From Kaiparowitsia implicata GSE-PSE-MK54-09C (lineage in GTDB: Bacteria; Cyanobacteriota; Cyanobacteriia; Elainellales; Elainellaceae): a stretch of DNA of 64,000 nt. Both the position numbers and the translations under genes were made by a program. Positions 1-64,000 of the stretch are shown here, piece by piece. The notes below the pieces were generated by a model that was not told where the DNA came from, did no database searches, and saw only the letters and a list, made by a program, of their open reading frames with translations. Within the stretch, counting starts at the first letter, position 1. Each line of letters starts with the position of its first letter. Location: NCBI GenBank assembly GCA_019359435.1, contig JAHHHI010000094.1:1-64000 (forward strand), read 5' to 3'.

Positions 1-168
1 CGCAGAAGATTTGGGTCAAGTCGAGGCGCGCTAGACTCAAAGACATGGCTGAGGTGCTTAGAATTCAATACTTTGAGCGTAACCCTCAGCCTTTCTTTCA
101 GCACTTCACTCGTTGTCGAACTCAGGTAATTATAGATACAAGGGTATACCTCATAACAGATTGCGACT

Positions 169-202
169 CTATCCCAGGTGAGAAAAATAGAACCTGGGAT
201 AG
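169..202. terminator. possible hairpin terminator at left edge
   Basis: A perfect 11-bp inverted repeat (CTATCCCAGGT at 169-179, ACCTGGGATAG at 192-202) has a 12-nt loop. T-rich sequence follows a few bases downstream. It could end a gene lying left of the window. It falls inside an unsupported 83-codon open frame (45-296), which argues against that frame being a gene. Apart from this hairpin I see nothing else convincing in bases 1-358. Confidence 0.35.
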
Positions 203-358
203 GGTGTCGCTTTCTGGTTTTTCTGCGAAGATCGAAGAGACCAATCAACGCACACTTGAACTGATGCTAAGAAATGGCTTTGGACTTCTCCATTGACCAG
301 CTTAGCCCTACTGCTTATGCCATCCAATTCTCTCAAGTCTCAGAATGGATCGAATACA

Positions 359-1573
359 ATGACCGATTCTGCAGGGTCCCTCTCAACGAACAAACGCGAC
401 AGAAGTTCGGTGGAAACTGCGCAAGCGGATTGGTCGCTGACCACAACCCATAGCCGTCGCATTACTGAAAGCCGAGCCGAGGAATTAGCGCAGTTGCTAA
501 CAGCCCACAAGGGCGATCGCCATCTGGTGCTGCTGCAAGATTTCCCCGATCCTGATGCGCTCTCCTGCGGCTGGGCCTATAAGCTGATTGCCGAGCAATA
601 TGACATTCGCTGCGACATTGTCTATGCAGGCACTCTAAGCCATCAAGAAAACATTGCCCTTGTCAAACTTACGAACCTGCCTAGCCACCGCTGGACGCCG
701 CAAATGGCTAGGGAGAAAGACCTTTCTAGCTATAGCGGCTGTGTGTTCATTGACAACCAAGGCACCACCACTCAACTGTTGCCGCTGCTACAAGAGCTAA
801 ATTTGCCGATGCTGGTCGTGGTTGACCACCACAGTCACCAGGGCGAAATTGAGGCGGAATTCACTGATATTCGCACTCAAGCGCGCGCCACGGCCACCAT
901 CATGACGCAATACCTTCAGGCGGGGTTGCTCAACTTTGACAACAGCAACAATGAGCATGTGAAGTGTGCCACGGCACTGATGCACGGCTTGCGCTGCGAT
1001 ACCAATCGCCTTATGCAGGCGCAAGAAGAAGACTTTTTGGCGGCGGCCTATCTAAGCCGCTATTACGACAGCCAACTGCTCAATTCGGTGCTGCAATCAT
1101 CACGCTCGAAGCGGGTGATGGATGTGATTGAGCGATCGCTCCGTAATCGTCTTTCTCATAACAACTTCTGCATTGCGGGCGTGGGCTACTTGCGGTACGA
1201 CGATCGCGATGCCATTCCTCAAGCTGCGGACTTCTTAGTGACAGAAGAGAACGTTCACACCGCAGTCGTCTATGGCATTGTTCATGACGAAGATGAAGAT
1301 CTAGAAATTGTGGTCGGGTCTCTGCGAACCAACAAGCTCACGTTAGATCCCGATGAGTTTATCAAAGAAGCGTTCGGGCAAGATACTCACGGGCGCTTTT
1401 TTGGAGGCGGGCGTTCGATGGCGGGCGGCTTCGAGATCCCCATGGGGTTTCTCTCTGGCTCTAACGAGAATACAGAATACACCCGCATGAAGTGGGAGGT
1501 GTTTGATGCTCAAATCAAACAAAAGCTGCTGCGGCTGGTGAATCCTGATAACGGTATGATTCAAACCTCCTAG
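359..1573 (+). CDS. DHH-family phosphoesterase (NrnA/RecJ-like)
   Basis: A 404-residue protein of the DHH/DHHA1 phosphoesterase superfamily, whose members hydrolyse short oligonucleotides or cyclic dinucleotides. Visible metal-binding motifs are DFPDPDA (Asp61, Asp64, Asp66), FIDNQG (Asp132) and VVVDHH (156-158). The C-terminus has the glycine-rich RFFGGGRSMAGG stretch typical of DHHA1. The first motif starts with Asp where NrnA proteins usually have His. The exact substrate (nanoRNA, pApA or another) cannot be told from sequence. The ATG at 359 was preferred, because upstream in-frame starts (TTG 293, ATG 317) add a non-conserved leader. The TAG stop at 1571-1573 lies in the CTAG end of a repeat element, see that entry. 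Confidence 0.85.
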   Translation: MTDSAGSLSTNKRDRSSVETAQADWSLTTTHSRRITESRAEELAQLLTAHKGDRHLVLLQDFPDPDALSCGWAYKLIAEQYDIRCDIVYAGTLSHQENIALVKLTNLPSHRWTPQMAREKDLSSYSGCVFIDNQGTTTQLLPLLQELNLPMLVVVDHHSHQGEIEAEFTDIRTQARATATIMTQYLQAGLLNFDNSNNEHVKCATALMHGLRCDTNRLMQAQEEDFLAAAYLSRYYDSQLLNSVLQSSRSKRVMDVIERSLRNRLSHNNFCIAGVGYLRYDDRDAIPQAADFLVTEENVHTAVVYGIVHDEDEDLEIVVGSLRTNKLTLDPDEFIKEAFGQDTHGRFFGGGRSMAGGFEIPMGFLSGSNENTEYTRMKWEVFDAQIKQKLLRLVNPDNGMIQTS

Positions 1574-1728
1574 GGCGTGTCATCACTTCTAACCAAACGC
1601 CTTATCTAACCAAACGCCTGATGCTATGAGCGTTGCCACGCCCGACCCAAAAACCAGGCGAGGGGCTGTGACGGTTGATTTCTGGGATATCTCTGGGATA
1701 TCAGAGGCTGATTGATGACAGCCTCTAG
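1570..1728 (+). repeat. MITE-like repeat family 1, copy 1
   Basis: This is the longest copy (159 bp) of an element otherwise 131 bp long. It starts CTAGGGCGTGTCATCA and ends GACAGCCTCTAG, so both ends carry CTAG. The extra length comes from two short internal duplications, AACCAAACGCCT and GGGATATC. It fills the gap between the convergent DHH and GntR genes. Its first CTAG contains the DHH gene's TAG stop. No transposase is encoded. Confidence 0.85.
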
Positions 1729-1739
1729 ATCATCAGCCT

Positions 1740-2561
1740 CTATTCAGTGGGCTTTGCAGCCCTGCTCGCGGGGTGGGGCTGATGGATGCTTTGAATCTCA
1801 GCTACAACACGGGCTTTACTAGAAATTAGATGTGTTTTGATGGCCGCCGTGGCGGTTGCCACATCCCGTTGGGCGATCGCCTCATAGATCTGCCGATGCT
1901 CTAGGCGAATATCGAGAACGTTGGGGTTGTGGCATAGGGTTTGAATCCGCAGGAGGGACATGGCGTCAAACACTTGTTCTAGCAACGAGACAAGTCGCTG
2001 ATTGCCTGCACTTTCGGCAATTAGATGATGAAATTGGTAGTCCAGATCTAGCAATTGCAGGTTGTCGGGTTTCGCCGTGCGTACCTTACCTAAGGCTTCT
2101 GCCTGGGTGACAAAGTCGGCTAAGTGCTGCAGTTGTGCATCGCTGGCGTTCTGACAAGCTTCTGCGACCGATAGCTGCTCTAGGGCCAGGCGGCAGTCGT
2201 AAAGCTGTATGGCGTCATCTGCCGAAATGGTGGTGACCCGGAGCCCACCGCTGATGTCTGCTGTGACTAGCCCTTCTCGCTGCAGTTGGCGCAGGGCTTC
2301 ACGCAGGGGGGTGCGGCTCACCTGCAAACCCTGGGCGAGCTGAGTTTCGATCAGGCGATCGCCCGGCGCTAATTCACCGGACAAGATGCTGATGCGCAAC
2401 GCTTCATAAGCTTGTTCATGCAGCGACTTTCCTCGCTGAATCGGTTGAGCAGATAGGGCCAAGGGTGAGGTCCTCGAATCTCTTAGGAAGGGAGTAAAAA
2501 CTAAATGAGCAAGCAGTTGGTCGAGAGGGGTGGCGACAGTCCCAATCGGCGATGCACCCAT
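1740..2561 (-). CDS. GntR-family transcriptional regulator (FCD/FadR type)
   Basis: A 273-residue frame with an N-terminal winged-helix domain and an all-helical FCD effector domain. The winged helix reads SLHEQAYEALRISILSGELAP, then LIETQLAQGLQVSRTPLREALRQL. The FCD domain is visible in the DCRLALEQLSVAEA, YQFHHLIAESAGN and EHRQIYEAI segments, where histidines usually bind a metal or organic acid. Such proteins are metabolite-responsive repressors, but the ligand is not predictable. The first 33 residues are unlike the family. A TTG at 2462 preceded by GAGGA gives a 240-residue protein and is a plausible true start. The gene converges on the DHH gene with a repeat in between. Confidence 0.85.
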   Translation of the reverse strand: MGASPIGTVATPLDQLLAHLVFTPFLRDSRTSPLALSAQPIQRGKSLHEQAYEALRISILSGELAPGDRLIETQLAQGLQVSRTPLREALRQLQREGLVTADISGGLRVTTISADDAIQLYDCRLALEQLSVAEACQNASDAQLQHLADFVTQAEALGKVRTAKPDNLQLLDLDYQFHHLIAESAGNQRLVSLLEQVFDAMSLLRIQTLCHNPNVLDIRLEHRQIYEAIAQRDVATATAAIKTHLISSKARVVAEIQSIHQPHPASRAAKPTE

Positions 2562-2700
2562 GGAGCATAATGCGGTTTAGGGCTGCCTTAACGGGCACGG
2601 GCGGGGCAGAGCAGTGGATGACTCGTCGCGGTTCCACGGACAGGTCTGGTGAGAGGGGTCTGTCATCCTGTTTCCTGCACACAGTATACCCGTCCTAGCG

Positions 2701-3405
2701 CTAGGAGGGTGCGCCGCAGTTAGGCGGATGGATGAACTGGGGCTGAGCGTTGCCCGTGGGAGCGATCGCCCCACGGTTTGACCCATCGTGCGCCCCGCGT
2801 GCCTGGATCCAACGCTTGACAGCCGGGCGCACATCAATGGCGCGCATCCCGGCCCGCTGCGCAGCTTCTAGCCCGACTTCGCTATCTTCATACACAACGC
2901 AGTCGCCGGGGTTTACCCGCAGTTGCTGCGCCGCCAGCAGAAATAGGTCGGGGTTGGGCTTGCCCTGCGCGACATCCTCAATGGTGAGCACGGTCTGCAT
3001 TTTTGCGGCCACCCCAATGGCCTGAAGCGTGCGGTGCACCACCTGGCGCGTGCCTCCAGAGGCGATCGCCATCGGCACTTTTCCCTCATAGGCCTGCACC
3101 ACCGCCACCACGGGCATGATTGGCTGAATCAAATGCACTAGGTCTGCAAAGTGCCGATGCTTTTCAGCCTTGACCGCAGCCACCTCTAGCCGATAGCCAA
3201 ATGTCGTATTCAGCAGTGCTACTAAATCAACGGTAGAAACCCCTGTATGCCTGGCATACCAAGCCTGATCCATGCCTGAACCAAACTGCCGAAGCGCGGC
3301 TACCCAAGCTTGGTAATGCACCGAGAGCGTATCGGCTAAGGTGCCATCGCAATCGAAGATGAGGGCAGCAAAGGGCGGAGATGGGGCGATCGCAGCAGCA
3401 TTCAT
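2701..3405 (-). CDS. HAD-superfamily hydrolase, beta-phosphoglucomutase-like
   Basis: A 234-residue HAD subfamily IA protein. Motif I is FDCDGTLAD with the nucleophile Asp18 and Asp20. Motif II is AIASGG, motif III is around GKPNPD, and motif IV is YEDSEVGLEAA. The helical cap lies between motifs I and II (about residues 30-100). The layout matches beta-phosphoglucomutases and sugar-phosphate phosphatases (YqaB/Gph-like). Substrate is uncertain. The ATG at 3405 was chosen because the frame's upstream TTG (3432) adds nine non-conserved residues. Bases 3406-3603 hold no gene; short direct repeats of the type CGTTAAAG are visible there. Confidence 0.85.
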   Translation of the reverse strand: MNAAAIAPSPPFAALIFDCDGTLADTLSVHYQAWVAALRQFGSGMDQAWYARHTGVSTVDLVALLNTTFGYRLEVAAVKAEKHRHFADLVHLIQPIMPVVAVVQAYEGKVPMAIASGGTRQVVHRTLQAIGVAAKMQTVLTIEDVAQGKPNPDLFLLAAQQLRVNPGDCVVYEDSEVGLEAAQRAGMRAIDVRPAVKRWIQARGAHDGSNRGAIAPTGNAQPQFIHPPNCGAPS

Positions 3406-3603
3406 ACAGTAAAAGTAGGAGCAGGCAAGCAATAAAGACGCTCTGCCCCTAGCATAGCGCCACGCTGCTCAATAGAGCGCCAAGGTCGCACGTTAAAGGG
3501 CGAGGCAGAACGTTAAAGAGTCTATGGCGCACGTTAAAAGGGCAAGCCAGAACGTAGAGTGTGACGCACTTGAATCATGTGAATCATGCGTGGACAGGAG
3601 TGG

Positions 3604-4230
3604 CTAGCAGGAGCGCTCATGCAGCCAATGCACCAAAAACTTAGCGGTGCCATGGGGAATAAGGGTTGTCGCAGGTGCAAGGGAGACACCGGCTTGGCAC
3701 TCAATCCGTGCATCGCGCTGGAGCAAATCGGCGATCGCCCACTCTGTGCCATCCTGCATCAGGGCCAAATGAGCATCCTGCATATAGATCAGCGCCGCCA
3801 GCTCATTGCGGGGCGTGGGGGGAGCGTTGAGGCTAGCATCAAAGGCCACCAGATAATACGATGGGTCGGAGACGGACAAGCTGCCGTGCCCGGTGTGGTT
3901 CTGCTTTTCTAACACCAGCCGGGGGGAGATGGCCTCATCGACCAGCGAAATGGCCGTGAGGCTACCATCGGCGCGAAACAAGTGGGTTTGGCTGGCGGAG
4001 TCGATGCTAGTGATGACGGTACCAATTTCCTCTACCCCTTCTCGCCAGGCACAGTCTACAAACGATTCGGTGCAGCTGCTGCGCTTGCCGCCAACCCCCG
4101 AAAACCGCACAGAATGGGGCGATCGCACGAGTTCTCGGTGGGGAATAGAAAAGACATGATAGCCATTCCACATGAGGAAGAGCGCAGTGCCCGCTGGCGT
4201 GGTTGGGGTAATCCAATCAGAAAGACGCAT
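3604..4230 (-). CDS. Nudix-box-like hypothetical protein
   Basis: A 208-residue protein of unknown function. Residues 47-71 closely follow the Nudix signature: Gly48, then six residues, Glu55, seven residues, Arg63-Glu64, Gly-Val, Glu67-Glu68, Ile, Gly70. The canonical box has five residues between the first Gly and Glu, so this is one residue off. The helix and REXXEEXG core are intact. Preceding strands (ALFLMWNGYHVFSIPHREL) also fit the fold. If active it would hydrolyse a nucleoside-diphosphate-linked compound with a divalent metal. I infer a diverged Nudix hydrolase. The gene stands alone between the HAD gene and a repeat. Confidence 0.6.
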   Translation of the reverse strand: MRLSDWITPTTPAGTALFLMWNGYHVFSIPHRELVRSPHSVRFSGVGGKRSSCTESFVDCAWREGVEEIGTVITSIDSASQTHLFRADGSLTAISLVDEAISPRLVLEKQNHTGHGSLSVSDPSYYLVAFDASLNAPPTPRNELAALIYMQDAHLALMQDGTEWAIADLLQRDARIECQAGVSLAPATTLIPHGTAKFLVHWLHERSC

Positions 4231-4282
4231 TCAAGCTGGTAACGACGGGGGCGATCGCAGCCGTCCGCTTGTCCCAATCATA

Positions 4283-4413
4283 CTAGGGGCTGTTATCAAT
4301 TAGCCTCTGATATCGCAGAAATCAACGGTCACAGCCCCTAGCTTGGTTGTTGGGTCGGGCGTGGCAACGCTCATAGCATCAGGTGTTTGGTTGGAATTGA
4401 TGACACGCCCTAG
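4283..4413 (-). repeat. MITE-like repeat family 1, copy 2
   Basis: A 131-bp copy in inverted orientation relative to the others. It begins CTAGGGGCTGTTATCAATT and ends at ACACGCCCTAG. It lies between the Nudix-like gene start and the 3' end of the PD-(D/E)XK gene. Confidence 0.85.
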
Positions 4414-4431
4414 GGCAACTACAATCAGTCG

Positions 4432-5082
4432 CTAGCCCGAAGACGGATAATGCCAGGGCGATCGCCCATAGAACTGGGCAAGCCGCTGCTGCCAGGCTTC
4501 CCAGTAGTGATGCAGATGGTCTGGGTCAAACCAAAACACCTCCGCCGGGTGTTGGGGCACCGCCACCACCAGCATCGCCTGGCAAATGCTGTCACCCTCT
4601 GCCCGCTGCTGATTCACAGCGCCGCAATACGCCGCAAGCTGCAACGGCCCATCATACAGCCGCTCTACCGACCCCTTGGGAACATCCGCCGTCTTCCAAT
4701 CCACTACACAAGGCTGCCCCTGGTAGTTGGCCACACAATCCACCTGCCCGGCGTAGCCCAGATTGTAGTGAAACACGGTCGCTTCCACCAGGTTCACCGC
4801 GTCGATATCTGCCAGCACCGGCTCTAGGCTTTGCCAATAGAGGCGAATGGCATCAGGGCACGGGGGAGCCTCGCCACGCAGGTAGTGGCGCAGGTGTTTA
4901 TGGGTTTGGCTGCCGCGTCGGCTGGCGGTGGTGGCTACGCGAGTCGCCTCAGCAGCTCCTAGGCGATCGCGCCAGCGGGCTAGGGCTTCTCGGGCCTCTG
5001 GGGGCCGGGTGGCGTTCAGAATAGTGGTGACGCTGGGCAGGCGCATGCCCTGCGCGTCAGTTAAGTAGGCGCGGCGTCCCAT
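4432..5082 (-). CDS. PD-(D/E)XK nuclease family protein (RecB/MGME1-like)
   Basis: A 216-residue compact nuclease. The PD-(D/E)XK core is visible as Asp115 in GYAGQVDCV and Asp128-Trp-Lys130 in CVVDWKT. An upstream helix carries RRGSQTHKHL (residues 56-64), the GxxxH motif seen in RecB/Cas4/MGME1-type exonucleases. Glu100 (VEATVF) precedes the core. A QLAAYCGAV helix after the DWK motif matches the family's QxxxY motif. No Fe-S cysteine cluster is present, unlike the larger relative at 22.1 kb. It probably acts as a single-strand exonuclease in DNA processing. This is an inference from fold, as no partner genes are adjacent. Confidence 0.75.
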   Translation of the reverse strand: MGRRAYLTDAQGMRLPSVTTILNATRPPEAREALARWRDRLGAAEATRVATTASRRGSQTHKHLRHYLRGEAPPCPDAIRLYWQSLEPVLADIDAVNLVEATVFHYNLGYAGQVDCVANYQGQPCVVDWKTADVPKGSVERLYDGPLQLAAYCGAVNQQRAEGDSICQAMLVVAVPQHPAEVFWFDPDHLHHYWEAWQQRLAQFYGRSPWHYPSSG

Positions 5083-5390
5083 GGTGAATGCAGCGTGTGA
5101 CCTTGCTGTTTTATGGTAGCTCAGTCCGCATCACCGCTCTGCAGTCTCACGCGATCCCACCCATACGGTGCGCAGTACAACCTGCCTTTGGGGTCAGCGG
5201 TGCCCCAGCAGATTCCACTACACTGAAGGCTGTCCTGCCGTCCTGATGGATGATCCCGATCGATGAAATTTCTGGTATGGCGTGTGCAGTGGCGCCTAGG
5301 GCGCAGTTTGGCAGAAGCACAGGAGAGCGCTAAATGCCGCTGCTGGGGCTGGCGATTTGGGCTGAAACCATCCGCTACAGGGGGAATGGG

Positions 5391-6788
5391 ATGACCGCAC
5401 GGGCGCGCAATGTGAAACTGGCACTGCTGGTAGGGATAGCGGCAGCGGGGGCGATCGCTCCGCTGCAATTTGGTCTGGGGGCGATCGCTGCAAGGGCTTC
5501 AACCCCCTTCACTGATGTCTTTGACCGCGAAGCGCCCCCGCCTGACCCCGCCCCGAGTGACTGGACGGTGCTGGTGGCAGTCGTGCTAGTGCTGACGACA
5601 GTGGCACTGCACTATGGCCTACAGCGCTTGTGGCAGCAGGTGCTCATTCCTCGCGTGCGATCGCACTTTGCCCAAGGCACACCTAAAAGCAACGACCCCA
5701 AACCTTCTGACGCTCCCGACTTGATCGAGCGGGCCATGCGCACGGCCCTGTTGCTGACCCGCACAGTGCTATGGCTGGTGTCCATGTGGCATATTGCAGG
5801 CTTATTTCCGCTGACCCGAGACTGGAGCAGAGGCGGTGCAGAGGTGGTGCTTGATAGTTTTACCACGCCGCTGTTGGCCCTCGGCGGGCGGCAATATTCA
5901 TTGGTTCAACTGCTGGCATTGCTGACAATGCTGGTATTGCTGATCCTCGCCTCCAAGGTCATGACCGATCTGTTTCGGTCGCGGATTTTGGAACTGGCAG
6001 GCATTAACCGGGGTGCGCAAGAGGCGATCGCCGTAATTTTTCGCTACGGGATCATCTTCCTTGGCACGCTGGTGCTGCTGCAGGTGTGGGGGCTCGATAT
6101 CAGCTCACTGGCAATTCTCGCGAGCGCCCTTAGTGTGGGGATTGGTTTTGGCTTGCAAGATATTGCCAAAAACTTTGGCAGTGGCCTGGTGCTGGTGTTT
6201 GAGCGGCCAATTCAAGTCGGCGATTTTGTAGAAGTGGGCGATTTTCAGGGCACTGTTGAGCGAATTGGTGCCCGCAGCACCGTCATCCGCACGCTCGATC
6301 AGGTGTCGATCATCGTGCCCAATTCTCGGTTTCTAGAAAAAGAGGTGATTAACTGGAGCCACGATAATCCGGTATCTCGGCTGCATATTCCGGTCGGGGT
6401 CGCCTATGGGGCAGATGTGCCCAAGGTGCGATCGCTCTTGTTAGAGGCATCAAAAGGCCAGGCGCGGGTGCTCAGCTATCCCGCACCGCAGGTATTTTTT
6501 AAGGGGTTTGGTGACAGCAGCCTGAACTTTGAGCTGCTGGTATGGACGCGAGAACCCAGCCGTCAAATCCTGATCAAAAGCGATCTCTACTTTCAAATCG
6601 AGCATCTATTCCGCAAAAACCATGTCGAGATCCCGTTTCCCCAGCGTGATCTGCACCTCCGCACCAACGACCTCTCTCTCAGCCTCTCGCCTGAACTGGC
6701 GGCCTCGCTGCAGCAGTGGATTGCCGGAAACAACGGTGTTGCAGCCTCGCCATCCCATGTCGCAGAAACTGAGGCTGATCACAATTAA
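5391..6788 (+). CDS. MscS-family mechanosensitive ion channel
   Basis: About 465 residues with an N-terminal signal-like segment and several transmembrane helices (about residues 60-80, 110-135, 165-190, 215-245). These are followed by the MscS pore and soluble domain. The pore-lining segment reads LSVGIGFGLQDIAKNFGSG. The beta domain begins RPIQVGDFVEVGDFQGTVERIG, then STVIRTLDQ and IIVPNS. The alpha/beta domain follows to the C-terminus. The ATG at 5391 follows AGGGGG by about seven bases and is preferred over 5334. Such channels release osmolytes on hypo-osmotic shock in the inner membrane. The gene stands alone, with no sign of an operon. Confidence 0.9.
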   Translation: MTARARNVKLALLVGIAAAGAIAPLQFGLGAIAARASTPFTDVFDREAPPPDPAPSDWTVLVAVVLVLTTVALHYGLQRLWQQVLIPRVRSHFAQGTPKSNDPKPSDAPDLIERAMRTALLLTRTVLWLVSMWHIAGLFPLTRDWSRGGAEVVLDSFTTPLLALGGRQYSLVQLLALLTMLVLLILASKVMTDLFRSRILELAGINRGAQEAIAVIFRYGIIFLGTLVLLQVWGLDISSLAILASALSVGIGFGLQDIAKNFGSGLVLVFERPIQVGDFVEVGDFQGTVERIGARSTVIRTLDQVSIIVPNSRFLEKEVINWSHDNPVSRLHIPVGVAYGADVPKVRSLLLEASKGQARVLSYPAPQVFFKGFGDSSLNFELLVWTREPSRQILIKSDLYFQIEHLFRKNHVEIPFPQRDLHLRTNDLSLSLSPELAASLQQWIAGNNGVAASPSHVAETEADHN

Positions 6789-7023
6789 TGGTGGGCTACA
6801 TACCCATACTTCAGGGTGACTCCAGTGGGGTTTCCCGGCTGCGGCGTCCCCCAATACAAGTGAACTCAGCAAATGCTCCTATTTTTCCTTAAAGGTCGCG
6901 ATTTCCCCATTCAGGCTGGGATTACTAAATAGAGTGCCAGCGTGCGATCGCCGCATCTGAGCATTTCAGTCAGGGCGCAACACCGTCCTTTTGTTTGGGA
7001 GGGTTGCATTTTGGAAGGGTTGA

Positions 7024-7818
7024 ATGAGCATGCAGCACATCCAAAAATCGTCCCAAAGCTTAGATTCTGGTCGAGTTGGGGTGCAGTTTATGTATAACCT
7101 GCGGGTTGCAGATTTACCCAGCAGCGAGCGACCACGAGAGCGGTTGCTGAGTGCGGGCGCGAACCGATTGGCGACAGCAGAATTGATTGCGATTTTGCTA
7201 GGCACAGGGCAAGGGCCGGGCAAGTTGTCTGCAGTAGGGCTGGGGCAGCATATTCTTAAAACTCTGGGCGAACATGAGCAAGATCCCCTCACAGCTTTAA
7301 AGGATGTTAATCCCCATGAACTGATGCAGGTGCCAGGGGTGGGAGCTGCAAAAGCCTGCACCATTTTGGCTGCCGTTGAGCTGGGAAAGCGCGTCTTTAT
7401 GGCGCGGGGGGGCGATCGCCCTATTGTGGATGATCCGGCGATCGCCGCAGGTCTACTCAGCAACGACCTCATGTGGCAACCCCAAGAAAAATTCGCGGTG
7501 CTGCTGCTCGACATCAAGCATCGCCATCTCGGCACCCAGGTGATTACCATCGGCACCGCCACAGAAACACTGGCCCATCCCCGCGACATCTTTCGTGCGG
7601 TGATCCGTCAGGGGGCTACCCGCGTCATCATTGCTCATAACCACCCCTCAGGCAATCTTGAGCCAAGCCCTGCTGATCTCGCCCTCACTCGACAGCTTTT
7701 GCAGGGTGCCGCCCTGCTCGATATCCCCCTACTGGATCATTTAATTTTGGGCAACGGGGACCACGTTAGTCTGCGGCAAACCACGCTGCTGTGGAATGAG
7801 CATCCCCAAGGGGATTAG
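7024..7818 (+). CDS. radC: RadC/JAB-domain protein (UPF0758)
   Basis: A 264-residue RadC-type protein. An N-terminal helix-hairpin-helix region (about residues 28-125, including [19 protein letters not shown]) precedes the JAMM metalloprotease-like domain. The HxHPSG-x8-D signature is His205, His207, Ser209 and Asp218. The family is named for a DNA-repair phenotype that was later questioned, and the enzymatic role is unsettled. The first ATG follows GGAAGGG at good spacing. An ATG at residue 23 ([19 protein letters not shown]) is where most homologues begin, so translation might start there. No operon partner is seen. Confidence 0.9.
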
Positions 7819-8085
7819 CGCAGCCTTACCCATCGGAGACATAAGCCTTATGGTCAAGTTCTAAATAGTTCTAGGCAAAAGTCTCAAGCGCGATCAGCCA
7901 TGAACTGTGCGATCGCACCATCAACCCATTGCAAAATATAAGGCTCTAGTGGGTTATCAGCAGGCTATTCAGTCTGGTGAATATCCTAGAATAAGAAGGT
8001 TTATGCCGATCCCCAAATCAGATGAAAAAACTGTAGTGAACCATTGCAACGGCAGATGTCCTGACGTATACTTAAGCCTCTGATT

Positions 8086-8490
8086 GTGGTCAGCGCTGCA
8101 ATTAACAGCCGGGAGGCGTCTATTTTAGAGACACTGAATTTAACAGTTAGCCTTCGAGGCACCCGCGAGGTCAAAGACAATTACCAGCTCTTTCGTTTAG
8201 CTGGCCAGTTGGATTCCTACTCTGACCCCATTTTTCGCAAGGTCCTCGACAAGTGCTTAGACGAAGGGCCATCCAATCTTGTATTGGATTTGGCGCTCAT
8301 TGATTTTATTGATAGTTCAGGGTTAGGCGCGCTAGTGCAGCTTGCCAAAAAAGCCCAAACTGCGGGGGGCACCTTTCAGATTGTGTCGAACCCTCGGGTC
8401 ACGCAAACGGTCAAGCTAGTCCGATTGGAGCAGTTTTTGTCGCTCCAGCCTTCTGTGGAAGCGGCCCTAGACAATGTCAAACGGTCTTGA
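8086..8490 (+). CDS. STAS-domain protein, anti-sigma-factor antagonist type
   Basis: A 134-residue single STAS domain. The conserved loop LIDFIDSSGLGALVQL contains Asp76-Ser77-Ser78-Gly79, where a serine is phosphorylated in SpoIIAA-like antagonists. The C-terminal RVTQTVKLVRLEQFLSL helix is characteristic of the cyanobacterial subfamily. It presumably switches partners between a serine kinase and a target protein; neither is in the window. Translation starts at a GTG. The gene overlaps the next by 17 bases, which suggests co-transcription with Mini-ribonuclease III. The first 15 residues are less conserved, so a later start is possible. Confidence 0.85.
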   Translation: MVSAAINSREASILETLNLTVSLRGTREVKDNYQLFRLAGQLDSYSDPIFRKVLDKCLDEGPSNLVLDLALIDFIDSSGLGALVQLAKKAQTAGGTFQIVSNPRVTQTVKLVRLEQFLSLQPSVEAALDNVKRS

Positions 8491-8905
8491 GGGAAACGGC
8501 GCTAAGTTTTCTGATGCAGAGCTTCAGCGGTTTTCTCCGGCGGCATTGGCGTATTTGGGAGATGCAGTCTACGAGCTGCATATTCGTACCTGCTGCCTGC
8601 TGCCGCCTCGGCGTATTCGGGCGTATCATGATCAGGTGGTGAGTCAAGTTCGTGCTGAGCAGCAGTCTCACTACCTTCAGCAACTCATCCCGCATCTCAC
8701 ACCGGATGAGTTGGAGTGGGTCAAGCGAGGGCGAAATTCGTCGTCGCGCCATCCTAGACGACTTGACCTGGCTACCTATCAGGCTGCGACTAGTCTAGAA
8801 GCTTTGCTAGGCTATCTTTATTTGCAGCATCCCGCCCGCTTGACGGAGGTGCTGGCGCTGCTGACGCCATTGGTAACAGCTCCGACTGGCCCTCCCGTTC
8901 TCTAA
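8474..8905 (+). CDS. mrnC: Mini-ribonuclease III
   Basis: A 143-residue protein with only an RNase III catalytic domain and no double-stranded-RNA-binding domain, as in Mini-III. The signature region YLGDAVYELHIR has Asp30 and Glu34 as metal ligands. VKRGRNSSSRHPRR and ATYQAATSLEALLGYLYL are further conserved blocks. Family members trim 23S rRNA precursors, and cyanobacteria and chloroplasts have this form. It overlaps the STAS gene by 17 bases, and rlmB, a 23S rRNA methyltransferase, lies downstream, giving a loose ribosome-maturation context. Confidence 0.9.
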   Translation: MSNGLEGNGAKFSDAELQRFSPAALAYLGDAVYELHIRTCCLLPPRRIRAYHDQVVSQVRAEQQSHYLQQLIPHLTPDELEWVKRGRNSSSRHPRRLDLATYQAATSLEALLGYLYLQHPARLTEVLALLTPLVTAPTGPPVL

Positions 8906-8914
8906 CTGCTGCTT

Positions 8915-9080
8915 ATACACAATCTTGGCCCTCACCCTCTCAGTCCCCCTCTCCCAAACATAGGCTAAACATAGGCGAGGGAGAAGTCCAGACAAGGCTT
9001 TCCGGCTCCCGTTCTGGAAGAAGGGGTTGGGGGATGAGGAGAAAGCTCTGGTCGCAAGGGTTTCAGGACTTATGTATATA
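8915..9080. repeat. foldback repeat family 3, copy A
   Basis: An imperfect inverted-repeat element. The left side has CCCTCACCCTCTCAGTCCCC. The right side has GGGGTTGGGGGATGAGGAG followed by GGGTTTCAGGACTTATG. The right end closely matches the right end of copy B near 20.0-20.1 kb. No coding capacity. The remaining bases 9081-9694 are AT-richer, lack HIP1 sites and contain no supportable gene. Confidence 0.65.
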
Positions 9081-9694
9081 CAGTAGCGTTCTCTAATGTA
9101 GCCATTGCAGTCGAGGCATTGAGTGGATCAGTTGGCTCAGCGATAAGTCTAGGCAAGGCATCATAGAGTCTAAGAGTCTAGTCAGAGCGTTTTGCCAGAA
9201 TGTTTACTCTGTTGAATCTTCAACGTCCGAAAAAAACAGACCAAGATGGATGTGATTTGAGCTGGAGCATCTGAGCATCAATAAAATGAAGTGAAAGATG
9301 AAGTAAATACTTGATCTCGTCTGACGTTGTGTATGCAATAGCCTAGTTGTGAGTGGCCCGAATGGAGTATAGATAGGGGTTATAAACCGAACTCTGTAAC
9401 TGGCCTCATCGGGCGTTGAGCTCCACACATCAAACCGCATTCTGGTTAGAATGGGCGACTGGGCAACTGAAGCGTATTCCTGCAAATTTGAAGATACTGC
9501 CGGATTCAGTAGGCTGTGCTTGCGGCCTATGCGGGCCCTAGGTTTTCAGAGTCTTATTCGAGGTTTCTGGTTTGTTTCGTGCGTTGGCATTGGCTATTAG
9601 GTTAGCGGTTGCCGGAGGCGTGGGGATGTGTGTGTGCTGTGAACCCGTTTCATTTCTATCCTTATTTCTTTATTAATCTTTATTCTGGTGAATC

Positions 9695-11014
9695 ATGCCC
9701 ACACCCAACGGACCTCGCCCCCGGAAACCGAATTCTGCTCGGGGGCGCAAGCCCAAGCTATCTGCTAGCGGCAGGCCCGACGCCAAGCCTAGAGGCAAGC
9801 GAATTATTCAGTCGCCTGGGAAACCTACACGGGGATCGGGCGATCGCCCTCAGCCGCGTCCGTTAGACCGTTCCTCAGACCGGCCTCAAGATCGGCAAGA
9901 TCGGCCTCAGATTCGCCCCAAAGATGGGGAGCGATCGCGCCCTTCTGCCTATGGCAAAGCACCGGATACAGCAGGTTACGATAAACTTCGAGATCAGCCT
10001 CGCCAGCCTCGGGATCGGGATAATTCTGGTGGGCGTCCGCCCCGTGAGTCGGGCTATCGAGATCGCGGGCGGACTCAGGGACGGACTCAAGGACGGGATC
10101 AGGGGCCATCTCAGGGACGGGAGCAAGGGCGCGATCAGCGCTCAGAACGCTATCCTCGCCGAGAGCGGTTTGGCGCGCCGTCTGATGCCGGTCAGGCGTC
10201 TGACTTGCTGCAAGACGAGCAAGCCGTCGATGAGCCCGATTTGATTTATGGGCGGCATCCAGTGCTAGCGGCACTGACGGGCGATCGCCAAATCAACCGT
10301 ATTTGGGTAATGTCTCACCTCCGCTATGATCCGCGCTTTCATACCCTGCTCACAGAAGCAAAGGCCAACGGCGCCGTCATCGATGAAGTGGATGCTCGAC
10401 GCCTTAGCCAAATGACTCAGGGTGCTACTCATCAGGGCATTGTGGCGCAAATTGCCCCCTATAGCTATCTCGAATTGCCGGATCTAATCGCTCGCGCCAA
10501 AGCAGCGTCTGACCAGCCAGTACTGATTGCAGCAGACAGCATTACTGATCCCCATAATCTGGGCGCGATTATCCGTAGTGCCGAGGCCATGGGTGCCCAA
10601 GGTTTGGTGATCCCGCAGCGGCGATCGGCGGGCGTCACGTCTACAGTGATGAAGGTGGCTGCAGGCGGGCTAGAGCATTTGCCTGTGTCGCGCGTTGTCA
10701 ACCTCAGCCGAGCACTCGAGACCCTAAAAGCAGAGGGCTTCTGGATTTATGGAATGGCTGCTGATGCGGCTCAACCGTTGCACACGGTATCGTTTAGCGG
10801 GCCAGTGGTGCTGGTAGTCGGTGCTGAGGGCGACGGCCTGAATCTGATTACTCAGCGCCATTGCGACGTGCTGGTGTCGATCCCGCTAAAGGGAAAGACC
10901 ACGAGTCTGAATGCATCCGTTGCAACTGGTATGGTGTTATACGAAGTCTTCCGCCAGCGATGGGCTACTATTCGATCCTTGGATGCAGGCTCTCATTCAT
11001 CAGAGCATTCATAA
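9695..11014 (+). CDS. rlmB: 23S rRNA (guanosine-2'-O)-methyltransferase RlmB (TrmH/SpoU family)
   Basis: A 439-residue protein. Residues 1-180 are low-complexity and rich in Arg, Asp, Gln, Pro and Gly (repeats such as [17 protein letters not shown]). The ordered part starts at [13 protein letters not shown] with the RlmB substrate-binding domain. The SPOUT methyltransferase domain follows, with [23 protein letters not shown] and [22 protein letters not shown] forming the knotted SAM site. RlmB methylates G2251 in the peptidyl-transferase P-loop of 23S rRNA. Most bacterial RlmB proteins are about 250 residues, so the basic tail is an addition. It is plausibly RNA-binding and is common in cyanobacterial members. 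Confidence 0.9.
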
Positions 11015-11143
11015 TTACATCCAAAGGCGCTTGTTTCTTCTGGCTAGACTTTGTAGCGTGAACCTAAGTTTTTATATTCACGTCTGTGATTGCTGTGCAC
11101 GTTGCTGACTGTCTAAACGCCATCGGATTATACTGCGAGACTT

Positions 11144-11419
11144 ATGAAAGATTTTGTGACTAGCTTACTCCAGACCTTTGGTCTTGCCTGGTGGGTCGAA
11201 ATCTCGACCGATTCTCCCCGCTGCATCTACTTTTTTGGCCCATTTCTTAATGAAGCAGAGGCTGAGCGCCATAAGCCTGGCTATGTGGAAGATTTGCAGG
11301 CAGAAGGGGCTCAGAATATTCGTATTGCCATTAAGCGCTGTAAGCCTGGTAAGCTAACGCTATACGATGAAGCGCTAGATCGAATGACGATCCCTGGCGT
11401 ATTTAGCCGCCAAACTTAG
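11144..11419 (+). CDS. DUF1816 small protein
   Basis: A 91-residue protein of the cyanobacterial DUF1816 family. The conserved features seen are LAWWVEISTDSPRCIYFFGPF near the N-terminus, then AEAERHKPGYVEDLQAEG and a C-terminal IAIKRCKP. Members are distantly related to CpcD-like phycobilisome linker modules and often respond to light or stress. The function is not established. It stands alone, and a strong hairpin lies about 110 bases downstream. Confidence 0.8.
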   Translation: MKDFVTSLLQTFGLAWWVEISTDSPRCIYFFGPFLNEAEAERHKPGYVEDLQAEGAQNIRIAIKRCKPGKLTLYDEALDRMTIPGVFSRQT

Positions 11420-11529
11420 TCTCTAGAGCCTAGGCATAGGTTGAGAGGCTATAGGTTTGATGCGTCGGGTTGCGGTGGGTCATCGCAGCTCAGTCTTGCG
11501 GTGATTATATTTTGTGGAATCGAGTGAAC

Positions 11530-11555
11530 GAGCAGCCTTGGGCACAAGGCTGCTC
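11530..11555 (+). terminator. hairpin, probable transcription terminator
   Basis: A perfect 11-bp stem (GAGCAGCCTTG/CAAGGCTGCTC) with a 4-base loop, about 110 bases after the DUF1816 gene. No long T-run follows, so it may be a terminator without a classic U-tract or an RNA-processing hairpin. Confidence 0.5.
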
Positions 11556-11639
11556 AAGGCCTTTCCGAGTGCTGATTTGGCGTCAAAACTTTGAACAAGC
11601 CTCAGCTTATTAACATCAGTCTTCAACGCAGGGTTGCGG

Positions 11640-11737
11640 TGCGGCAAATGCCTGAAACCCTGCTATCCAAGACGCAGGCATCCCGGCTTTGTGTTATTTC
11701 AGCCCTGTAGCCTGTGGCTGAAACAATGCTATCGAAC
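11640..11737 (+). repeat. structured repeat family 2, copy 1
   Basis: This element shares the order CGGCAAATGCCT ... ACGCAGGC ... ACAATGCTAT-GAACTC with a second copy at 45.5 kb. It can fold two hairpins, CCTGC/GCAGG (11659-11678) and TTTCAGCC/GGCTGAAA (11697-11723). The loops and flanks are shared with the other copy but the stem bases differ in a paired way. Confidence 0.6.
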
Positions 11738-11742
11738 TCCTG

Positions 11743-11760
11743 TCAGGTTAATTAACCTGA
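11743..11760. repeat. 18-bp perfect palindrome
   Basis: TCAGGTTAATTAACCTGA is a perfect palindrome directly after the structured repeat. It leads into GAGTTCGGAATAAGCTC, a motif that recurs near 38.9, 61.1, 62.5 and 62.7 kb. It may be an operator or a repeat-element end. The gap 11420-11800 holds this, the hairpin and the family 2 copy, and no gene. Confidence 0.5.
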
Positions 11761-11800
11761 GTTCGGAATAAGCTCAAACCCCCTTTAACCCGAACTGGCG

Positions 11801-12643
11801 TTAATTAGCCTCAGCAATTGATGTGATTTCTGGGTAGTTGGCAAGCCATTGATCGATATCCTGCAATACCTGCTGAGGAATTTCCCAGGGGAATAGGTGC
11901 GCGACATGCGGGTAGCAGTGAGATTGGCAATTGGGCAGATGCGCAGCCGTTTCTAGGCTGGATGCTGCGGTGATATGCACGTCCTCTGCGCCCGCGAGCA
12001 TGAGGCTGGGGCAGGTCAGGCGATGAAGCTGGTTTAAGCGATTGTATCGCTGCCGCAGGGCTGTGTTCAGCGCTGCATTAGCCTGAGTAGAGGTAGTCAG
12101 GTAGGCCGTCACGGCATCCTGCGCTAGATAGCGATAGGTTGATGGCGTGTGGGTGCGAACGAGGTAGCGAAAGAGCGATCGCCGCCCAAACCAGTCAATA
12201 TTCCACTGCACTCCGGGCAGCGCCCAGTTCACCAAGCCCGCTACACCAGTAAGGGCATAGGTCGACCAATCCACGGGTGGATGATTGCCGACAGGACGTG
12301 CTGCTGTGGCGATTAATATCAGCCCTGTGATGCGTTCGGGATACCGCAGCGCCAGTTCTATTGCCAAGATGCCGCCCAGCGACCAGCCCAGAACTAAGCA
12401 ACGCTCAATCGCTAAGTGATCTAGCAGCGCCTCTAAATCTACCAAGTGGTCAGCCATTTCGAACGGCTGTCGGGTTTGGCTGCTGCCGTAGCCTCTCAGA
12501 TCAGGCGCGATGGTGGTGAAGTGCTGCGATAGGGGATGAGTAAAAACACCCATGCTCTGACCTGACCCCGGATGCCCATGCAGGCAAAGAACGGGAAAGC
12601 CGCTGCCTTGAATCTGAGTCTTGAGGGGAAATGCCGACGCCAT
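11801..12643 (-). CDS. alpha/beta hydrolase
   Basis: A 280-residue alpha/beta-hydrolase-fold enzyme. LHGHPGSGQSM forms the oxyanion-hole region, APDLRGYGSS the conserved Asp-Arg-Gly-Tyr block, and GWSLGG the nucleophile elbow with catalytic serine. LAGAEDVHI carries the acid, and PHVAHLFPWE the catalytic histidine. The overall pattern is that of MenH/BioH-type or esterase-like proteins; the substrate is unknown. No signal peptide, so it is cytoplasmic. It is transcribed alone, away from the serine-hydrolase gene upstream. Confidence 0.85.
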   Translation of the reverse strand: MASAFPLKTQIQGSGFPVLCLHGHPGSGQSMGVFTHPLSQHFTTIAPDLRGYGSSQTRQPFEMADHLVDLEALLDHLAIERCLVLGWSLGGILAIELALRYPERITGLILIATAARPVGNHPPVDWSTYALTGVAGLVNWALPGVQWNIDWFGRRSLFRYLVRTHTPSTYRYLAQDAVTAYLTTSTQANAALNTALRQRYNRLNQLHRLTCPSLMLAGAEDVHITAASSLETAAHLPNCQSHCYPHVAHLFPWEIPQQVLQDIDQWLANYPEITSIAEAN

Positions 12644-12754
12644 AGATCAAGGATGAGGGTGACAGAACCGTGCTGCACGGACTCGCTTAGTTCAGTCTAC
12701 ATGCTGATTGTGGACGGCTTGTCACGGAACGGCAACTCTCCTTAGAATCCGTCA

Positions 12755-14074
12755 TTAGAACCCGTCATTGGCGATCAGGTGATCGACAATGGAACGCATG
12801 ACGGCGCGATAGGCGGGCTCGTTAGCGGTGTAGTCGATGGTCAGGGTGATGACGTAAATGGTGCCATTGAGCGTGACACCCATCGTTGCGCCCAGCATTT
12901 TAGAGTTTTGACCTGTCTTTTCGCCGACCCAGATGGCAGGTTGCCGCACAGTTGAGTAGCCTAGATCCCAATCATATTGGTTCACCAGACTTTCTAAAAT
13001 CACGTCGTCGCCGGGGTGCTCTTGGTTATAGATCCCCACCATCATGTCGGTTAGTTCATCCGTTGTGATGCTGTTGGGCACGCCAGTGATGCCGTTGCTC
13101 GGAGCAATGGACTCACCAATCAGCTTGGTATTCACCCGCGTGGTTCTATAGCCGCGATCGCGCATCACCTGGTTAATGTAGTCCATCCCCACATAGTCGA
13201 TCAGCTCATTGGTGGCGATATTGCTGCTATAAGCCAGCATTTGGTAGTTCACTTGGCGCAGGGGATATTCTGCACCCACCCAGATTTTTGCGGCGTCTTC
13301 GGTGTAGTTGCTGCGGCTGATGGAAATGATTTCGCTGATGTCGATCCCATCCTCTTCTACCTTTTGCATTAGGGCGATCGCAATCGGGACTTTGATCAAG
13401 CTTGCAGGGCTGGCGGGTTCCACATCTCCTTGATATCGGCGGCATTCTCGCTGGCTGCTGCACACTGTGATTCGCACATCTGAGCCATAGCCCGACTCTT
13501 CCGCAATTTCTTCTAGAAAGCTAGATCGGGCGGTGTCATAGCGGTAGGCGGCGATCGCCAGCCGCGCTTGATAGTCCTCTAGCTCTTCTAGGGCCTGGTC
13601 GTAGACCAGAGACTCGCGGGGAATGCCCAGCAACAGCGCCACGGCCTCATCCCAACGCTGATAGACAGAGCCCTCGGCTGCCTCTGTCGATTCCTCGGGG
13701 TCTAGCCGCCGCTCTAGGGATCGGGCGTCGTTAGCCAGGGCGATCGCCTCGTCTAAGCGCTCTTTCGACATCTCTTCGATTTGGATGCGAATTTCGACGG
13801 CTTGCAGCTTCTGAGTGAGCTGAGAGCTGCTTGACCCAGCGCCATTGCTGCTGCTGAGGAGCACTTGGGGCTGCTGCGCGATCTGTCCTATCAACTGTTC
13901 TCGAAGCTGGCGCAAATTTTCGAGCGATCGCACCGTATCCAGATCCAGCGTGTTGTCGTAAGACGCTTCTACCACCGGGGTAAGCGCTGGATACGAGTGC
14001 ACGAGCACCCCCCCCGTCAATACTCCTAAAAAACTAATAGGAGCAACTAACAATAACCATCGCAGCCGACGCAT
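12755..14074 (-). CDS. serine hydrolase of the penicillin-binding/class A beta-lactamase fold
   Basis: A 439-residue protein with an N-terminal membrane anchor (residues 6-27) and a predicted coiled-coil/linker region of about 180 residues. A PBP-type domain follows with the three expected motifs: Ser225-Leu-Ile-Lys228, Ser283-Ser-Asn285 and Lys386-Thr-Gly388. I could not identify the Glu166-type general base of true class A beta-lactamases. It is therefore more likely a periplasmic DD-peptidase-like or peptidoglycan-related protein than a resistance enzyme. Residues 52-110 (LENLRQLREQ, then VEIRIQIEEMSKERLDEAI) look coiled-coil. It is divergent from gatA across a 386-base intergenic region. 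Confidence 0.8.
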   Translation of the reverse strand: MRRLRWLLLVAPISFLGVLTGGVLVHSYPALTPVVEASYDNTLDLDTVRSLENLRQLREQLIGQIAQQPQVLLSSSNGAGSSSSQLTQKLQAVEIRIQIEEMSKERLDEAIALANDARSLERRLDPEESTEAAEGSVYQRWDEAVALLLGIPRESLVYDQALEELEDYQARLAIAAYRYDTARSSFLEEIAEESGYGSDVRITVCSSQRECRRYQGDVEPASPASLIKVPIAIALMQKVEEDGIDISEIISISRSNYTEDAAKIWVGAEYPLRQVNYQMLAYSSNIATNELIDYVGMDYINQVMRDRGYRTTRVNTKLIGESIAPSNGITGVPNSITTDELTDMMVGIYNQEHPGDDVILESLVNQYDWDLGYSTVRQPAIWVGEKTGQNSKMLGATMGVTLNGTIYVITLTIDYTANEPAYRAVMRSIVDHLIANDGF

Positions 14075-14460
14075 CCATCAACCTCACACGGGATAAAAAC
14101 ACCCCAACAGTAATGCCCTTTCTTTCCTAAATGTCTTTAATCATTTGCCTGGAACTGCTGGTCTTAGAGAAAAAGCGCTGCACAGGGCTATCAGCAAACC
14201 AACGGTTGAATTTTATAGACGAGAATAAATCTTAAGGAAATTCTAAGGGTTAACCAAAGTTAACTATAGAACATCCTCAGCAAGGTGAGTCCCATGATAC
14301 ATCCCTCACTGTTTTTCAGATCTCTACAGCCTGTTATTCAACTAGAGCTGAGTCCCCACTGCTCGGGTGCTGGGGTGGCGATCGCTAAAGCAACAAAAAA
14401 TCGACTAGACTAAAAAACGAATTATCGCCAGCCCGCGAGGATTAAGTAAAGAGGTACCCC
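14075..14460. promoter_or_regulatory. divergent intergenic region upstream of gatA
   Basis: A 386-base gap separating two divergent genes, so it must hold both promoters. It is AT-rich around 14210-14270 and contains GGGTTAACCAAAGTTAACTATA with a repeated GTTAAC. A ribosome-binding site AAAGAGGT lies eight bases before the gatA start. No small gene is apparent. Confidence 0.4.
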
Positions 14461-15924
14461 ATGGCATCTATCCGAGAGTTGCATCATCAGCTCATCCAGA
14501 AAGAGCGCACTGCGGTTGAGCTGGCAGAAGCAGCCCTAGCGCGTATGGACGCCCTGGAACCCCAGATCAAAAGTTTTTTGACCGTGACCGCCGATCAGGC
14601 GCTAGCTCAGGCCCGCCGAGTCGATGCCCAAATTGCCGCAGGCGAACCGATTGGGCTGCTGGCAGGTATCCCCATCGGCATCAAAGATAATATGTGCACT
14701 CAGGGCATTCGCACCACCTGCGGCTCGCGCATTTTAGAAACCTTTGTGCCGCCCTATGAATCGACGGTGACCCAGCGGTTGCAGCAGGCGGGAGCGGTCA
14801 TGGTAGGCAAAACAAATATGGATGAGTTTGCCATGGGCAGCTCTACCGAAACGTCGGCCTACCAAGTCACCGCCAATCCCTGGGATGTAGAACGGGTGCC
14901 GGGTGGCTCGTCGGGTGGCTCGGCAGCCGCTGTGGCCGCTGGCGAGTGCGTGGTGTCCTTGGGGTCAGACACAGGCGGCTCGATTCGGCAACCGGCTTCG
15001 CTGTGTGGCGTCGTGGGGATGAAGCCCACCTATGGGCTGGTGTCGCGCTATGGGCTGGTGGCGTTTGCCTCATCGCTGGATCAGATCGGCCCGTTTGGGC
15101 GATCGGTAGAAGATGTGGCGCTGGTGTTGCAGGCGATCGCCGGTCATGATCCCCACGATGCCACCAGCCTTGATGTGGAGATTCCCGATTATGCCGCCGC
15201 GCTGAAGCCCGACTTCAAGCCGCGCGGAAAACTGCGAATTGGCATCATTAAAGAAACCTTTGGGGAAGGGCTAGACGCCACAGTGGAAGCGGCGGTGACC
15301 CAAGCGGTTGAACAGATGCAGGCGATGGGCGCTGAAGTGCAGGTGGTGTCGTGCCCGCAGTTTCGCTATGGATTGCCGACCTATTACATCATTGCGCCGT
15401 CAGAAGCGTCGGCGAACCTGGCCCGCTATGACGGGGTTAAGTTTGGCTATCGCCATGATGATCCCGAAAACCTACTTGACATGTACGTTAAAACCCGCTC
15501 TGAGGGCTTTGGGGCAGAGGTGAAGCGGCGCATCATGATTGGCACCTATGTGCTGTCGGCGGGCTATTACGATGCTTACTACCTTAAGGCGCAAAAGGTG
15601 CGGACGCTGATCAAGCAAGACTTTGAGCGGGCGTTTCAGCAGGTGGATGTGCTGGTGTCTCCCACCTCGCCTACGACGGCCTTTAGAGCAGGTGAGAAGA
15701 CCGATGATCCCCTCGGTATGTATCTGCTGGACTTGATGACGATTCCGGTGAACCTGGCGGGGCTACCCGCCATTAGCTTGCCCTGTGGTTTTGATGCTCA
15801 GGGCTTACCCATTGGGCTACAGCTCATTGGCAATGTGCTGCGCGAAGATTTGCTGCTGAGTGTGGCCCATGCCTATGAACAGGCGACAGAGTGGCACAAG
15901 CGCAAGCCGCCCCTTGCTGTGTAA
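14461..15924 (+). CDS. gatA: Asp-tRNA(Asn)/Glu-tRNA(Gln) amidotransferase subunit A
   Basis: A 487-residue amidase-signature protein, the usual GatA length. The Ser-cisSer-Lys triad is present: Lys75 (GIKDN), Ser150 ([11 protein letters not shown]) and nucleophile Ser174 ([13 protein letters not shown]). GatA releases ammonia from glutamine, and GatB uses it to convert Glu-tRNA(Gln) to Gln-tRNA(Gln), the route used by cyanobacteria. gatB and gatC are not in this window, consistent with their dispersed location in cyanobacteria. The start is well supported by AAAGAGGT. A hydrolase gene begins 15 bases downstream and may be co-transcribed. Confidence 0.95.
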
Positions 15925-15938
15925 GAGGAGAGTAATCG

Positions 15939-16856
15939 TTGATTGGGCGATCGCTCCTCTCTCTGGGTATCAAGGGTATTGCGGTGGGGTTGGCGCTCTA
16001 TCTGGTGCTGTGTGGCTACCTCTATACCCAGCAGGCGCGATTCATCTTTTTTCCTCGACGGGCGATCGCCCGCACCCCCGCTGCGGTGGGGTTGGTGTTT
16101 GAGGATGTGTGGATTCCGGTTGAGGAGGCATCAGCCGAGAACGCATCAGCCGAGAACGCGTCAGCCGAGAATGCGTCAGATGAAGACCTGATGCATGGCT
16201 GGTGGATTCCCGCAGGGGACTCGCCGCTGGAGGATGATCCCCTTACGCTGCTCTACTTTCATGGCAATGCCGCGAACGTGGGTGATCTGGTTGATCTCGC
16301 TCGTCAGTTTCATGACATGGGGCTGGCGGTGCTGCTGGTGGACTATCGCGGCTACGGGCGCAGTCAGGGAGGCTTTCCGTCCCAAGAGTCGGTATATGCC
16401 GATGCAGAGGCGGCTTGGCGCTACCTGGTGCGCGATCGCCAGCGTGCTCCCCACCGCATTGTGCTCTACGGCCACTCGTTAGGTGGGGCGATCGCCCTGT
16501 GGCTTGCCGCCCAGCAGCCCCAGGCAGGCGCGGTGATTGCCGAAGCTTCGTTTACCTCGGTGGGGGCGATCGCCCAGCGCATTCCACCCTACCGACTGTT
16601 GCCCATTGATCGGCTGCTGACGCAACGCTTTGATGCACTGGCTGCCGCACAGCAGATGCAGGTGCCGGTGCTATTTCTGCATGGCACGGCAGATGTCACA
16701 GTGCCCCCTGACATGAGCGAGACGCTGTATGAGGCAGCGACAGAGCCTAAGGAACTCTGGCTGGTGCCCCAAGCCAATCACAATACGGTTCCTGCAGTGG
16801 CGGGAGCAGCTTATCCCCAACGGATTCAGCAGTTTTTGAACCGGGTTGTGAGATGA
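15939..16856 (+). CDS. membrane-anchored alpha/beta hydrolase
   Basis: A 305-residue alpha/beta hydrolase of the ABHD13/BEM46-like type. It has an N-terminal hydrophobic helix (about residues 5-25), YFHGNAANVGD for the oxyanion hole, LLVDYRGYGRS, and the nucleophile elbow GHSLGG. LHGTADVTVP holds the acid, and NHNTVP the catalytic His. Start is TTG with a strong AGGAG site eight bases ahead. The linker before the catalytic domain carries ASAEN repeated about three times plus ASDED, encoded by 15-bp tandem repeats at about 16127-16187. It lies 15 bases after gatA, so is probably read with it. The substrate is unknown. Confidence 0.85.
   Translation: MIGRSLLSLGIKGIAVGLALYLVLCGYLYTQQARFIFFPRRAIARTPAAVGLVFEDVWIPVEEASAENASAENASAENASDEDLMHGWWIPAGDSPLEDDPLTLLYFHGNAANVGDLVDLARQFHDMGLAVLLVDYRGYGRSQGGFPSQESVYADAEAAWRYLVRDRQRAPHRIVLYGHSLGGAIALWLAAQQPQAGAVIAEASFTSVGAIAQRIPPYRLLPIDRLLTQRFDALAAAQQMQVPVLFLHGTADVTVPPDMSETLYEAATEPKELWLVPQANHNTVPAVAGAAYPQRIQQFLNRVVR
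16127..16187 (+). repeat. 15-bp in-frame tandem repeat
   Basis: About four units of GCATCAGCCGAGAAC-like sequence with a few substitutions. They encode the alanine-serine-glutamate-asparagine linker of the membrane-anchored hydrolase. The in-frame unit length means copy-number change alters only linker length. Confidence 0.8.
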
Positions 16857-16893
16857 GGCCATGATGCCGAAGAGGATAGTGGCAGTGTGGCGA

Positions 16894-17775
16894 TTACGGC
16901 TGCTCTGCGGATTCTGGCTGCTCTGCGGATTCTGGCTGCTCCACCGCGTCGATGATGGGCAAAAACCGTCCAGAGCGGTAGCGCCAGCCAATGCCATCGG
17001 GGTCGATCGTTTGGCTCCACACGGGAAAGTTCGCTAGGCGCTTGCGGCGGCTAATGGTGCTGGGGCTAACCCCCAGGCGCTTCGATAGCTTGACACCCGA
17101 CAGCGACCCGTCTCCTTCAGCGAGATCGAGATAGAGCTGCCACACGCCCACCAGCAGCGCAAAAATAACCAGGATGGCGGCCTCTGGGCGGCGCATTCGG
17201 TTGTCGTCGGCGTCTACAGCCGTGGGAACAAAGGCCAGCTCTGTCGGCACGTCTACGGGATCTGCCTCCTGAAACTCTGGCTCGGGCTGTGCAGGCGATG
17301 GTTGGGAGGGTTCAAACCACTCAGTGGGATCCATAGTGTCTAGAAAGGGCGGATGTTCAAAGGGATTTTGCAGATCGGGCGGCAGTTCGTCGATAGTCTG
17401 CGCTGGGTTGCTGGCAGCATACCCCGAGTCGGGCGATCGCAGTTGTGTGCTTGATGACGCTGCTTCAACTGCCCCCTCGGGCGATCGCAGCGGCATCTCG
17501 TGCTGCCAGGCAATGTGCTTGGCATAGGTTTGGTGAGCGTAGAGGTGTATGCGCTGCAAGGTTTGAATCTGCAGGGTTTGGATCAGCTGCTCTACGAGGG
17601 CGATTGACTGCTGCTGATCGGGCGCAGGGGAACTGTGCAGCACCACATGCAGTTCTTGATCCCGCGTGGTAGCCCGTGCGGTAACGCCCAGCGGCTTAAG
17701 GCTGTGGTTCAGAATCGCTGCAATGACCTTGGGGTTGCCCTGCTGCGCCAGCGCCAAAAACTCAGGAGATGGCAT
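16894..17775 (-). CDS. HTH-domain hypothetical protein
   Basis: A 293-residue protein without a recognised full-length family. Residues 1-100 (starting MPSPEFLALAQQGNPKVIAAILNHSLKPLGVTA) form a conserved cyanobacterial N-terminal module. An acidic, proline-rich linker follows. Near the C-terminus a hydrophobic stretch (ILVIFALLVGVWQLYLDL) comes before LSGVKLSKRLGVSPSTISRRKRLANFPVW, a clear helix-turn-helix. It ends with tandem EQPESA repeats. The ATG at 17775 matches the start of the conserved module; an upstream extension to 17988 is non-conserved. Presumably DNA-binding, with an unknown target. It follows the NurA gene on the same strand. Confidence 0.65.
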   Translation of the reverse strand: MPSPEFLALAQQGNPKVIAAILNHSLKPLGVTARATTRDQELHVVLHSSPAPDQQQSIALVEQLIQTLQIQTLQRIHLYAHQTYAKHIAWQHEMPLRSPEGAVEAASSSTQLRSPDSGYAASNPAQTIDELPPDLQNPFEHPPFLDTMDPTEWFEPSQPSPAQPEPEFQEADPVDVPTELAFVPTAVDADDNRMRRPEAAILVIFALLVGVWQLYLDLAEGDGSLSGVKLSKRLGVSPSTISRRKRLANFPVWSQTIDPDGIGWRYRSGRFLPIIDAVEQPESAEQPESAEQP

Positions 17776-17918
17776 GACAAACGATGGTTCAAACCATCCG
17801 CAAACGTCCACCTTAGTAGACCATTCAGCGGTACATCTTTTCAACCGGATGATTGAGGTATTTGAGCAATGGCAGGGTGAAGCGAGGGCTGCACCTGTGC
17901 TCTTTTCGAGAAATCTCT

Positions 17919-19091
17919 TTAACGCCGTCGCGCTTTGCTGACCATTTTGCGCGACAGCCGCAGGTTGAGTTCCTGCTGGTTGGCCCAATCTTGCAGCACT
18001 CGAAAGAACAAGGCTCGATCTTCTACTTTGAGGACGGCAGTTTGGTCGGCGGTTTCGATGGCGTAGGGGTAGCCGCTGCCGATGATCACTTCGCCGCGCA
18101 CCCAGTCGAGAATCTCATTGTGGCGGTTTTCGTCGACGATCCACTGCGGCAGTTCGATGCGGGCGGGGTAGTTGTCGCGGGTGGTTTTGAGGTAGGTGAA
18201 GGCGATGCGATCGCTCTGTTCGGCATAATTTTGCAAAATATCGGCGCGTTCGCAGCGAAACATGGGGGTGCGATCGCCCCAGGCCAGCTTCAGGCTGTTG
18301 ACCAACTGGGCATCGTGGATGGTGTTGGCGGTGGGCAAGTCGTAGAGCGATCGCAGCATCCCCGTCAGATCATCGGCATAAGTAGTGTCGATGTAGGCCA
18401 CCAGCGCCACCCGATGCTGCTCACTCGCGCGCAGCACTCCCAGCAAACAATCCACATAAAACTGCCGCACCTCTGGCTCAAAGGAACGGGCAAAGGTTGC
18501 TACCAGCGACCCATCCAAAAACAGCAGGCAGCGCTCATCACCCGAGTGCGCCTCCATATAGTCCACTAGGCGCTGGGTTTCCATCCCAAACCGCCGCATA
18601 TTCACCAGTCGATCGACGGGCTCGCCGCTGTGCCCTGCCTTTAAATCGTGGGGCGTCAGCACATCGAGCTGAATGTCTTTTTCATAGCCCCCGGTGGGCA
18701 AGTGCTGATTTTCAAACCAGCCAATTTGCACCAGCGCCACGGGAATCGACAAGTCTTTGCCGGGATAGATCTGCGAGCCATCGACGGCAAAGGTGGTGAT
18801 GCCCGTCAGGCGATCGCGCACCCAGTCCATGCTTTCTTCTCGATTATTCCACTGCCCTGGCCCCGGCACGACCCCCTGCTCGGCCACCGCAACGGGTTCT
18901 AACGGTCGCGCGCCCAAGGGCTGAGGGTGCGAATCCAGCAGGTGCGATCGCCCCTCATCTGACAGGGTGACAAAGTCTTTTAGGGCCGTCTTATATTGCT
19001 GCAACAGCCGCACCGCCCGCTTATCAAATTGGGCAAAGGCATCGCGCTTTTGCTCTAAACACTGAAACACCTGAGACGGCTTAATCGGCAT
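17919..19091 (-). CDS. NurA-domain nuclease
   Basis: A 390-residue NurA-domain protein. The first metal motif TFAVDGSQIYPG has Asp104 and Ser106, and FLDGSLVATF provides a second DGS motif. A C-terminal region with HNEILDWVRGEVIIG resembles the family's HxxxxD-type end. NurA is the 5'-3' nuclease that works with the HerA helicase in archaeal end resection. Cyanobacterial members are widespread but less studied. No herA is seen here. A second, different NurA gene begins at 62866. The 143-base gap to the HTH gene downstream allows co-transcription. Confidence 0.8.
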   Translation of the reverse strand: MPIKPSQVFQCLEQKRDAFAQFDKRAVRLLQQYKTALKDFVTLSDEGRSHLLDSHPQPLGARPLEPVAVAEQGVVPGPGQWNNREESMDWVRDRLTGITTFAVDGSQIYPGKDLSIPVALVQIGWFENQHLPTGGYEKDIQLDVLTPHDLKAGHSGEPVDRLVNMRRFGMETQRLVDYMEAHSGDERCLLFLDGSLVATFARSFEPEVRQFYVDCLLGVLRASEQHRVALVAYIDTTYADDLTGMLRSLYDLPTANTIHDAQLVNSLKLAWGDRTPMFRCERADILQNYAEQSDRIAFTYLKTTRDNYPARIELPQWIVDENRHNEILDWVRGEVIIGSGYPYAIETADQTAVLKVEDRALFFRVLQDWANQQELNLRLSRKMVSKARRR

Positions 19092-19470
19092 GGGGGTTAC
19101 GCACTCTTACAACTAGCTTGGGCAGACGCGATCAGACCTCGCGGACGCACCCACATAATACAAATGAATTATACTCAACGGACTCGTAGAAATAACGTCG
19201 TGGTTTTACGGAGAGTGGAGCTTTGGGCATCGGCCAAGCGCCAAAATGCTAAGAAATTTTACAGGCATGTGTTGAAGAAATACGCATTGGCTCTAACTGT
19301 GAACGGGTGATGGCACGGGCGATCGCCCCACTTCTCCGCCCTTCTACGGATCTCCGCAGCCGCAGCCCAAAAGATTCATGGGAAATACGGAATTCAAATA
19401 TTGAAGCTGGGATGAAACTAGATGAAGCGAATAAAAATATGCATGAATCTGCATAAGGTACCGATAGTCC
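19092..19470. other. intergenic region, no gene seen
   Basis: 379 bases between divergent NurA and a short rightward gene. The part 19360-19470 is AT-rich and probably holds the promoter of the short gene. No hairpin, tRNA or repeat recognised. Confidence 0.4.
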
Positions 19471-19665
19471 ATGAATCCCAGCGTCACCGAAATGTTTAAG
19501 CTTGCTCAAGATCGGGGTTGCGTTCTCAACATGATGCTGCACGATGGCGTGCTGTTCTATTGGGTCGAGAACCAGCACTTTATTGGCAAGCCTTGTCAGC
19601 AACTAGAAGAATTAATGCGCATCGTTCATGCGCTGCCAACTAGGGCAACGAGCGAGTATGCCTAA
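19471..19665 (+). CDS. small hypothetical protein
   Basis: A 64-residue frame starting MNPSVTEMFKLAQDRGCVLNMML. The composition is protein-like, with an amphipathic N-terminal helix, two Cys and an aromatic VLFYWVENQHF strand. No domain recognised. It is followed immediately by a repeat element. Supported mainly by composition and by its open frame, not by a known family. Confidence 0.45.
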   Translation: MNPSVTEMFKLAQDRGCVLNMMLHDGVLFYWVENQHFIGKPCQQLEELMRIVHALPTRATSEYA

Positions 19666-19680
19666 CGCCTATGGCCCGAC

Positions 19681-19811
19681 CTAGGGCGTGTCATCAATTC
19701 CAACCAAACGCCTTATGCTACGAGCGTTGCCATGCCCGACCCAAAAACCAGGCTAGGGGCTGTGACTGTTGATTGCTGGGATATCAGAGGCTAATTGATG
19801 ACAGCTCCTAG
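19681..19811 (+). repeat. MITE-like repeat family 1, copy 3
   Basis: A 131-bp copy beginning CTAGGGCGTGTCATCAATT and ending GACAGCTCCTAG. Its left 19 bases and right end are imperfect inverted repeats. It is followed 40 bases later by foldback family 3 copy B. Confidence 0.9.
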
Positions 19812-19850
19812 AATCTGGCTCTTCTTCTCATTTTTTGGACTATTCAGTCC

Positions 19851-20106
19851 ACATAAGTCCTGAAACCTTTCCGGTTAGGGCTTTCCCCTCATTCTCTTCT
19901 TCCTTCTCCCAAAACGGGCTAAACCGAGTCGGAAGTCTCCCTTGCTAAGGGGGATTTAAGGGGGATCAACCCAGGCAAATCCTCAGTCAGAAGTCTTCTG
20001 CATACTAAGTAACTCGTTCTGGGAGAAGCGATGTCCTGAACTGGTCGAAGGGGGGTTGGGGGATGAGGGGAAAGCCCTAACGGCAGGGGTTTCAGGATAT
20101 ATGGTT
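19851..20106. repeat. foldback repeat family 3, copy B
   Basis: A 256-bp element with long inverted ends. The left end reads ATAAGTCCTGAAACC, then GGTTAGGGCTTTCCCCTCAT. The right end is the inverse, ATGAGGGGAAAGCCCTAAC, then GGGTTTCAGGATATATGG. Inside are CCCTTGCTAAGGGGGATTTA and CCTGAACTGGTCGAAG, motifs that look like further nested repeats. Non-coding, with no transposase. Confidence 0.75.
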
Positions 20107-20390
20107 TATCGCCTTGGGGCCGATCGCCCCCAATAGCTCAGCACCTCGCCTTGGGCCGGGGTCAGCACAATGCCCGATGGCGGAATGGCAATCAGCCGAC
20201 TCCACACCGACTGCTCAGCATAGTGCAGCACATGCAGGCGGTGAATGGTGGCGCGAACGCCATCAGGAGAGCCAAGGATGAGATGGCGCAGGGGTTCTCG
20301 CCCTGGCTGAGTTTGGGGAGGGTGAATCAGCAGCGGACTCTGTTCGCCTGGCTCGTCGAGAACCAGGCGATGCAATTGTGGCAAAAACAT
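20106..20390 (-). CDS. small conserved cyanobacterial hypothetical protein
   Basis: A 94-residue protein starting MFLPQLHRLVLDEPGEQSPL, with LIHPPQTQPGREP and HLILGSPDGVRATIHRLHVLHYAE. The pattern matches a small conserved cyanobacterial family of unknown function that I recognise by its MxxPQLxRLVL start and PLRHLxxGSP core. The start at 20390 is fixed by a strong GGAGGA site seven bases ahead, which excludes the longer 107-residue reading. No membrane segment. Confidence 0.7.
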   Translation of the reverse strand: MFLPQLHRLVLDEPGEQSPLLIHPPQTQPGREPLRHLILGSPDGVRATIHRLHVLHYAEQSVWSRLIAIPPSGIVLTPAQGEVLSYWGRSAPRR

Positions 20391-20815
20391 TGGGATTCCT
20401 CCGGCGAAGAGATGGGTTAGGAATCCCAAAAATTTGGCCGCCCCAGACGTTGTGCAGTTCGGGACGGCCTAGAATTGACTCTAGCCTCCGAGACTGGGTA
20501 GTTCAGTCTTGGGGGTCAGCCGCTGGTGAGTGGTGACACACTCGCCAGTGGCGCTTGACCAAATTTTTGGGAAAAGACAAGCTGCACACAGACAGCCATA
20601 AAGAAAAAATTAGCGCATTTGGGGATCACGCGCCAGTCAAACCTGCTACGAAGTTTGGGAACTGGGACGGTTGATCGTGGATAACAGAGACTGGATGACA
20701 GAGTCCCAAAACTCAAGACCCCCGACTTTTCGCAAAAAGTCGGGGGTCTTGGGCTGTAGCGCGGGGGCTATGCTGTGAGGCGGTTGGGGCGATCGCCCGT
20801 CGCGCTAGTACTCTG
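20391..20815. other. intergenic region with degenerate repeat and terminator
   Basis: Contains a 58-bp inverted element at 20653-20710 (TTTGGGAACT ... GAGTCCCAAA). Its interior (GGTTGATCGTGGATAACAGA ... TGGATGACAG) resembles the right half of repeat family 1. A strong terminator follows at 20714-20751. No convincing gene. Confidence 0.5.
20714..20751 (-). terminator. intrinsic terminator for the DUF3134 gene
   Basis: A perfect 17-bp stem (CAAGACCCCCGACTTTT and its complement) with a 4-base loop. On the minus strand the stem is followed by AGTTTTGGG, a short T-run. It lies about 65 bases after the stop of the leftward DUF3134 gene. Confidence 0.8.
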
Positions 20816-21043
20816 CTAGTCGTCTAAATCCATCGAGTCGTCATCATCGTCATAGTCCGACTCTTCGCCCGACATCAGCGCTGAGATTTCTTCTTCATTC
20901 TCGCGGAAGTCAGGGTCGCCGGGTTCGCGTGCCAGCAACCGGCCACTGCTCTCTAGCCAGGCGAGAATCGACGCGTTTTCTTGCGGGGCGATGACGGTCG
21001 CAGGCTGGGAACGGGGCTGTTGGCGGATGGCAGGGTTATACAT
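20816..21043 (-). CDS. DUF3134 small acidic protein
   Basis: A 75-residue cyanobacterial DUF3134 protein. It begins MYNPAIRQQPRSQPATVI, followed by SILAWLESSGRLLARE, the conserved core. It ends in a strongly acidic tail (EESDYDDDDDSMDLDD). The acidic tail suggests binding to a basic partner or cations, but no function is known. It has its own terminator downstream. Confidence 0.8.
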   Translation of the reverse strand: MYNPAIRQQPRSQPATVIAPQENASILAWLESSGRLLAREPGDPDFRENEEEISALMSGEESDYDDDDDSMDLDD

Positions 21044-21285
21044 AGAGGAATGGCCTGGCTAAAGGTTTCAGCACTCCAGTTTAACGCGATTTCTAGACAA
21101 TGGGGGCGGCTTCGGGGCGATCGCCCTCCCTGCCACGTTCCAAATCTTGCCCGCCGTTTCTGAAGCTTCGTTGCGCGGTGGCGCTGTTGGTCGCCAATTC
21201 TTCCTATTATCGGGATGACTGCTAGATCTATTCGGGTTGCAGCGCCGCCATTCGTGCAGCCGATTTAATCAGGAACGCTAGGCCC

Positions 21286-21876
21286 ATGACTGCAAGCAAA
21301 GCGAAGTTATTAGAAGCGATCGCCGGAAAGAATCGCGGACTGCTGGCAACCGATGCCGATCAGCGAACCATTTTGGGGGCGATCGCCCAGCTCGAAACCC
21401 AAAACCCCACCCCGCGACCGCTAGAGGAACCGGCCAAACTCAGCGGCAACTGGCGCTTGCTCTATACCACCAGCACCGACCTATTGCGAATTGAGCAAAT
21501 TCCGTTCTTTAAATTGGGGCAAATTTATCAGGTGGTGCGGGCGGCCTCGGCGCAAATTTTTAACCTGGCAGAGGTGCAAGGGGTGCCCCTGCTAGAGGGG
21601 ATGGTGAGCGTCTCTGCCAAGTTTGAGCCCGTGAGCGAAACGCGGGTGAATGTACGCTTTGACCGGGGCATTGTGGGCTTGCAGCGGCTGCTGGGGTATG
21701 AAGATCCCAGCAGTTTCCTCTCGATGATTGACGCGGGGCGACGCTTTCCGCCGATTGATTTTGCCATCAATGGCGATCGCCAGCGGGGTTGGCTCGAAAT
21801 CACCTACTTGGATGACGACCTCAGAATTGGGCGCGGCAACGAGGGCAGCGTGTTTGTGTTGACCAAAACGCCATAG
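21286..21876 (+). CDS. PAP/fibrillin family protein
   Basis: A 196-residue plastid-lipid-associated protein (fibrillin). Conserved features are KLLEAIAGKNRGLLATDADQ at the N-terminus, LSGNWRLLYTTSTDLLRI for the lipocalin-like first strand, and ITYLDDDLRIGRGNEGSVFVL at the end. Fibrillins bind lipids or quinones at thylakoids and plastoglobules, where they protect photosystems under light stress. The assignment to family is firm; the particular ligand is not known. No signal or transmembrane segment. Confidence 0.9.
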   Translation: MTASKAKLLEAIAGKNRGLLATDADQRTILGAIAQLETQNPTPRPLEEPAKLSGNWRLLYTTSTDLLRIEQIPFFKLGQIYQVVRAASAQIFNLAEVQGVPLLEGMVSVSAKFEPVSETRVNVRFDRGIVGLQRLLGYEDPSSFLSMIDAGRRFPPIDFAINGDRQRGWLEITYLDDDLRIGRGNEGSVFVLTKTP

Positions 21877-21911
21877 GCATGCGGAAACGCCTGGGTCAAA
21901 GCCCACCTGGT

Positions 21912-21973
21912 GTGAACGCACCCAGCATGAACGCACCCAGCATGAACGCACCCAGCATGGACGCACCCAGCAT
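21912..21973 (+). repeat. 15-bp tandem repeat, non-coding
   Basis: Four successive units of GAACGCACCCAGCAT (the last with GGACG), plus a partial fifth, between the fibrillin and nuclease genes. They are not in any supported gene. They look like a short variable-number tandem repeat. Confidence 0.8.
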
Positions 21974-22116
21974 GGACAAATTAGAGAGGGTGGAGGGGCG
22001 ATCGCCCTCCCCGCAGCCGTCCAGATGAATGCGTGAGAATGCGTTACCCCTGTGCCGCCTAGTCGTTCACCCCGCAACAAACCGCAACAAATAATAGAAC
22101 CATCAACCACCTGCCC

Positions 22117-22908
22117 ATGCTCAACCGCCTTTCTCAGGGACATCTCAACGGACTTGATCTGTGCCCCCGCCGCTTTCAGCATGTGCATCTTGATCAATTG
22201 CTGTCGCCCACTGCACCCGAGCAGCAGCAGGCGCTAGACTGGGGCACGCGGTTTCACCTGCTGATGCAACAGCATGATCTGGGTTTGCCCGTGGAAACCA
22301 TTGAGCCTGCTGACCCCACGGTGCAAGCCTGCTTTCGCCAGTTTATGCAGACAGCACCCGAGGTGTTTGCGGTGCAGCCGGGGCAGGTGCGCCACAGCGA
22401 GCATCGCCGCACCCTAGAACTAGAGGGGGTCTTGCTCACTGCGGTGTATGACCTGCTGGTGCTGCACCCCGACCGCGCGCTGATTTATGACTGGAAGACC
22501 CACCTCACCCCCCAGTCGGCGATGCGGCTCGCGCAAGATTGGCAAACGCGGCTCTACTGCTTTGTCTTGGCAGAAACCAGCGCCTACCTGCCAGAGCAAA
22601 TTTCGTTTACCTATTGGTTTGTGCGGGCGCAAGCAGGGGGGGGTGCGCCCCGCCCCCAGCACCACACGCTGCCCTATTCCACCACGCAGCATGAGAAGAC
22701 TCGGCAGGCGCTCTCGCAGCGGTTGGCGCAGTTGAGTGAGGGGCTGGCAGGCTATCGCGAGGGGCGATCGCTCCCCCAAGTGCCCGAAGAACTGGGTCGG
22801 TGCGATCGCTGTCCCTTTGCGATTCGCTGCCGTCGGGGGGCATTTTCAGACGCTTCAGAAAGTGTCCTCATTCCCAACTTGGCCGATATCGCAGAAGTAG
22901 TACTGTAA
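22117..22908 (+). CDS. PD-(D/E)XK nuclease with AddB/Cas4-type cysteine set
   Basis: A 263-residue nuclease. The core residues are Asp112 (AVYDLLV) and Asp125-Trp-Lys127 (IYDWKTH), with WQTRLYCFVLAE as the following helix. Cys16 near the N-terminus and Cys229, Cys232 and Cys238 at the C-terminus form the C...CxxCx5C set. In AddB and Cas4-like nucleases this set binds a [4Fe-4S] cluster that closes the domain. These enzymes degrade single-stranded DNA ends. No cas, addA or recombination gene is adjacent, so it is probably a general repair nuclease. The cluster is inferred from cysteine spacing only. GH3 follows in the same direction. Confidence 0.8.
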   Translation: MLNRLSQGHLNGLDLCPRRFQHVHLDQLLSPTAPEQQQALDWGTRFHLLMQQHDLGLPVETIEPADPTVQACFRQFMQTAPEVFAVQPGQVRHSEHRRTLELEGVLLTAVYDLLVLHPDRALIYDWKTHLTPQSAMRLAQDWQTRLYCFVLAETSAYLPEQISFTYWFVRAQAGGGAPRPQHHTLPYSTTQHEKTRQALSQRLAQLSEGLAGYREGRSLPQVPEELGRCDRCPFAIRCRRGAFSDASESVLIPNLADIAEVVL

Positions 22909-22985
22909 TCGGGGCTGATCCTCAGCTTGGGGAATCGGTCGATTCTATCCGATTCATCACCTGTACGTTTCGTTGGGTCTCTATC

Positions 22986-24692
22986 ATGGCTGATAGCCTT
23001 GCTCTTTCCGTGGTTGCTGCCTATGCGTCCTATGCCAGACGTCGCTTGCTGCACAAAACTCGCCAAGTCGCAGCGACGCAAGAACAATTTTTGCTGCGGC
23101 TGTTGCGGGCGCATGACTCAACAGAACTGGGACAAACCTTTGGCCTTTCCACGGTGAATACCGTCGATGAGTTTCGCTGTCAGGTGCCGATCAAGCCCTA
23201 TAGCTTCTATGCGCCCTATACCGAGCGGATCGCCCAAGGCGAGGCCAATGTTCTCACGCCAGATCCGGTGAACTACATCAACCTCACCAGCGGTTCCACA
23301 GGCAACAAAAAGCAGGTGCCGGTCACGCGTCGATTTCAGCGCAGTTTGCGGCGAGCTGACTTGGCCAGCATTGGTTGTGCGATCGCCGCGTTGAACCAGC
23401 GCGATCGCCCCTTTGGCAAAGCCCTGCTCACCAACTGCGCCAAGCACCAGGGCCGCACCGAGGCTGGCATTGCCTATGGCCCGGTTAGCGTGGGCAGCAT
23501 TCGCCAGGGCAAGCGCTTGGTCGATCAGGTGTTTACCTTGCCGTTCGACGCGCTCGAAATTGGCGACACCGATTCTCGCCACTATGTCTGCTTGCTCTAC
23601 GCCCTGCGCAATCCCCACCTGCGCGGCTGGGTCGCCAATTTCCCCATGTTGATTCTGCGCACCTGCGGCTATTTAGAGCAGTATGGCGATGCCCTGGTCA
23701 AAGACCTCGCAGAGGGCACCTTGGCCCCCTGGCTAGACCTAGAGCCCGCCATTCGCCAGCGGCTAGAGCAGCGGTGGACTGCGGCCCCTGAGCGGGCAGC
23801 CCAGCTTCAGGCGATTCTGCGGCGCGAGGGTCGCCTGAAGCCAAAAACGGCCTGGCAGTTAAGCTATATCACCACGGCGCGGGGTGGCACCTCCGAGTTT
23901 TATCTGCAGCGGTTTGCCGACTATTTTGGCGATGTGCCGGTGTTTGGCGGTGTGTATGGCACAGCAGAGGCGACCTTCAGCGTGTGTCCTGATTTTGACT
24001 ATGACGGCGGCATTCTCGCCTTAGAAAGCGGCTTTTTTGAATTTGTGCCCCAGCACCAATGGCAGGAAGAACAGCCTCAAACCCTGCTGCCAACCGAACT
24101 CACGGTGGGCGATCGCTACCGAGTTTTAGTCACGAGCTATAGCGGCTTCTATCGTTACGACATTGGCGATGTGGTGGAAGTCGTGGGCTACCACGAGCAA
24201 GCGCCGCTCATTGTCTTTCGACATCGCCAGGGCGGGCTACTGTCTGCCACCACCGAAAAAACGACAGAGTTTCACGTCACCCAAGTCATGCAGCGGCTGC
24301 AAGCGGAGTTTGGCATTGGGCTAGATGATTTTTGCGTCACCCTATCGGCAGATGAGTTTCCGGCGCGCTATCTGGTTAACATTGAGCTGGCGGCGGGCTA
24401 TTATCTCGGCCAGCCGCAGGCCTTTTTGCAGCGGTTTGAGTATTGGCTGACGCAGGTAAACAATCCCTATGGCACCGTCCGGCAAAGTCAGGTGCCGCCG
24501 CCTCGGCTGCGAGTGTTAGCACCCCAGAGCTTTGCCCAGGTGCGCCAGCGGCAGATCGATCGGGGCATGTTCGACTCGCAGCTAAAAATTCCCCACATCA
24601 GCGAAGACCGTCAGTTTCTGGCAGGGCTGCCTGTGCAGCTAGAGGTGGCGCTGCAAGCCTCTGCTAATTCGGAACCATCAGCGGCGCGCTAA
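22986..24692 (+). CDS. GH3-family acyl-acid-amido synthetase-like protein
   Basis: A 568-residue GH3 auxin-responsive-promoter family protein. Motifs are YINLTSGSTGNKKQVPVT (ATP/phosphate loop), then FGGVYGTAEATFS, YRVLVTSYSGFYRYDIGDVVEVVG and the C-terminal HxxQGGLLSATTEKTTE segment. Plant GH3 enzymes adenylate an acid such as indole-acetate or jasmonate and conjugate it to amino acids. Bacterial substrates are mostly unknown. The first ATG giving the conserved MADSLALSVVAAYASYARRRL start is 22986; an open frame extending upstream to 22800 overlaps the nuclease gene and is not conserved. Confidence 0.9.
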   Translation: MADSLALSVVAAYASYARRRLLHKTRQVAATQEQFLLRLLRAHDSTELGQTFGLSTVNTVDEFRCQVPIKPYSFYAPYTERIAQGEANVLTPDPVNYINLTSGSTGNKKQVPVTRRFQRSLRRADLASIGCAIAALNQRDRPFGKALLTNCAKHQGRTEAGIAYGPVSVGSIRQGKRLVDQVFTLPFDALEIGDTDSRHYVCLLYALRNPHLRGWVANFPMLILRTCGYLEQYGDALVKDLAEGTLAPWLDLEPAIRQRLEQRWTAAPERAAQLQAILRREGRLKPKTAWQLSYITTARGGTSEFYLQRFADYFGDVPVFGGVYGTAEATFSVCPDFDYDGGILALESGFFEFVPQHQWQEEQPQTLLPTELTVGDRYRVLVTSYSGFYRYDIGDVVEVVGYHEQAPLIVFRHRQGGLLSATTEKTTEFHVTQVMQRLQAEFGIGLDDFCVTLSADEFPARYLVNIELAAGYYLGQPQAFLQRFEYWLTQVNNPYGTVRQSQVPPPRLRVLAPQSFAQVRQRQIDRGMFDSQLKIPHISEDRQFLAGLPVQLEVALQASANSEPSAAR

Positions 24693-24776
24693 GAGATGGG
24701 CCAGCAAAAACCATCTCGGCAGGGGTTCCTCTGCGCCCGTCAGGATCTAGACAGGCTCATCAATTATCTATCTATC

Positions 24777-24855
24777 GGCTAAGTTGAGCGGTGGCTAGTA
24801 TTGTTTGCATCATCACCAAGATCTCTCGCCCGTCCGCTCCAACGTGTTGTTAGAC
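24777..24855 (-). other. degenerate integron attC-like recombination site
   Basis: Read on the minus strand this begins with GTCTAAC, which fits the RYYYAAC core of attC. AACACGTTGGAGCGG follows, then about 40 bases, then the partly complementary arm CCGCTCAAC and TTAGCC. The expected closing GTTRRRY core is degraded. The arms pair as GGAGCGG/CCGCTC with a few mismatches, as in folded attC sites. Orientation is that of a cassette: toxin, antitoxin, then attC. No integrase gene is visible. It is an inference from consensus resemblance. Confidence 0.45.
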
Positions 24856-25006
24856 CGGGCTTGCGCGGTAGGTTCACAACTTCTCTACCGCTTTCCGCTT
24901 GTTGTTTCTGCAAATCAGCAAAGATAGCTTTCAAGTCATGTTCAAATGAACGAGAGTATTCTTCACGAATTCTGTGGATCTCTTCTACAATCTCATCTTG
25001 AAACAT
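24779..25006 (-). CDS. antitoxin-like small protein paired with PIN toxin
   Basis: A 75-residue protein starting MFQDEIVEEIHRIREEYSRSF, followed by EHDLKAIFADLQKQQAESG. This resembles the short helical partners encoded beside PIN toxins in cyanobacteria. The start at 25006 has a GGAGG site at ideal distance. That site lies in the last codons of the toxin gene, and the toxin stop is only two bases upstream, so translation is coupled. The last 24 residues (TTRWSGRARDLG onward) are read through the attC-like sequence. They are probably not part of the original protein. Confidence 0.65.
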   Translation of the reverse strand: MFQDEIVEEIHRIREEYSRSFEHDLKAIFADLQKQQAESGREVVNLPRKPGLTTRWSGRARDLGDDANNTSHRST

Positions 25007-25008
25007 AA

Positions 25009-25479
25009 TCAACCTCCAAGAAGTTCATAGGGTGTGCAAAGAATTGGTAGCTCGTATTCAAAATCAAGACTAATCTCTGCCAGTTTCCTCTGAATTTGAG
25101 CATTGGCAATGTGCTTGCAGTTCCATGTGAGTAAGTAATCCATACCGTGAACCGTTGCGACTGCGATATGAATAGCGTCAACATTGGCTTTTGGCGGAAG
25201 GTTACTACGTCCCAAAAATTGCTCTGCCAGATCAAGCACAGATTGATTCAAATCGAGTAACGCGAGATTGCGAACAATTTCCTGCCGTTGGGATGCGATC
25301 GCGGCATCTCCCTGAGAGGTTTCTTTCACAACAGCTTGAGAGGAGTAGAGTTGGAAGTCACTGCGGCGTGTATCCCACCACTCCCTGGTTATTTCGATAT
25401 TGGCAGCCACAACCAAATCTCTGCTGGGTCGAGCAGTAAGGTAGCCTAAAATACTGGTTTCAAGGTAGACGGTTTCCAC
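25009..25479 (-). CDS. VapC-type PIN-domain toxin
   Basis: A 156-residue PIN-domain protein. METVYLETSILGYL has the PIN Glu/Thr-Ser pattern, the middle has Glu in VVKETSQG, and the C-terminal acid pair is in ANVDAIHIAVATVHGMDYLLTWN, where HIANA follows. PIN toxins are magnesium-dependent RNases held inactive by a cognate antitoxin. The order toxin then antitoxin is the reverse of classic vapBC. The gene sits in a 1.5-kb block with low HIP1 density and ends next to an attC-like site, suggesting horizontal gain. Confidence 0.8.
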   Translation of the reverse strand: METVYLETSILGYLTARPSRDLVVAANIEITREWWDTRRSDFQLYSSQAVVKETSQGDAAIASQRQEIVRNLALLDLNQSVLDLAEQFLGRSNLPPKANVDAIHIAVATVHGMDYLLTWNCKHIANAQIQRKLAEISLDFEYELPILCTPYELLGG

Positions 25480-25566
25480 TCATACATAGTCAATCGTAAG
25501 CTCCTCGATTTTAACTTATCGCCTCGCTTGTCGTTTTGCTGCTGCCCAGAAAATATAATTAACAAG

Positions 25567-26157
25567 CTAAGGTTTTTGCCAAATGAGTGAATAGCGCCAG
25601 AATAGATGCCTTTGGAGGCGGAAACCAGGAACAACACCGTTTGCAACTGATTTAATTTGCTTAAAGGACAACTGAGCAGGGCAGGTTGGCGCAGCGGGAG
25701 TTGGCAGCGTAGTTGATGTTCGATACCACGTTAAATACGCGAGATTGAGTGGAACTGAGATAGCGCTGTAAACATAATCTGCTAAAGTTGCCTCTTGATA
25801 AAGTCCAAGAATTAGTAGTTTTCCAGAAGAGCGCAGTAGCACCTTCATCTTCTTCAAAGCTGCCTCCATATCCATGTGATGTAATGCAGCAATCGACACA
25901 ATCACGTCGTAAGCTGCTTCTGATAAGTCAGATTTAAGGAAATCAGCCTGTCGGTAAGTAATATTGGGAGCAGGATTGTGATTTGATGCTTCTGTTAGGA
26001 TTGCGCTGTTAACATCAAGTGCATCTACAAACTCGGATCGCTCCGCAAGTTTCCAAGCGAAAAGACCTAGCCCACAACCTACATCTAGCGCTCGACTAAC
26101 CTTCACTGGAATTTGACGTAATAAATAGCTATGGTAATGAGTGTTATGGTTCCACAT
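25567..26157 (-). CDS. class I SAM-dependent methyltransferase
   Basis: A 196-residue methyltransferase of the UbiE/Methyltransf_11 type. ALDVGCGLGLFAWKLA is the glycine-rich motif I. ALDVNSAIL carries the acidic ribose-binding residue. YDVIVSIAALHHMDMEAALKKMKVLL is motif II/III, with GKLLILGLY following. The C-terminal part (LAYLTWYRTSTT...) may bind the substrate. The short N-terminus (MWNHNTHYHSYLL) indicates a small-molecule enzyme, substrate unknown. Its base composition is AT-richer than its neighbours, in line with the accessory character of 24.7-26.2 kb. Confidence 0.8.
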   Translation of the reverse strand: MWNHNTHYHSYLLRQIPVKVSRALDVGCGLGLFAWKLAERSEFVDALDVNSAILTEASNHNPAPNITYRQADFLKSDLSEAAYDVIVSIAALHHMDMEAALKKMKVLLRSSGKLLILGLYQEATLADYVYSAISVPLNLAYLTWYRTSTTLPTPAAPTCPAQLSFKQIKSVANGVVPGFRLQRHLFWRYSLIWQKP

Positions 26158-26230
26158 TGCCTATCAAATAAGTCAAAGTCTAACGTTTTTTTGCGAGGTC
26201 TAACACTCTATTCATTCATTGCATTCAGCC

Positions 26231-27214
26231 ATGACAACGCCTTCGTTTGAGATCGCGCTCGATCGCCCAGACTCTGCCGCGTCACCATTGGGGGCGATCG
26301 CCCAAGTGCAGGCCACTCAGCTCATGCCCACGCAGTTTTATGAGCAATACCAGAAACCGGGAATTCCCGTCTTGATCTCGGGCCTATTTGAAGCAGACAC
26401 CGACTGGAACTTAGACTACCTCTGCCAGCAGTTGGGCGAGACCGAGTTTCCGATTCAAGACCACGGCTCTAGCCACCGCGCCCGCGACAAGCGCACCTGG
26501 ACGGGCACGGGCAGCGGCGTAGATACCATTGTGATGCCGTTTCGGCAGTACGCGGACTTGTTGCGATCGCGCGAGGCGCACCAGCGCGATCTATACATGG
26601 GCAAATGCGCCCTGCACCAGACGCCGCTGGGCGATACCCACGCCTTTGAGCAACTCGAAGCCCATTTGGGATTGCAGACGCCCTTCACCCCCTGGAGCTT
26701 TTGGATGGGGCCAGCGGGGCATATCACCCACCTGCACTACGACCCGATGGATGGCACCCTAGCACAGCTGCATGGCGCAAAGCGAGTGATTCTGTTTCCG
26801 CCCTCGCAGTTGTATAACCTCTATCCGTTCTCGGTCTTTAACCAAGTGCGGTATGGCATGAAACTGCGCCCCGGCCACAGCCGCGTCTATCCCGACCAGC
26901 CAGAGTTTGAGCAATTTCCCCGACTGCGTGCCGCCTTGCCCCACCGCTATGAGTTCACCCTCAACCAAGGCGATCTGCTCTACATTCCTGCAGGCTGGTG
27001 GCATGAGGTCATCGCCCAGGGCGATGAGATGAGCTGCTCAGTCAACCGCTTCTGGAACGTGACACCGCTCTCGCGAGCCCTAACCTCTTGGAGCAAATGG
27101 CGGATTCATCTGGGCAGTGTGCTAGCGCTGCCGCATCTGGTCTATGCGCTGGGGCAAGCTCTGGTCAGCGGCAATCCAGCCCAAAAAATTCGCCAACTGA
27201 CATTGAAGCTATAA
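26231..27214 (+). CDS. JmjC/cupin_8-domain oxygenase-like protein
   Basis: A 327-residue protein of the cupin_8/JmjC family (FIH-like). The iron-binding motif is HLHYDP (HxD) in the central barrel, with the second His in YIPAGWWHEV. The N-terminal GIPVLISGLFEADTDWNLDYL is the family's usual opening. ITHLHYDPMDGTLAQLHGAKRVILFPP is the conserved core. Such enzymes use Fe(II) and 2-oxoglutarate to hydroxylate proteins or small molecules. The substrate here is unknown. The ATG at 26231 is preferred over a TTG four codons upstream. Confidence 0.8.
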   Translation: MTTPSFEIALDRPDSAASPLGAIAQVQATQLMPTQFYEQYQKPGIPVLISGLFEADTDWNLDYLCQQLGETEFPIQDHGSSHRARDKRTWTGTGSGVDTIVMPFRQYADLLRSREAHQRDLYMGKCALHQTPLGDTHAFEQLEAHLGLQTPFTPWSFWMGPAGHITHLHYDPMDGTLAQLHGAKRVILFPPSQLYNLYPFSVFNQVRYGMKLRPGHSRVYPDQPEFEQFPRLRAALPHRYEFTLNQGDLLYIPAGWWHEVIAQGDEMSCSVNRFWNVTPLSRALTSWSKWRIHLGSVLALPHLVYALGQALVSGNPAQKIRQLTLKL

Positions 27215-27397
27215 GAAGCGATAACGAGCCTGGTGAGGCTACGTGGCACCCAATCTGAACTGCGATTGACTCAAGATTGGGTGCCGCAAGAGGGTTAAGT
27301 TTTGAACTATCCTCTGCGGATTTGTGCGATCGCTGGCGTAACGTGAGACAAGCCTCTCATACGCTGGAGTTTGGGTCTGATGCTGCCGCAGGTTTTG

Positions 27398-30300
27398 ATG
27401 AGTCGTTGGATCAGTCAACGGAGCGATCGCCCACCCACGAACTCTCCCAGTGGCGCAAGTTGCTGGCGCATGGCGCTGCTCCTGATGGCGAGTGGGCTGG
27501 TCGGCAGCCTGATCAACGCCTCATCTGCGCTAGCCCAGTCCATCACCCCAGCAGCAGACGGGACTGGTAGCACCGTCACCCAGTCTGGCAACGACTACAC
27601 CCTAACCGGGGGCAGCAGGTCTCGCAACGGCGACAACCTGTTCCACAGCTTTGAGCGGTTTGGCATCAGCGCCAACGAAGTGGCGACCTTTCAAACCAAT
27701 CCAGCGCTACAGCGCATTCTGACGCGAGTGACGGGGGGCGATGCCTCCATTATTGACGGGCTGCTGCGGGTGTCTGGCAGCACTGCCGATCTGTATTTTA
27801 TGAACCCAGCGGGGGTGGTGTTTGGGGCAAACGCCCGGCTCGATATTCCAGCCTCATTTTTTGCCACCACGGCCACGGGCATCGGGTTTAATAGCGGCTG
27901 GTTTAACGCCGTGGGCACTGCTCCCTATGCGGATCTGACGGGTGCTCCTACTAATTTTGCCTTTAGCCTAGCGGAGCCTGCCGCCTTGGTCAATGCCGGA
28001 TCGCTGACGGTGGGGGCGGGGCACTCTCTCACGCTGCTGGGCGGCACGGTCATCAACACGGGAGACCTGACTGCACCGGGGGGGCGCATTACCCTAGCAG
28101 CAGTGCCCGGAGAAACGCTCGTGCGGCTGAGTCATGCCGGGAGCTTGCTCAGCCTGGAATTTGAACCCATTGCAGCGACTGATGCAGCGACCGAGCCACC
28201 CAGCATTACGCCGCTGTCGCTGCCCGTGCTGTTGACGGGCGGCTCGGTCACGAGCGCCACAGGACTGACGGTTCATGCTGATGGCTCGGTGCGGCTGGTG
28301 GGGTCGGGGTTGCAGATTCCTGCTGCGGGCGGCACAGCGATTGTGTCGGGCGGGATCAATGCCTCGGCCTCTAGCGCTGCCGGGCAGGGAGTGCCAGAAA
28401 TTACGGTGGTGGGCGATCGCCTCGCCCTTTCCCAAACGACGCTCAACGCCAGCGGCCCCAGCGGCGGCACTGTGCGCATTGGTGGCGACGAGCGAGGGCG
28501 CGGCCCACTGCCCACCGCCCACCGCACCATTGTAGATGCCAGTTCAAGCATCAGCGCCAGCGGCACCAACGGCGCAGGCGGGCGCGTCATCCTCTGGGCA
28601 GAGGACTTAACCCGGTTTGACGGCAGCATTCAGGCGCAGGGGGTTGGCGGCGATGGCGGGTTTGTAGAAGTGTCAGGCCGACTCATCCTCAACTTTAACG
28701 GTCAGGTGAATGTATCGGCGCTGGATGGCGCCATGGGCACGCTGCTGCTTGATCCCGAAAATATCATCATCTCCAATGCAGAGAGTTCACCGGGGGTAGA
28801 TGGAAGCCTGCCCACCATCCTAGTAGACGACTTTCCGGGTGAAACCATCACCATCAATGCCACCACCCTGTCGTCTCAGACGGGCAACCTCATCCTCGAA
28901 GCCACGAATGATATTACCGTTGATCCCAGCATCGGCAGCCTCTTCTTTTTGGGGTCACTGGCAGGGCTAAATTCTGTCACCTTTACGGCTGATGCCGACA
29001 GCAATGGGGCTGGGGCATTTGTGTCTCCAGTAGATATCTCCACCACAGGGGCAGATATCACTATTTCAGGGGCCAGCATTACCACCCAAACGTTAGACAC
29101 CGTCGGCAGTACGGTCGATGCGGGTGGCAGTGTTACGCTGTCTGCGCTCAACGACATCACGGTCGGCAGCATTCTGACCAATGACTTTAGTCTTTCAGGT
29201 GGCACTGCGGGTGCCGTCACGATCGTGAGCACGGCAGGGACTGTGACAGCAGATGCTATCGAGGCTATCTCCTTTGATGGCGCTGGCGGCACTGTCGTGA
29301 TTCAGGGCGATTTGGTGCGTATTCTCAGCACCAATGGGTTTGGGGAAAATGCGGAAAGCATTGATGTGTCTGGTCTGACACCGGGAACCGTGAGCATCAC
29401 CCAGGCGGGAGGCCCCCTTAATATCCCGTTTTTGGTGGGAACCGGAGATGGGGCTGTGGAAAACGGCACCTTTGGCGATATTTCAACGGGCGCTAGCGTG
29501 CTGGAAACTGGCACGTTTCCCGTCTTGCCTGCCGGTGGGATCGCCGCGCTGCCTGGGGAACCCATTGGGATCACGATTACGTCGGTCAATCAAGCCCCGG
29601 TGATTGTGGGGGGCAGTCTGCTATCCACGGGGGTGGATGAGCCGCTGGTGATTGCAGTGGGTGATTTGGGCATCACAGTCACCGATGCCGATAATGACGT
29701 CACGATTGTGGAGATTGGGGCGATCGCCCCGGGCGCACTCCTCACGCGGGGTGGCGTTCCCCTTACGTCGGGAGACACGGTCTTGCTGACGGATGTGCTG
29801 GAGTTTACCCCACCGACTAGCGCGACAGGGGATGTGGTGGCCTTTACGCTAGTCGCTAGCGATCTAGCTAACAATGAGCCGGTGCTGGCGTCCTCTGCCC
29901 CAGCTCCGATTACCGTTAGCCTGCAGCCTGAGCCGATCGATCCCGTTGATCCAATTGATCCCATCGACCCGATAGACCCTATCGATCCGGTAGACCCGAT
30001 AGACCCCGTAGATCCGATTGATCCCATCGATCCAGTAGACCCGATAGATCCAGTCAATCCGGTAGACCCGACCGATCCTATCAGTGGTTTTGAGCTAGAG
30101 ATTACTGATCCCCTGGTCGATCGCCCCGTTACCGATCCGCCACCGATTCTGAACCCACCCGCAACGGATCGCCTGCTTGACCCCCGCATCTCGCAACTAG
30201 AAGAGCGGCTGAATACCGACTTCTCGGCGATCGCCACTGCCGCATCAGTCCGCACGCTAGATGATGGACGGGCGATCGCCCAGCAGATTGAAGACGAAAC

Positions 30301-31435
30301 CGGGGTAAAACCGGCCTTTGTCTATCTCAGCTTTGTGCCTGCTGGGGGCGATTTGCTCAGCACCGTGCTGATCCCTGCAGAGACCGATCAACTGGAACTG
30401 GTGGTGGTGACGGCGCAAGGGGATCTCATTCGCCGCCGCATTCCCGACGCTACGCGGGCTCACGTGATGGCGATCGCCCAAGAATTCCGCCTACAGATTA
30501 CCGATCCCCGCAATGTGCGCAACACCCGCTACCTGCCCTCAGCTCAGCAGCTCTATGGTTGGATGATCGCCCCCATTCTGGCGGATCTCGTCGCGCTAGA
30601 CATCGATAACCTAGTGTTTCTGCCCGAAGCGGGGCTGCGATCGCTTCCCTTTGCTGCCCTGCATGACGGGCAACAGTTCATCATCGAGCAGTTCAGTATC
30701 GGGCTGATGCCCAGCCTTAGCCTCACCGACACTCGCTATGTTGATGTGCGCAATGCTCAGGTGCTCGCCATGGGCATTGCGGCCAGCACCCAGGGGCAAC
30801 TGCCGCTCCCGGCTGTGCCCGTAGAACTCAACACCTTGGCACTCAAGCTTTGGACAGGGCGCATTTTCCTCGATGCCACCAGCACCCTCGACAATCTGAA
30901 AGCGGTGCGCCAGCAACAGCCCTTCGGCATCATCCATCTGGCAACTCACGCCGACTTTGTGGCAGGAAACCTGAGCGATGCCTATATTCAGCTCTGGAAC
31001 GATCGGCTGCGGCTGGATCAGTTGCAGCAGCTCGGCTGGAACGATCCCCCCGTGGAATTGCTGGTGCTGAGCGCCTGCCGCACTGCTTTGGGGGATGAGC
31101 AAGCCGAGTTGGGCTTTGCAGGACTAGCAGTGCAAGCTGGGGTCAAGTCTGCCATTGCCAGCCTGTGGTATGTCAGCGATGCCGCCACGGCGGCCCTCAT
31201 GACGCGCCTTTACGATAGCCTCCGTACTGCCCCGATTAAAGCCGAGGCCCTGCGTCAGGCACAGCTTGCCATGGCGCGCGGCGAGGTCAGTGTAGATGAA
31301 ACGGGGCGACTGCTGGGACTGGGCGAGGTGGGCAGCACCCTCCTCCCGGCTGAGAGCACCCGAGATGTGCTGGGCCAAACCCTCGCGCATCCTTACTATT
31401 GGGCGGCGTTTACCATGATTGGCAACCCTTGGTAA
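27398..31435 (+). CDS. secreted TPS-domain protein fused to a CHAT protease
   Basis: A 1345-residue exoprotein. The N-terminus has a signal peptide (MALLLMASGLVGSLINASSALAQ region) followed by a filamentous-haemagglutinin TPS domain to about residue 170 (DLYFMNPAGVVFGANARLD). Beta-helix-like repeats and a cadherin-like stretch (about 730-845) come next. A 16-fold XDP proline-aspartate hinge (847-894) leads to a C-terminal CHAT caspase-like domain from about 1010. The catalytic dyad is visible: His1184 in IIHLATHADF and Cys1227 in LVLSACRTALGD. The layout predicts secretion by a TpsB/Omp85-type transporter, but no such gene is in the window. The start is uncertain; ATG 27398 has AGG five bases ahead. 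Confidence 0.8.
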   Translation: MSRWISQRSDRPPTNSPSGASCWRMALLLMASGLVGSLINASSALAQSITPAADGTGSTVTQSGNDYTLTGGSRSRNGDNLFHSFERFGISANEVATFQTNPALQRILTRVTGGDASIIDGLLRVSGSTADLYFMNPAGVVFGANARLDIPASFFATTATGIGFNSGWFNAVGTAPYADLTGAPTNFAFSLAEPAALVNAGSLTVGAGHSLTLLGGTVINTGDLTAPGGRITLAAVPGETLVRLSHAGSLLSLEFEPIAATDAATEPPSITPLSLPVLLTGGSVTSATGLTVHADGSVRLVGSGLQIPAAGGTAIVSGGINASASSAAGQGVPEITVVGDRLALSQTTLNASGPSGGTVRIGGDERGRGPLPTAHRTIVDASSSISASGTNGAGGRVILWAEDLTRFDGSIQAQGVGGDGGFVEVSGRLILNFNGQVNVSALDGAMGTLLLDPENIIISNAESSPGVDGSLPTILVDDFPGETITINATTLSSQTGNLILEATNDITVDPSIGSLFFLGSLAGLNSVTFTADADSNGAGAFVSPVDISTTGADITISGASITTQTLDTVGSTVDAGGSVTLSALNDITVGSILTNDFSLSGGTAGAVTIVSTAGTVTADAIEAISFDGAGGTVVIQGDLVRILSTNGFGENAESIDVSGLTPGTVSITQAGGPLNIPFLVGTGDGAVENGTFGDISTGASVLETGTFPVLPAGGIAALPGEPIGITITSVNQAPVIVGGSLLSTGVDEPLVIAVGDLGITVTDADNDVTIVEIGAIAPGALLTRGGVPLTSGDTVLLTDVLEFTPPTSATGDVVAFTLVASDLANNEPVLASSAPAPITVSLQPEPIDPVDPIDPIDPIDPIDPVDPIDPVDPIDPIDPVDPIDPVNPVDPTDPISGFELEITDPLVDRPVTDPPPILNPPATDRLLDPRISQLEERLNTDFSAIATAASVRTLDDGRAIAQQIEDETGVKPAFVYLSFVPAGGDLLSTVLIPAETDQLELVVVTAQGDLIRRRIPDATRAHVMAIAQEFRLQITDPRNVRNTRYLPSAQQLYGWMIAPILADLVALDIDNLVFLPEAGLRSLPFAALHDGQQFIIEQFSIGLMPSLSLTDTRYVDVRNAQVLAMGIAASTQGQLPLPAVPVELNTLALKLWTGRIFLDATSTLDNLKAVRQQQPFGIIHLATHADFVAGNLSDAYIQLWNDRLRLDQLQQLGWNDPPVELLVLSACRTALGDEQAELGFAGLAVQAGVKSAIASLWYVSDAATAALMTRLYDSLRTAPIKAEALRQAQLAMARGEVSVDETGRLLGLGEVGSTLLPAESTRDVLGQTLAHPYYWAAFTMIGNPW
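29936..30079 (+). repeat. 9-bp tandem repeat encoding XDP hinge
   Basis: Sixteen in-frame 9-bp units encode (I/V/T)DP, with one VNP. Third-position variation is high although the protein repeat is nearly invariant, so purifying selection rather than recent expansion appears to keep it. It separates the secreted passenger from the CHAT domain. Confidence 0.9.
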
Positions 31436-31446
31436 CGTGAGGTCTG

Positions 31447-32250
31447 CTAGAACATGGGCTTGGCAAAAACCTGCGTCCAGTAATAGTTGTAGTTGACGCT
31501 GCCCGTGTCATTGGCCTGGTGATAGTAGCCCACGCCCATTTCGGTAAAGTTGGAATTGAGCATGTTGGCTTTGTGGCCAGGGCTGTTGATCCAACCTTGA
31601 ACGACTGCTGCTGGGGTTGTATAGCCGGCAGCAATATTTTCGCCGCTGTGTGACCAGTTATAGCCTGTGGCCGAGATGCGCTGGCTGGGGCTAGAGCCAT
31701 CCTTGCCGGTATGGCTAAAGAAGTCTTGCACCGCCATGTTTTGGGTATGGGTTTGGGCGGCAGTCGCCAGTTGGTTGGTGTAAGTGAGTGCGCTTAGGCC
31801 ATTTTGCTGGCGAAAGCTGTTGGTCAACTGAAAGACTTCTTGCATGAAGGCGCTGCTTGGATCTGTCGCTAGGGCTTGAGTTGGGGGTGCTGTCGAAATG
31901 GTGCGCACGCGCCCCCGCCCACCCAGGTGAAAGATCTGGACGTGAAATTCACCGGCAGGCATATTGGGTTTCTTTAGCTGTCCGATGCTGTTGGCGTCGG
32001 CAAAGGTTTCTTTCACCACTTCGCCTGTGTCAACGCGGCCATTGCCATTGCGATCGCGAATGAGACGGGCAAACACGGATGGGCCGTTGGTTCTAACGCG
32101 AATGTTGAGGCTGCTGCGGTTCGCTAGCCGTGACCAAACGGTGACGCTAGTCTTGCTGGGGTTAATCGGTTGAGAAAAGACCGACTGCGTGCCGCCAACT
32201 TGAATCCGCTGAGCGCTGTCCAGGGAATTGTGAATGTTGTTCGCAGACAT
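31447..32250 (-). CDS. CAP-domain (SCP/PR1-like) protein
   Basis: A 267-residue protein with a C-terminal CAP domain. Markers are SSAFMQEVFQLTNSFRQQNGLSAL, HTQNMAVQDFFSHTGKDG, SHSGENIAAGY, VVQGWINSPGHKANML and MGVGYY, with both conserved His and Glu residues present. The N-terminal half has a pre-peptidase-like beta domain carrying DRNGNGRVDTGE, an EF-hand/dockerin-type calcium loop. Bacterial CAP proteins are usually exported, but no classical signal peptide is visible here, so export is uncertain. Their roles are unclear. It is convergent with the TPS-CHAT gene. Confidence 0.85.
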   Translation of the reverse strand: MSANNIHNSLDSAQRIQVGGTQSVFSQPINPSKTSVTVWSRLANRSSLNIRVRTNGPSVFARLIRDRNGNGRVDTGEVVKETFADANSIGQLKKPNMPAGEFHVQIFHLGGRGRVRTISTAPPTQALATDPSSAFMQEVFQLTNSFRQQNGLSALTYTNQLATAAQTHTQNMAVQDFFSHTGKDGSSPSQRISATGYNWSHSGENIAAGYTTPAAVVQGWINSPGHKANMLNSNFTEMGVGYYHQANDTGSVNYNYYWTQVFAKPMF

Positions 32251-32567
32251 AGAAGTTTGAGTGAGCTAAGGGGAAGAAAACCAAGGCTTCTTCCAGTAAG
32301 CAAACTCAGTAGGGCGATCGCCAACCCGGTATCTACGGAAACAAAATTTGGCATTCCAGCCGTCAGTATCTGGCCGTCAGAAAAACTGCTTATCTCTCTG
32401 ACTAAAGAATGACGGCTATTGACCGCCTGCTATAGCATTGGTGAATTTTGCGTTGGTTTGGTATAAAACGATGCGTGCTGGCATGAAAAGAGGGCGATCG
32501 CCACCATCAAACTCACGTTGCCCTCAGTTCGGGGGAAGATGGGTTTTGAGCGTATTCCCGACTCAGG
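32251..32567. other. intergenic region, no gene seen
   Basis: 317 bases between two leftward genes. It contains the promoter region of the CAP gene. A HIP1-containing stretch and nothing else recognisable is present. Confidence 0.35.
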
Positions 32568-33026
32568 TTATGTGAGTTCAAACTCCTGCATCGCCGGAAA
32601 AAAGTTGCGGTGTTCGTGGCTAGAGCGGCTGAGCTTAATTAACGCAAAGCGCTGGCTGGGAGAAAGCTGCTGCCATTGCGCCAGAGTGATTGGATGCTGG
32701 AGTTCTTGGGCGCGATCGCCCACACTTTGGGGAATGGCAGAGGCATCAGCCCAGGGCGGGGCGGGGTCAACGGGTAGATCGGCAGGATGCTGACCTGTGG
32801 TCGCCCACACGCGATCGCGTAAGAAGTCTCGATAGGCTGCGGCCTCTTGGGATGTGGCGCAGGGGCGATCTATTAAGTGTTGGCGATCGCCCGCCGAAAG
32901 CCGATGCCACTGTTCTAGCTTGAGCTTCACGCCACAGGTATCGAGTTTGAGCCGCACCTGCATGGGGATGCACCGCAACGACTCCACGAAATCTGCTTCG
33001 AATTGAAAAAACGGTTGCTGCCCCAT
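32568..33026 (-). CDS. nitrate reductase-associated protein
   Basis: A 152-residue member of the cyanobacterial nitrate-reductase-associated family (PF09655). The signature is FFQFEADFVESLRCIPMQVRLKLD, then CGVKLKLEQW and DRPCATSQEAAAYRDFL. In other cyanobacteria the family is found in or near nitrate assimilation genes, where its role is unproven. Here no narB, nirA or nrt gene is in sight. The start MGQQPFFQFE at 33026 fits homologues; the open frame extends upstream to 33116, but that leader is AT-rich and non-conserved. Confidence 0.85.
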   Translation of the reverse strand: MGQQPFFQFEADFVESLRCIPMQVRLKLDTCGVKLKLEQWHRLSAGDRQHLIDRPCATSQEAAAYRDFLRDRVWATTGQHPADLPVDPAPPWADASAIPQSVGDRAQELQHPITLAQWQQLSPSQRFALIKLSRSSHEHRNFFPAMQEFELT

Positions 33027-33405
33027 GGCCGTCTCATCCCCTCTAAATGGATACATTTTTACATATGGTGTTTTTTTAAGATAAAGCTTCCAAATATACG
33101 CTACATTTTGAAGCATCCGGATTTAACAGCACCTGAGCAACCCTAGCAAAAATACTAATGTATTATTGAGGCAGCTAGGGTTGATGCAATCCGTCTTGGC
33201 TCTGTCTTGAAGTACCTGTCTTGAAGTGGCAGTGGTGGCCCGATTAGGGCACTCTGGCAAAGTGCTAGTGGCCAAATCGCTACCAACAAATCGCTACCAA
33301 TCTGCTCAGATCAGGTCGGGATTCAGTCTCGGTAAGAATCAGCCAAGCATGGGTTAACGCAAGGGTCTTGCGGTTTTGTCGGTCGGTGTGTTCGATGTCG
33401 TCAGC
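33027..33405. promoter_or_regulatory. divergent intergenic region
   Basis: 379 bases between divergent genes, AT-rich near 33040-33110 (with a run of seven T) and bearing both promoters. It contains short imperfect repeats such as TGTCTTGAAGT (twice around 33203-33228) and AAATCGCTACCAA (twice around 33277-33300). Confidence 0.4.
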
Positions 33406-33960
33406 ATGAGTGATTCGCGATCTATGGTTTCTCAGCTTGAAACTCCCCTCTCAGACCTCAGCCGTCAGCTCCCCATCTCGATTGAGGGGCTGGTTCAGGT
33501 CTTTACCTGCCCCCATCGCAGCTTCTTTACCAATGTGATTGCCCAGGCGCTGCGCATTGCGGGTCAAGGCACCCCAGTGCTGGTGGTGCAGTTTCTCAAA
33601 GGCGGCATTCGCCAAGGCCATGAGCATCCCATGCAAATGGGGCAGCACCTCGACTGGTATCGCTGCAATCTGCCCCGCTGTATCGACACGCCCCAGCTTG
33701 AAGATGCAGAAAAGCAATCTGTGCTGGACTTGTGGGAGCACACCAAAGCCCAAGTTGCAGCGGGACGATATCACCTGGTCGTGCTAGAAGATTTGAGCTT
33801 GGCGATTAACTTTGGGCTGATTCCTGAAGCCGATGTGCTGGAGTTTTTAGCCACCCGTCCGGCTCAGGTGGATGTCATTTTGACGGGGCCAGAGATGCCT
33901 GCCTCCATTTTGGAGATTGCCGACCAAATTACTGAATTGCGTCGGAGCCATAATCCGTAG
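33406..33960 (+). CDS. CobO/CobA-like P-loop protein with degenerate Walker A
   Basis: A 184-residue protein of the ATP:corrinoid adenosyltransferase (CobO/BtuR) fold. Later strands are conserved: TPVLVVQFLKGG, HLVVLEDLSLAINFGLI and VDVILTGPEMPASILEIADQITEL. The nucleotide loop, normally GxGKGKTTAA after the first strand, reads FTCPHRSFFTNV and lacks the Gly/Lys/Thr residues. It therefore probably does not bind ATP in the usual way and is likely a cyanobacterial paralogue with another role. Start ATG at 33406; an upstream TTG adds ten residues. Confidence 0.7.
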   Translation: MSDSRSMVSQLETPLSDLSRQLPISIEGLVQVFTCPHRSFFTNVIAQALRIAGQGTPVLVVQFLKGGIRQGHEHPMQMGQHLDWYRCNLPRCIDTPQLEDAEKQSVLDLWEHTKAQVAAGRYHLVVLEDLSLAINFGLIPEADVLEFLATRPAQVDVILTGPEMPASILEIADQITELRRSHNP

Positions 33961-34031
33961 CTCCGTTTCACCGCTGTGCCTCACTTCTGCATTCCACCTC
34001 AATCTCTAGGGGGTGTTTCCCCGGCGCGCAG

Positions 34032-34340
34032 CTAGGTTGCAAACAGGCCAAACACGGCGCAACCCAGCACGATGCACAGCACTAGGGGCAGCTTTTTGAA
34101 GCGGGCGATGAGAACAATGAGACTGGCGGCGATCGCCCCTCCCGTTCCCCCAGTTCCCCCGGTTATATCAGTATCGGTAAACTGCACCAGGCTGTTGAGA
34201 GTGAGCACCAAAATCACCGCCAAGGGCAGGTGTGTGAGTGCCCGAGTCGGTATCCATCGAGCGGGTAGCCATACGCCGACGCTGCGCATGGCATAGGTGC
34301 CAAGGCCTGCAAAAACTATCGTCCACCATAAGGTCATCAA
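34032..34340 (-). CDS. AzlD-family branched-chain amino acid transport subunit
   Basis: A 102-residue membrane protein with four hydrophobic segments. It matches AzlD: MMTLWWTIVFAGLGTYAMRSVGVWLP at the start and LPLVLCIVLGCAVFGLF at the end. A GGTGGTGGAI insertion lies between two helices. AzlC and AzlD together export branched-chain amino acids. azlC normally lies directly upstream with a short overlap, but the adjacent 34341-34698 holds no azlC. Confidence 0.75.
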   Translation of the reverse strand: MMTLWWTIVFAGLGTYAMRSVGVWLPARWIPTRALTHLPLAVILVLTLNSLVQFTDTDITGGTGGTGGAIAASLIVLIARFKKLPLVLCIVLGCAVFGLFAT

Positions 34341-34698
34341 TTGGGTCTCGTCTTAATTGGGTTGTAAGTGAAACGCTAGGCGTCTTGCAACATAGGCGTC
34401 TTGCAAGAGTTGCATAACCTAACCTGAGTCTAGTCTCAGATTATTGCTATGCATAATATACATAACAGGACTCTTAAAGCATCTTCTAAGGCGGCTGGGG
34501 CAATTGGAGAAGGTTGCGCTCTCATGCACCATCAGAGAAGCCGTAACCCTGTCCAGATGTAGCACGCGCAAAATAGGTGCCGTACGTTTTTCCATCCTGG
34601 GAGAGTCCTACGACCTCTGCTGGGTTCTGTGATCGGTTGGGGCGATCGCCCTCACCTCTCAAAGTTACGCCTCAGAGACGGTTGGTCGGCAATCCACC
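34341..34698. other. intergenic region, no gene seen
   Basis: 358 bases. It contains GGCGTCTTGCAA repeated at about 34379 and 34391. No reliable open frame; azlC, which would be expected here, is absent. Confidence 0.4.
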
Positions 34699-35481
34699 TC
34701 AAAACCGAATGTATTCATCCTGCAACCAAAAGCCCAGAGGAACGCCTTGCCCCAAACCGCCGACTTTGACTTCCACCACAAAGGGGCGTGTGGTGTTGCT
34801 AGAACTCTCAGCGAGTGTCGGATCAGGATTGGGCTCGACCGGGTTGGCCTGCTGAATCTCGCTAATCTTGGTATTGATCTCGTCTCGGCGATCTTCGGGC
34901 ATGTAGTAGCGCTCTAAGTCGTAGATGATGCTCCAATATTCATAGCGACCGCGCAGCGCTACTTGATTGGCCTCAAGCTGAGTCGGGCGATCGCGGCTCA
35001 CGGCAACTGGCGTCCAAGGTGTGGGCGGGGTGGTTGATGCAGCGTCAGCAGCGGGGGCTTCTAGCACGACATAGAGGGTGCGATCGCTCGAAAACAGCGA
35101 TCGCCGGTTGCTATCGGCTTCTAAACTGAGCTGAGTTTCTTGCCAGCCAGGCACCTCTTCCAACAGTTGTGATGTGGAAATGTTGTAGCTGAGAGTGACG
35201 TAGTAGCCCCGAAACACATCATAGGGATCGACCGGAACCGTTTGCAGCACAACGGTTTCGCCGGTAGCATAGGTCAGGGCAGACTGTACTGGCACCAGCA
35301 GAATCAGCGCCGCCTGAGCCATCAGCGGCAGCCAGAACCAGCCCGAGCGGTGGGGCGGCGCAGGCAGACGAGGCGGAGCCGCTGGCTCAGGTTGAGGATG
35401 CGGTGCAGGGACTAAGGTCGATGGAGTTGGGTTAGCTCGATCATCAGGAGTGAGACGAGAATCAGGATGAAGGGGTGTCAT
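34699..35481 (-). CDS. GDYXXLXY-domain protein
   Basis: A 260-residue protein with a proline-rich N-terminus, one transmembrane helix (FWLPLMAQAALILLVPVQSAL) and an extracytoplasmic domain. The family signature GDYXXLXY is represented by DVFRGYYVTLSY, where the family Asp is replaced by Tyr. Members are usually encoded beside DUF2157 or DUF4401 membrane proteins, as here. Its start overlaps the DUF2157 stop by four bases (ATGA), so the two are translationally coupled. Function unknown. Confidence 0.8.
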   Translation of the reverse strand: MTPLHPDSRLTPDDRANPTPSTLVPAPHPQPEPAAPPRLPAPPHRSGWFWLPLMAQAALILLVPVQSALTYATGETVVLQTVPVDPYDVFRGYYVTLSYNISTSQLLEEVPGWQETQLSLEADSNRRSLFSSDRTLYVVLEAPAADAASTTPPTPWTPVAVSRDRPTQLEANQVALRGRYEYWSIIYDLERYYMPEDRRDEINTKISEIQQANPVEPNPDPTLAESSSNTTRPFVVEVKVGGLGQGVPLGFWLQDEYIRF

Positions 35482-36989
35482 GGAGTGTCCTCCGAAGGTG
35501 GCTGCAAGGGTGGACGAAGCGAGGGTGGAGCGGAAACGGTCAGCGGAGCTGCACCTGGGTCGAGCTGGCGCACATTTCGCTCAAACCACAGACCGATGAT
35601 GATGACGCCCAGGCCGCACAGGGCAAAGGCTAGAGATTTGAGCAGCAGCCCCGTGTTGTATTCAAAAAAGCGGCTGAGAATCGTCAGCGATAGCAGCCCC
35701 ATGCCCGACCAAAACGGCAGGCGATCGCCCGATGCTAATCCTTGGCGGATGCCCGCTATGGCCAACAGCATGACTAGAACGTTCATCACCAGTGTGGCGA
35801 TCGCCGGAATGGGTGAGATCGCTCCGTGCCACAGCACGATTATCCCCAACGTCACCAAGAGCAGCAGCACTGTTGCATCCCGCTGGGTTAACCCCCAATG
35901 CCCCAATCGATGAGCCGGTCGCATTAACCTCACCCAGCCCACCACCAGCAGACCGCAATACAGCAGCAAATTGACATCGAGCAGCGCAGCGTAATCTTGG
36001 GTGATCAGGGTCGTAAGCTGCGGAAGCAACGGAAGAGATTCAACGCGGGAAAAAACCCACAGCAAACGGAACGACAACAGATAAGCCGCACTGGCGAGAT
36101 AGGTCAGCGCCAGTCCCCGCGCCAGAGGGCGGAACGGACGCTCTAACGGTTGTGGACGCCGCCCAATCTGCCACCATAGCCCATCGTCATAGCTCCACAG
36201 CACGGCAGGCGGAAGCGTAAGGGCGATCGCCTGCCACAGCACGGTGGCATAGGCATACTGACCGGTCTTATCAAGCACGCTAACGCCCAGTGCTGACATC
36301 GCCGCAATGCTACCCAGCACAAACAGCAGATTTGAGCGACAGCGATAGGCCAGTAGAATAAACAGCACCCCGGCTATCACCGGCATATAGCGCATCACCG
36401 GCACAAACCCCGCCAAGATGCCCACCGAACCCAGCTGCTGAACGCCCAGCCAGTAGCCAATGCCCGTTAGCAGAACCGCCAGCACCCCCAGCGACACAAG
36501 CCGCAGGCCAAACGCCATCGCCAGCACCCCAAAGCCCCAGACCAGACAGAGTTCATAGGGAGAGCCGCTGCGGTGATAGAGCTGCCCGCCCAGCGCCAGG
36601 GTCGCCCCCAAGATCAGCCCGCCCAGCAGCAACAAGCCCTGCCCTAGCCGCTGCCGACCGCTCACGCGGCCCGCTAAGCTGCTGGGGCGCTGCCACAGCC
36701 AATAGCCCGTGATATTGACCGCAAAGAACAGCGACAGCATCAGCACCATTTTGAGATCGCGGGGAATGGCCTGCCAGTTCGCCGCCACAAAGGTGATCAC
36801 TCCCAAGCCCAACAGCACGCTGCCCAGCCCAATCAAAATCATCACGAAGCGATCGCGCGATTGTAGATCTAGCTGTTCAAACTCATAGTCTGTCGATAGC
36901 CGAGCATATTGCTCCGCACTGATCAGCCCATCGACCTGCCACTGCTGGGCTTCAGAACGTAGCTGTTGACGAAATTTATCAGATTGCAT
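35478..36989 (-). CDS. DUF2157 multi-pass membrane protein
   Basis: A 503-residue protein. A cytosolic N-terminal DUF2157 segment (QQWQVDGLISAEQYARLSTDYEF) is followed by about a dozen transmembrane helices. These are visible as hydrophobic runs such as IGLGSVLLGLGVITFVAANW and LLLLGGLILGATLALGG. It is paired with the GDYXXLXY gene downstream, a widespread association of unknown function, probably an envelope complex. The start at 36989 (MQSDKFRQQL) is taken as it begins the conserved region; the 18-residue upstream extension is not conserved. Confidence 0.85.
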   Translation of the reverse strand: MQSDKFRQQLRSEAQQWQVDGLISAEQYARLSTDYEFEQLDLQSRDRFVMILIGLGSVLLGLGVITFVAANWQAIPRDLKMVLMLSLFFAVNITGYWLWQRPSSLAGRVSGRQRLGQGLLLLGGLILGATLALGGQLYHRSGSPYELCLVWGFGVLAMAFGLRLVSLGVLAVLLTGIGYWLGVQQLGSVGILAGFVPVMRYMPVIAGVLFILLAYRCRSNLLFVLGSIAAMSALGVSVLDKTGQYAYATVLWQAIALTLPPAVLWSYDDGLWWQIGRRPQPLERPFRPLARGLALTYLASAAYLLSFRLLWVFSRVESLPLLPQLTTLITQDYAALLDVNLLLYCGLLVVGWVRLMRPAHRLGHWGLTQRDATVLLLLVTLGIIVLWHGAISPIPAIATLVMNVLVMLLAIAGIRQGLASGDRLPFWSGMGLLSLTILSRFFEYNTGLLLKSLAFALCGLGVIIIGLWFERNVRQLDPGAAPLTVSAPPSLRPPLQPPSEDTP

Positions 36990-37208
36990 AGATCGAGCAG
37001 CGCACTGCGCTGAAGAATTGCCCCAACTGGCGAATATGCCCAAACCCTAGCCTATGGCTTTTGTAAACGAACAGAGGAATCTATGACAGATCGTGAAGTG
37101 GATGGCATGAAAGAGGTTGTAGAACGGCCTAATTAGCCATACAAAAATGCAGGGTAAGCGCTCTGCTTGCCCTGCACATGGGGATGTTGGGGATGTGATT
37201 GCTCTGGG

Positions 37209-37943
37209 CTAACTAGGCTTGGGCGGCTTAGGCGGCTGGGGCGATCGCAGCCCAGTCGGTGAACTGGCAGCCTTGGCCCCCATACTCGCCCCTGGCCGCT
37301 GCAACTGCTGTCGCCCATTGCGCACAACCCGCAACATCTCGCCAAACTGCTGTTCCAAATCCCGCAACACTCGGTCAGCGTAAGTATCAGCTCCCGCTTG
37401 AATGTCTTCACATTCGGCTAGGGCGCGGCGGCGCATCTCCTCATACTCTTGCTGCGCCTGTCGGCGCGTCCGCTCAATCTCGACAATGGTTTGCTCTTGA
37501 GCCTCTTCGCACTCCTGCTGCACCCGCTGGCGAATCTGCTTCATCTCTACTTCAGCCTGACGAATCAGCCCCATCTCGTCCAGAATTTGAGCGGCCCGCC
37601 GCTCTGCCGCTTCAATCACATCTTGCGCATACTGCTCTGCTTCTAGCAGAACGTCTTCCTTATGCTGCAGCAACTTTTTAGCCTCCTCAAACGCAGGGGG
37701 CAAACTGAGCTGAATCATCTCAAGCTGTTCCAACAGCACATCTTCATTCACCATGGTGCGGTTGAAGATGCGAGGGCTGTCAAGAATCATCTCTTCCAGC
37801 TTTTCTAGCTCTTGCTGAATGTCTAAGGCTCCCACTCGGATGCTGTCTCCATTGGGGATGACGGAGTTCGGGACGACTCCCACACTGACTGGGGTTCCGT
37901 TCCGTTCGGGGGTGATGCGATTGGGAGGGTCTTGACGTAGCAT
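37209..37943 (-). CDS. coiled-coil protein, DivIVA-like, cyanobacterial
   Basis: A 244-residue protein dominated by a long coiled coil (about residues 40-220) rich in Glu, Arg, Gln and Ala. Segments include [22 protein letters not shown] and [21 protein letters not shown]. The C-terminus is proline-rich. Residues 1-45 ([16 protein letters not shown]...) and [23 protein letters not shown] match a conserved cyanobacterial protein encoded next to coaD and often annotated as DivIVA-like. It overlaps the 3' end of coaD by 121 bases, unusually long for same-strand genes. A cell-division or envelope role is possible but unproven. Confidence 0.75.
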
Positions 37944-38404
37944 TGGCGGATATCTTTCGCGACAGGTTCTGGAACAAGATGGTCAACCGGGCCACCAAAC
38001 TTAGCAATTTCTTTCACCAGGCTACTGCTGAGAAAGCTGTATTCAGTGGAGGTTGCCAAAAAGAAGGTTTCGACTTCGTCAGCTAGCGTTCGATTGGTGT
38101 GGGCCATTTGCAGTTCTTTGTCAAAGTCTGACAAAACCCGCAGCCCACGCAACAGCACCCGTGCTCTTTTTAGCTTGGCATACGCCACAGTGAGTCCATC
38201 GTAACGATCTACTTCCACATTGGGTAGGTGGCGAGTTGATTCGCGGATTTGCTCAACCCGCCGATCTACAGAAAAGAGAGGGGCTTTGCTGGGGTTGGTC
38301 ATCACGACGACAATGAGCCGCTCGAACAGCCGACAGCCACGCTCAATAATGTCTAAATGCCCCCGTGTAATAGGGTCAAAACTGCCAGGATAGATTGCAA
38401 TCAC
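37823..38404 (-). CDS. coaD: phosphopantetheine adenylyltransferase
   Basis: A 193-residue CoaD, converting 4'-phosphopantetheine and ATP to dephospho-CoA. The nucleotidyltransferase motif is [16 protein letters not shown] (TxGH) and the second is [16 protein letters not shown]. The usual length is about 160 residues. Here some 30 extra residues ([19 protein letters not shown] ...) follow the conserved end. They are read in a frame that overlaps the start of the coiled-coil gene. Start is GTG. Confidence 0.95.
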
Positions 38405-38950
38405 GTGCCAACAGCCTGAGTGATGTTCGCGTTTATCATATCGGAGAGTGTGAACTCCTGGTGACAGCTGATGACGTTTTGTCGCAGGTGCTCAGTTGCG
38501 GTCCAGTTGCGGTCCAGTTTATGTGGGATTGATTCGGACAATGAATGCTGTGGAACCTTTGTAATGTGCGGGCTCCACACCACCTAATCTATCCATTAGT
38601 GCTTCAAGGGCTGCTATAGAGCCTAAACAGAGCCTGACGTTGGAGACATTCAGGGCGCTTAAGCAGCTCTATTGCCCAGTTAGCTGGATTGTGCGATCGA
38701 TCTAGGGAACTGTGTCAGGTCATTATACAGGGAACTTATGTATGTTCTGGGCTGAGATTAATCAAGCGTAAGCTTCTATGTCGTCTACAATACATCCCGG
38801 CCTGCAAGGGCTTTGCGCTGAATCTGTAGCGCTTTGTATAGACAGAACCATCCCCCCAAGCTGTCTTATCCATTAAGCTGTCCCAACCTAAGTTCGAGAC
38901 AAGATCAAACCCTTAGCTTGACCTGATGCCTATTGTTTTAGTGAGGGGGC
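38405..38950. other. intergenic region, no gene seen
   Basis: 546 bases between the coaD start and the end of an aminopeptidase gene. It contains a direct repeat of TTGCGGTCCAG (about 38496-38519). The motif AACCTAAGTTCGAGACAAGA (about 38886) is related to one near 11.76 and 62.5 kb. No supportable open frame or structured RNA recognised. Confidence 0.4.
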
Positions 38951-40363
38951 TTAGTGAGGGAGGGGCGATCGCCCAGCGGTCGCATCCGACTCAGTGACCA
39001 ATGCTTCAATATCAGCAGGATGGGTTGGTAGCGCAGCCGTCAACACCTCGCAGCCGGTGGGAGTAATCAGCACGTCGTCTTCAATGCGAATGCCGCGCAC
39101 GCTGGCAAATTCTTCGAGGCGGTTCCAGTTGACGACAGATTGGTAGCGATCGCGCTGTTGGGGATCGCGCAGCAGTGCTGGCACTTGATAAAACCCCGGC
39201 TCAATGGTGACGACCATACCTGCCTGCAGAGGGCGGTCGAGCCGCAGATAGCCTAGCCCAAAGCGATCGCTCCGAGTTCTTCCCTCGGCATACCCGGCCC
39301 AATCCCCAACATCTTCCATGTCATGCACATCTAGCCCCAGCAGGTGCCCCACCCCGTGAGGAAAGAACAGTGCGTGGGCATCTTGGTTGACTAACTCGTC
39401 GGGATCACCCTTGAGAATGCCTAAATCAACCAGCCCAGCGGCGATCGCCCCTGCCGCTGCCAGATGCAACTCGCGATACTCAACGCCCGGTTTTGCCATC
39501 TCAATGCAGCGGTCGTGCGCCGCCAGCACAATCTCATAGAGGGCACGCTGGCTCGACGAAAATCGACCAGAGACTGGCCATGTGCGGGTCACATCCGCGG
39601 CCCAACCCAGGGGAGACTCGGCTCCCACATCTGCCAGCAGTAAATCACCCGGTTGCAGCGCGTGGTGGTAGTGGTTGTTGTGCAGCACTTCTCCATGAAC
39701 GGTGACGATGCTGCTGTAGGCGGGCACTTGGTTGTGGGCCAGAATCACCTGCTCCATGGCCGCGCGCACCTGGGATTCGTGGGTGGCGGTGCGGGTGGCG
39801 GCCATTCCTGCCTTATGTGCGGCAACCGTTACCGCGGCGGCGGCCCGAAGCTGGGCGATCGCCCCCGCATCATGTTCGAGCCGCAGCGAGACGATAGCCT
39901 GCACCAGAACCCGATCCCCGCCGGTGGATTGGGCGGCAGGCACAACAGCGCGACTGAGAATTTGAGACTGGCGCGATCGCCCGCCTTCATCAACTAAGCC
40001 GATTGTGGCCGCTCCTTTAGCCTGCGCCGCCAACTCTGAGAGCGGAAACGCCGCCTCTGCCCCCAATTCTGTAGCGACCTGCTGCCGCGTGGGCATGACC
40101 CCATGCCACAGCACCGCACTGGGGGTAGGGTCATCCATATACAGGGTGAGAGTGCCTGCCTCTAGCCGAATGGCAGCGCCCTCAATAGGCAAGCCTGCAA
40201 AGTAGAGAAAGTGGCTGCTGGCGCGAAACGGATAGGCATTGGCGGCAAAGTTGCGGGGTTGCGGCCACCCAGACCACAACACAGCGGGATGCGGAAACTG
40301 CTCAGCTAGACGCGATCGCCGCTGCTTCAGGGTATTTGCTATCTGATGCGTGGTGCTATACAT
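38951..40363 (-). CDS. pepP: Xaa-Pro aminopeptidase (aminopeptidase P, M24B)
   Basis: A 470-residue metallopeptidase. The N-terminal AMP_N domain starts YSTTHQIANTLKQRRSRLAEQ and PFRASSHFLYFAGLP. The C-terminal pita-bread domain has the M24 metal ligands: LLADVGAES (Asp), ADVTRTWPVSGRF (Asp), FFPHGVGHLLGLDVHD (His), TIEPGFY (Glu) and RIEDDVLIT (Glu). It removes N-terminal residues preceding proline. It stands between coaD and marC, on the same strand, with 136 bases to marC. Confidence 0.9.
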   Translation of the reverse strand: MYSTTHQIANTLKQRRSRLAEQFPHPAVLWSGWPQPRNFAANAYPFRASSHFLYFAGLPIEGAAIRLEAGTLTLYMDDPTPSAVLWHGVMPTRQQVATELGAEAAFPLSELAAQAKGAATIGLVDEGGRSRQSQILSRAVVPAAQSTGGDRVLVQAIVSLRLEHDAGAIAQLRAAAAVTVAAHKAGMAATRTATHESQVRAAMEQVILAHNQVPAYSSIVTVHGEVLHNNHYHHALQPGDLLLADVGAESPLGWAADVTRTWPVSGRFSSSQRALYEIVLAAHDRCIEMAKPGVEYRELHLAAAGAIAAGLVDLGILKGDPDELVNQDAHALFFPHGVGHLLGLDVHDMEDVGDWAGYAEGRTRSDRFGLGYLRLDRPLQAGMVVTIEPGFYQVPALLRDPQQRDRYQSVVNWNRLEEFASVRGIRIEDDVLITPTGCEVLTAALPTHPADIEALVTESDATAGRSPLPH

Positions 40364-40499
40364 GGGCGATCGCTCCCATTGAACTCCCTGACTGAACTAA
40401 AAAACTGGGTCGCCCTATGCTCTGGAATGATGGTGCAGCGCCGAAGACGCGCCACCGCAGCCTTCCGACAAGACCCTCAAACGTTGACCTAAAACGGGC

Positions 40500-41090
40500 T
40501 TAAAAAAAGAGTTCTTTGATCCCCTCGCTGCCGATCTGCACCGCCAGTGCCGCCAGCAAAAAGCCCAGCAGTTTCGTGGCTATGATCGCGCCCTCTGCCC
40601 CAATCCACCGCTCTATGCGACTGGCTTGGCGCACAATGAGCCAAGTCACCAGCATAGCGCCAACAATGCCCAGCACCACACTGAGGTGAGCATTGGGCGA
40701 CTCGGCCATCAGCAGCATGACCGTGGTGAGGGTGCCGGGGCCAGCGAGCAGTGGAAGCGCCAAGGGGGCGATCGCCACATCTCGATCGGCTTCTATCACC
40801 GGCGTATCTAGCCCACCCTGCAGCATTTCTAGCGCAATCAGCAGCAGCAACAGCCCCCCCGCCACCCGCAGCGCCCCCATGCTGATGTGGAGATAGCCCA
40901 GCAGTGGACGGCCCAAAAAAGCAAACCCCAGCATCACCGAGGTCGCTACCAGCGCCGCCCGATCCACCACTTGGTTGCGCTGCACCTGCTCCATGCCCTT
41001 CGTCAGCACCACCACAATCGGGGCATTGCCCAGGGCATCTGCCAGCACAAACACGGCAACAAAGGTCTGCACAAATACCGAGACATTCAT
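40500..41090 (-). CDS. MarC-family integral membrane protein
   Basis: A 196-residue protein with six hydrophobic helices. It matches the MarC/UPF0056 family: VFVLADALGNAPIVVVL, LGFAFLGRPLLGYLHISMGALRVAGG and PLLAGPGTLTTVMLL are characteristic. The earlier link to multidrug resistance was withdrawn; the function is unknown. Its ATG overlaps the stop of the quinol methyltransferase gene (ATGA), giving translational coupling. Bases 40364-40499 upstream of the next gene hold nothing notable. Confidence 0.85.
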   Translation of the reverse strand: MNVSVFVQTFVAVFVLADALGNAPIVVVLTKGMEQVQRNQVVDRAALVATSVMLGFAFLGRPLLGYLHISMGALRVAGGLLLLLIALEMLQGGLDTPVIEADRDVAIAPLALPLLAGPGTLTTVMLLMAESPNAHLSVVLGIVGAMLVTWLIVRQASRIERWIGAEGAIIATKLLGFLLAALAVQIGSEGIKELFF

Positions 41091-42076
41091 CCCGACAGGC
41101 CCTCAGCAGCACCAGTGGACTGGAGCGGACGCACAACGGCGGCCCGCCGAGCCCGGAACATGCCAAACCGACACAGTCCGGCCCCAAAGGCCAGCCGCAT
41201 CAGCAGCAAGGTGGGCACCTCCCGCACCGACTTGAGAAAGCCTGGCAGACCTACCCGCATCCAGCCTTGAGGCCGCACGATGCCTTGCCAGATGGAATCG
41301 ATCCAAGACGGCAATGTCTCCGCCGTCCAATCGGCTGTCTCCACCTCGCCGTCTACTAACCCGGTAGATGCCAGTTCTTCCGCAAACCCTTCAATGCTGG
41401 CAAAGGCGGGATGGGACCATTGATCGAGGAGTTGTCGCATGACGGGACGCTCCCACACATTGAGGGGAATCTGGCGATCGTCTCGCTGGTTCCAGTCGGC
41501 TACCACCAGCACGCCTCCGGGCTTGAGCACTCGCAGCAGTTCCCGCGCAAACACGGCCTTGTTGGGCATGTGCGGCCCTGCTTCTACCGACCACACCACA
41601 TCAAAGCTGCCATCGGGAAACGACAGCGCCATGGCGTCGTCTACCTGAAATTTGGCATCGAGTCCCGTGGGCGTGAGTTCTGTGGCCCGCTGCACCTGAT
41701 GGGGACTAATGGTAATGCCCGTGACGGAAAAGCCATAGTCCTGCGCCAGAATGCGGCTGCTGCCCCCAATGCCACAGCCCACGTCCAGCAGCGTCACCCC
41801 TTTCGGCAGACGATCCAGCCCGCCCCACCGCGCCATCTCGTGCACAAAGTCGGCCTTAGCCTGCAAAAACTCTTTGCGGTGCGGCGGCGAGCCATAATGC
41901 CCCAGGTGAATATGCTCTCCCCAATAAAATTCCAGAATGCCGTCGTCCGTCCATTCGTCGTAGGCGTTGGCGACGGTCTCTGCCGACTGGTAGCGCCGAG
42001 CGCTAGCCAGATAAATAACCAGGCCAATTCCCGAGAATCCAAGGATGAGGGCAAGGGTAAGAGAGACTGCGTTCAT
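41087..42076 (-). CDS. MPBQ/MSBQ methyltransferase (Sll0418-like)
   Basis: A 329-residue SAM methyltransferase with an N-terminal membrane anchor (LTLALILGFSGIGLVIYLAS). The enzyme motifs are YDEWTDDGILEFYWGEHIHLGHY, LLDVGCGIGGSSRILA, VTGITISPHQVQRA and WSVEAGPHMPNKA. This combination is typical of the cyanobacterial and plastid enzyme that methylates 2-methyl-6-phytylbenzoquinol (vitamin E) and the solanesyl analogue (plastoquinone in plants). It is followed by marC with overlapping stop/start. Likely located on the thylakoid or inner membrane. Confidence 0.85.
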   Translation of the reverse strand: MNAVSLTLALILGFSGIGLVIYLASARRYQSAETVANAYDEWTDDGILEFYWGEHIHLGHYGSPPHRKEFLQAKADFVHEMARWGGLDRLPKGVTLLDVGCGIGGSSRILAQDYGFSVTGITISPHQVQRATELTPTGLDAKFQVDDAMALSFPDGSFDVVWSVEAGPHMPNKAVFARELLRVLKPGGVLVVADWNQRDDRQIPLNVWERPVMRQLLDQWSHPAFASIEGFAEELASTGLVDGEVETADWTAETLPSWIDSIWQGIVRPQGWMRVGLPGFLKSVREVPTLLLMRLAFGAGLCRFGMFRARRAAVVRPLQSTGAAEGLSG

Positions 42077-42234
42077 TGGAGGATTGGGGGTGAGGGACTA
42101 GGCGTTGGGAAAGGGAGGAGGAGGAGGCGCGGAGCCTTGCGACAATTGTCTGATGGTCATATGTCTTGCGATCATGGCCAACCCCACTTACCACACTGCT
42201 TCGCCCCAGGAGAGATGAGGAGTTGGCGTCAAGA

Positions 42235-42684
42235 TTACCGCTGGGCATAGGCATTGGCGGCATAGTCGCGGAAGCGTTCGAGATCGGCCATCAGAGTCGT
42301 TTCGACCACGCGTACCAAGAACGGCATATTGAGCACCCGCGCCAGAATATCGGGAACACCGTAGGCAACGGTGAGTTTGACGATGGAGCGATCGCCCCCC
42401 CGATCATAGAATCGAATTGCACCTCGGTTGGGCAACCCATCCACCGACTCCCATTGGATGATTTGGTGGTGCACTAGCTTTACAATCCGGGAGAGCCAGC
42501 TAAATTCAAACCCCCCAGAGGCTAATTTCCAGCGCGACAGGTCGGGATTATCGGGTTGAATTTTGACAGAGTCAATCCACTTCATCCAGTTGGGCATCTG
42601 CTCTAGATCAGACCACAAATCCCATACGACCTGCATGGGAGCATCTACTTCGATTTGAACCGTGTGTTCGAGCCAGTCTGTCAT
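42235..42684 (-). CDS. SRPBCC-family protein downstream of zds
   Basis: A 149-residue SRPBCC (Bet v1/cyclase-dehydrase) domain protein. Typical features are DWLEHTVQIEVDAPMQVVWDLWSDLEQMPNWMKWIDSVK at the start and a C-terminal helix (VVETTLMADLERFRDYA). These proteins bind hydrophobic ligands in a cavity. It lies 57 bases after the zeta-carotene desaturase gene on the same strand. That is a conserved cyanobacterial arrangement, suggesting it handles carotenoid intermediates. The role itself is an inference from context. Confidence 0.85.
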   Translation of the reverse strand: MTDWLEHTVQIEVDAPMQVVWDLWSDLEQMPNWMKWIDSVKIQPDNPDLSRWKLASGGFEFSWLSRIVKLVHHQIIQWESVDGLPNRGAIRFYDRGGDRSIVKLTVAYGVPDILARVLNMPFLVRVVETTLMADLERFRDYAANAYAQR

Positions 42685-42741
42685 GGGGATTGGGATGGGG
42701 TGGGGGAGAGGGGATTAGGGGTCGGGGCGTGGTTCTAACCC

Positions 42742-44211
42742 TCAATACCGAAACAGTCCTTCGCCGGTGACCCGATGCCCAGTTGGCTCTAGGATTTTGG
42801 CGGCAGCTTGTTTGCCAGAGATGGTCGCGCCTTCCATGCTGTCGATGTAGTCTTGAGCCGTATAGCTGCCCGCGAGGAAGAAGTTGGGGATCACGGTTTT
42901 CTGCGAGGGCCGATAGGGATCCATCCCCGGCTGCTCTCGGTAGAGGGATTGAGCTAACTTCACGACGTTGAACCAGGTCATGGTGAGATCGCGGGAGGAG
43001 GGGAAGAGGTCGTGGATCTGTTTGAGGGCGTGCTGGGCGATCGCCTCATTGTTCATCTTAATAAAGGGATCGCCGGGGGTGAGCACCACCTGCATTAACG
43101 AGCCTTGCCCATCGCGATAGTAGTCGTTGGGGCTAGACAGGGCCAAGTCGGTAAAGCACGAGAAGTCGGCGTCGGCGCTATAGAGCAGGTTGTTAATGCC
43201 TGCGGCATGGGTGACTTGATGGCGCTGCTCGGCGTCGTTTAATTCTGTGACCCAGCCGTCAAAGCGCAACTGCACCGTGGCAACGGGCACCGCCGTTAGC
43301 TTATAAATATTGTCGAATTCGGGCCACTTGCGCCATTCTGCGGGCAGCAGGCGCTGAATACCGGGGATGTCGCAAGCGGCGAGGTAGGCGTCAGCGGTGA
43401 TGGTATGGGTGCGATCGCCCTCTGCCACCCTCAGTCCCGTCACTTTTGTAGACTCTCCAGATGCCTCAAACAAAATCTCGCGCGTTTGGCGGCGCGTGTG
43501 AACCTTGGCCCCGCGCGCTTCGATATAGTCCACGATAGGCTTCAGCAGATAGTCTGCCGGAGAACCCGCCAGCAGGTTGAGGCGCGAGGCTTCGGTTTTG
43601 GCGGCAAACATCATAAAGATAGTGAGCATACACCGCGCCGAAATGTTCTCAGTATCGATGAAGCCCAAGGCTAGAGCAATTGGGTCCCACATGCGTTTGA
43701 GGCTATTCTGCGACCCGCCGTGGCGGCGAAACCAATCGGCAAAGCTAATGCCGTCTAGGTTGCGGATCAGCTTCATTGCCAAGTCGTAGTTCACTAAGCC
43801 GGGAACGATGGGACTGGTGCCTAGGGCGATCGCATTTTGCAGCTTGTCTTGCAGCGTCAGCTGCCCCGTGGTGAAAAACGCTTTTAAGCCGTGAAAGGGA
43901 GCCCCTAGCAAAAAGCGGAAGTCTAGCTCGGCTACCTGTCCACCCCGATTCACAAAGGTGTGGACATGCGCCTTGGGCAAAAGGCTATCGTAGGCATCCA
44001 CCTTTTTCATCAGAGCAAACAGGTTTGCATAGTTGTTGAAGAAGACATGCAGCCCCATCTCAATGTGGTTGCCGTCCCCATCCACCCAACTGCCCACCTT
44101 GCCGCCCACAAAGGGGCGCGCCTCAAAGATTTCAACCTCATGTCCGGCATCGACCAGTTCTACCGCTGCCGCCAAACCCGCTAAACCTGCCCCGACAATC
44201 GCGACTCGCAT
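42742..44211 (-). CDS. zds: 9,9'-di-cis-zeta-carotene desaturase
   Basis: A 489-residue plant/cyanobacterial-type desaturase, also called crtQ. The FAD-binding [13 protein letters not shown] (residues 7-12 glycine motif) is at the N-terminus. [36 protein letters not shown] is the diagnostic block. The C-terminus has [23 protein letters not shown]. It introduces double bases between zeta-carotene and lycopene and uses plastoquinone as acceptor. The SRPBCC gene follows in the probable operon. Confidence 0.95.
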
Positions 44212-44309
44212 CTCACAACCCGCCTTTTCAGTTTCTTTACATATTGTAATGGACTGGGTCCCTCCAGGCAGGCGCGAGTTCAGCCCTCAGGACTGAACTC
44301 GCCACCAAG

Positions 44310-45221
44310 TTACCCCTTAGGACTGTGATGCTGATGCCAGTGGTGGGCAATGTCAATGCGGCGGCACACCCACACCTGGCTCTGCTGCTGCACATAATCT
44401 AGAAACCGAGCCAGCGCCGCAGTGCGACCCGGACGACCCACAAGGCGGCAGTGCAGCCCAATGCTCATCATCTTGGGAGCCTCGGACCCTTCGGCATAGA
44501 GCGTGTCGAAGGCATCGCGCAGGTAGGCAAAAAATTGATCCCCAGAATTGAACCCCTGGGCAGTGGCAAAGCGCATATCGTTGTTGTCGAGCGTGTAGGG
44601 AATGACGAGGTGGGGTCTGCCGTAGTCATGCACCCAGTAGGGCAGATCGTCGGCATAGCTATCGGCATCATAGAGAAAGCCGCCTTCTTCTACAACGAGC
44701 CGCCGCGTGTTAGGGCTATTGCGCCCCTGATAAAAGCCCAGCGGTCGGCTGCCTGTGACGCGGGTATGGAGGGCGACGGCTTTGCAAATGTGCTCGCGTT
44801 CGGCCTCTTCCCCAAAATATTGATAGTCAATCCAGCGATAGCCGTGGCTGGCGATCTCCCAGTTGGCTTCTTGCATCGCGGCGATCGCCTCTGGGTTTCG
44901 CTCGAGCGCCATCGCCACCCCATAGACGGTAACGGGCAATTCTCGAGAGGTAAATAGCCGATGCAGCCGCCAGAACCCCGCCCGACTGCCATACTCATAA
45001 AATGATTCCATGTTGATGTTGCGAACACCCAGCAGCGGAGCCGCCCCAATGCTTTCTGACAGAAACGCCTCAGACGCCGCATCACCATGCAGAATACAGT
45101 TTTCGCTCCCTTCTTCGTAGTTGATCACAAACTGCACGGCTAGCCGCGCTCCCCTAGGCCAGCGCGGATCGGGCGTGTAGCGACCATAGCCAATCAGGTC
45201 ACGGGGATAGGACATCGTCAT
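44310..45221 (-). CDS. puuE: polysaccharide-deacetylase-fold allantoinase-like protein (PuuE)
   Basis: A 303-residue NodB/PuuE-type protein. The N-terminal DLIGYGRYTPDPRWPRGARLAVQFVINYEEGSE is nearly diagnostic for PuuE allantoinases. EIASHGYRWIDYQYF carries metal-binding residues, with GFYQGRNSPNTRRL and MSIGLHCRLVGRPGR following. PuuE hydrolyses allantoin to allantoate independently of classic allantoinases. Other purine-degradation genes are not in the window, so the physiological substrate remains inferred. Upstream 45222-45910 is repeat-rich. Confidence 0.85.
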   Translation of the reverse strand: MTMSYPRDLIGYGRYTPDPRWPRGARLAVQFVINYEEGSENCILHGDAASEAFLSESIGAAPLLGVRNINMESFYEYGSRAGFWRLHRLFTSRELPVTVYGVAMALERNPEAIAAMQEANWEIASHGYRWIDYQYFGEEAEREHICKAVALHTRVTGSRPLGFYQGRNSPNTRRLVVEEGGFLYDADSYADDLPYWVHDYGRPHLVIPYTLDNNDMRFATAQGFNSGDQFFAYLRDAFDTLYAEGSEAPKMMSIGLHCRLVGRPGRTAALARFLDYVQQQSQVWVCRRIDIAHHWHQHHSPKG

Positions 45222-45544
45222 GGAGGCAATACCAGCTCAGCATCACCAGGCAAATGCCTGGGCTAGCGTAATTACACCACATCCTGCCAGAGAGAGATGC
45301 TCAGGCCCTATCATTCCAGTAAGGTCGGGGCAAAAAAGAATTAAAAAAAAGGGAGAGCGCCGAAGCGAACTCTCCCCACCATCAGGGTGCATCTACAAAG
45401 CACAGTATGCCATCAAAAGGGTGAGGGGTGACACCCCCTTCGCAGAACTTCTTGATTAATTTATAAATAGAAGGTTTTGGCAGCCTAAATGATTGACATT
45501 CTATCCCTAGGCCGTGCGGGTCGCATGACCTAACTTAAACTCAG

Positions 45545-45642
45545 TTCGGCAAATGCCTAAAACCGTGCCGCCCACAACGCAGGCGGCACAGCATAGCACT
45601 GTTTTGGCCCCGCGGTGTAGGGTCAAAACAATGCTATTGAAC
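45545..45642 (+). repeat. structured repeat family 2, copy 2
   Basis: Shares its flanks and order with the copy at 11.64 kb (CGGCAAATGCCT, ACGCAGGC, AACAATGCTAT-GAACTC). It forms two hairpins: GTGCCGCC/GGCGGCAC (45565-45589) and GTTTTGGCCC/GGGTCAAAAC (45601-45629, one G-U pair). The stem sequences differ from those of the other copy while pairing is preserved. Confidence 0.65.
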
Positions 45643-45671
45643 TCACTTGGTTTAATAAGAAAACAGTAAAA

Positions 45672-45701
45672 AAGAGGCAAGGGTTCTTTCCCCTGCCTCT
45701 T
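45672..45701 (-). terminator. intrinsic terminator of lexA
   Basis: A 12-bp stem with one mismatch and a 6-base loop. On the minus strand it is followed by TTTTTT (GCCTCTTTTTTAC). It lies 210 bases beyond the lexA stop, with repeat family 1 copy 4 in between. Confidence 0.75.
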
Positions 45702-45719
45702 AACTGGCGTAAGACAGCC

Positions 45720-45850
45720 TTAGGGCGTGTCATCAATTCCAACCAAACGCCTTATGCTATGAGTGTTGCCACGCCCGACCCAACAACCGGGCTAGGGGCT
45801 GTGACTGTTGATTTCTGGTATATCAGAGGCTAATTGATGACAGCCCCTAG
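45720..45850 (+). repeat. MITE-like repeat family 1, copy 4
   Basis: A 131-bp copy with left end TTAGGGCGTG and right end GCCCCTAG. It separates the lexA coding region from the downstream terminator at 45672-45701, so it is transcribed as part of the lexA mRNA. Confidence 0.9.
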
Positions 45851-45910
45851 CCCCAGAGCCAGCGATTGACCTATGGAAATGGTGCAGCCCTTAATTGGGA
45901 TGGAATAGCA

Positions 45911-46528
45911 TTAGCGCTTGCTGCCGCCAATTCCGCGCCACACACCAATCAACATCCCTTGAATTTGCACATTAGCCGCAGTTGCTTCAATAGGGTCATA
46001 GTTAGAATTAGCAGGCTTAAGAATAACTTTGTTGCCTCGGCGATGTAGATACTTCAACGTGTTGCCAGCCCCTTCAACTCGTGCTGCCACAATCGTGCCG
46101 TTTTTAAGGCGATCGGGCTCGCGGACAGGGCGCATAATCACGATGTCGCCATCGGCAATCATGGCTTCGATCATGCTGTCGCCCGTGACGCGCAACGCAT
46201 AGTCTTGGGGGCGCAGCTCTACACCAGAAATATCGAGAAAATCGGGCGCATCAACCACCGGCTCGAGTGCGCCACCGGCAAACACTTCACCTAATATAGG
46301 AATGCCTTTCTCGGGAGTATGGAGCACTCGAATGGTTCGAGCCTTGCCCTCCGTCCAATCGATATAACCTTTTTCGCGCAAATGGTTAAGGCGACTCTGA
46401 ATCGGTGCAGGCGATTTAAGCGTCATCGCCTTCATCATTTGGCGAATTGAAGGAGAATGCTGGTTTTCTCGAATGTAGTCAACTAGCCAGTCATACAGTT
46501 GCTGCTGGACGTTCGTTAAGCTTTCCAT
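45911..46528 (-). CDS. lexA: LexA repressor
   Basis: A 205-residue LexA. The N-terminal winged HTH (SPSIRQMMKAMTLKSPAPIQSRLNHLREKGYI) is followed by the S24 self-cleavage domain. The cleavage site Ala84-Gly85 (VFAGG), catalytic Ser118 (TGDSM) and Lys159 (NTLKYL) are all present, so autoproteolysis should work, unlike in Synechocystis PCC 6803 LexA, which lacks these. LexA represses DNA-damage genes until RecA-stimulated self-cleavage. A cyanobacterial-type LexA box lies upstream (46569-46582), implying autoregulation. Confidence 0.95.
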   Translation of the reverse strand: MESLTNVQQQLYDWLVDYIRENQHSPSIRQMMKAMTLKSPAPIQSRLNHLREKGYIDWTEGKARTIRVLHTPEKGIPILGEVFAGGALEPVVDAPDFLDISGVELRPQDYALRVTGDSMIEAMIADGDIVIMRPVREPDRLKNGTIVAARVEGAGNTLKYLHRRGNKVILKPANSNYDPIEATAANVQIQGMLIGVWRGIGGSKR

Positions 46529-46568
46529 AGGGTCATAGTTTGCTGATATAGATATACTACTCCAGTCG

Positions 46569-46582
46569 TGAACACTTGTACC
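46569..46582 (-). promoter_or_regulatory. LexA/SOS box upstream of lexA
   Basis: On the minus strand GGTACAAGTGTTCA matches the cyanobacterial SOS box RGTACNNNDGTWCB in 13 of 14 positions. Only the last base differs. It lies about 40 bases ahead of the lexA start, with a TATATC-like -10 element between them. Confidence 0.75.
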
Positions 46583-46708
46583 AGATTTTTAAGGCAAATG
46601 TCTAGCCCTTTTTGTAAATTTTCTGCGCCAAGGTTTAAGCTCTCTCGCGGCGCGCTCTGTTGTCTTGGGGCTTAGGTTGATATCAGATGCATCTAGAACA
46701 GCATCAAA

Positions 46709-46750
46709 AAATGCCGCGAGCTCTTGTCTTGAAAGGATCTCACGGCATTT
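46709..46750 (-). terminator. intrinsic terminator of the CobW-family gene
   Basis: A 12-bp stem with one mismatch (AAATGCCG-GAG) and an 18-base loop. On the minus strand it is followed by TTTTTT. It lies about 70 bases downstream of the CobW-family stop at 46822. Confidence 0.75.
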
Positions 46751-46821
46751 AGCCTTTAATTAGGATGTTCCGGCACAGGGGTAAACCGAATAGCGCGATG
46801 CTACCTCATCTATTCATGCCA

Positions 46822-48021
46822 TTAGCGCGATTTAGAGAAGCCCATACCGCGGCTTGGTGAACTATTAGAGACACACGCGTTGAGTTGCGATCGCAACTCA
46901 TCATGGTCTAACCCTTGCCCAATTAACACCAATTGGTTTTTGCGAGTACCTTTCCACTCGCTGTCGTCGAGCGAGAACCGCTTGCCGCTGAGATGGAAGA
47001 TGTGCCGCCGAGGACTCTCCTCAAACCAGAGGATGCCCTTTGCTCGAAAGACGTTGGCGGGCATCTGGTTGTCGAGAAAGTTCTGAAATGCCTTGATGGC
47101 AAAGGGGCGATCGCTCTGGAACGAGAGTGACGTAAACCCATCAATAGCCAGGTGGTCAGAATGATACTGGGCGTGCTCATCGTGATGAATATGGTCATGG
47201 TGAGCATGATCGTGGGGGGCATGACTATCGTGGTCATGCTCATGCTCGCAATGCCCATGATCATGGTCGCAGACGGAGTGGTCGTGCGCGTCGTGCCCAT
47301 GGGCATGAGAGTCATGATCGGGGTGATGCCCCTCATGTCCGCCCTCTTTGGGCTGAAAATATTGGTCTGACTCAAACAAGCCCACACTTAAAATCAGCGG
47401 CAGTGGCACTTGAGAGTTGACCGTGCGGAGGACGCGTGCGCCTTCTTTCACCTCGCGGATCTTAACTTCTAGCAAGTCCAAATCTGCTTCATCGACCAGA
47501 TCAGACTTGTTGAGCAAAATAATGTCGCCGTAGGCAATCTGGCTGTGGGCCGCTTCGCTGTTAAATAAATCAAGGCTGTAGTTGGCCGCATCGACTAGGG
47601 TAACGATAGAGTCGAGCCGAGTCATGTCGCGCAGTTCAGTGCCGAGAAAGGTGAGAGCTACAGGCAGGGGATCGGCCAAGCCCGTTGTTTCTACTACCAG
47701 ATAGTCAACTTTATCCTGCCGCTCCAGAATGCGATAGACCGCATCAATGAGATCATTGTTAATGGTGCAACAGATGCAGCCGTTGCTTAGCTCAATCATG
47801 CTGTCGTCACTGTTGTCCATATTGACGATCAGCTCGTTGTCGATGCCGATTTCACCAAACTCATTCACCAAAACGGCGGTTTTCAATCCCTCTTGATTGG
47901 ACAAGATGTGATTAAGAAGGGTGGTTTTGCCACTGCCCAAGAAGCCAGTGATGATGGTGACAGGAAGTCCCACTTTGGAATCTTCCATACTGTCTGGTTG
48001 AAGGGTTGCTACTGAAGACAT
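46822..48021 (-). CDS. CobW/COG0523-family metal-chaperone GTPase
   Basis: A 399-residue G3E GTPase. The P-loop TIITGFLGSGKTTLL, the metal motif NGCICCTIN (CxCC), VVETTGLADP and the nucleotide-specificity motif LLNKSDLVD are visible. A histidine/aspartate-rich segment (from about KEGGHEGHHPDHDSHAHGHD to HHDEHAQYHSDH, about residues 230-300) precedes the C-terminal CobW_C domain. These GTPases deliver zinc, cobalt or iron to target proteins. The metal here is not known, but a His-rich loop favours zinc or nickel. The start at 48021 lacks the non-conserved upstream 25 residues. It is divergent from cysS. Confidence 0.9.
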   Translation of the reverse strand: MSSVATLQPDSMEDSKVGLPVTIITGFLGSGKTTLLNHILSNQEGLKTAVLVNEFGEIGIDNELIVNMDNSDDSMIELSNGCICCTINNDLIDAVYRILERQDKVDYLVVETTGLADPLPVALTFLGTELRDMTRLDSIVTLVDAANYSLDLFNSEAAHSQIAYGDIILLNKSDLVDEADLDLLEVKIREVKEGARVLRTVNSQVPLPLILSVGLFESDQYFQPKEGGHEGHHPDHDSHAHGHDAHDHSVCDHDHGHCEHEHDHDSHAPHDHAHHDHIHHDEHAQYHSDHLAIDGFTSLSFQSDRPFAIKAFQNFLDNQMPANVFRAKGILWFEESPRRHIFHLSGKRFSLDDSEWKGTRKNQLVLIGQGLDHDELRSQLNACVSNSSPSRGMGFSKSR

Positions 48022-48362
48022 GGCGAGATGGTTCGATGTGTCGGAAGATAATTGAGATACCCGATTGCTGGTCTGACCCTGCCAGTGATCTGACACTTTC
48101 GTCCAGCTATGGGCTAAACCTTATTATTGCGTATGCGCTTACCGGTTGTGCAAGGCTTCAGGGTTTCTTGCTAATTCTGCAGTTTAGATATCCTCCGCTG
48201 CAGTTTCTGAAATCTAGTCAGGGTATGGTTTTGTGGCAGTATCTGGTCAAGCCAAACGAATCTTATGGCTGCTTGTGTAATCAACTTAAATTATTCTTTA
48301 ACATTGCGCTGGCTCTAGCCACGCTGGCCCATAGTTCTCTTTTCCCCTTCGCTGATTGCCCT
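48022..48362. promoter_or_regulatory. divergent region CobW-family gene / cysS
   Basis: 341 bases between divergent starts. AT-rich, containing promoters for both genes. An open reading frame continuous with cysS extends through it to 48006, but its leader is non-conserved. I found no clear Zur box. Confidence 0.4.
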
Positions 48363-49847
48363 ATGTCTCTGCATCTCTACAATACGTTGACCCGTCGCAA
48401 AGACCTGTTTGAGCCGCTGGAACCGGGCAAGGTGAAGATGTATTGCTGTGGTGTGACGGTGTATGACTATTCTCATGTAGGGCATGCGCGCAACTATATC
48501 GCCTGGGATGTGGTGCGGCGCTATCTGCTTTGGCGCGGCTATGCCGTGACTTTTGTGCAAAACTTCACGGATATCGACGACAAGATCATCAAGCGATCGC
48601 ACACCGACCACTTGCCTTGGCAGCAAATCACCCAAACCTTCAGCGATGCCTACTTAGAAGATATGGCGCGGCTCAACGTCATGCCCGCCACTCGGTATCC
48701 CAAAGCCACAGACGTGGTGCCGCAGATTGTGGCGTTTATTCAGCAGCTCATCGACGGGGGCTATGCCTATGCCTCTGAGGGCGATGTCTATTACGCAGTT
48801 GAGCGCTTTCCGAGCTATGGCAAGCTGTCGGGGCGCAAGCTCGACCAGATGGAAGCCGGCGCGAGCGGGCGGGTGGATGACGAAGCCACAAAAAAGCACC
48901 ATCCCATGGATTTTGCGCTGTGGAAGGCGGCCAAACCGGGTGAACCCGAGTGGGAGTCGCCCTGGGGCAATGGTCGCCCCGGTTGGCACGTTGAATGCTC
49001 GGTGATGGTGCGAGAAGAACTCGGCAAAACCATCGATATCCACACGGGCGGTCAGGATTTAGTCTTTCCCCATCACGAAAACGAAATTGCCCAGTCGGAG
49101 GCCGCGCAGCACCAGCCGCTAGCCCGCTACTGGTTGCACAATGGCTTCGTCAACATCGGTGGCGAGAAAATGTCAAAGTCGCTGGGCAACTTCACCATGA
49201 TTCGCACCCTGCTGGATGAGGGAGGGGTGGAACCGATGGTGCTGCGGCTATTTGTGCTGCAAGCGCAGTATCGCAAGCCGATTGACTTTACAGACGGGGC
49301 GATCGCCGCAGCCCAAAACTCCTGGCACACGCTGCAAGAAGGCCTCCAGTTTGGGCACCGCTTTGGGAATGCGCTGGGCTGGGGCAGTGATGCCGATCCC
49401 TCTTTGGGTGACCCTGCCGCCATGCGCATAGCTGAAGAGACAGCGCCCGTGCGCCAATTCATCACCGCAATGGATGATGACCTGAATACGCCGCTCGCGC
49501 TAGCACCCCTGTTTGAGCTAGCCAAAGCGCTCCAAAAAGAAGGTAACCGTCTGGTGCATGAGGGCAAAACCCTAGCCGATGGGGAAGCGCTGCGGCATCA
49601 ATGGCAGACTCTTGTGGTGCTATCGCAGGTGCTTGGCTTGGAGGCTGCTGCCGATGCCGCCGGGTCTACGCCAGAAGAGCCCGAGGGATTAACGGATGCA
49701 GCGGTAGAGACGCTGATTCAACAGCGGCGAGCAGCCAAGCAGGCGAAGAACTTTGCGGAGGGCGATCGCATCCGCGACACCCTCAACGCCCAGGGCATTA
49801 CCCTCATCGACAAACCCGGTGGCGTTACAGAATGGCATCGCAGCTAG
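48363..49847 (+). CDS. cysS: cysteinyl-tRNA synthetase
   Basis: A 494-residue class I aminoacyl-tRNA synthetase. HVGH (residues 38-41) is the HIGH motif and GEKMSKSLGNF the KMSKS motif. Zinc ligands include the Cys pair at 28-29 (MYCCGVT) and ECSVMVRE ... HHENE. ENEIAQSEAA and WLHNGFVN blocks fit CysRS. The C-terminal DALR-like helical domain and the LIDKPGGVTEW end are present. It charges tRNA(Cys). The start MSLHLYNTLTRRKDLFEPLE is that of homologues. Confidence 0.95.
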   Translation: MSLHLYNTLTRRKDLFEPLEPGKVKMYCCGVTVYDYSHVGHARNYIAWDVVRRYLLWRGYAVTFVQNFTDIDDKIIKRSHTDHLPWQQITQTFSDAYLEDMARLNVMPATRYPKATDVVPQIVAFIQQLIDGGYAYASEGDVYYAVERFPSYGKLSGRKLDQMEAGASGRVDDEATKKHHPMDFALWKAAKPGEPEWESPWGNGRPGWHVECSVMVREELGKTIDIHTGGQDLVFPHHENEIAQSEAAQHQPLARYWLHNGFVNIGGEKMSKSLGNFTMIRTLLDEGGVEPMVLRLFVLQAQYRKPIDFTDGAIAAAQNSWHTLQEGLQFGHRFGNALGWGSDADPSLGDPAAMRIAEETAPVRQFITAMDDDLNTPLALAPLFELAKALQKEGNRLVHEGKTLADGEALRHQWQTLVVLSQVLGLEAAADAAGSTPEEPEGLTDAAVETLIQQRRAAKQAKNFAEGDRIRDTLNAQGITLIDKPGGVTEWHRS

Positions 49848-50034
49848 CACTGAGAACCAAAATCGGGGCGAGTTCGGCATCTAACCGTTCAGGCTTACAC
49901 TAGGGTTTATAAAAATAAAATAAGGCCGGATGATCTAAGCCTCAGAGGCACCGCTCTGAACCCTATCCCTACCCGGACAGGTTGAACGGTGTCCGAATTT
50001 TTCCCGAAGTGTTTCACCCGTGAGGTCTATTCCC

Positions 50035-51168
50035 ATGAGCTATCGACGCAACCCCAAGATCCGTCCATCCCGGCGGCGGTTTCTGCAATACTCCTTAGCG
50101 GCACTCTCTGGGGTCGCGTTGACCAACTGCCAGCAGCGCCTTGCATCCTCACCGGGTGACAGTTCAGACGACGCACCGGATGCACCAGCCGCGACCGATG
50201 AGCCCCTGCACATTTACACCTGGGCAGACTACGCCAACGACGACGTGTTTGCTCGGTTTACAGAACGCACGGGCATTGAAACCGTGGTGGATATCTATGA
50301 AGCGAACGAAGCGATGCTGGCGCGGATGTTGGCGGGTGGCGGAGGACAATACAGCATCCTCTACCCCTCGGACTACATGGTGCAGGAGATGCTGGAGCTC
50401 GACCTGTTGGCCACAATTGACCACAGCCAATTGGAAGGGCTAGATCGCCTCAGTCAGCGGTGGCAAGACCCCCTCTACGATGCGGGCAATGCCCACAGCG
50501 TGCCTGTGAGCTGGGGCACCACCGGCTATATCTATGACACCCGCCGCCTTAGCCCCGGACCAGAGGATTGGGACTTTGCTTGGGACAATCGCAGTGCTCT
50601 CAATCGCCAGATTACGTTGCTAGACGACCCTCGAGAAACCATAGGCGCGGCCCTCAAGTCCTTGGGCTATTCCTACAATTCCACCAGTGAGGATGAAATT
50701 CGCGCCGCTGCCGACAAGCTGAAGGAACTACGCCCAGCAGTGCGTGCGTTTGAGTCGTTTGGCTGGGAGGATCGGCTCATCAACGGCGATTTGCGGCTGT
50801 GTATGACCTATTCCATCGTGGGCAATGCTTTGCCCAGTGATCACCCCAACTTGTCCTACATCATTCCCGCTAGCGGCAGTTCGGTCTGGACGGACGCTAT
50901 GGTGATTCCCAAAACGGCACCCAATCCTGAAGCAGCCTATGCCTGGATCAACTTTATGATGGAGCCTGAGAATGCGGCCTTTGCGGTAGAACAGCTGAAG
51001 TTTGCGACGCCCAATCAGGACGCCTTTGACCAACTGCCCAATGAGCTGAAAGACAACGACAAGCTCTTCCCAGGCGAAGATGTGCTGAGCACGTGTGAGG
51101 GGATTGCGCCCGTGGGTGAGGCAACGCAACTGTATGATGACCTGTGGACAGAGATTCGCAGCGCCTAA
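50035..51168 (+). CDS. potD: Tat-exported polyamine-type substrate-binding lipoprotein
   Basis: A 377-residue periplasmic binding protein. The N-terminus has a twin-arginine motif (SRRRFLQYS), a hydrophobic stretch and a lipobox (LTNC), so it is likely folded before export and lipid-anchored. The mature protein starts about QQRLASSPGDSSDD. It has PotD features: LHIYTWADYANDDVFARFTERTGIE, SILYPSDYMVQEML and VPVSWGTTGYIYDTR. It binds spermidine or putrescine in relatives. No potABC permease genes are adjacent, so the transporter partners lie elsewhere. A GAGG site precedes ATG 50035 by nine bases. Confidence 0.85.
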   Translation: MSYRRNPKIRPSRRRFLQYSLAALSGVALTNCQQRLASSPGDSSDDAPDAPAATDEPLHIYTWADYANDDVFARFTERTGIETVVDIYEANEAMLARMLAGGGGQYSILYPSDYMVQEMLELDLLATIDHSQLEGLDRLSQRWQDPLYDAGNAHSVPVSWGTTGYIYDTRRLSPGPEDWDFAWDNRSALNRQITLLDDPRETIGAALKSLGYSYNSTSEDEIRAAADKLKELRPAVRAFESFGWEDRLINGDLRLCMTYSIVGNALPSDHPNLSYIIPASGSSVWTDAMVIPKTAPNPEAAYAWINFMMEPENAAFAVEQLKFATPNQDAFDQLPNELKDNDKLFPGEDVLSTCEGIAPVGEATQLYDDLWTEIRSA

Positions 51169-51569
51169 CGATTGGGTTTACCGAACCTCCGTAGCACGCT
51201 AAATGTGAATCTATATGACTGCCCTGGTGCGCTGGCTCGGCTTTTGGAAGGCCAGATGTACAATGTTGCCAGTGTTTGCACCGTCTTGCCCGTTAGGTTG
51301 GCTGGGCAGATTCTTGGTCTATGGGCTGAGAAGCAGTGGACATTGAATTGGACATTGGCTCTAATTTTTGGAGCGATCGCACAATCGCAGCGTTGCGTCT
51401 CCAGCGCTACGGTTCCTCTAGTCTCCCCATCGGCGGTGATGAAGTGTATCTAGGCGGCTGTCTCAGAGGGCAGTTCAGGGCCTTCACTCAACCGCTGATG
51501 AGCTGCACTGGCCGAGGTCGTCTGACCGGGGTTGTCTGAGTTGTTTAGGGATCACTGTGCTGGATTTGC
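51169..51569. other. intergenic region, no gene seen
   Basis: 401 bases between the lipoprotein gene and the SNF2 gene. A 93-codon frame exists but has no protein-like features. No hairpin or repeat recognised. Confidence 0.4.
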
Positions 51570-54500
51570 ATGGCGATTTTACACGCTAGCTGGGTGCCTC
51601 AATTTCATCCTCAGCCGGAGTCTCTGCCGGCGGAGTCTGCTGATGGGGATGGGGCAGGGCAGTTTGTGGTGTGGGGAGAAACCTGGCGTCGAGTGACGCC
51701 CTTGGCGATCGCCCCCGATACGATCGAACCACATCCATTGGCGATGTCGCGGCAGGAACTGCTGATATTTTTGCGATCGCTCGTTCAGTCTCATCATCTG
51801 CGCTGGGAGGTGGCGGCGGTGCCCCTAGCAGAGCCCGTAGGGGCGCAGCGTAGGGCCACTAAATCCAGTTCTGTCAAACCATCCAAACTATCCAAACCCT
51901 CCCGTGCTGCTAACGGAGACTCGGCAGAGTTAGCAGCACGGGAGGGCGCGACCGAGCGGTGGCGATCGCTCCCCATTGCTCTGCCCACCTGGCGGCTTGT
52001 GCCCAAGCGCCGCACTAAAAAAGTAACCTGTTTACCCTGCTACTCCGTTCAGACCGATCTAGAGCCAGAGACTGAGTCGGAGGCGGCCCCACCGCAGGTG
52101 TTGGAGTTGCGGTCGTGGCAGGTGGAGGCGATCGCCCTAGAGCCCTTAGAGGCGATCGCCTTACTCAACTCATTGCCGCTCGCGACTCTGGGGCAAGATG
52201 TCGCCTTTGTGGGCAGCGACCTGCGCTACTGGTCGCATGTCGCGCGCTGGAGCTTGGATGTGCTGTCGCGCTCCAAATTTTTACCCGGCCTGCGTTCAGA
52301 GCCCGAGTCTCCGCAATCCACCCCGCAGTCCATCCCGCAATCCATGTGGTATGCCCTGCTCGACAGCAGCATTGACCAAGAGCGGCGGCTGCTGTTTACG
52401 CAGCGCATGCCGCTTGCCTGTTGCACCTACGGCGCGATCGCCCACGGGGCAGCGGTGCCCGCCCTGCCCGCCCCGCGCGATCTGCTGCTGCACTTTCTGA
52501 ATGCGGCCATAGATGCCCAAGTGAGAGGAGCGATCGCCCAGCAGCAGCCCACACCTCCCATCCTGCCCAAAGACGCAATTCTGCGCACGTGGCTGCTGAG
52601 CCTGGTTGGCTCTCCGCAGCTTCCCCCAGAACCGGCCCTAGAGCGGTTAGAATCCCTCATCCATCAATGGCATACCCCGCTGCAGCGGCAGCTCTCTCAG
52701 CAGTTCACGGCATTTCGCACCTGCCTGACCTTAGAACCTCCTGCCAGCAACACGCCCCACTGGCTGCTGCACTATGGCCTCCAAGCCAACGATGATCCCA
52801 GCCTGATCGTTCCGGCACACACGCTCTGGCAAAATCCAGTCGATCAGCTAGAGATTCAGGGCCGCACCCTTGAGCAGCCCCAGGAAACCCTACTGGCGGG
52901 ACTGGGGGTGGCCTCGCGACTCTATCCCGTGTTGGAGACAAGCCTCCAGGTACAGCAGCCCGAATCTTGCCCAATCGATCCCCATCAGGTCTACGACTTT
53001 ATCAAAAGCACCGCTGAGCGCCTGCAGGATGGCGGCATTGGCGTGGTGCTGCCACCCAGCCTAGCTACCCAAGGCGGCTGGGCCAATCGCTTGGGGTTAA
53101 GCGTTCAGGCCGAGCCGCCCAAGGCGGGCAAGGGGCTAGGGCTCAAGAGTTTGCTCAACTTTCGGTGGGAACTGACGATTGGCGGGCAACGGCTCTCCAA
53201 AGCAGAATTTGAGCGCTTGGTGGCGCTCAACACCCCCTTGGTCGAAATTAATGGGGAATGGGTAGAACTGCGCCCGCAGGATATTCGCGCCGCACAGGCC
53301 TTCTTTACCAGCCGCAAAGACCAGATGAACCTGTCGTTGGAAGATGCGTTGCGCATCAGCACAGGCGATACCCAGATGATGGAAAAGCTTCCGGTGCTCA
53401 GTTTTGAAGCGTCGGGCGCGCTGCAAGACTTGATCAACGCCCTAACCCAGGGCAATCAAAGCTTAGAACCCTTCCCCACCCCAGCAGGCTTTCAGGGCGA
53501 TCTACGCCCCTACCAAGAGCGCGGCGCAGCCTGGATGGCGTTTCTGCAGCGCTGGGGGCTAGGCGCCTGCTTGGCCGACGACATGGGCTTGGGCAAAACT
53601 ATTCAATTTATTGCGCTGCTCTTGCACCTTAAGGAGCAGGACGCGCTCACCCATCCCGTATTGCTCGTGTGCCCCACCTCCGTGCTGGGCAACTGGGCGC
53701 GCGAGGTGAAGCGGTTTGCGCCGTCTCTCGCCGTTGCCATTCACCATGGCGACAAGCGTCCCCAGGGGCGACCGTTCAAAACGGCGCTAAAGGGGATCGA
53801 CTTGCTAATTACCAGCTATGCACTCGTCTACCGAGATGAAGATGAGCTGAAAAGCGTCACCTGGCAAGGCATTGTGCTAGACGAAGCGCAGAATATCAAA
53901 AATCCTGAGGCGCGCCAGTCAAAAGTGGTGCGCGAGCTAGAGGCTGAGTTTCGCATTGCGCTGACGGGCACTCCTGTAGAGAACCGCCTGTCAGAACTGT
54001 GGTCGATTATGGATTTCCTTAACCCGGGCTATTTGGGGCCGCGCAACTTCTTTCAACGGCGGTTTGCGGTGCCCATTGAGCGCTATGGCGATACGGATTC
54101 GCTGAAAACGCTGCGATCGCTCGTTCAGCCGTTCATTCTGCGACGTTTAAAGAGCGATCGCGCCATTATTCAAGACCTGCCCGAAAAGCAGGAAATGAAT
54201 GTGTTTTGCGGCCTGTCTACCGATCAGGCCTCGCTGTATCAGGCATTAGTAGACAAAGCCCTAGCAGAGATCGACGACGCAGATGGCATCCAGCGGCGGG
54301 GCAAAATCTTAGCCCTGCTGACCCGGCTTAAGCAGTTGTGCAACCATCCCGATTTACTCACCGCAACCTCTGACCTCGCAGACCTAGAGGAAGATGAGTC
54401 GCCAGATGAGTTGCCTAAGTCAGCTAAATCAGCTAAATCGGCGGCAGCCAAACTTCCATTAGCACTGCACCAGCAGCCGGACTCGTTTTTGGCACGCTCA

Positions 54501-55043
54501 GGCAAACTGCTGCGCTTGGCAGAAATGCTGGAAGAACTGCTAGCCGAGGGCGATCGCGCCTTAATTTTCACCCAGTTCTCAACCTGGGGCACCTGGCTAC
54601 AGGCCTATCTAACGAAGCAGTTTCAGCAAGAGGTCTTATTCCTTTACGGTGGCAGCAGCCAAAAACAGCGAGAGGACATGGTGGATCGGTTCCAGAATGA
54701 TCCCCAAGGGCCACGCTTGTTCATCCTTTCTCTCAAGGCGGGGGGGGTAGGGCTCAACCTCACCCGTGCTAACCATGTCTTTCACTTCGACCGCTGGTGG
54801 AACCCCGCCGTAGAAAATCAGGCGACCGACCGTGCGTTTCGGATCGGCCAAACTCGCAATGTGCAGGTTCACAAATTCATCTGCACTGGCACGTTAGAAG
54901 AACGCATCAGCGACCTCATTGAAGGAAAGAAAGCCCTCGCTGAAAACATTGTCGGCACGGGCGAAAGCTGGCTGACTGAGTTGGATACGAGTGCCTTGCG
55001 AGATCTGTTGCTGCTCGATCGCACAGCCGTAATTGATGACTAG
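51570..55043 (+). CDS. SNF2-family DNA helicase/ATPase (HepA-like)
   Basis: A 1157-residue SWI2/SNF2 ATPase. A large N-terminal region, starting MAILHASWVPQFHPQPESLPAE, contains the SNF2-associated domain seen in bacterial members. The ATPase has Walker A DMGLGKT (Lys676), DEAQ (771-774), the ITSYALV motif, LTGTPVENRLSELWSI and the C-terminal helicase lobe: ALIFTQFSTWGTWL, FILSLKAGGVGLNLTRANHVFHFDRWWNPAVE and QATDRAFRIGQ. Such proteins use ATP to remodel protein-DNA complexes; the bacterial role is not settled. The linker at about 945-965 is a low-complexity Ser/Ala/Lys stretch. Repeat copy 5 follows the gene. Confidence 0.9.
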   Translation: MAILHASWVPQFHPQPESLPAESADGDGAGQFVVWGETWRRVTPLAIAPDTIEPHPLAMSRQELLIFLRSLVQSHHLRWEVAAVPLAEPVGAQRRATKSSSVKPSKLSKPSRAANGDSAELAAREGATERWRSLPIALPTWRLVPKRRTKKVTCLPCYSVQTDLEPETESEAAPPQVLELRSWQVEAIALEPLEAIALLNSLPLATLGQDVAFVGSDLRYWSHVARWSLDVLSRSKFLPGLRSEPESPQSTPQSIPQSMWYALLDSSIDQERRLLFTQRMPLACCTYGAIAHGAAVPALPAPRDLLLHFLNAAIDAQVRGAIAQQQPTPPILPKDAILRTWLLSLVGSPQLPPEPALERLESLIHQWHTPLQRQLSQQFTAFRTCLTLEPPASNTPHWLLHYGLQANDDPSLIVPAHTLWQNPVDQLEIQGRTLEQPQETLLAGLGVASRLYPVLETSLQVQQPESCPIDPHQVYDFIKSTAERLQDGGIGVVLPPSLATQGGWANRLGLSVQAEPPKAGKGLGLKSLLNFRWELTIGGQRLSKAEFERLVALNTPLVEINGEWVELRPQDIRAAQAFFTSRKDQMNLSLEDALRISTGDTQMMEKLPVLSFEASGALQDLINALTQGNQSLEPFPTPAGFQGDLRPYQERGAAWMAFLQRWGLGACLADDMGLGKTIQFIALLLHLKEQDALTHPVLLVCPTSVLGNWAREVKRFAPSLAVAIHHGDKRPQGRPFKTALKGIDLLITSYALVYRDEDELKSVTWQGIVLDEAQNIKNPEARQSKVVRELEAEFRIALTGTPVENRLSELWSIMDFLNPGYLGPRNFFQRRFAVPIERYGDTDSLKTLRSLVQPFILRRLKSDRAIIQDLPEKQEMNVFCGLSTDQASLYQALVDKALAEIDDADGIQRRGKILALLTRLKQLCNHPDLLTATSDLADLEEDESPDELPKSAKSAKSAAAKLPLALHQQPDSFLARSGKLLRLAEMLEELLAEGDRALIFTQFSTWGTWLQAYLTKQFQQEVLFLYGGSSQKQREDMVDRFQNDPQGPRLFILSLKAGGVGLNLTRANHVFHFDRWWNPAVENQATDRAFRIGQTRNVQVHKFICTGTLEERISDLIEGKKALAENIVGTGESWLTELDTSALRDLLLLDRTAVIDD

Positions 55044-55177
55044 ATTTAGCATAGGCGGGCGATCGCCCTGCCTAAACCTGTCGCTAAAGGAGAACTCAGG
55101 GAATGTGATGCCATCCTCGCGGTGCAGAGGTCGCATCACACCGAGCATCGAGTGGTTTCGCCTAGCTGGCGCTGTCC

Positions 55178-55308
55178 CTAGGGCGTGCCATCAATTCCGA
55201 CCAAAAGCTTTATGCTATGAGCGTTGCCACGCCCGACCCAAAAACTAAGCTAGGGGCTGTGAACGTTGCTTTCTGGGACATCAGAGGCTAATTGATGACA
55301 GCCCCTAG
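55178..55308 (+). repeat. MITE-like repeat family 1, copy 5
   Basis: A 131-bp copy in the gap between the convergent SNF2 and hypothetical genes. Left end CTAGGGCGTGCCATCAATT, right end GACAGCCCCTAG. The right CTAG overlaps the TAG stop of the leftward hypothetical gene. Confidence 0.9.
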
Positions 55309-56372
55309 GTCGCCGAGTCAGTCTGGTTGCGGTCTGTCGGGGTGCGATCGACTCGCCGGGTGGGTTTGGGAGGGGCTTCTCGGCCATCCCGCGGGCGTGG
55401 CGTGGGTGCGCGTTCAGGTCTACCACTGCGGGGTGCATCGCCTTCTCGCGACGGTTTCTTCCAAGGTTTTTTGAATCGAGGGCGATCGCCCTCGCCAAGC
55501 TCGCCAGCTTTCTTCTTGCGAGGTGGCACCAGCCCAATCAGGGTGGCATCTTGCACCACCAGCAGATTGCCTTCTCGTTGCACTGTGAGATCCCAAAAAT
55601 AGCCGACGGTTTTGCCCTGAAGCTTTCCTTTTAGGATCAGCTTAAATGCCTTTTCGGGCTGGTCTGCCTTCTTAGGAGATTGCTGAATCCGCACAATCAG
55701 GCGTTCCTCCTCGTCAGACTGGAACAGCACCTCGCCCCGAATCGAGAAGAAGCCATCATTTAAAGGAGGCAGCGTAGCAGGAGGCATACCAGGCCTCAGC
55801 GGGGGCTTAGCAGGCGGAGTGGCAACGGGCCGGGCCGGGGGTTGGGCTTTTGTGGTGGACTTTTCGGCTGAGGCATCTGCGGCGGCAGACCGTTGAGCGC
55901 CCCCGTCTTGCAGCTTTGTCTCAGCCGCCTCGGCGTCAATCTCGGCATCATCCGTCTTAGCTAGATTATCCGGCTCCCAAATTCCCACGATCTGCGCATG
56001 CAGGTCATAGTTCTTCTCGCGGGTGCGGGGATACACCACCCATAAATGGGGCTGATCTAAGTCAACATGCTTTTTAATCAGGCTCATGACCCGTCCTAAA
56101 AGCACGGCGTCAATTGCAGTGCCGTCAGCGGTGGTGGTCAGCATCCCGCGAGTAAACTGCTCCTCAGTTGGAGTGTAGACGCCATGAACCAAGCCAATCG
56201 CCCGGTATTGCCGTGGCTCACTCGCCGGAGGAATAGGATGCTGCCGTGACAGAGACAGTGCAGATTGAGCCGCAGATGCGGCGGTGTTAGGCTGAGAGAG
56301 TGGCATTCCGTCGGGTGGTGTAGGTGCAGTGGAGGAGTCCATGGGCAAACTGATGACTGACGGCTGATCCAT
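55305..56372 (-). CDS. conserved cyanobacterial hypothetical protein
   Basis: A 355-residue protein of unknown function. Two conserved blocks flank a low-complexity Ala/Pro/Lys linker. Block one is QYRAIGLVHGVYTPTEEQFTRG, then IDAVLLGRVMSLIKKHVDLDQPHLWVVYPRTREK. Block two is FFSIRGEVLFQSDEEERLIVRIQQSP, then FKLILKGKL and VGYFWDLTVQREGNLLVVQDA. The C-terminus is basic, Arg/Pro-rich and disordered. I recognise the two blocks as widespread in cyanobacteria but without known activity. Start at 56372 follows AGGA by six bases. The TAG stop lies in a repeat end. Confidence 0.7.
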   Translation of the reverse strand: MDQPSVISLPMDSSTAPTPPDGMPLSQPNTAASAAQSALSLSRQHPIPPASEPRQYRAIGLVHGVYTPTEEQFTRGMLTTTADGTAIDAVLLGRVMSLIKKHVDLDQPHLWVVYPRTREKNYDLHAQIVGIWEPDNLAKTDDAEIDAEAAETKLQDGGAQRSAAADASAEKSTTKAQPPARPVATPPAKPPLRPGMPPATLPPLNDGFFSIRGEVLFQSDEEERLIVRIQQSPKKADQPEKAFKLILKGKLQGKTVGYFWDLTVQREGNLLVVQDATLIGLVPPRKKKAGELGEGDRPRFKKPWKKPSREGDAPRSGRPERAPTPRPRDGREAPPKPTRRVDRTPTDRNQTDSAT

Positions 56373-57277
56373 AGTGATCCTAATCCTGACTGGAGAACGG
56401 CGCTCGATGCATTGCACTCATACCGCAGATCGCAGGCGATGAACTGGGTGAGTTGAAGGAGCTAAACAATAAAAGCCCACAACAGATGGACGCACCTACG
56501 CACAGTTGGACTTACGCTAAACATCCTTCTCTAGTTCCATTGCCAGTTCTAGAAAAGAGCGATCGCCCAGCCCAACGTGCCACCAGCACCAGACAGATTC
56601 AAGATAAACACTAGGTTAGCATTCACGCTGAATCCCGCTTGCACTCGTTTTAGCGTTTTCCACTTGAAGTGGCATAGCTCTTCTTTGTTTATACGTTCCA
56701 GACAGTAGCCATCAGGCATCTCTAGATGATTTCAGCGGAGGAAAACATTTAGAACAAAATTACGTAAATTCTTAAATCTAGCGTGCCAAATAGGTCGAAA
56801 GGCGCTAAAAGAGACGGTAGCTTGGGCTTGTGATCCTGCCGCAAGCGCCCAGTGTAGAGTCGCGATGATCAGAACCGACCCTCTGCAGAGGTTGCCGAAC
56901 CATCCCTAAAGTTTGCGAATGGGGATTATGAGGAAACCCTCCTCTTCTGCATTCATGACTGCTCATGCGTCTAAAGCCACATAATCCAGATCACCATTGC
57001 CAAAACAATGTGTTACTAATGGCAATAGCATCAGGCTATTCCGCTAGGGGTAGTGGTCTGGCGCATCTGTTGAGATTCAGCTAAGATTCGGCTTGTTGGT
57101 CTGCAGGTTGGGATTTCTCTTAATTGGTATCTTTGCTCGACGCGTGGTGTTCTCACGAGTTTGGCTGACTAAGACTCTTAGAGCGGCTATTTGCTATCTG
57201 CATGCAAGTCACCGTCGAGTCAGATTGGTTCTGTGTATTGGTTTTGGTTCCTAGTTTTGTCGAATTTGGGTAATTCT
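56373..57277. other. long intergenic region, no gene seen
   Basis: 905 bases between divergent genes. It is AT-rich with low HIP1 density. No open frame, tRNA or repeat family was recognised in it. It probably holds two promoters and perhaps a small RNA that I cannot identify. Confidence 0.4.
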
Positions 57278-58171
57278 GTGTTTAATAAGCGCAACCGCAT
57301 TCTGCTTAGTAGCGTCCTGATTCTGGCAGCGATGGCCTTTCTGGGGCTAATGTTTATGCCCATTCTGGGTGCGTTGCAGGCGGGCAATCGCACACCACAA
57401 TCGAGCGGCGCTACGGCAACGACTACAGCCAATGCAGATCTAGAAGATCAGGCTAAAGGCTATGCGCTGGTGTTGCAGCGGGAGCCCGGTAACGAAGCGG
57501 CGCTTAAGGGATTGCTAGACGTGCGGATTCGCCAAGGCGACATTGAGAAAGCCATTGAGCCCCTAGAAAAGCTGGCAGAACTCAACCCAGAAGAGACTGA
57601 ATATACCGTGTTGCTGGCTCAGGCACGGCAGCAGGTGGGCGATCGCGAAGGGGCCGCGCGTGCCTACCGAGATATTCTCTCCCAGCGTCCGGGCGATATG
57701 CAGGCGCTTCAGGGATTGGTGGGGCTGATGATTCAGCAGCAGCGCCCAGAGGCGGCGATTGGATTATTGCAAGACACGTTGCGGAGTGCCGATGAGCAAA
57801 ATCAGATCGTGCAGGGCAGTGTCAATGTGACGTCGGTTCAGTTGTTGCTGGGGCAGGTCTATGCAGAGCAAGATCGCTATCCAGAGGCGATCGCCATCTA
57901 TGACGACGCCATCCAAAACGATGCCGATGATTTCCGTCCGGTGCTAGGCAAGGCCATCATTCTGCAAACGATGGGACAAGATGTGGAAGCTAAGCCCCTG
58001 TTTGAGCAAGCCGCAACGCTAGCCCCGGCACAGTATAAAGATGAAATTAATCAGATAGCCAACCCTGACGCGGCAGCGGCTAGCATCAATGACCCAGCAG
58101 CTAGCCCCGTCACACCCAATGCAGCAGAATCCTCTCCCTCATCTCGAGTCACTGGCAGTGATGAAGAGTAA
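57278..58171 (+). CDS. membrane-anchored TPR protein
   Basis: A 297-residue protein. An N-terminal membrane helix (ILLSSVLILAAMAFLGLMFMPILGAL) precedes a region with about five tetratricopeptide repeats (residues 60-260). Examples are AKGYALVLQREPGNEAALKGLLDVRIRQGD, AARAYRDILSQRPGDMQALQGLVGLMIQQQ and AIAIYDDAIQNDADDFRPVLGKAI. The C-terminus is Asn/Ser/Pro-rich. TPR modules mediate protein contacts; this one probably faces the lumen or periplasm. A GTG at 57278 (VFNKRNRILL) gives a compact start; the frame extends 29 codons upstream. Confidence 0.75.
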   Translation: MFNKRNRILLSSVLILAAMAFLGLMFMPILGALQAGNRTPQSSGATATTTANADLEDQAKGYALVLQREPGNEAALKGLLDVRIRQGDIEKAIEPLEKLAELNPEETEYTVLLAQARQQVGDREGAARAYRDILSQRPGDMQALQGLVGLMIQQQRPEAAIGLLQDTLRSADEQNQIVQGSVNVTSVQLLLGQVYAEQDRYPEAIAIYDDAIQNDADDFRPVLGKAIILQTMGQDVEAKPLFEQAATLAPAQYKDEINQIANPDAAAASINDPAASPVTPNAAESSPSSRVTGSDEE

Positions 58172-58391
58172 CGGCTGAGCCGCTAGGTGATGCTAGCGCA
58201 AAGGTTCAGGACAAGGTTCGGAACACTGAATTCGAGATCAGGTTGCAACAGCAGGATGTTTGCAGTGGAGATACAGTTCTCCCGCAGGCATCCTGGTCTG
58301 TTTAAACCACTTAGATTACTGGCCTCCTTGTCTGTTGCACAACGCTGTGTCCGGCAACGCCTTCGCATAACGACGCCAATCCTTAGGTGCT

Positions 58392-59477
58392 ATGAATTTT
58401 TGCAGTGATAACGTAACCGCCATGTCGCCCGAAGTCTTAGCGGCTGTGGTGGCGGCCAACGCCGGCAGCGCGATGCCCTATGGCAACGACGCCATCAGCC
58501 AAGGGTTGACGGCCCAGTTTTCTGAGTTATTTGAGCGGGATGTGGTGGTATTCCCGGTGGCGACTGGCTCTGCTGCTAATGCGCTGGCGTTGGCAGCGCT
58601 GACGCCCCCCTATGGTGCGATCTACTGCCATGCCGAGGCGCATATTCACGTGGATGAATGTGGTGCCCCTGAGTTCTATACCGGAGGGGCCAAGCTGGCG
58701 ACCTTGCCGGGGAAACACGGCAAACTAACGGCAGCAGATCTGGCGATCGCCCTTCAATCCAGTGGCGCAGGCGTGGTGCATCATGTGCAGCCCGCCGCCG
58801 TTAGCATTACCCAAGCAACCGAAGCCGGTACCGTCTACACGATGGGCGAGGTCGGGGCGATCGCCCAGGTTGCTCAGGAGCATCATTTAGCGCTGCATAT
58901 GGATGGAGCGCGATTTGCCAATGCCATCGTCAGCCTGGGGTGCAGCCCAGCGGATATCACCTGGCGCGCCGGGGTAGATGTGCTGTCATTTGGAGCCACA
59001 AAAAACGGCGCCATGGCCGCTGAAGCCGTCGTCTTCTTCAACCCAGACCAGGCTCAAGGCTTTGACTTTCGCCGCAAGCGCAGCGGTCATTTATTCTCTA
59101 AAATGCGATTTTTGTCGGCGCAGCTCTCCGCCTACATCACGCATGATTCATGGCTGCACAATGCAGCCCACGCAAACCAGATGGCAAAGCAACTGGCAAC
59201 TGGCCTAGCCGCTATCCCAGGCGTGAAGTTTTGCCATCCCGTGCAGGCCAATGAATTATTTCTGACAATGCCCAAAGCCATCATTGATGGGTTGACCCAA
59301 GAGGGCTTTCAATTTTATCAATGGCCGGGTGATGAAACCTGTTCAGCCGGAATCATGGTGCGCCTAGTCACTGCATTTAACACCTCACCTCAAGACATTG
59401 CGCACGTGATCAGCGCGGCTCATCGCTATGCCACCCTCGCGGCACCCGAAGCAGACTCGGCAGGGGTGGCTATCTAA
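58392..59477 (+). CDS. low-specificity L-threonine aldolase family
   Basis: A 361-residue fold-type I PLP enzyme. The N-terminus (MNFCSDNVTAMSPEVLAAV) and GNDAISQGLTAQFSELF are typical of threonine aldolases/beta-eliminating lyases. The PLP lysine is Lys204 in SFGATKNG, and HMDGARFANAIVSLG supplies the pyridine-binding Asp. It probably cleaves L-threonine or allo-threonine to glycine and acetaldehyde. A further tryptophanase-like activity cannot be excluded. It is 220 bases after the TPR gene. Confidence 0.85.
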   Translation: MNFCSDNVTAMSPEVLAAVVAANAGSAMPYGNDAISQGLTAQFSELFERDVVVFPVATGSAANALALAALTPPYGAIYCHAEAHIHVDECGAPEFYTGGAKLATLPGKHGKLTAADLAIALQSSGAGVVHHVQPAAVSITQATEAGTVYTMGEVGAIAQVAQEHHLALHMDGARFANAIVSLGCSPADITWRAGVDVLSFGATKNGAMAAEAVVFFNPDQAQGFDFRRKRSGHLFSKMRFLSAQLSAYITHDSWLHNAAHANQMAKQLATGLAAIPGVKFCHPVQANELFLTMPKAIIDGLTQEGFQFYQWPGDETCSAGIMVRLVTAFNTSPQDIAHVISAAHRYATLAAPEADSAGVAI

Positions 59478-59519
59478 ACTGCACGGGTAGTGCGTTGGCG
59501 TTAGTAAAGGAAACAGACA

Positions 59520-59726
59520 TCAATCCACCACACGGATGCGCCCGGCTCGCAATGCATCGAACAGTCGGTCGATCTGGGTGCGCTCGCGGTCGCTGAGTCG
59601 ATCCTTAGACAGCAGTGCCGTCATAAAGCGCTCTTGATCAGCGCGAGTAATTCGTCGCTCCGCAAGAATACGATTGATCAGCTCGTCTACGGGGTTATTG
59701 AACACGTTCACTGTCGTTGGTGCCAT
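59520..59726 (-). CDS. small conserved cyanobacterial protein
   Basis: A 68-residue protein. RILAERRITRADQERFMTALLSKD and QIDRLFDALRAGRIRVVD form a pattern I recognise as a small cyanobacterial family with two short helical segments and a conserved RV-V-D end. Function unknown. It is convergent with the aldolase gene. Confidence 0.65.
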   Translation of the reverse strand: MAPTTVNVFNNPVDELINRILAERRITRADQERFMTALLSKDRLSDRERTQIDRLFDALRAGRIRVVD

Positions 59727-60185
59727 GGTTGGATGCCGCTATATACCTTGTATTCCCCCAGTGATTGACATATTAGCAACATAAAACAATATAAAAAATC
59801 CGTATTTTATCTTGTCTTTGCCTCAGAATATCCGCATAGATCGCACTAACCTATTTGCTTTTAGTCGTATTTCTACAGCCCAAACCCAGCGAAACGGTCT
59901 TGTGCGGTGCAAGCAGGCTCAAAAACCAGGCGTTATTTTTTATACACATGTTGATTGCGTATGTAAGTAGGCTCACGTCGAGATATGACTGCATATCAAT
60001 GACAGCATCGGTGATGAACAGGTCGCGTCAGGGCCCCTAGTGCAGGTTTGGCTCTCTTGACTGCAGCCGCTACGGCAAAGTCGATAGTTACGCGAACCTA
60101 TTTCGCAACTTCACGGCAATGTCTGCGTCAGCTGCCTTCAAACCGAATGCGCTATGCTGGCGATCGCCCGTCTAAGTAGTGTTCT
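59727..60185. other. intergenic region, no gene seen
   Basis: 459 bases between divergent genes. AT-rich at 59770-59830, including ATAAAACAATATAAAAAA. No supportable gene or known RNA. Confidence 0.4.
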
Positions 60186-60563
60186 ATGTCAGAAATTCAG
60201 TACCTCCATAGCGCCCTTCTGGTGTCAAAACTTGACCAAGCTGAGAATTTCTACGGCACGGTGCTGGGGTTGCAGCAGGTGGAGCGATCGCTCCGGTTTC
60301 CCGGTACTTGGTATCAGGTAGGGGCCGTGCAGATTCATCTTATTCAGCAAGACGACTATGCTGCCTCTATGCAAAACAGCGCCAAGTGGGGACGGAATCC
60401 TCACTTGGCGCTGGGGGTGTCTGATTTAGCTGCAATAGAGTTGCGACTGGTGGCTGAGGGCTATGCCGTGCAGCGCAGTGCATCGGGTCGTGCAGCCCTG
60501 TTTATCTGCGACCCCGATGGCAATGTGGTAGAACTCAGCGAAATCGCTACGGGCGATCGCTAG
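60186..60563 (+). CDS. VOC-superfamily (glyoxalase/dioxygenase-fold) protein
   Basis: A 125-residue single-domain VOC protein. YLHSALLVSKLDQAENFYGTVLGLQQ is the first beta-alpha-beta unit, WYQVGAVQIHLIQQ the second strand pair, and FICDPDGNVVELSEI the C-terminal metal-binding unit with Glu. The family includes glyoxalase I, fosfomycin-resistance enzymes and extradiol dioxygenases. The substrate is unknown. It stands alone. Confidence 0.85.
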   Translation: MSEIQYLHSALLVSKLDQAENFYGTVLGLQQVERSLRFPGTWYQVGAVQIHLIQQDDYAASMQNSAKWGRNPHLALGVSDLAAIELRLVAEGYAVQRSASGRAALFICDPDGNVVELSEIATGDR

Positions 60564-60678
60564 CACCACATTCTGCAAATCAGAGCCTTTGAGAGTTTGC
60601 GCACAACCTTCCTACTTGATCGCAGGCTTGCACGCATCCCAATCGCCGAGTCTTTGAGCCAGAGCTGTCGTTAGACCG

Positions 60679-60870
60679 TTAGTAGCTATCGTCACCTGGA
60701 ATGTGATCCGCCTCAAGCTGTCGCGGATGTTCTAGGGATGCGTCGCGGATGGCCTGCCAGCGACAAAACAGCTCCTTCTCGTCAAAGTCGCGATCTTTGT
60801 AAACCTGAACAGCTTGATCCAGTTCCTGTGGATTAGACGGGATAGGAATATCACAGTCAAAATCTGCCAT
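60679..60870 (-). CDS. small acidic hypothetical protein
   Basis: A 63-residue frame (MADFDCDIPIPSNPQELDQAVQVYKDRDFDEKEL) supported by a strong AGGAGA ribosome-binding site nine bases ahead of the ATG. No domain recognised. Acidic, one Cys near each end. Confidence 0.55.
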   Translation of the reverse strand: MADFDCDIPIPSNPQELDQAVQVYKDRDFDEKELFCRWQAIRDASLEHPRQLEADHIPGDDSY

Positions 60871-60921
60871 GGTTACGTTCTCCTATTGGCTTGAGTGCTC
60901 ACGTAGGTTCTGTGCCAAGTC

Positions 60922-61122
60922 TTAAAAGCGAGGCTTAATAGAATCTGAAGTCGGGATAAGAAATCGCTGAAACCCTTGAGGATAGTCAGTAGCACTAATT
61001 TGCCAGCTCTTTAACTCTCTCAATAAGGCTTGGCAATGAGAAATTCTCAATGGCAAGGCTTGTTGAGAAAGACATTCAAAGCTTAATCGCTGAAAACACT
61101 GGCAAATAAAGGCTCTAGACAT
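60922..61122 (-). CDS. small hypothetical protein, doubtful
   Basis: A 66-codon frame, MSRAFICQCFQRLSFECL onward. Composition is mixed with three Cys; no ribosome-binding site is clear and no family is recognised. Possibly spurious. The rest of 60871-61497 holds no convincing feature. Confidence 0.25.
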   Translation of the reverse strand: MSRAFICQCFQRLSFECLSQQALPLRISHCQALLRELKSWQISATDYPQGFQRFLIPTSDSIKPRF

Positions 61123-61497
61123 AATCTGTAGAGATTTTAGCCCGAGGCTTAACCCGAACTCAGGTTGGTGAAAGATACCGTGTTGTGATACCGACTTGGG
61201 GATAGTCCGTTAAACAGACTGGGATTTTTTTAGAGGAAGGGCACGACGTGGCCCATCCGTGTAAAAAACGTGACGTCAATTTGTGCGGACTCCCTATCAG
61301 TGACATTTTCTGATTCTTAAATCATAGCCAGAAAAAGTATCGAATTTTACAAAATAAGGTTTTCTAATTGAACCTCAAATAGGTAAGCCAATCTTTTAAT
61401 GTATGGTGCTCTGAAGACTGAGTTGGGTGAGGAGCGATCGCCTCTCCCTTCATCACCGCTAATCTGGAGGAGAGCCCGACGCCTCAGACGTTGGGCT

Positions 61498-61824
61498 TCA
61501 TGGAGCTTGGGTTTGGCTCGCAACCCAAGTCAGGTAATCCTGAGAGCCAACCGTGAAGGGAATCCCTACAATTTCGGGGACATCGTAGGAATGGATCGCC
61601 CGCACTGCGGCTTCTATATCTGCAAACAGCCCCAAGTCGGTCTTAATCACCAACTGCCATTCGTCGTCGTGATGCAGGGTGTCTTGCCAACTATAGATAG
61701 AATGAATCGGCTGCAGGCTGACGCAGGCCGCTAGATGATGGGTGACAAGGTGCTGGGCGATCGCCTCTGCCTCTGCTTTAGAGGCTGCCGTTACCAGCAC
61801 AAGACCTAAGGTTTTCGGTTGCAT
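61498..61824 (-). CDS. cutA: divalent-cation tolerance protein CutA
   Basis: A 108-residue CutA1. The family core is LGLVLVTAASKAEAEAIAQHLVTHHLAACVSLQPIHSIYSWQD, with EWQLVIKTDLGLF and IHSYDVPEIVGIPFTVGSQDYLTWV at the C-terminal half. CutA forms a PII-like trimer and binds copper and other divalent ions. The start at 61824 (MQPKTLG) begins the conserved part; the frame extends 36 codons upstream without conservation. Confidence 0.9.
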   Translation of the reverse strand: MQPKTLGLVLVTAASKAEAEAIAQHLVTHHLAACVSLQPIHSIYSWQDTLHHDDEWQLVIKTDLGLFADIEAAVRAIHSYDVPEIVGIPFTVGSQDYLTWVASQTQAP

Positions 61825-62071
61825 GGCATCAGCTTGCTCTTGTAACGATGGACGGGGGTCGGCTCCTACAATTTTGGCGTGTTTCCCTGTGAGATCGATC
61901 TGGAGATGCTGAGTGCTGGGGATGCAATGCATCGCTTCTACAGGCCAATCCCTGCATAAAGTTTCAATGAAGCATTAACAAAGCCGATTGCAGGATGGTG
62001 CAGTCAATTTATACCTGGGCAGACTATATTCACGAGTCATCTCGGGCATCGACTAATCAGGGAACCTTAGA

Positions 62072-62515
62072 ATGCAGAGAGTTATGGTATTGCCACATGC
62101 TGACCTATGCGGTGCGTTGGACAATCAACCGCTCAATCATGCTAATCCACCAACCTCTGCCCATTTTGATGCGCCAGATTCTCGCTCACCCCATCTCGAC
62201 TGGCATTACCTAGAAGCCCTGGCAGATGGCAGTGCTGAGTTTATGGCTGAGCTATTGCAGATTTTTATTACCGATAGCCAAAATCATCTGTCTACCTTGC
62301 GTGTGGCGATCGCCCAGGGTGATTATTCCACAGCACTTCACGCCATTCATCAGCTTAAGGGTGCGAGCGCGAATGTGGGGGCGCTAACGTTGCAGGCGAT
62401 CGCTACCCGCCTAGAGCAACATCTGCACCACAACCAAATTCCCCAAGCGCACTTGCTCGTGCCTGAACTCAACCGGGCCTTGCACATTGTGCAAACGCTG
62501 TCGTACCGACGTTAA
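62072..62515 (+). CDS. HPt-domain phosphotransfer protein
   Basis: A 147-residue protein with one C-terminal HPt four-helix domain. The phosphorylatable histidine is His93 in HAIHQLKGASANVGA. EFMAELLQIFITDSQNHLSTLRVAI precedes it. The first 40 residues are unstructured and include His/Asn/Pro. HPt proteins shuttle phosphate between histidine-kinase receivers and response regulators. Neither a kinase nor a receiver is adjacent, so this is an orphan relay protein. Confidence 0.8.
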   Translation: MQRVMVLPHADLCGALDNQPLNHANPPTSAHFDAPDSRSPHLDWHYLEALADGSAEFMAELLQIFITDSQNHLSTLRVAIAQGDYSTALHAIHQLKGASANVGALTLQAIATRLEQHLHHNQIPQAHLLVPELNRALHIVQTLSYRR

Positions 62516-62865
62516 ACGCCTATCACAACTTGAGTTCGGAATAAACTTAATCCTTTGATGTGCCATGCGCAATGCGCAATCACATCAAGGGGTATTGGGC
62601 ATTCAAGCCGTAACTCAACTCGTTTTTGAATCACGCGATTGAACGTTACCCCCCGGAGTTCGGGATAAGCTCAATCCCTCAATATGCCTGCGGTTATTAC
62701 CCCTAGCTGATGTTTAACCCGTTCTGCCTGCGATGCGGACAGAGCGGTAGTGAGGGTTTACCAAATTGACGTTGAATAGGGATTTAGCCAGGGGTGCCAG
62801 AACAGGTGTATTATTTAGTGATTTTTGCGGTAGGATTGGGCTGTGATTTGGGACTGTGAATCCTA
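62516..62865. other. intergenic region with recurring GAGTTCGG motif
   Basis: 350 bases without a gene. It carries two copies of a TGAGTTCGGAATAA/GGAGTTCGGGATAAGCTC-like motif (about 62528 and 62657). A mirror-like stretch CATGCGCAATGCGCAAT also occurs between them. Confidence 0.45.
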
Positions 62866-64000
62866 ATGCTTGATTTGCTTAAGCTGGCCCGACAACTTCA
62901 AAATATTGGTCAGCACTTAACCGATGAGGCGGCAGCAGCGCGGCAGCGGTTGGATCTCGCACAGCAGCTATTGCAGCAGGCGAGCGATCGCCAACCCGAA
63001 CTGGTGGCGTTGCAAACCCAGTGGGGCGATCGCTTGGGGTTTGCCGCAGCGCGTCCGGTAGAGCCTTTAAACACGCGCATTTCCCTTGCCACAGCGCCTG
63101 CCCATCACACCGTTTTAGCCACAGACGGCTCTCAAATTGCCCCTAGCCATCACGAGATTGCTTACTGCTATCTGATTAATGTGGGGCGTGTGGCGCTGCA
63201 CTACGGGCAAAATCGCCATCCCCTGCTGGATAGCCTGCCCGAGGTGTTTTACCAGGCTGAAGATTTGTATGGGGCGCGCCAGTGGGGAATCGGCACTGAG
63301 GAGTGGATGGGCTATCGACGTACCGCGTCAGAAGCGACAGTGCTGGCAGATTTAGCCCAAGGGATTGCCGCGCAGCAGACACAAATGCAGGCTGCTCTGC
63401 ACGCGTCTCAGTCGTTGCCGTCTACTGGTTCTCGTCGCGCGAGCCCCACCTCTCCGGTAGGGATACCGCCTGCGACAGCTGCACCTACTCCCACGCTGGC
63501 GATGGTCGATGGCTCTCTCACCCACTGGTTTCTAGAACCATTGCCAACGGAGGCGCGCGATCGCATCCTGTTGCCCATGCTGGAGGCGTGGGAGCAACTG
63601 CGCCAGCTGCGGGTGCCACTGGTGGGCTACTTGAGCGCGGCCCGCAGCGGCGAGGCGCTGAATTTTTTGCGACTGCACACCTGCCCCAAGCCCGAGCCAG
63701 ACTGCGCCACCCACTGCCCCGGCCAAACCGACACAGCCCCCTGCCAAGTCGTCGCGCCTCTGCGAGATACGGCACTGTGGGGGCTGGTGCTGCAACCGGG
63801 GCAGCGCAGTGCTCTGTGGCGCAGCTCTGCCAAGATTTTGGAGTGCTATGGCGAGCATCGGGTCTATTTTTGCTATGTCCACACGGGGGCCGAAATTGCC
63901 CGACTCGATATGCCCGCTTGGGTTGCAGAGGATGCCGCATTGCTCGACATGGCGCTGAGTTTGACATTGGCTCAGGTACAAAAGGGGTATGGCTATCCGG
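62866..64000 (+). CDS. NurA-domain nuclease, second copy, 3'-truncated by window end
   Basis: At least 378 residues are visible; the gene continues beyond the right edge. The first NurA metal motif is ATDGSQIAP (Asp87, Ser89); MVDGSLTHWFL (Asp215, Ser217) is the second. Cysteines 273, 280, 284 and 293 form a C-x6-C-x3-C-x8-C cluster between the second motif and the C-terminal domain, which might bind a metal or Fe-S group. The N-terminus is a helical region with an AAAARQRLDLAQQLLQQ stretch. Only short patterns are shared with the NurA at 17.9-19.1 kb, so they are distant paralogues. A HerA partner is not visible here. Confidence 0.75.
   Translation, partial: MLDLLKLARQLQNIGQHLTDEAAAARQRLDLAQQLLQQASDRQPELVALQTQWGDRLGFAAARPVEPLNTRISLATAPAHHTVLATDGSQIAPSHHEIAYCYLINVGRVALHYGQNRHPLLDSLPEVFYQAEDLYGARQWGIGTEEWMGYRRTASEATVLADLAQGIAAQQTQMQAALHASQSLPSTGSRRASPTSPVGIPPATAAPTPTLAMVDGSLTHWFLEPLPTEARDRILLPMLEAWEQLRQLRVPLVGYLSAARSGEALNFLRLHTCPKPEPDCATHCPGQTDTAPCQVVAPLRDTALWGLVLQPGQRSALWRSSAKILECYGEHRVYFCYVHTGAEIARLDMPAWVAEDAALLDMALSLTLAQVQKGYGYP

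Follow-up and report, generated by a model that had tools for sequence, protein, structure and literature searches.

The window, 64,000 nucleotides of Kaiparowitsia implicata DNA in its entirety, contains a gene for a TPS exoprotein in which the C-terminal anchor appears to have been replaced by a caspase-fold CHAT protease. Judging from the sequence, this protease may be located at the periplasmic mouth of TpsB and control whether the exoprotein is retained or released, a reading that we put forward tentatively, with slightly less than even confidence. The architecture, the intact catalytic dyad, the predicted fold, the recurrence of the fusion, the gene linkage and the anchor swap were computed. 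CHAT proteases are familiar chiefly as switches inside the cell. If the reading is true, a large, catalytically intact, exported CHAT branch tied to surface proteins would be a new bacterial job for the caspase fold, and it would give a handle on how filamentous cyanobacteria keep or shed their surface coat, and thereby on mats, blooms, and cell-cell contact.

Domain architecture of the TPS-CHAT protein

The gene is one intact open reading frame starting from ATG, and the alternative TTG start would add nine residues (Table 1). The initial annotation had described a TPS domain, beta repeats, a 16-unit XDP hinge, and a C-terminal CHAT domain in one protein, and this architecture is confirmed by the open frame, the Pfam matches, and the structure models. 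Both Pfam matches lie far above their cut-offs (140.8 bits vs. 33.5 for the TPS domain and 229.8 bits vs. 24 for CHAT). The AlphaFold model covering residues 40-880, the best of five with a mean pLDDT of 80.1, consists mostly of strands and has EtpA, HMW1, and HxuA as its best PDB matches, which bears out the beta repeats and makes the predicted passenger beta-helical, as in TpsA proteins. These three, the best matches by both sequence and fold, are among the closest known systems, sharing the TPS domain and the beta-helix, whereas the window protein carries CHAT instead of the C-terminal Cys-pair anchor and has no tpsB on its contig. The hydrophobic segment near the N-terminus is a candidate signal, identified by a simple and coarse score that is positive in 86/95 fused proteins but also in 232/659 control open reading frames (ORFs).

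The hinge spans 48 residues, and the 16 three-residue units counted, 15 xDP and one VNP, match the number claimed. Across the fused proteins described below, the hinge sequence varies (DP, EP, TP, poly-P, and Gly repeats); in 51 of 97, CHAT follows a low-complexity segment that is frequently rich in Pro or Gly. As the hinge sequence is not conserved, no conserved self-cleavage site is visible, and self-cleavage within the DP hinge is unsupported.

Table 1. Features of the TPS-CHAT gene (positions in the window)
Feature	Position	Strand	Evidence
TPS-CHAT gene, 1345 aa	27398..31435	+	Open frame; alternative TTG start at 27371
Signal-peptide-like segment, residues 23-47	27464..27538	+	Sequence; hydrophobic segment by simple score
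TPS secretion domain, residues 55-256, NPAG motif	27560..28165	+	PF05860, E 9.7e-41; TIGR01901, E 5.5e-22; HMW1/EtpA by sequence and fold
Beta-helix stalk plus additional beta region, residues 257-846	28166..29935	+	AlphaFold model, mostly strands
DP-type repeat hinge, 16 units, about residues 847-894	29936..30078	+	TRF array
Conserved pre-CHAT half of the catalytic module, residues 926-1046	30173..30535	+	Conservation and structural matches
CHAT domain, residues 1047-1343	30536..31426	+	PF12770, E 6.2e-68; predicted model
Codon of predicted catalytic His1184	30947..30949	+	Kept in 97/97 fused proteins
Codon of predicted catalytic Cys1227	31076..31078	+	Kept in 97/97 fused proteins; sole Cys outside the signal region

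The catalytic module

The predicted model of residues 896-1345 (mean pLDDT 90.5) has the CHAT/separase fold, matching the Craspase TPR-CHAT protease (Z 28.0), separase (Z 25.0), and gingipain (Z 19.0) as well as the anti-sigma factor DdvA (Z 18.4); a sequence-profile search of the PDB gave no match. Conservation climbs after about residue 926, ahead of CHAT proper, and the segment from there to the CHAT domain is included in the structural matches to the Craspase protease and separase. TPR-CHAT/Csx29 of Craspase, a type III-E CRISPR system, thus shares with the window protein the CHAT fold including the pre-CHAT half and the His/Cys dyad, but the window protein is predicted to be exported, has no TPR match, and carries a TPS domain in front.

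His1184 (in HLATHADF) and Cys1227 (in LSACRTAL) are in place and numbered as the initial annotation had it. Both residues are retained in all fused proteins, so that catalysis looks selected in this group, as far as sequence conservation can indicate. CHAT forms the very C-terminal end, with no tail, in all 41 fused proteins measured. Extra cysteines within CHAT are absent from 94/97 fused and 36/49 unfused CHAT proteins, and by this count a single-Cys CHAT is not peculiar to the fused form.

Recurrence in Cyanobacteria

An exported CHAT protein had been considered unexpected, but homologues with the same architecture abound: we collected 97 single-frame TPS-CHAT proteins from Cyanobacteria, where the fusion is common by sequence matches, and stand-alone CHAT proteins starting with a signal-like segment are likewise common. 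Collection required matches to both TPS and CHAT, and other C-termini on the same kind of stalk fall outside it. A unique gene fusion is ruled out, as the architecture recurs in many cyanobacteria. Among 80 named loci, nine fell into a class with CHAT and a separate TPS; seven of these nine, and L103, were inspected by eye and look like broken or shifted frames, and we rejected most of this class as a natural two-gene form. Exported CHAT proteins may reportedly have been noted in an early caspase-fold survey. Among the open-access papers listed highest in the literature searches, none deals with a TPS-CHAT fusion, judging by titles and the opening lines of abstracts. The text of an Anabaena PCC 7120 exoproteome paper (PMC4390845) contains none of the terms 'agglutinin', 'CHAT', and 'caspase', and it neither helps nor refutes the proposal.

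Export and the C-terminal anchor

The window protein is very probably exported, as predicted from its TPS domain and from the distribution of TpsB. The latter was matched at 1e-22 or better in 34/34 genomes (33 others with fused genes and the window's own), and the homologue genomes devoid of TpsB that would have spoken against export did not appear. Linkage of the two genes, which the initial annotation proposed to look for, was found in part of the homologues, with a TpsB gene within 4 kb of 18/97 fused genes, often divergently oriented as in Nostoc, and not for the window gene itself, where tpsB is absent from the nine neighbouring genes scanned and all three TpsB of the genome are on other contigs. 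The remaining 79/97 fused genes have no TpsB within 4 kb, partly because contigs end. Linkage of tpsA and tpsB is usual, not obligatory.

Among intact unfused cyanobacterial TPS proteins, 20/22 (8/8 and 12/14) end with an HMW1-like Cys pair, and in the fused proteins CHAT occupies the place of this anchor. Between TPS and CHAT, non-catalytic cysteines are lacking in 49/97 fused proteins, even in number in 44/97, and odd in 4/97. Where there are exactly two, they lie within 11 residues of each other in 38/39 proteins, compared to 18/137 control ORFs. The window protein has cysteines only at positions 22 and 1227 and lacks the HMW1-type C-terminal Cys pair, so the disulfide argument depends on its relatives. 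In HMW1-type TPS proteins, according to PMC5422565, the anchor at the C-terminus is retained in the periplasm.

Separate CHAT genes and the proposed mechanism

Separate CHAT genes adjoin unfused TPS genes more often than expected by chance: an unfused CHAT gene lies within 6 kb of 5/14 unfused TPS genes, against a random mean of 0.43, and 2 of 2000 shuffles reached a count of five. Four CHATs near these five TPS genes have signal-like N-termini, judged by eye, and both catalytic motifs. On annotated plasmids, CHASE2, CHAT, TPS, and a TpsB-like gene stand side by side, or TpsB, CHAT, and TPS do; of three plasmid partner CHATs, L197 lacks the His and Cys patterns and L198 has the Cys pattern only. 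DUF928 genes, grouped by BLAST with four members checked against Pfam, occur within 4 kb of 17/97 fused genes, some of which also have CHASE2 nearby. However, neither DUF928 nor CHASE2 was found within 6 kb of any of 13 fused genes in five near-complete genomes, and the proposed mechanism is therefore not built on DUF928.

We infer export, protease activity, the periplasmic side, and the substrate as follows. The protein would be exported via Sec and then enter, with its N-terminus leading, a TpsB pore whose gene lies at another place in the genome, and the beta-helix would fold outside. CHAT would translocate last and remain extracytoplasmic. Its most likely place is the periplasmic mouth of TpsB, the site of the disulfide anchor in other TPS proteins. 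Here it may hold the exoprotein and, once activated, cut its own exoprotein or sister TPS proteins, leading to their release. LapG is a cysteine protease of a fold other than caspase. It frees the Pseudomonas adhesin CdrA from the periplasmic side, as described in passages of PMC5422565, PMC7616799, and PMC11898600, and the proposed logic of a periplasmic protease releasing a TPS adhesin is the same, although the protease proposed here has the caspase fold and would be built into the adhesin, and the window protein has no cysteine hook. Taken more widely, cyanobacteria might possess an adhesin-release system in which periplasmic CHAT proteases cut TPS proteins. Such proteases would come in two forms: stand-alone TPR-CHAT proteins whose genes neighbour those of anchored TPS proteins and CHASE2 sensors, or a built-in module that replaces the disulfide anchor and gives a self-releasing surface protein; we consider this wider scheme possible but doubtful.

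Alternative explanations

In the main rival explanation, CHAT would pass through TpsB and work as a surface-displayed or shed exoprotease whose targets could be matrix proteins, further adhesins, or protein used as food, with the hinge providing reach. The match to the caspase-fold gingipain and the frequent low-complexity stretch ahead of CHAT are consistent with this, as is LepA of Pseudomonas aeruginosa, a protease carried as a TPS passenger (described in part of PMC5422565), which is comparable by role alone. Yet the partner CHATs encoded separately lack a TPS domain and hence any evident passage through TpsB, and the periplasmic position of HMW1-type anchors also argues against exposure at the surface, leaving this explanation plausible, if on the unlikely side. 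An extracytoplasmic CHAT serving as a binding module that signals to CHASE2 sensors, rather than as a protease, would fit the DdvA match and the DUF928 and CHASE2 genes near some fused genes; it is improbable given the fully retained dyad and the empty neighbourhoods in the five near-complete genomes.

Activity against competitors, another suggestion of the initial annotation, fared poorly. The C-terminal position of CHAT would suit the toxin domain of a CDI-like, contact-dependent system directed at neighbouring cells, and in the polymorphic toxins of Zhang et al. 2012 (PMC3482391, the portion considered here) caspase-like domains end large exported proteins, as here, acting as releasing peptidases or C-terminal toxins. 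The same portion, however, gives HINT alone as a T5SS protease and no T5SS for Tox-Caspase. The export predicted here is of type Vb. Moreover, CHAT is constant across the fused proteins, a set gathered by TPS and CHAT matches, and no small gene of the kind expected for immunity recurs within 4 kb 3' of the 97 fused genes (ORFs of at least 80 aa), making a toxin very unlikely. Least probable is a protein that is never exported, with a cytoplasmic CHAT acting as CRISPR-associated CHAT proteases do: the named CHAT proteins among the PDB matches do belong to CRISPR and SAVED systems, but the TPS domain, the TpsB linkage, the paired cysteines, and the signal-like N-termini of the sister CHATs all speak against it.

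Neighbourhood of the window gene

A search of plasmid records found no place reaching 80% query coverage. When 36 ORFs of the window were compared with the collected homologous loci, only two, apart from one ORF antisense to the gene, had a relative near a fused gene: a CobO-like gene (in L114) and a methyltransferase (in L180 and L084), so synteny gives no lead for this copy. A defence protein was rejected, the sole PADLOC match being weak (BovA, E 0.00098). The closest fused relative of the window gene is L078 (genome G011), with 74% identity across the CHAT columns.

Architecture and recurrence of the TPS-CHAT protein

The gene under study is a genuine open frame of 1345 amino acids that fuses a two-partner-secretion (TPS) exoprotein domain to a C-terminal CHAT protease domain (see table). 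The initial annotation had placed a catalytic dyad at His1184 and Cys1227, where both residues are indeed found; its XDP hinge does comprise 16 three-residue units, but 15 of these are xDP and one is VNP. Strands predominate in the best of five models of residues 40-880 (mean pLDDT 80.1, the remaining four 72.2 to 55.3), and the top PDB hits of this model are EtpA, the HMW1 secretion domain, and HxuA. For residues 896-1345 the model has a mean pLDDT of 90.5. Both its pre-CHAT half and CHAT align with the Craspase TPR-CHAT protease (Z 28.0 for 330 residues at 3.2 A), with separase at Z 25.0, and with gingipain at Z 19.0. A sequence-profile search found no PDB chain at E <= 0.1.

Across the phylum, 95 of 292 genomes and 59 of 116 genera (own genome included) match the window protein at E <= 1e-20, with either domain sufficing as a match and the two best candidates per genome scored. 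Of the rows listed, those showing a long frame that matched both TPS and CHAT guided the choice of 40 regions from 33 other genomes; 39 of these contain a fused frame (40 such frames in total), and the domains are split in the remaining one (L103). When named genomes were scanned, the best 80 of 490 relatives were all cyanobacterial by record title, with Nostoc, Tolypothrix, Oscillatoria, Okeania, and Microcoleus among the genera; that no other phylum appears in these 80 may reflect the restriction to the best matches. A single frame with both domains is present in 51 of the 80 loci (56 frames, a few of them contig-cut). The architecture recurs in homologues, giving, with the window protein, a set of 97 fused proteins in which any near-duplicates were kept.

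His and Cys are intact in all 97 fused CHAT domains and in 50 of 53 unfused ones, and catalysis of the fused CHAT looks, from sequence conservation, to be under selection. CHAT forms the last part of the protein, without a tail, in 41/41 fused proteins measured. When 147 CHAT domains were placed in a tree (quick method, midpoint root), all fused CHATs fell inside one 132-row group (SH-aLRT 99) that also includes 24 unfused and 11 contig-cut domains, many of them short; the three CHATs preceded by Pfam TPR matches (L033, L034, and L041) lie outside it. The row closest to the window CHAT, L078, comes from the same family.

TPS and CHAT parts occupy separate frames, through overlap or a stop, in L103, L154, L169, L182, and L193; errors in sequencing, gene decay, or repeat switching could account for this. 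By text match, a segment resembling a family 2 glycosyltransferase lies in frame and N-terminal to TPS in 16 of the 97 fused proteins, many of which come from Nostoc and its relatives (Pfam was run for L083 and L117), whereas the glycosyltransferase of HMW1 systems is described in part of PMC5422565 as a separate cytoplasmic protein.

Coordinates of the features discussed (G, genome; C, contig; L, fetched locus)
Feature	Sequence	Position	Strand
TPS-CHAT gene	window	27398-31435	+
TPS domain (Pfam)	window protein	residues 55-256	
CHAT domain (Pfam)	window protein	residues 1047-1343	
CAP-domain gene (PF00188)	window	31447-32250	-
GH3-family protein (PF03321)	window	22800-24692	+
Ten CHAT matches (L038-L040)	G000 C65	49258-89253	
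CHAT + CHASE2 frame, CHAT first	G000 C75	78807-80726	
CHAT + CHASE2 frame, CHAT first; DUF928 adjoins	G011 C1	169894-171912	
CHAT + CHASE2 frame, CHAT first; DUF928 adjoins	G027 C1	2377229-2379013	
Fused frame with glycosyltransferase-like segment	L083	6709-12177	
Fused frame with glycosyltransferase-like segment	L117	5918-11062	
14 more such frames			

Evidence for export

The outer-membrane pore TpsB was matched at 1e-22 or better in the window's own genome and in 33/33 other fused-gene genomes taken, with none of these 34 genomes lacking it; for comparison, 236 of 292 genomes have any TpsB match at E <= 0.001. A TpsB gene lies within 4 kb of 18/97 fused genes, upstream and on the opposite strand in 13 of 19 placements; none is on the window's contig, and the three TpsB of that genome are all on other contigs. 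By a crude score, 86 of 95 fused proteins have a signal-like segment ahead of TPS; this score is also positive at the N-terminus of 232/659 control ORFs.

Between TPS and CHAT, fused proteins have no Cys (49/97), an even number (44/97), or an odd number (4/97); among control ORFs containing 1-6 Cys, the number is even in 261 and odd in 207. Where there are exactly two, both lie within 11 residues in 38 of 39 fused proteins, compared with 18 of 137 control ORFs, although a common motif in the Nostoc group makes these cases not independent. The pairs, whose positions along the chain differ between proteins, are as expected if disulfide loops form where conditions are oxidising. In the window protein, Cys22, within the signal region, and Cys1227 are the only cysteines. 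CHAT contains no Cys besides the catalytic one in 94/97 fused proteins, which is less telling for export because the same is true of 36 of 49 unfused CHAT proteins. An LC-MS peptide from a water extract, SLSLLGGTVV, was assigned to a Nostoc 'CHAT domain-containing protein' (PMC9895726, seen in part), and SLSLLGGTV is present in four TPS-carrying frames of our set; as one peptide from a protein known here by name only, it is weak evidence for export.

CHAT in place of a C-terminal anchor

All eight intact unfused TPS proteins (five from the own genome, three from plasmids) end in two Cys, of which one lies 1-8 residues from the C-terminus and the other 53-111 residues further in; ten contig-cut or broken rows, none with an end pair, were omitted. 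The pair recurs in 12 of 14 further unfused TPS proteins from five genomes (last Cys 4-25 from the end), the exceptions being L207 (783 aa) and L210 (410 aa). According to the parts of the sources seen, a C-terminal disulfide locks HMW1 and HxuA by their C-terminus inside the TpsB pore, at its periplasmic side (PMC5422565), a cysteine hook retains CdrA until periplasmic LapG releases it (PMC7616799, PMC11898600), and many cyanobacterial TpsB are of the Hmw1B type (PMC4104836). Where the unfused proteins have their anchor, the fused ones have CHAT.

Separate CHAT genes also accompany unfused TPS genes. In the own genome, a CHAT gene with a signal-like N-terminus and TPR matches directly follows two of six TPS genes (contigs C3 and C70). 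In five near-complete genomes with 27 TPS proteins, 13 of them fused to CHAT, an unfused CHAT gene lies within 6 kb of five of the 14 unfused TPS genes (random mean 0.43; 2/2000 shuffles as high). In L202, L204, L205, L206, and L211, the CHATs adjoining TPS carry both catalytic motifs and, judged by eye, a signal-like N-terminus; L207 has two more distant CHATs, one without the Cys pattern. Two Gloeothece plasmids share the order CHASE2, hypothetical, CHAT, one gene, TPS, TpsB-like gene (ShlB/FhaC family in one, annotated BamA/TamA family in the other), and a Nostoc plasmid has TpsB, CHAT, and TPS genes. The CHAT of L197 lacks both the His and Cys patterns and that of L198 has the Cys pattern only, which counts against the two-gene reading; some of the partners may lack activity or have diverged beyond what the patterns used can recognise.

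Possible roles

We tentatively favour a CHAT domain that would face the periplasm, where it would hold and then release the exoprotein. Separate CHATs could reach the periplasm and have no TPS domain for crossing the outer membrane, so the compartment shared by both forms is the periplasm, hence our preference over an exoprotease on the cell surface. That alternative is the main rival and somewhat less likely. Extracellular and even fratricidal roles were raised for prokaryotic metacaspases in a survey (PMC3501461) whose available portion makes no mention of CHAT.

A non-proteolytic signalling role of CHAT, to be set beside its intact dyad, seems improbable. More doubtful is a CDI-like toxin: a polymorphic-toxin survey (PMC3482391, seen in part) describes caspase-like releasing peptidases and toxins across several export routes, and the part seen has HINT alone in its type V row. 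A cytoplasmic protein, to be weighed against the TPS domain and the TpsB linkage, is very unlikely. The interest of the fused protein lies in an intact, widespread, and predicted exported protease combined with the anchor swap. TPS and CHAT are both known kinds of parts, and plasmid records already annotate adjoining 'CHAT domain-containing' and 'filamentous hemagglutinin N-terminal' proteins; a search of open-access literature listings, at title and abstract level, found no published description of the fusion.

Neighbouring genes and other CHAT loci

A convergent CAP-domain gene, with no relative near the other fused genes fetched, ends 12 bp past the TPS-CHAT gene. The window also encodes a member of the GH3 family (E 3.8e-71), whose best-known role is in conjugating plant hormones. 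Elsewhere in the genome, ten CHAT matches, one with an in-frame stop, are clustered within 40 kb. The frames joining CHAT to CHASE2 probably couple a cytoplasmic CHAT to an outside sensor. In the five near-complete genomes, DUF928 genes have a CHASE2 gene no further than 6 kb away in 12 of 24 cases, against a random mean of 0.41 (0/2000 shuffles as high), and DUF928 with CHASE2 is a putative cyanobacterial sensor module.
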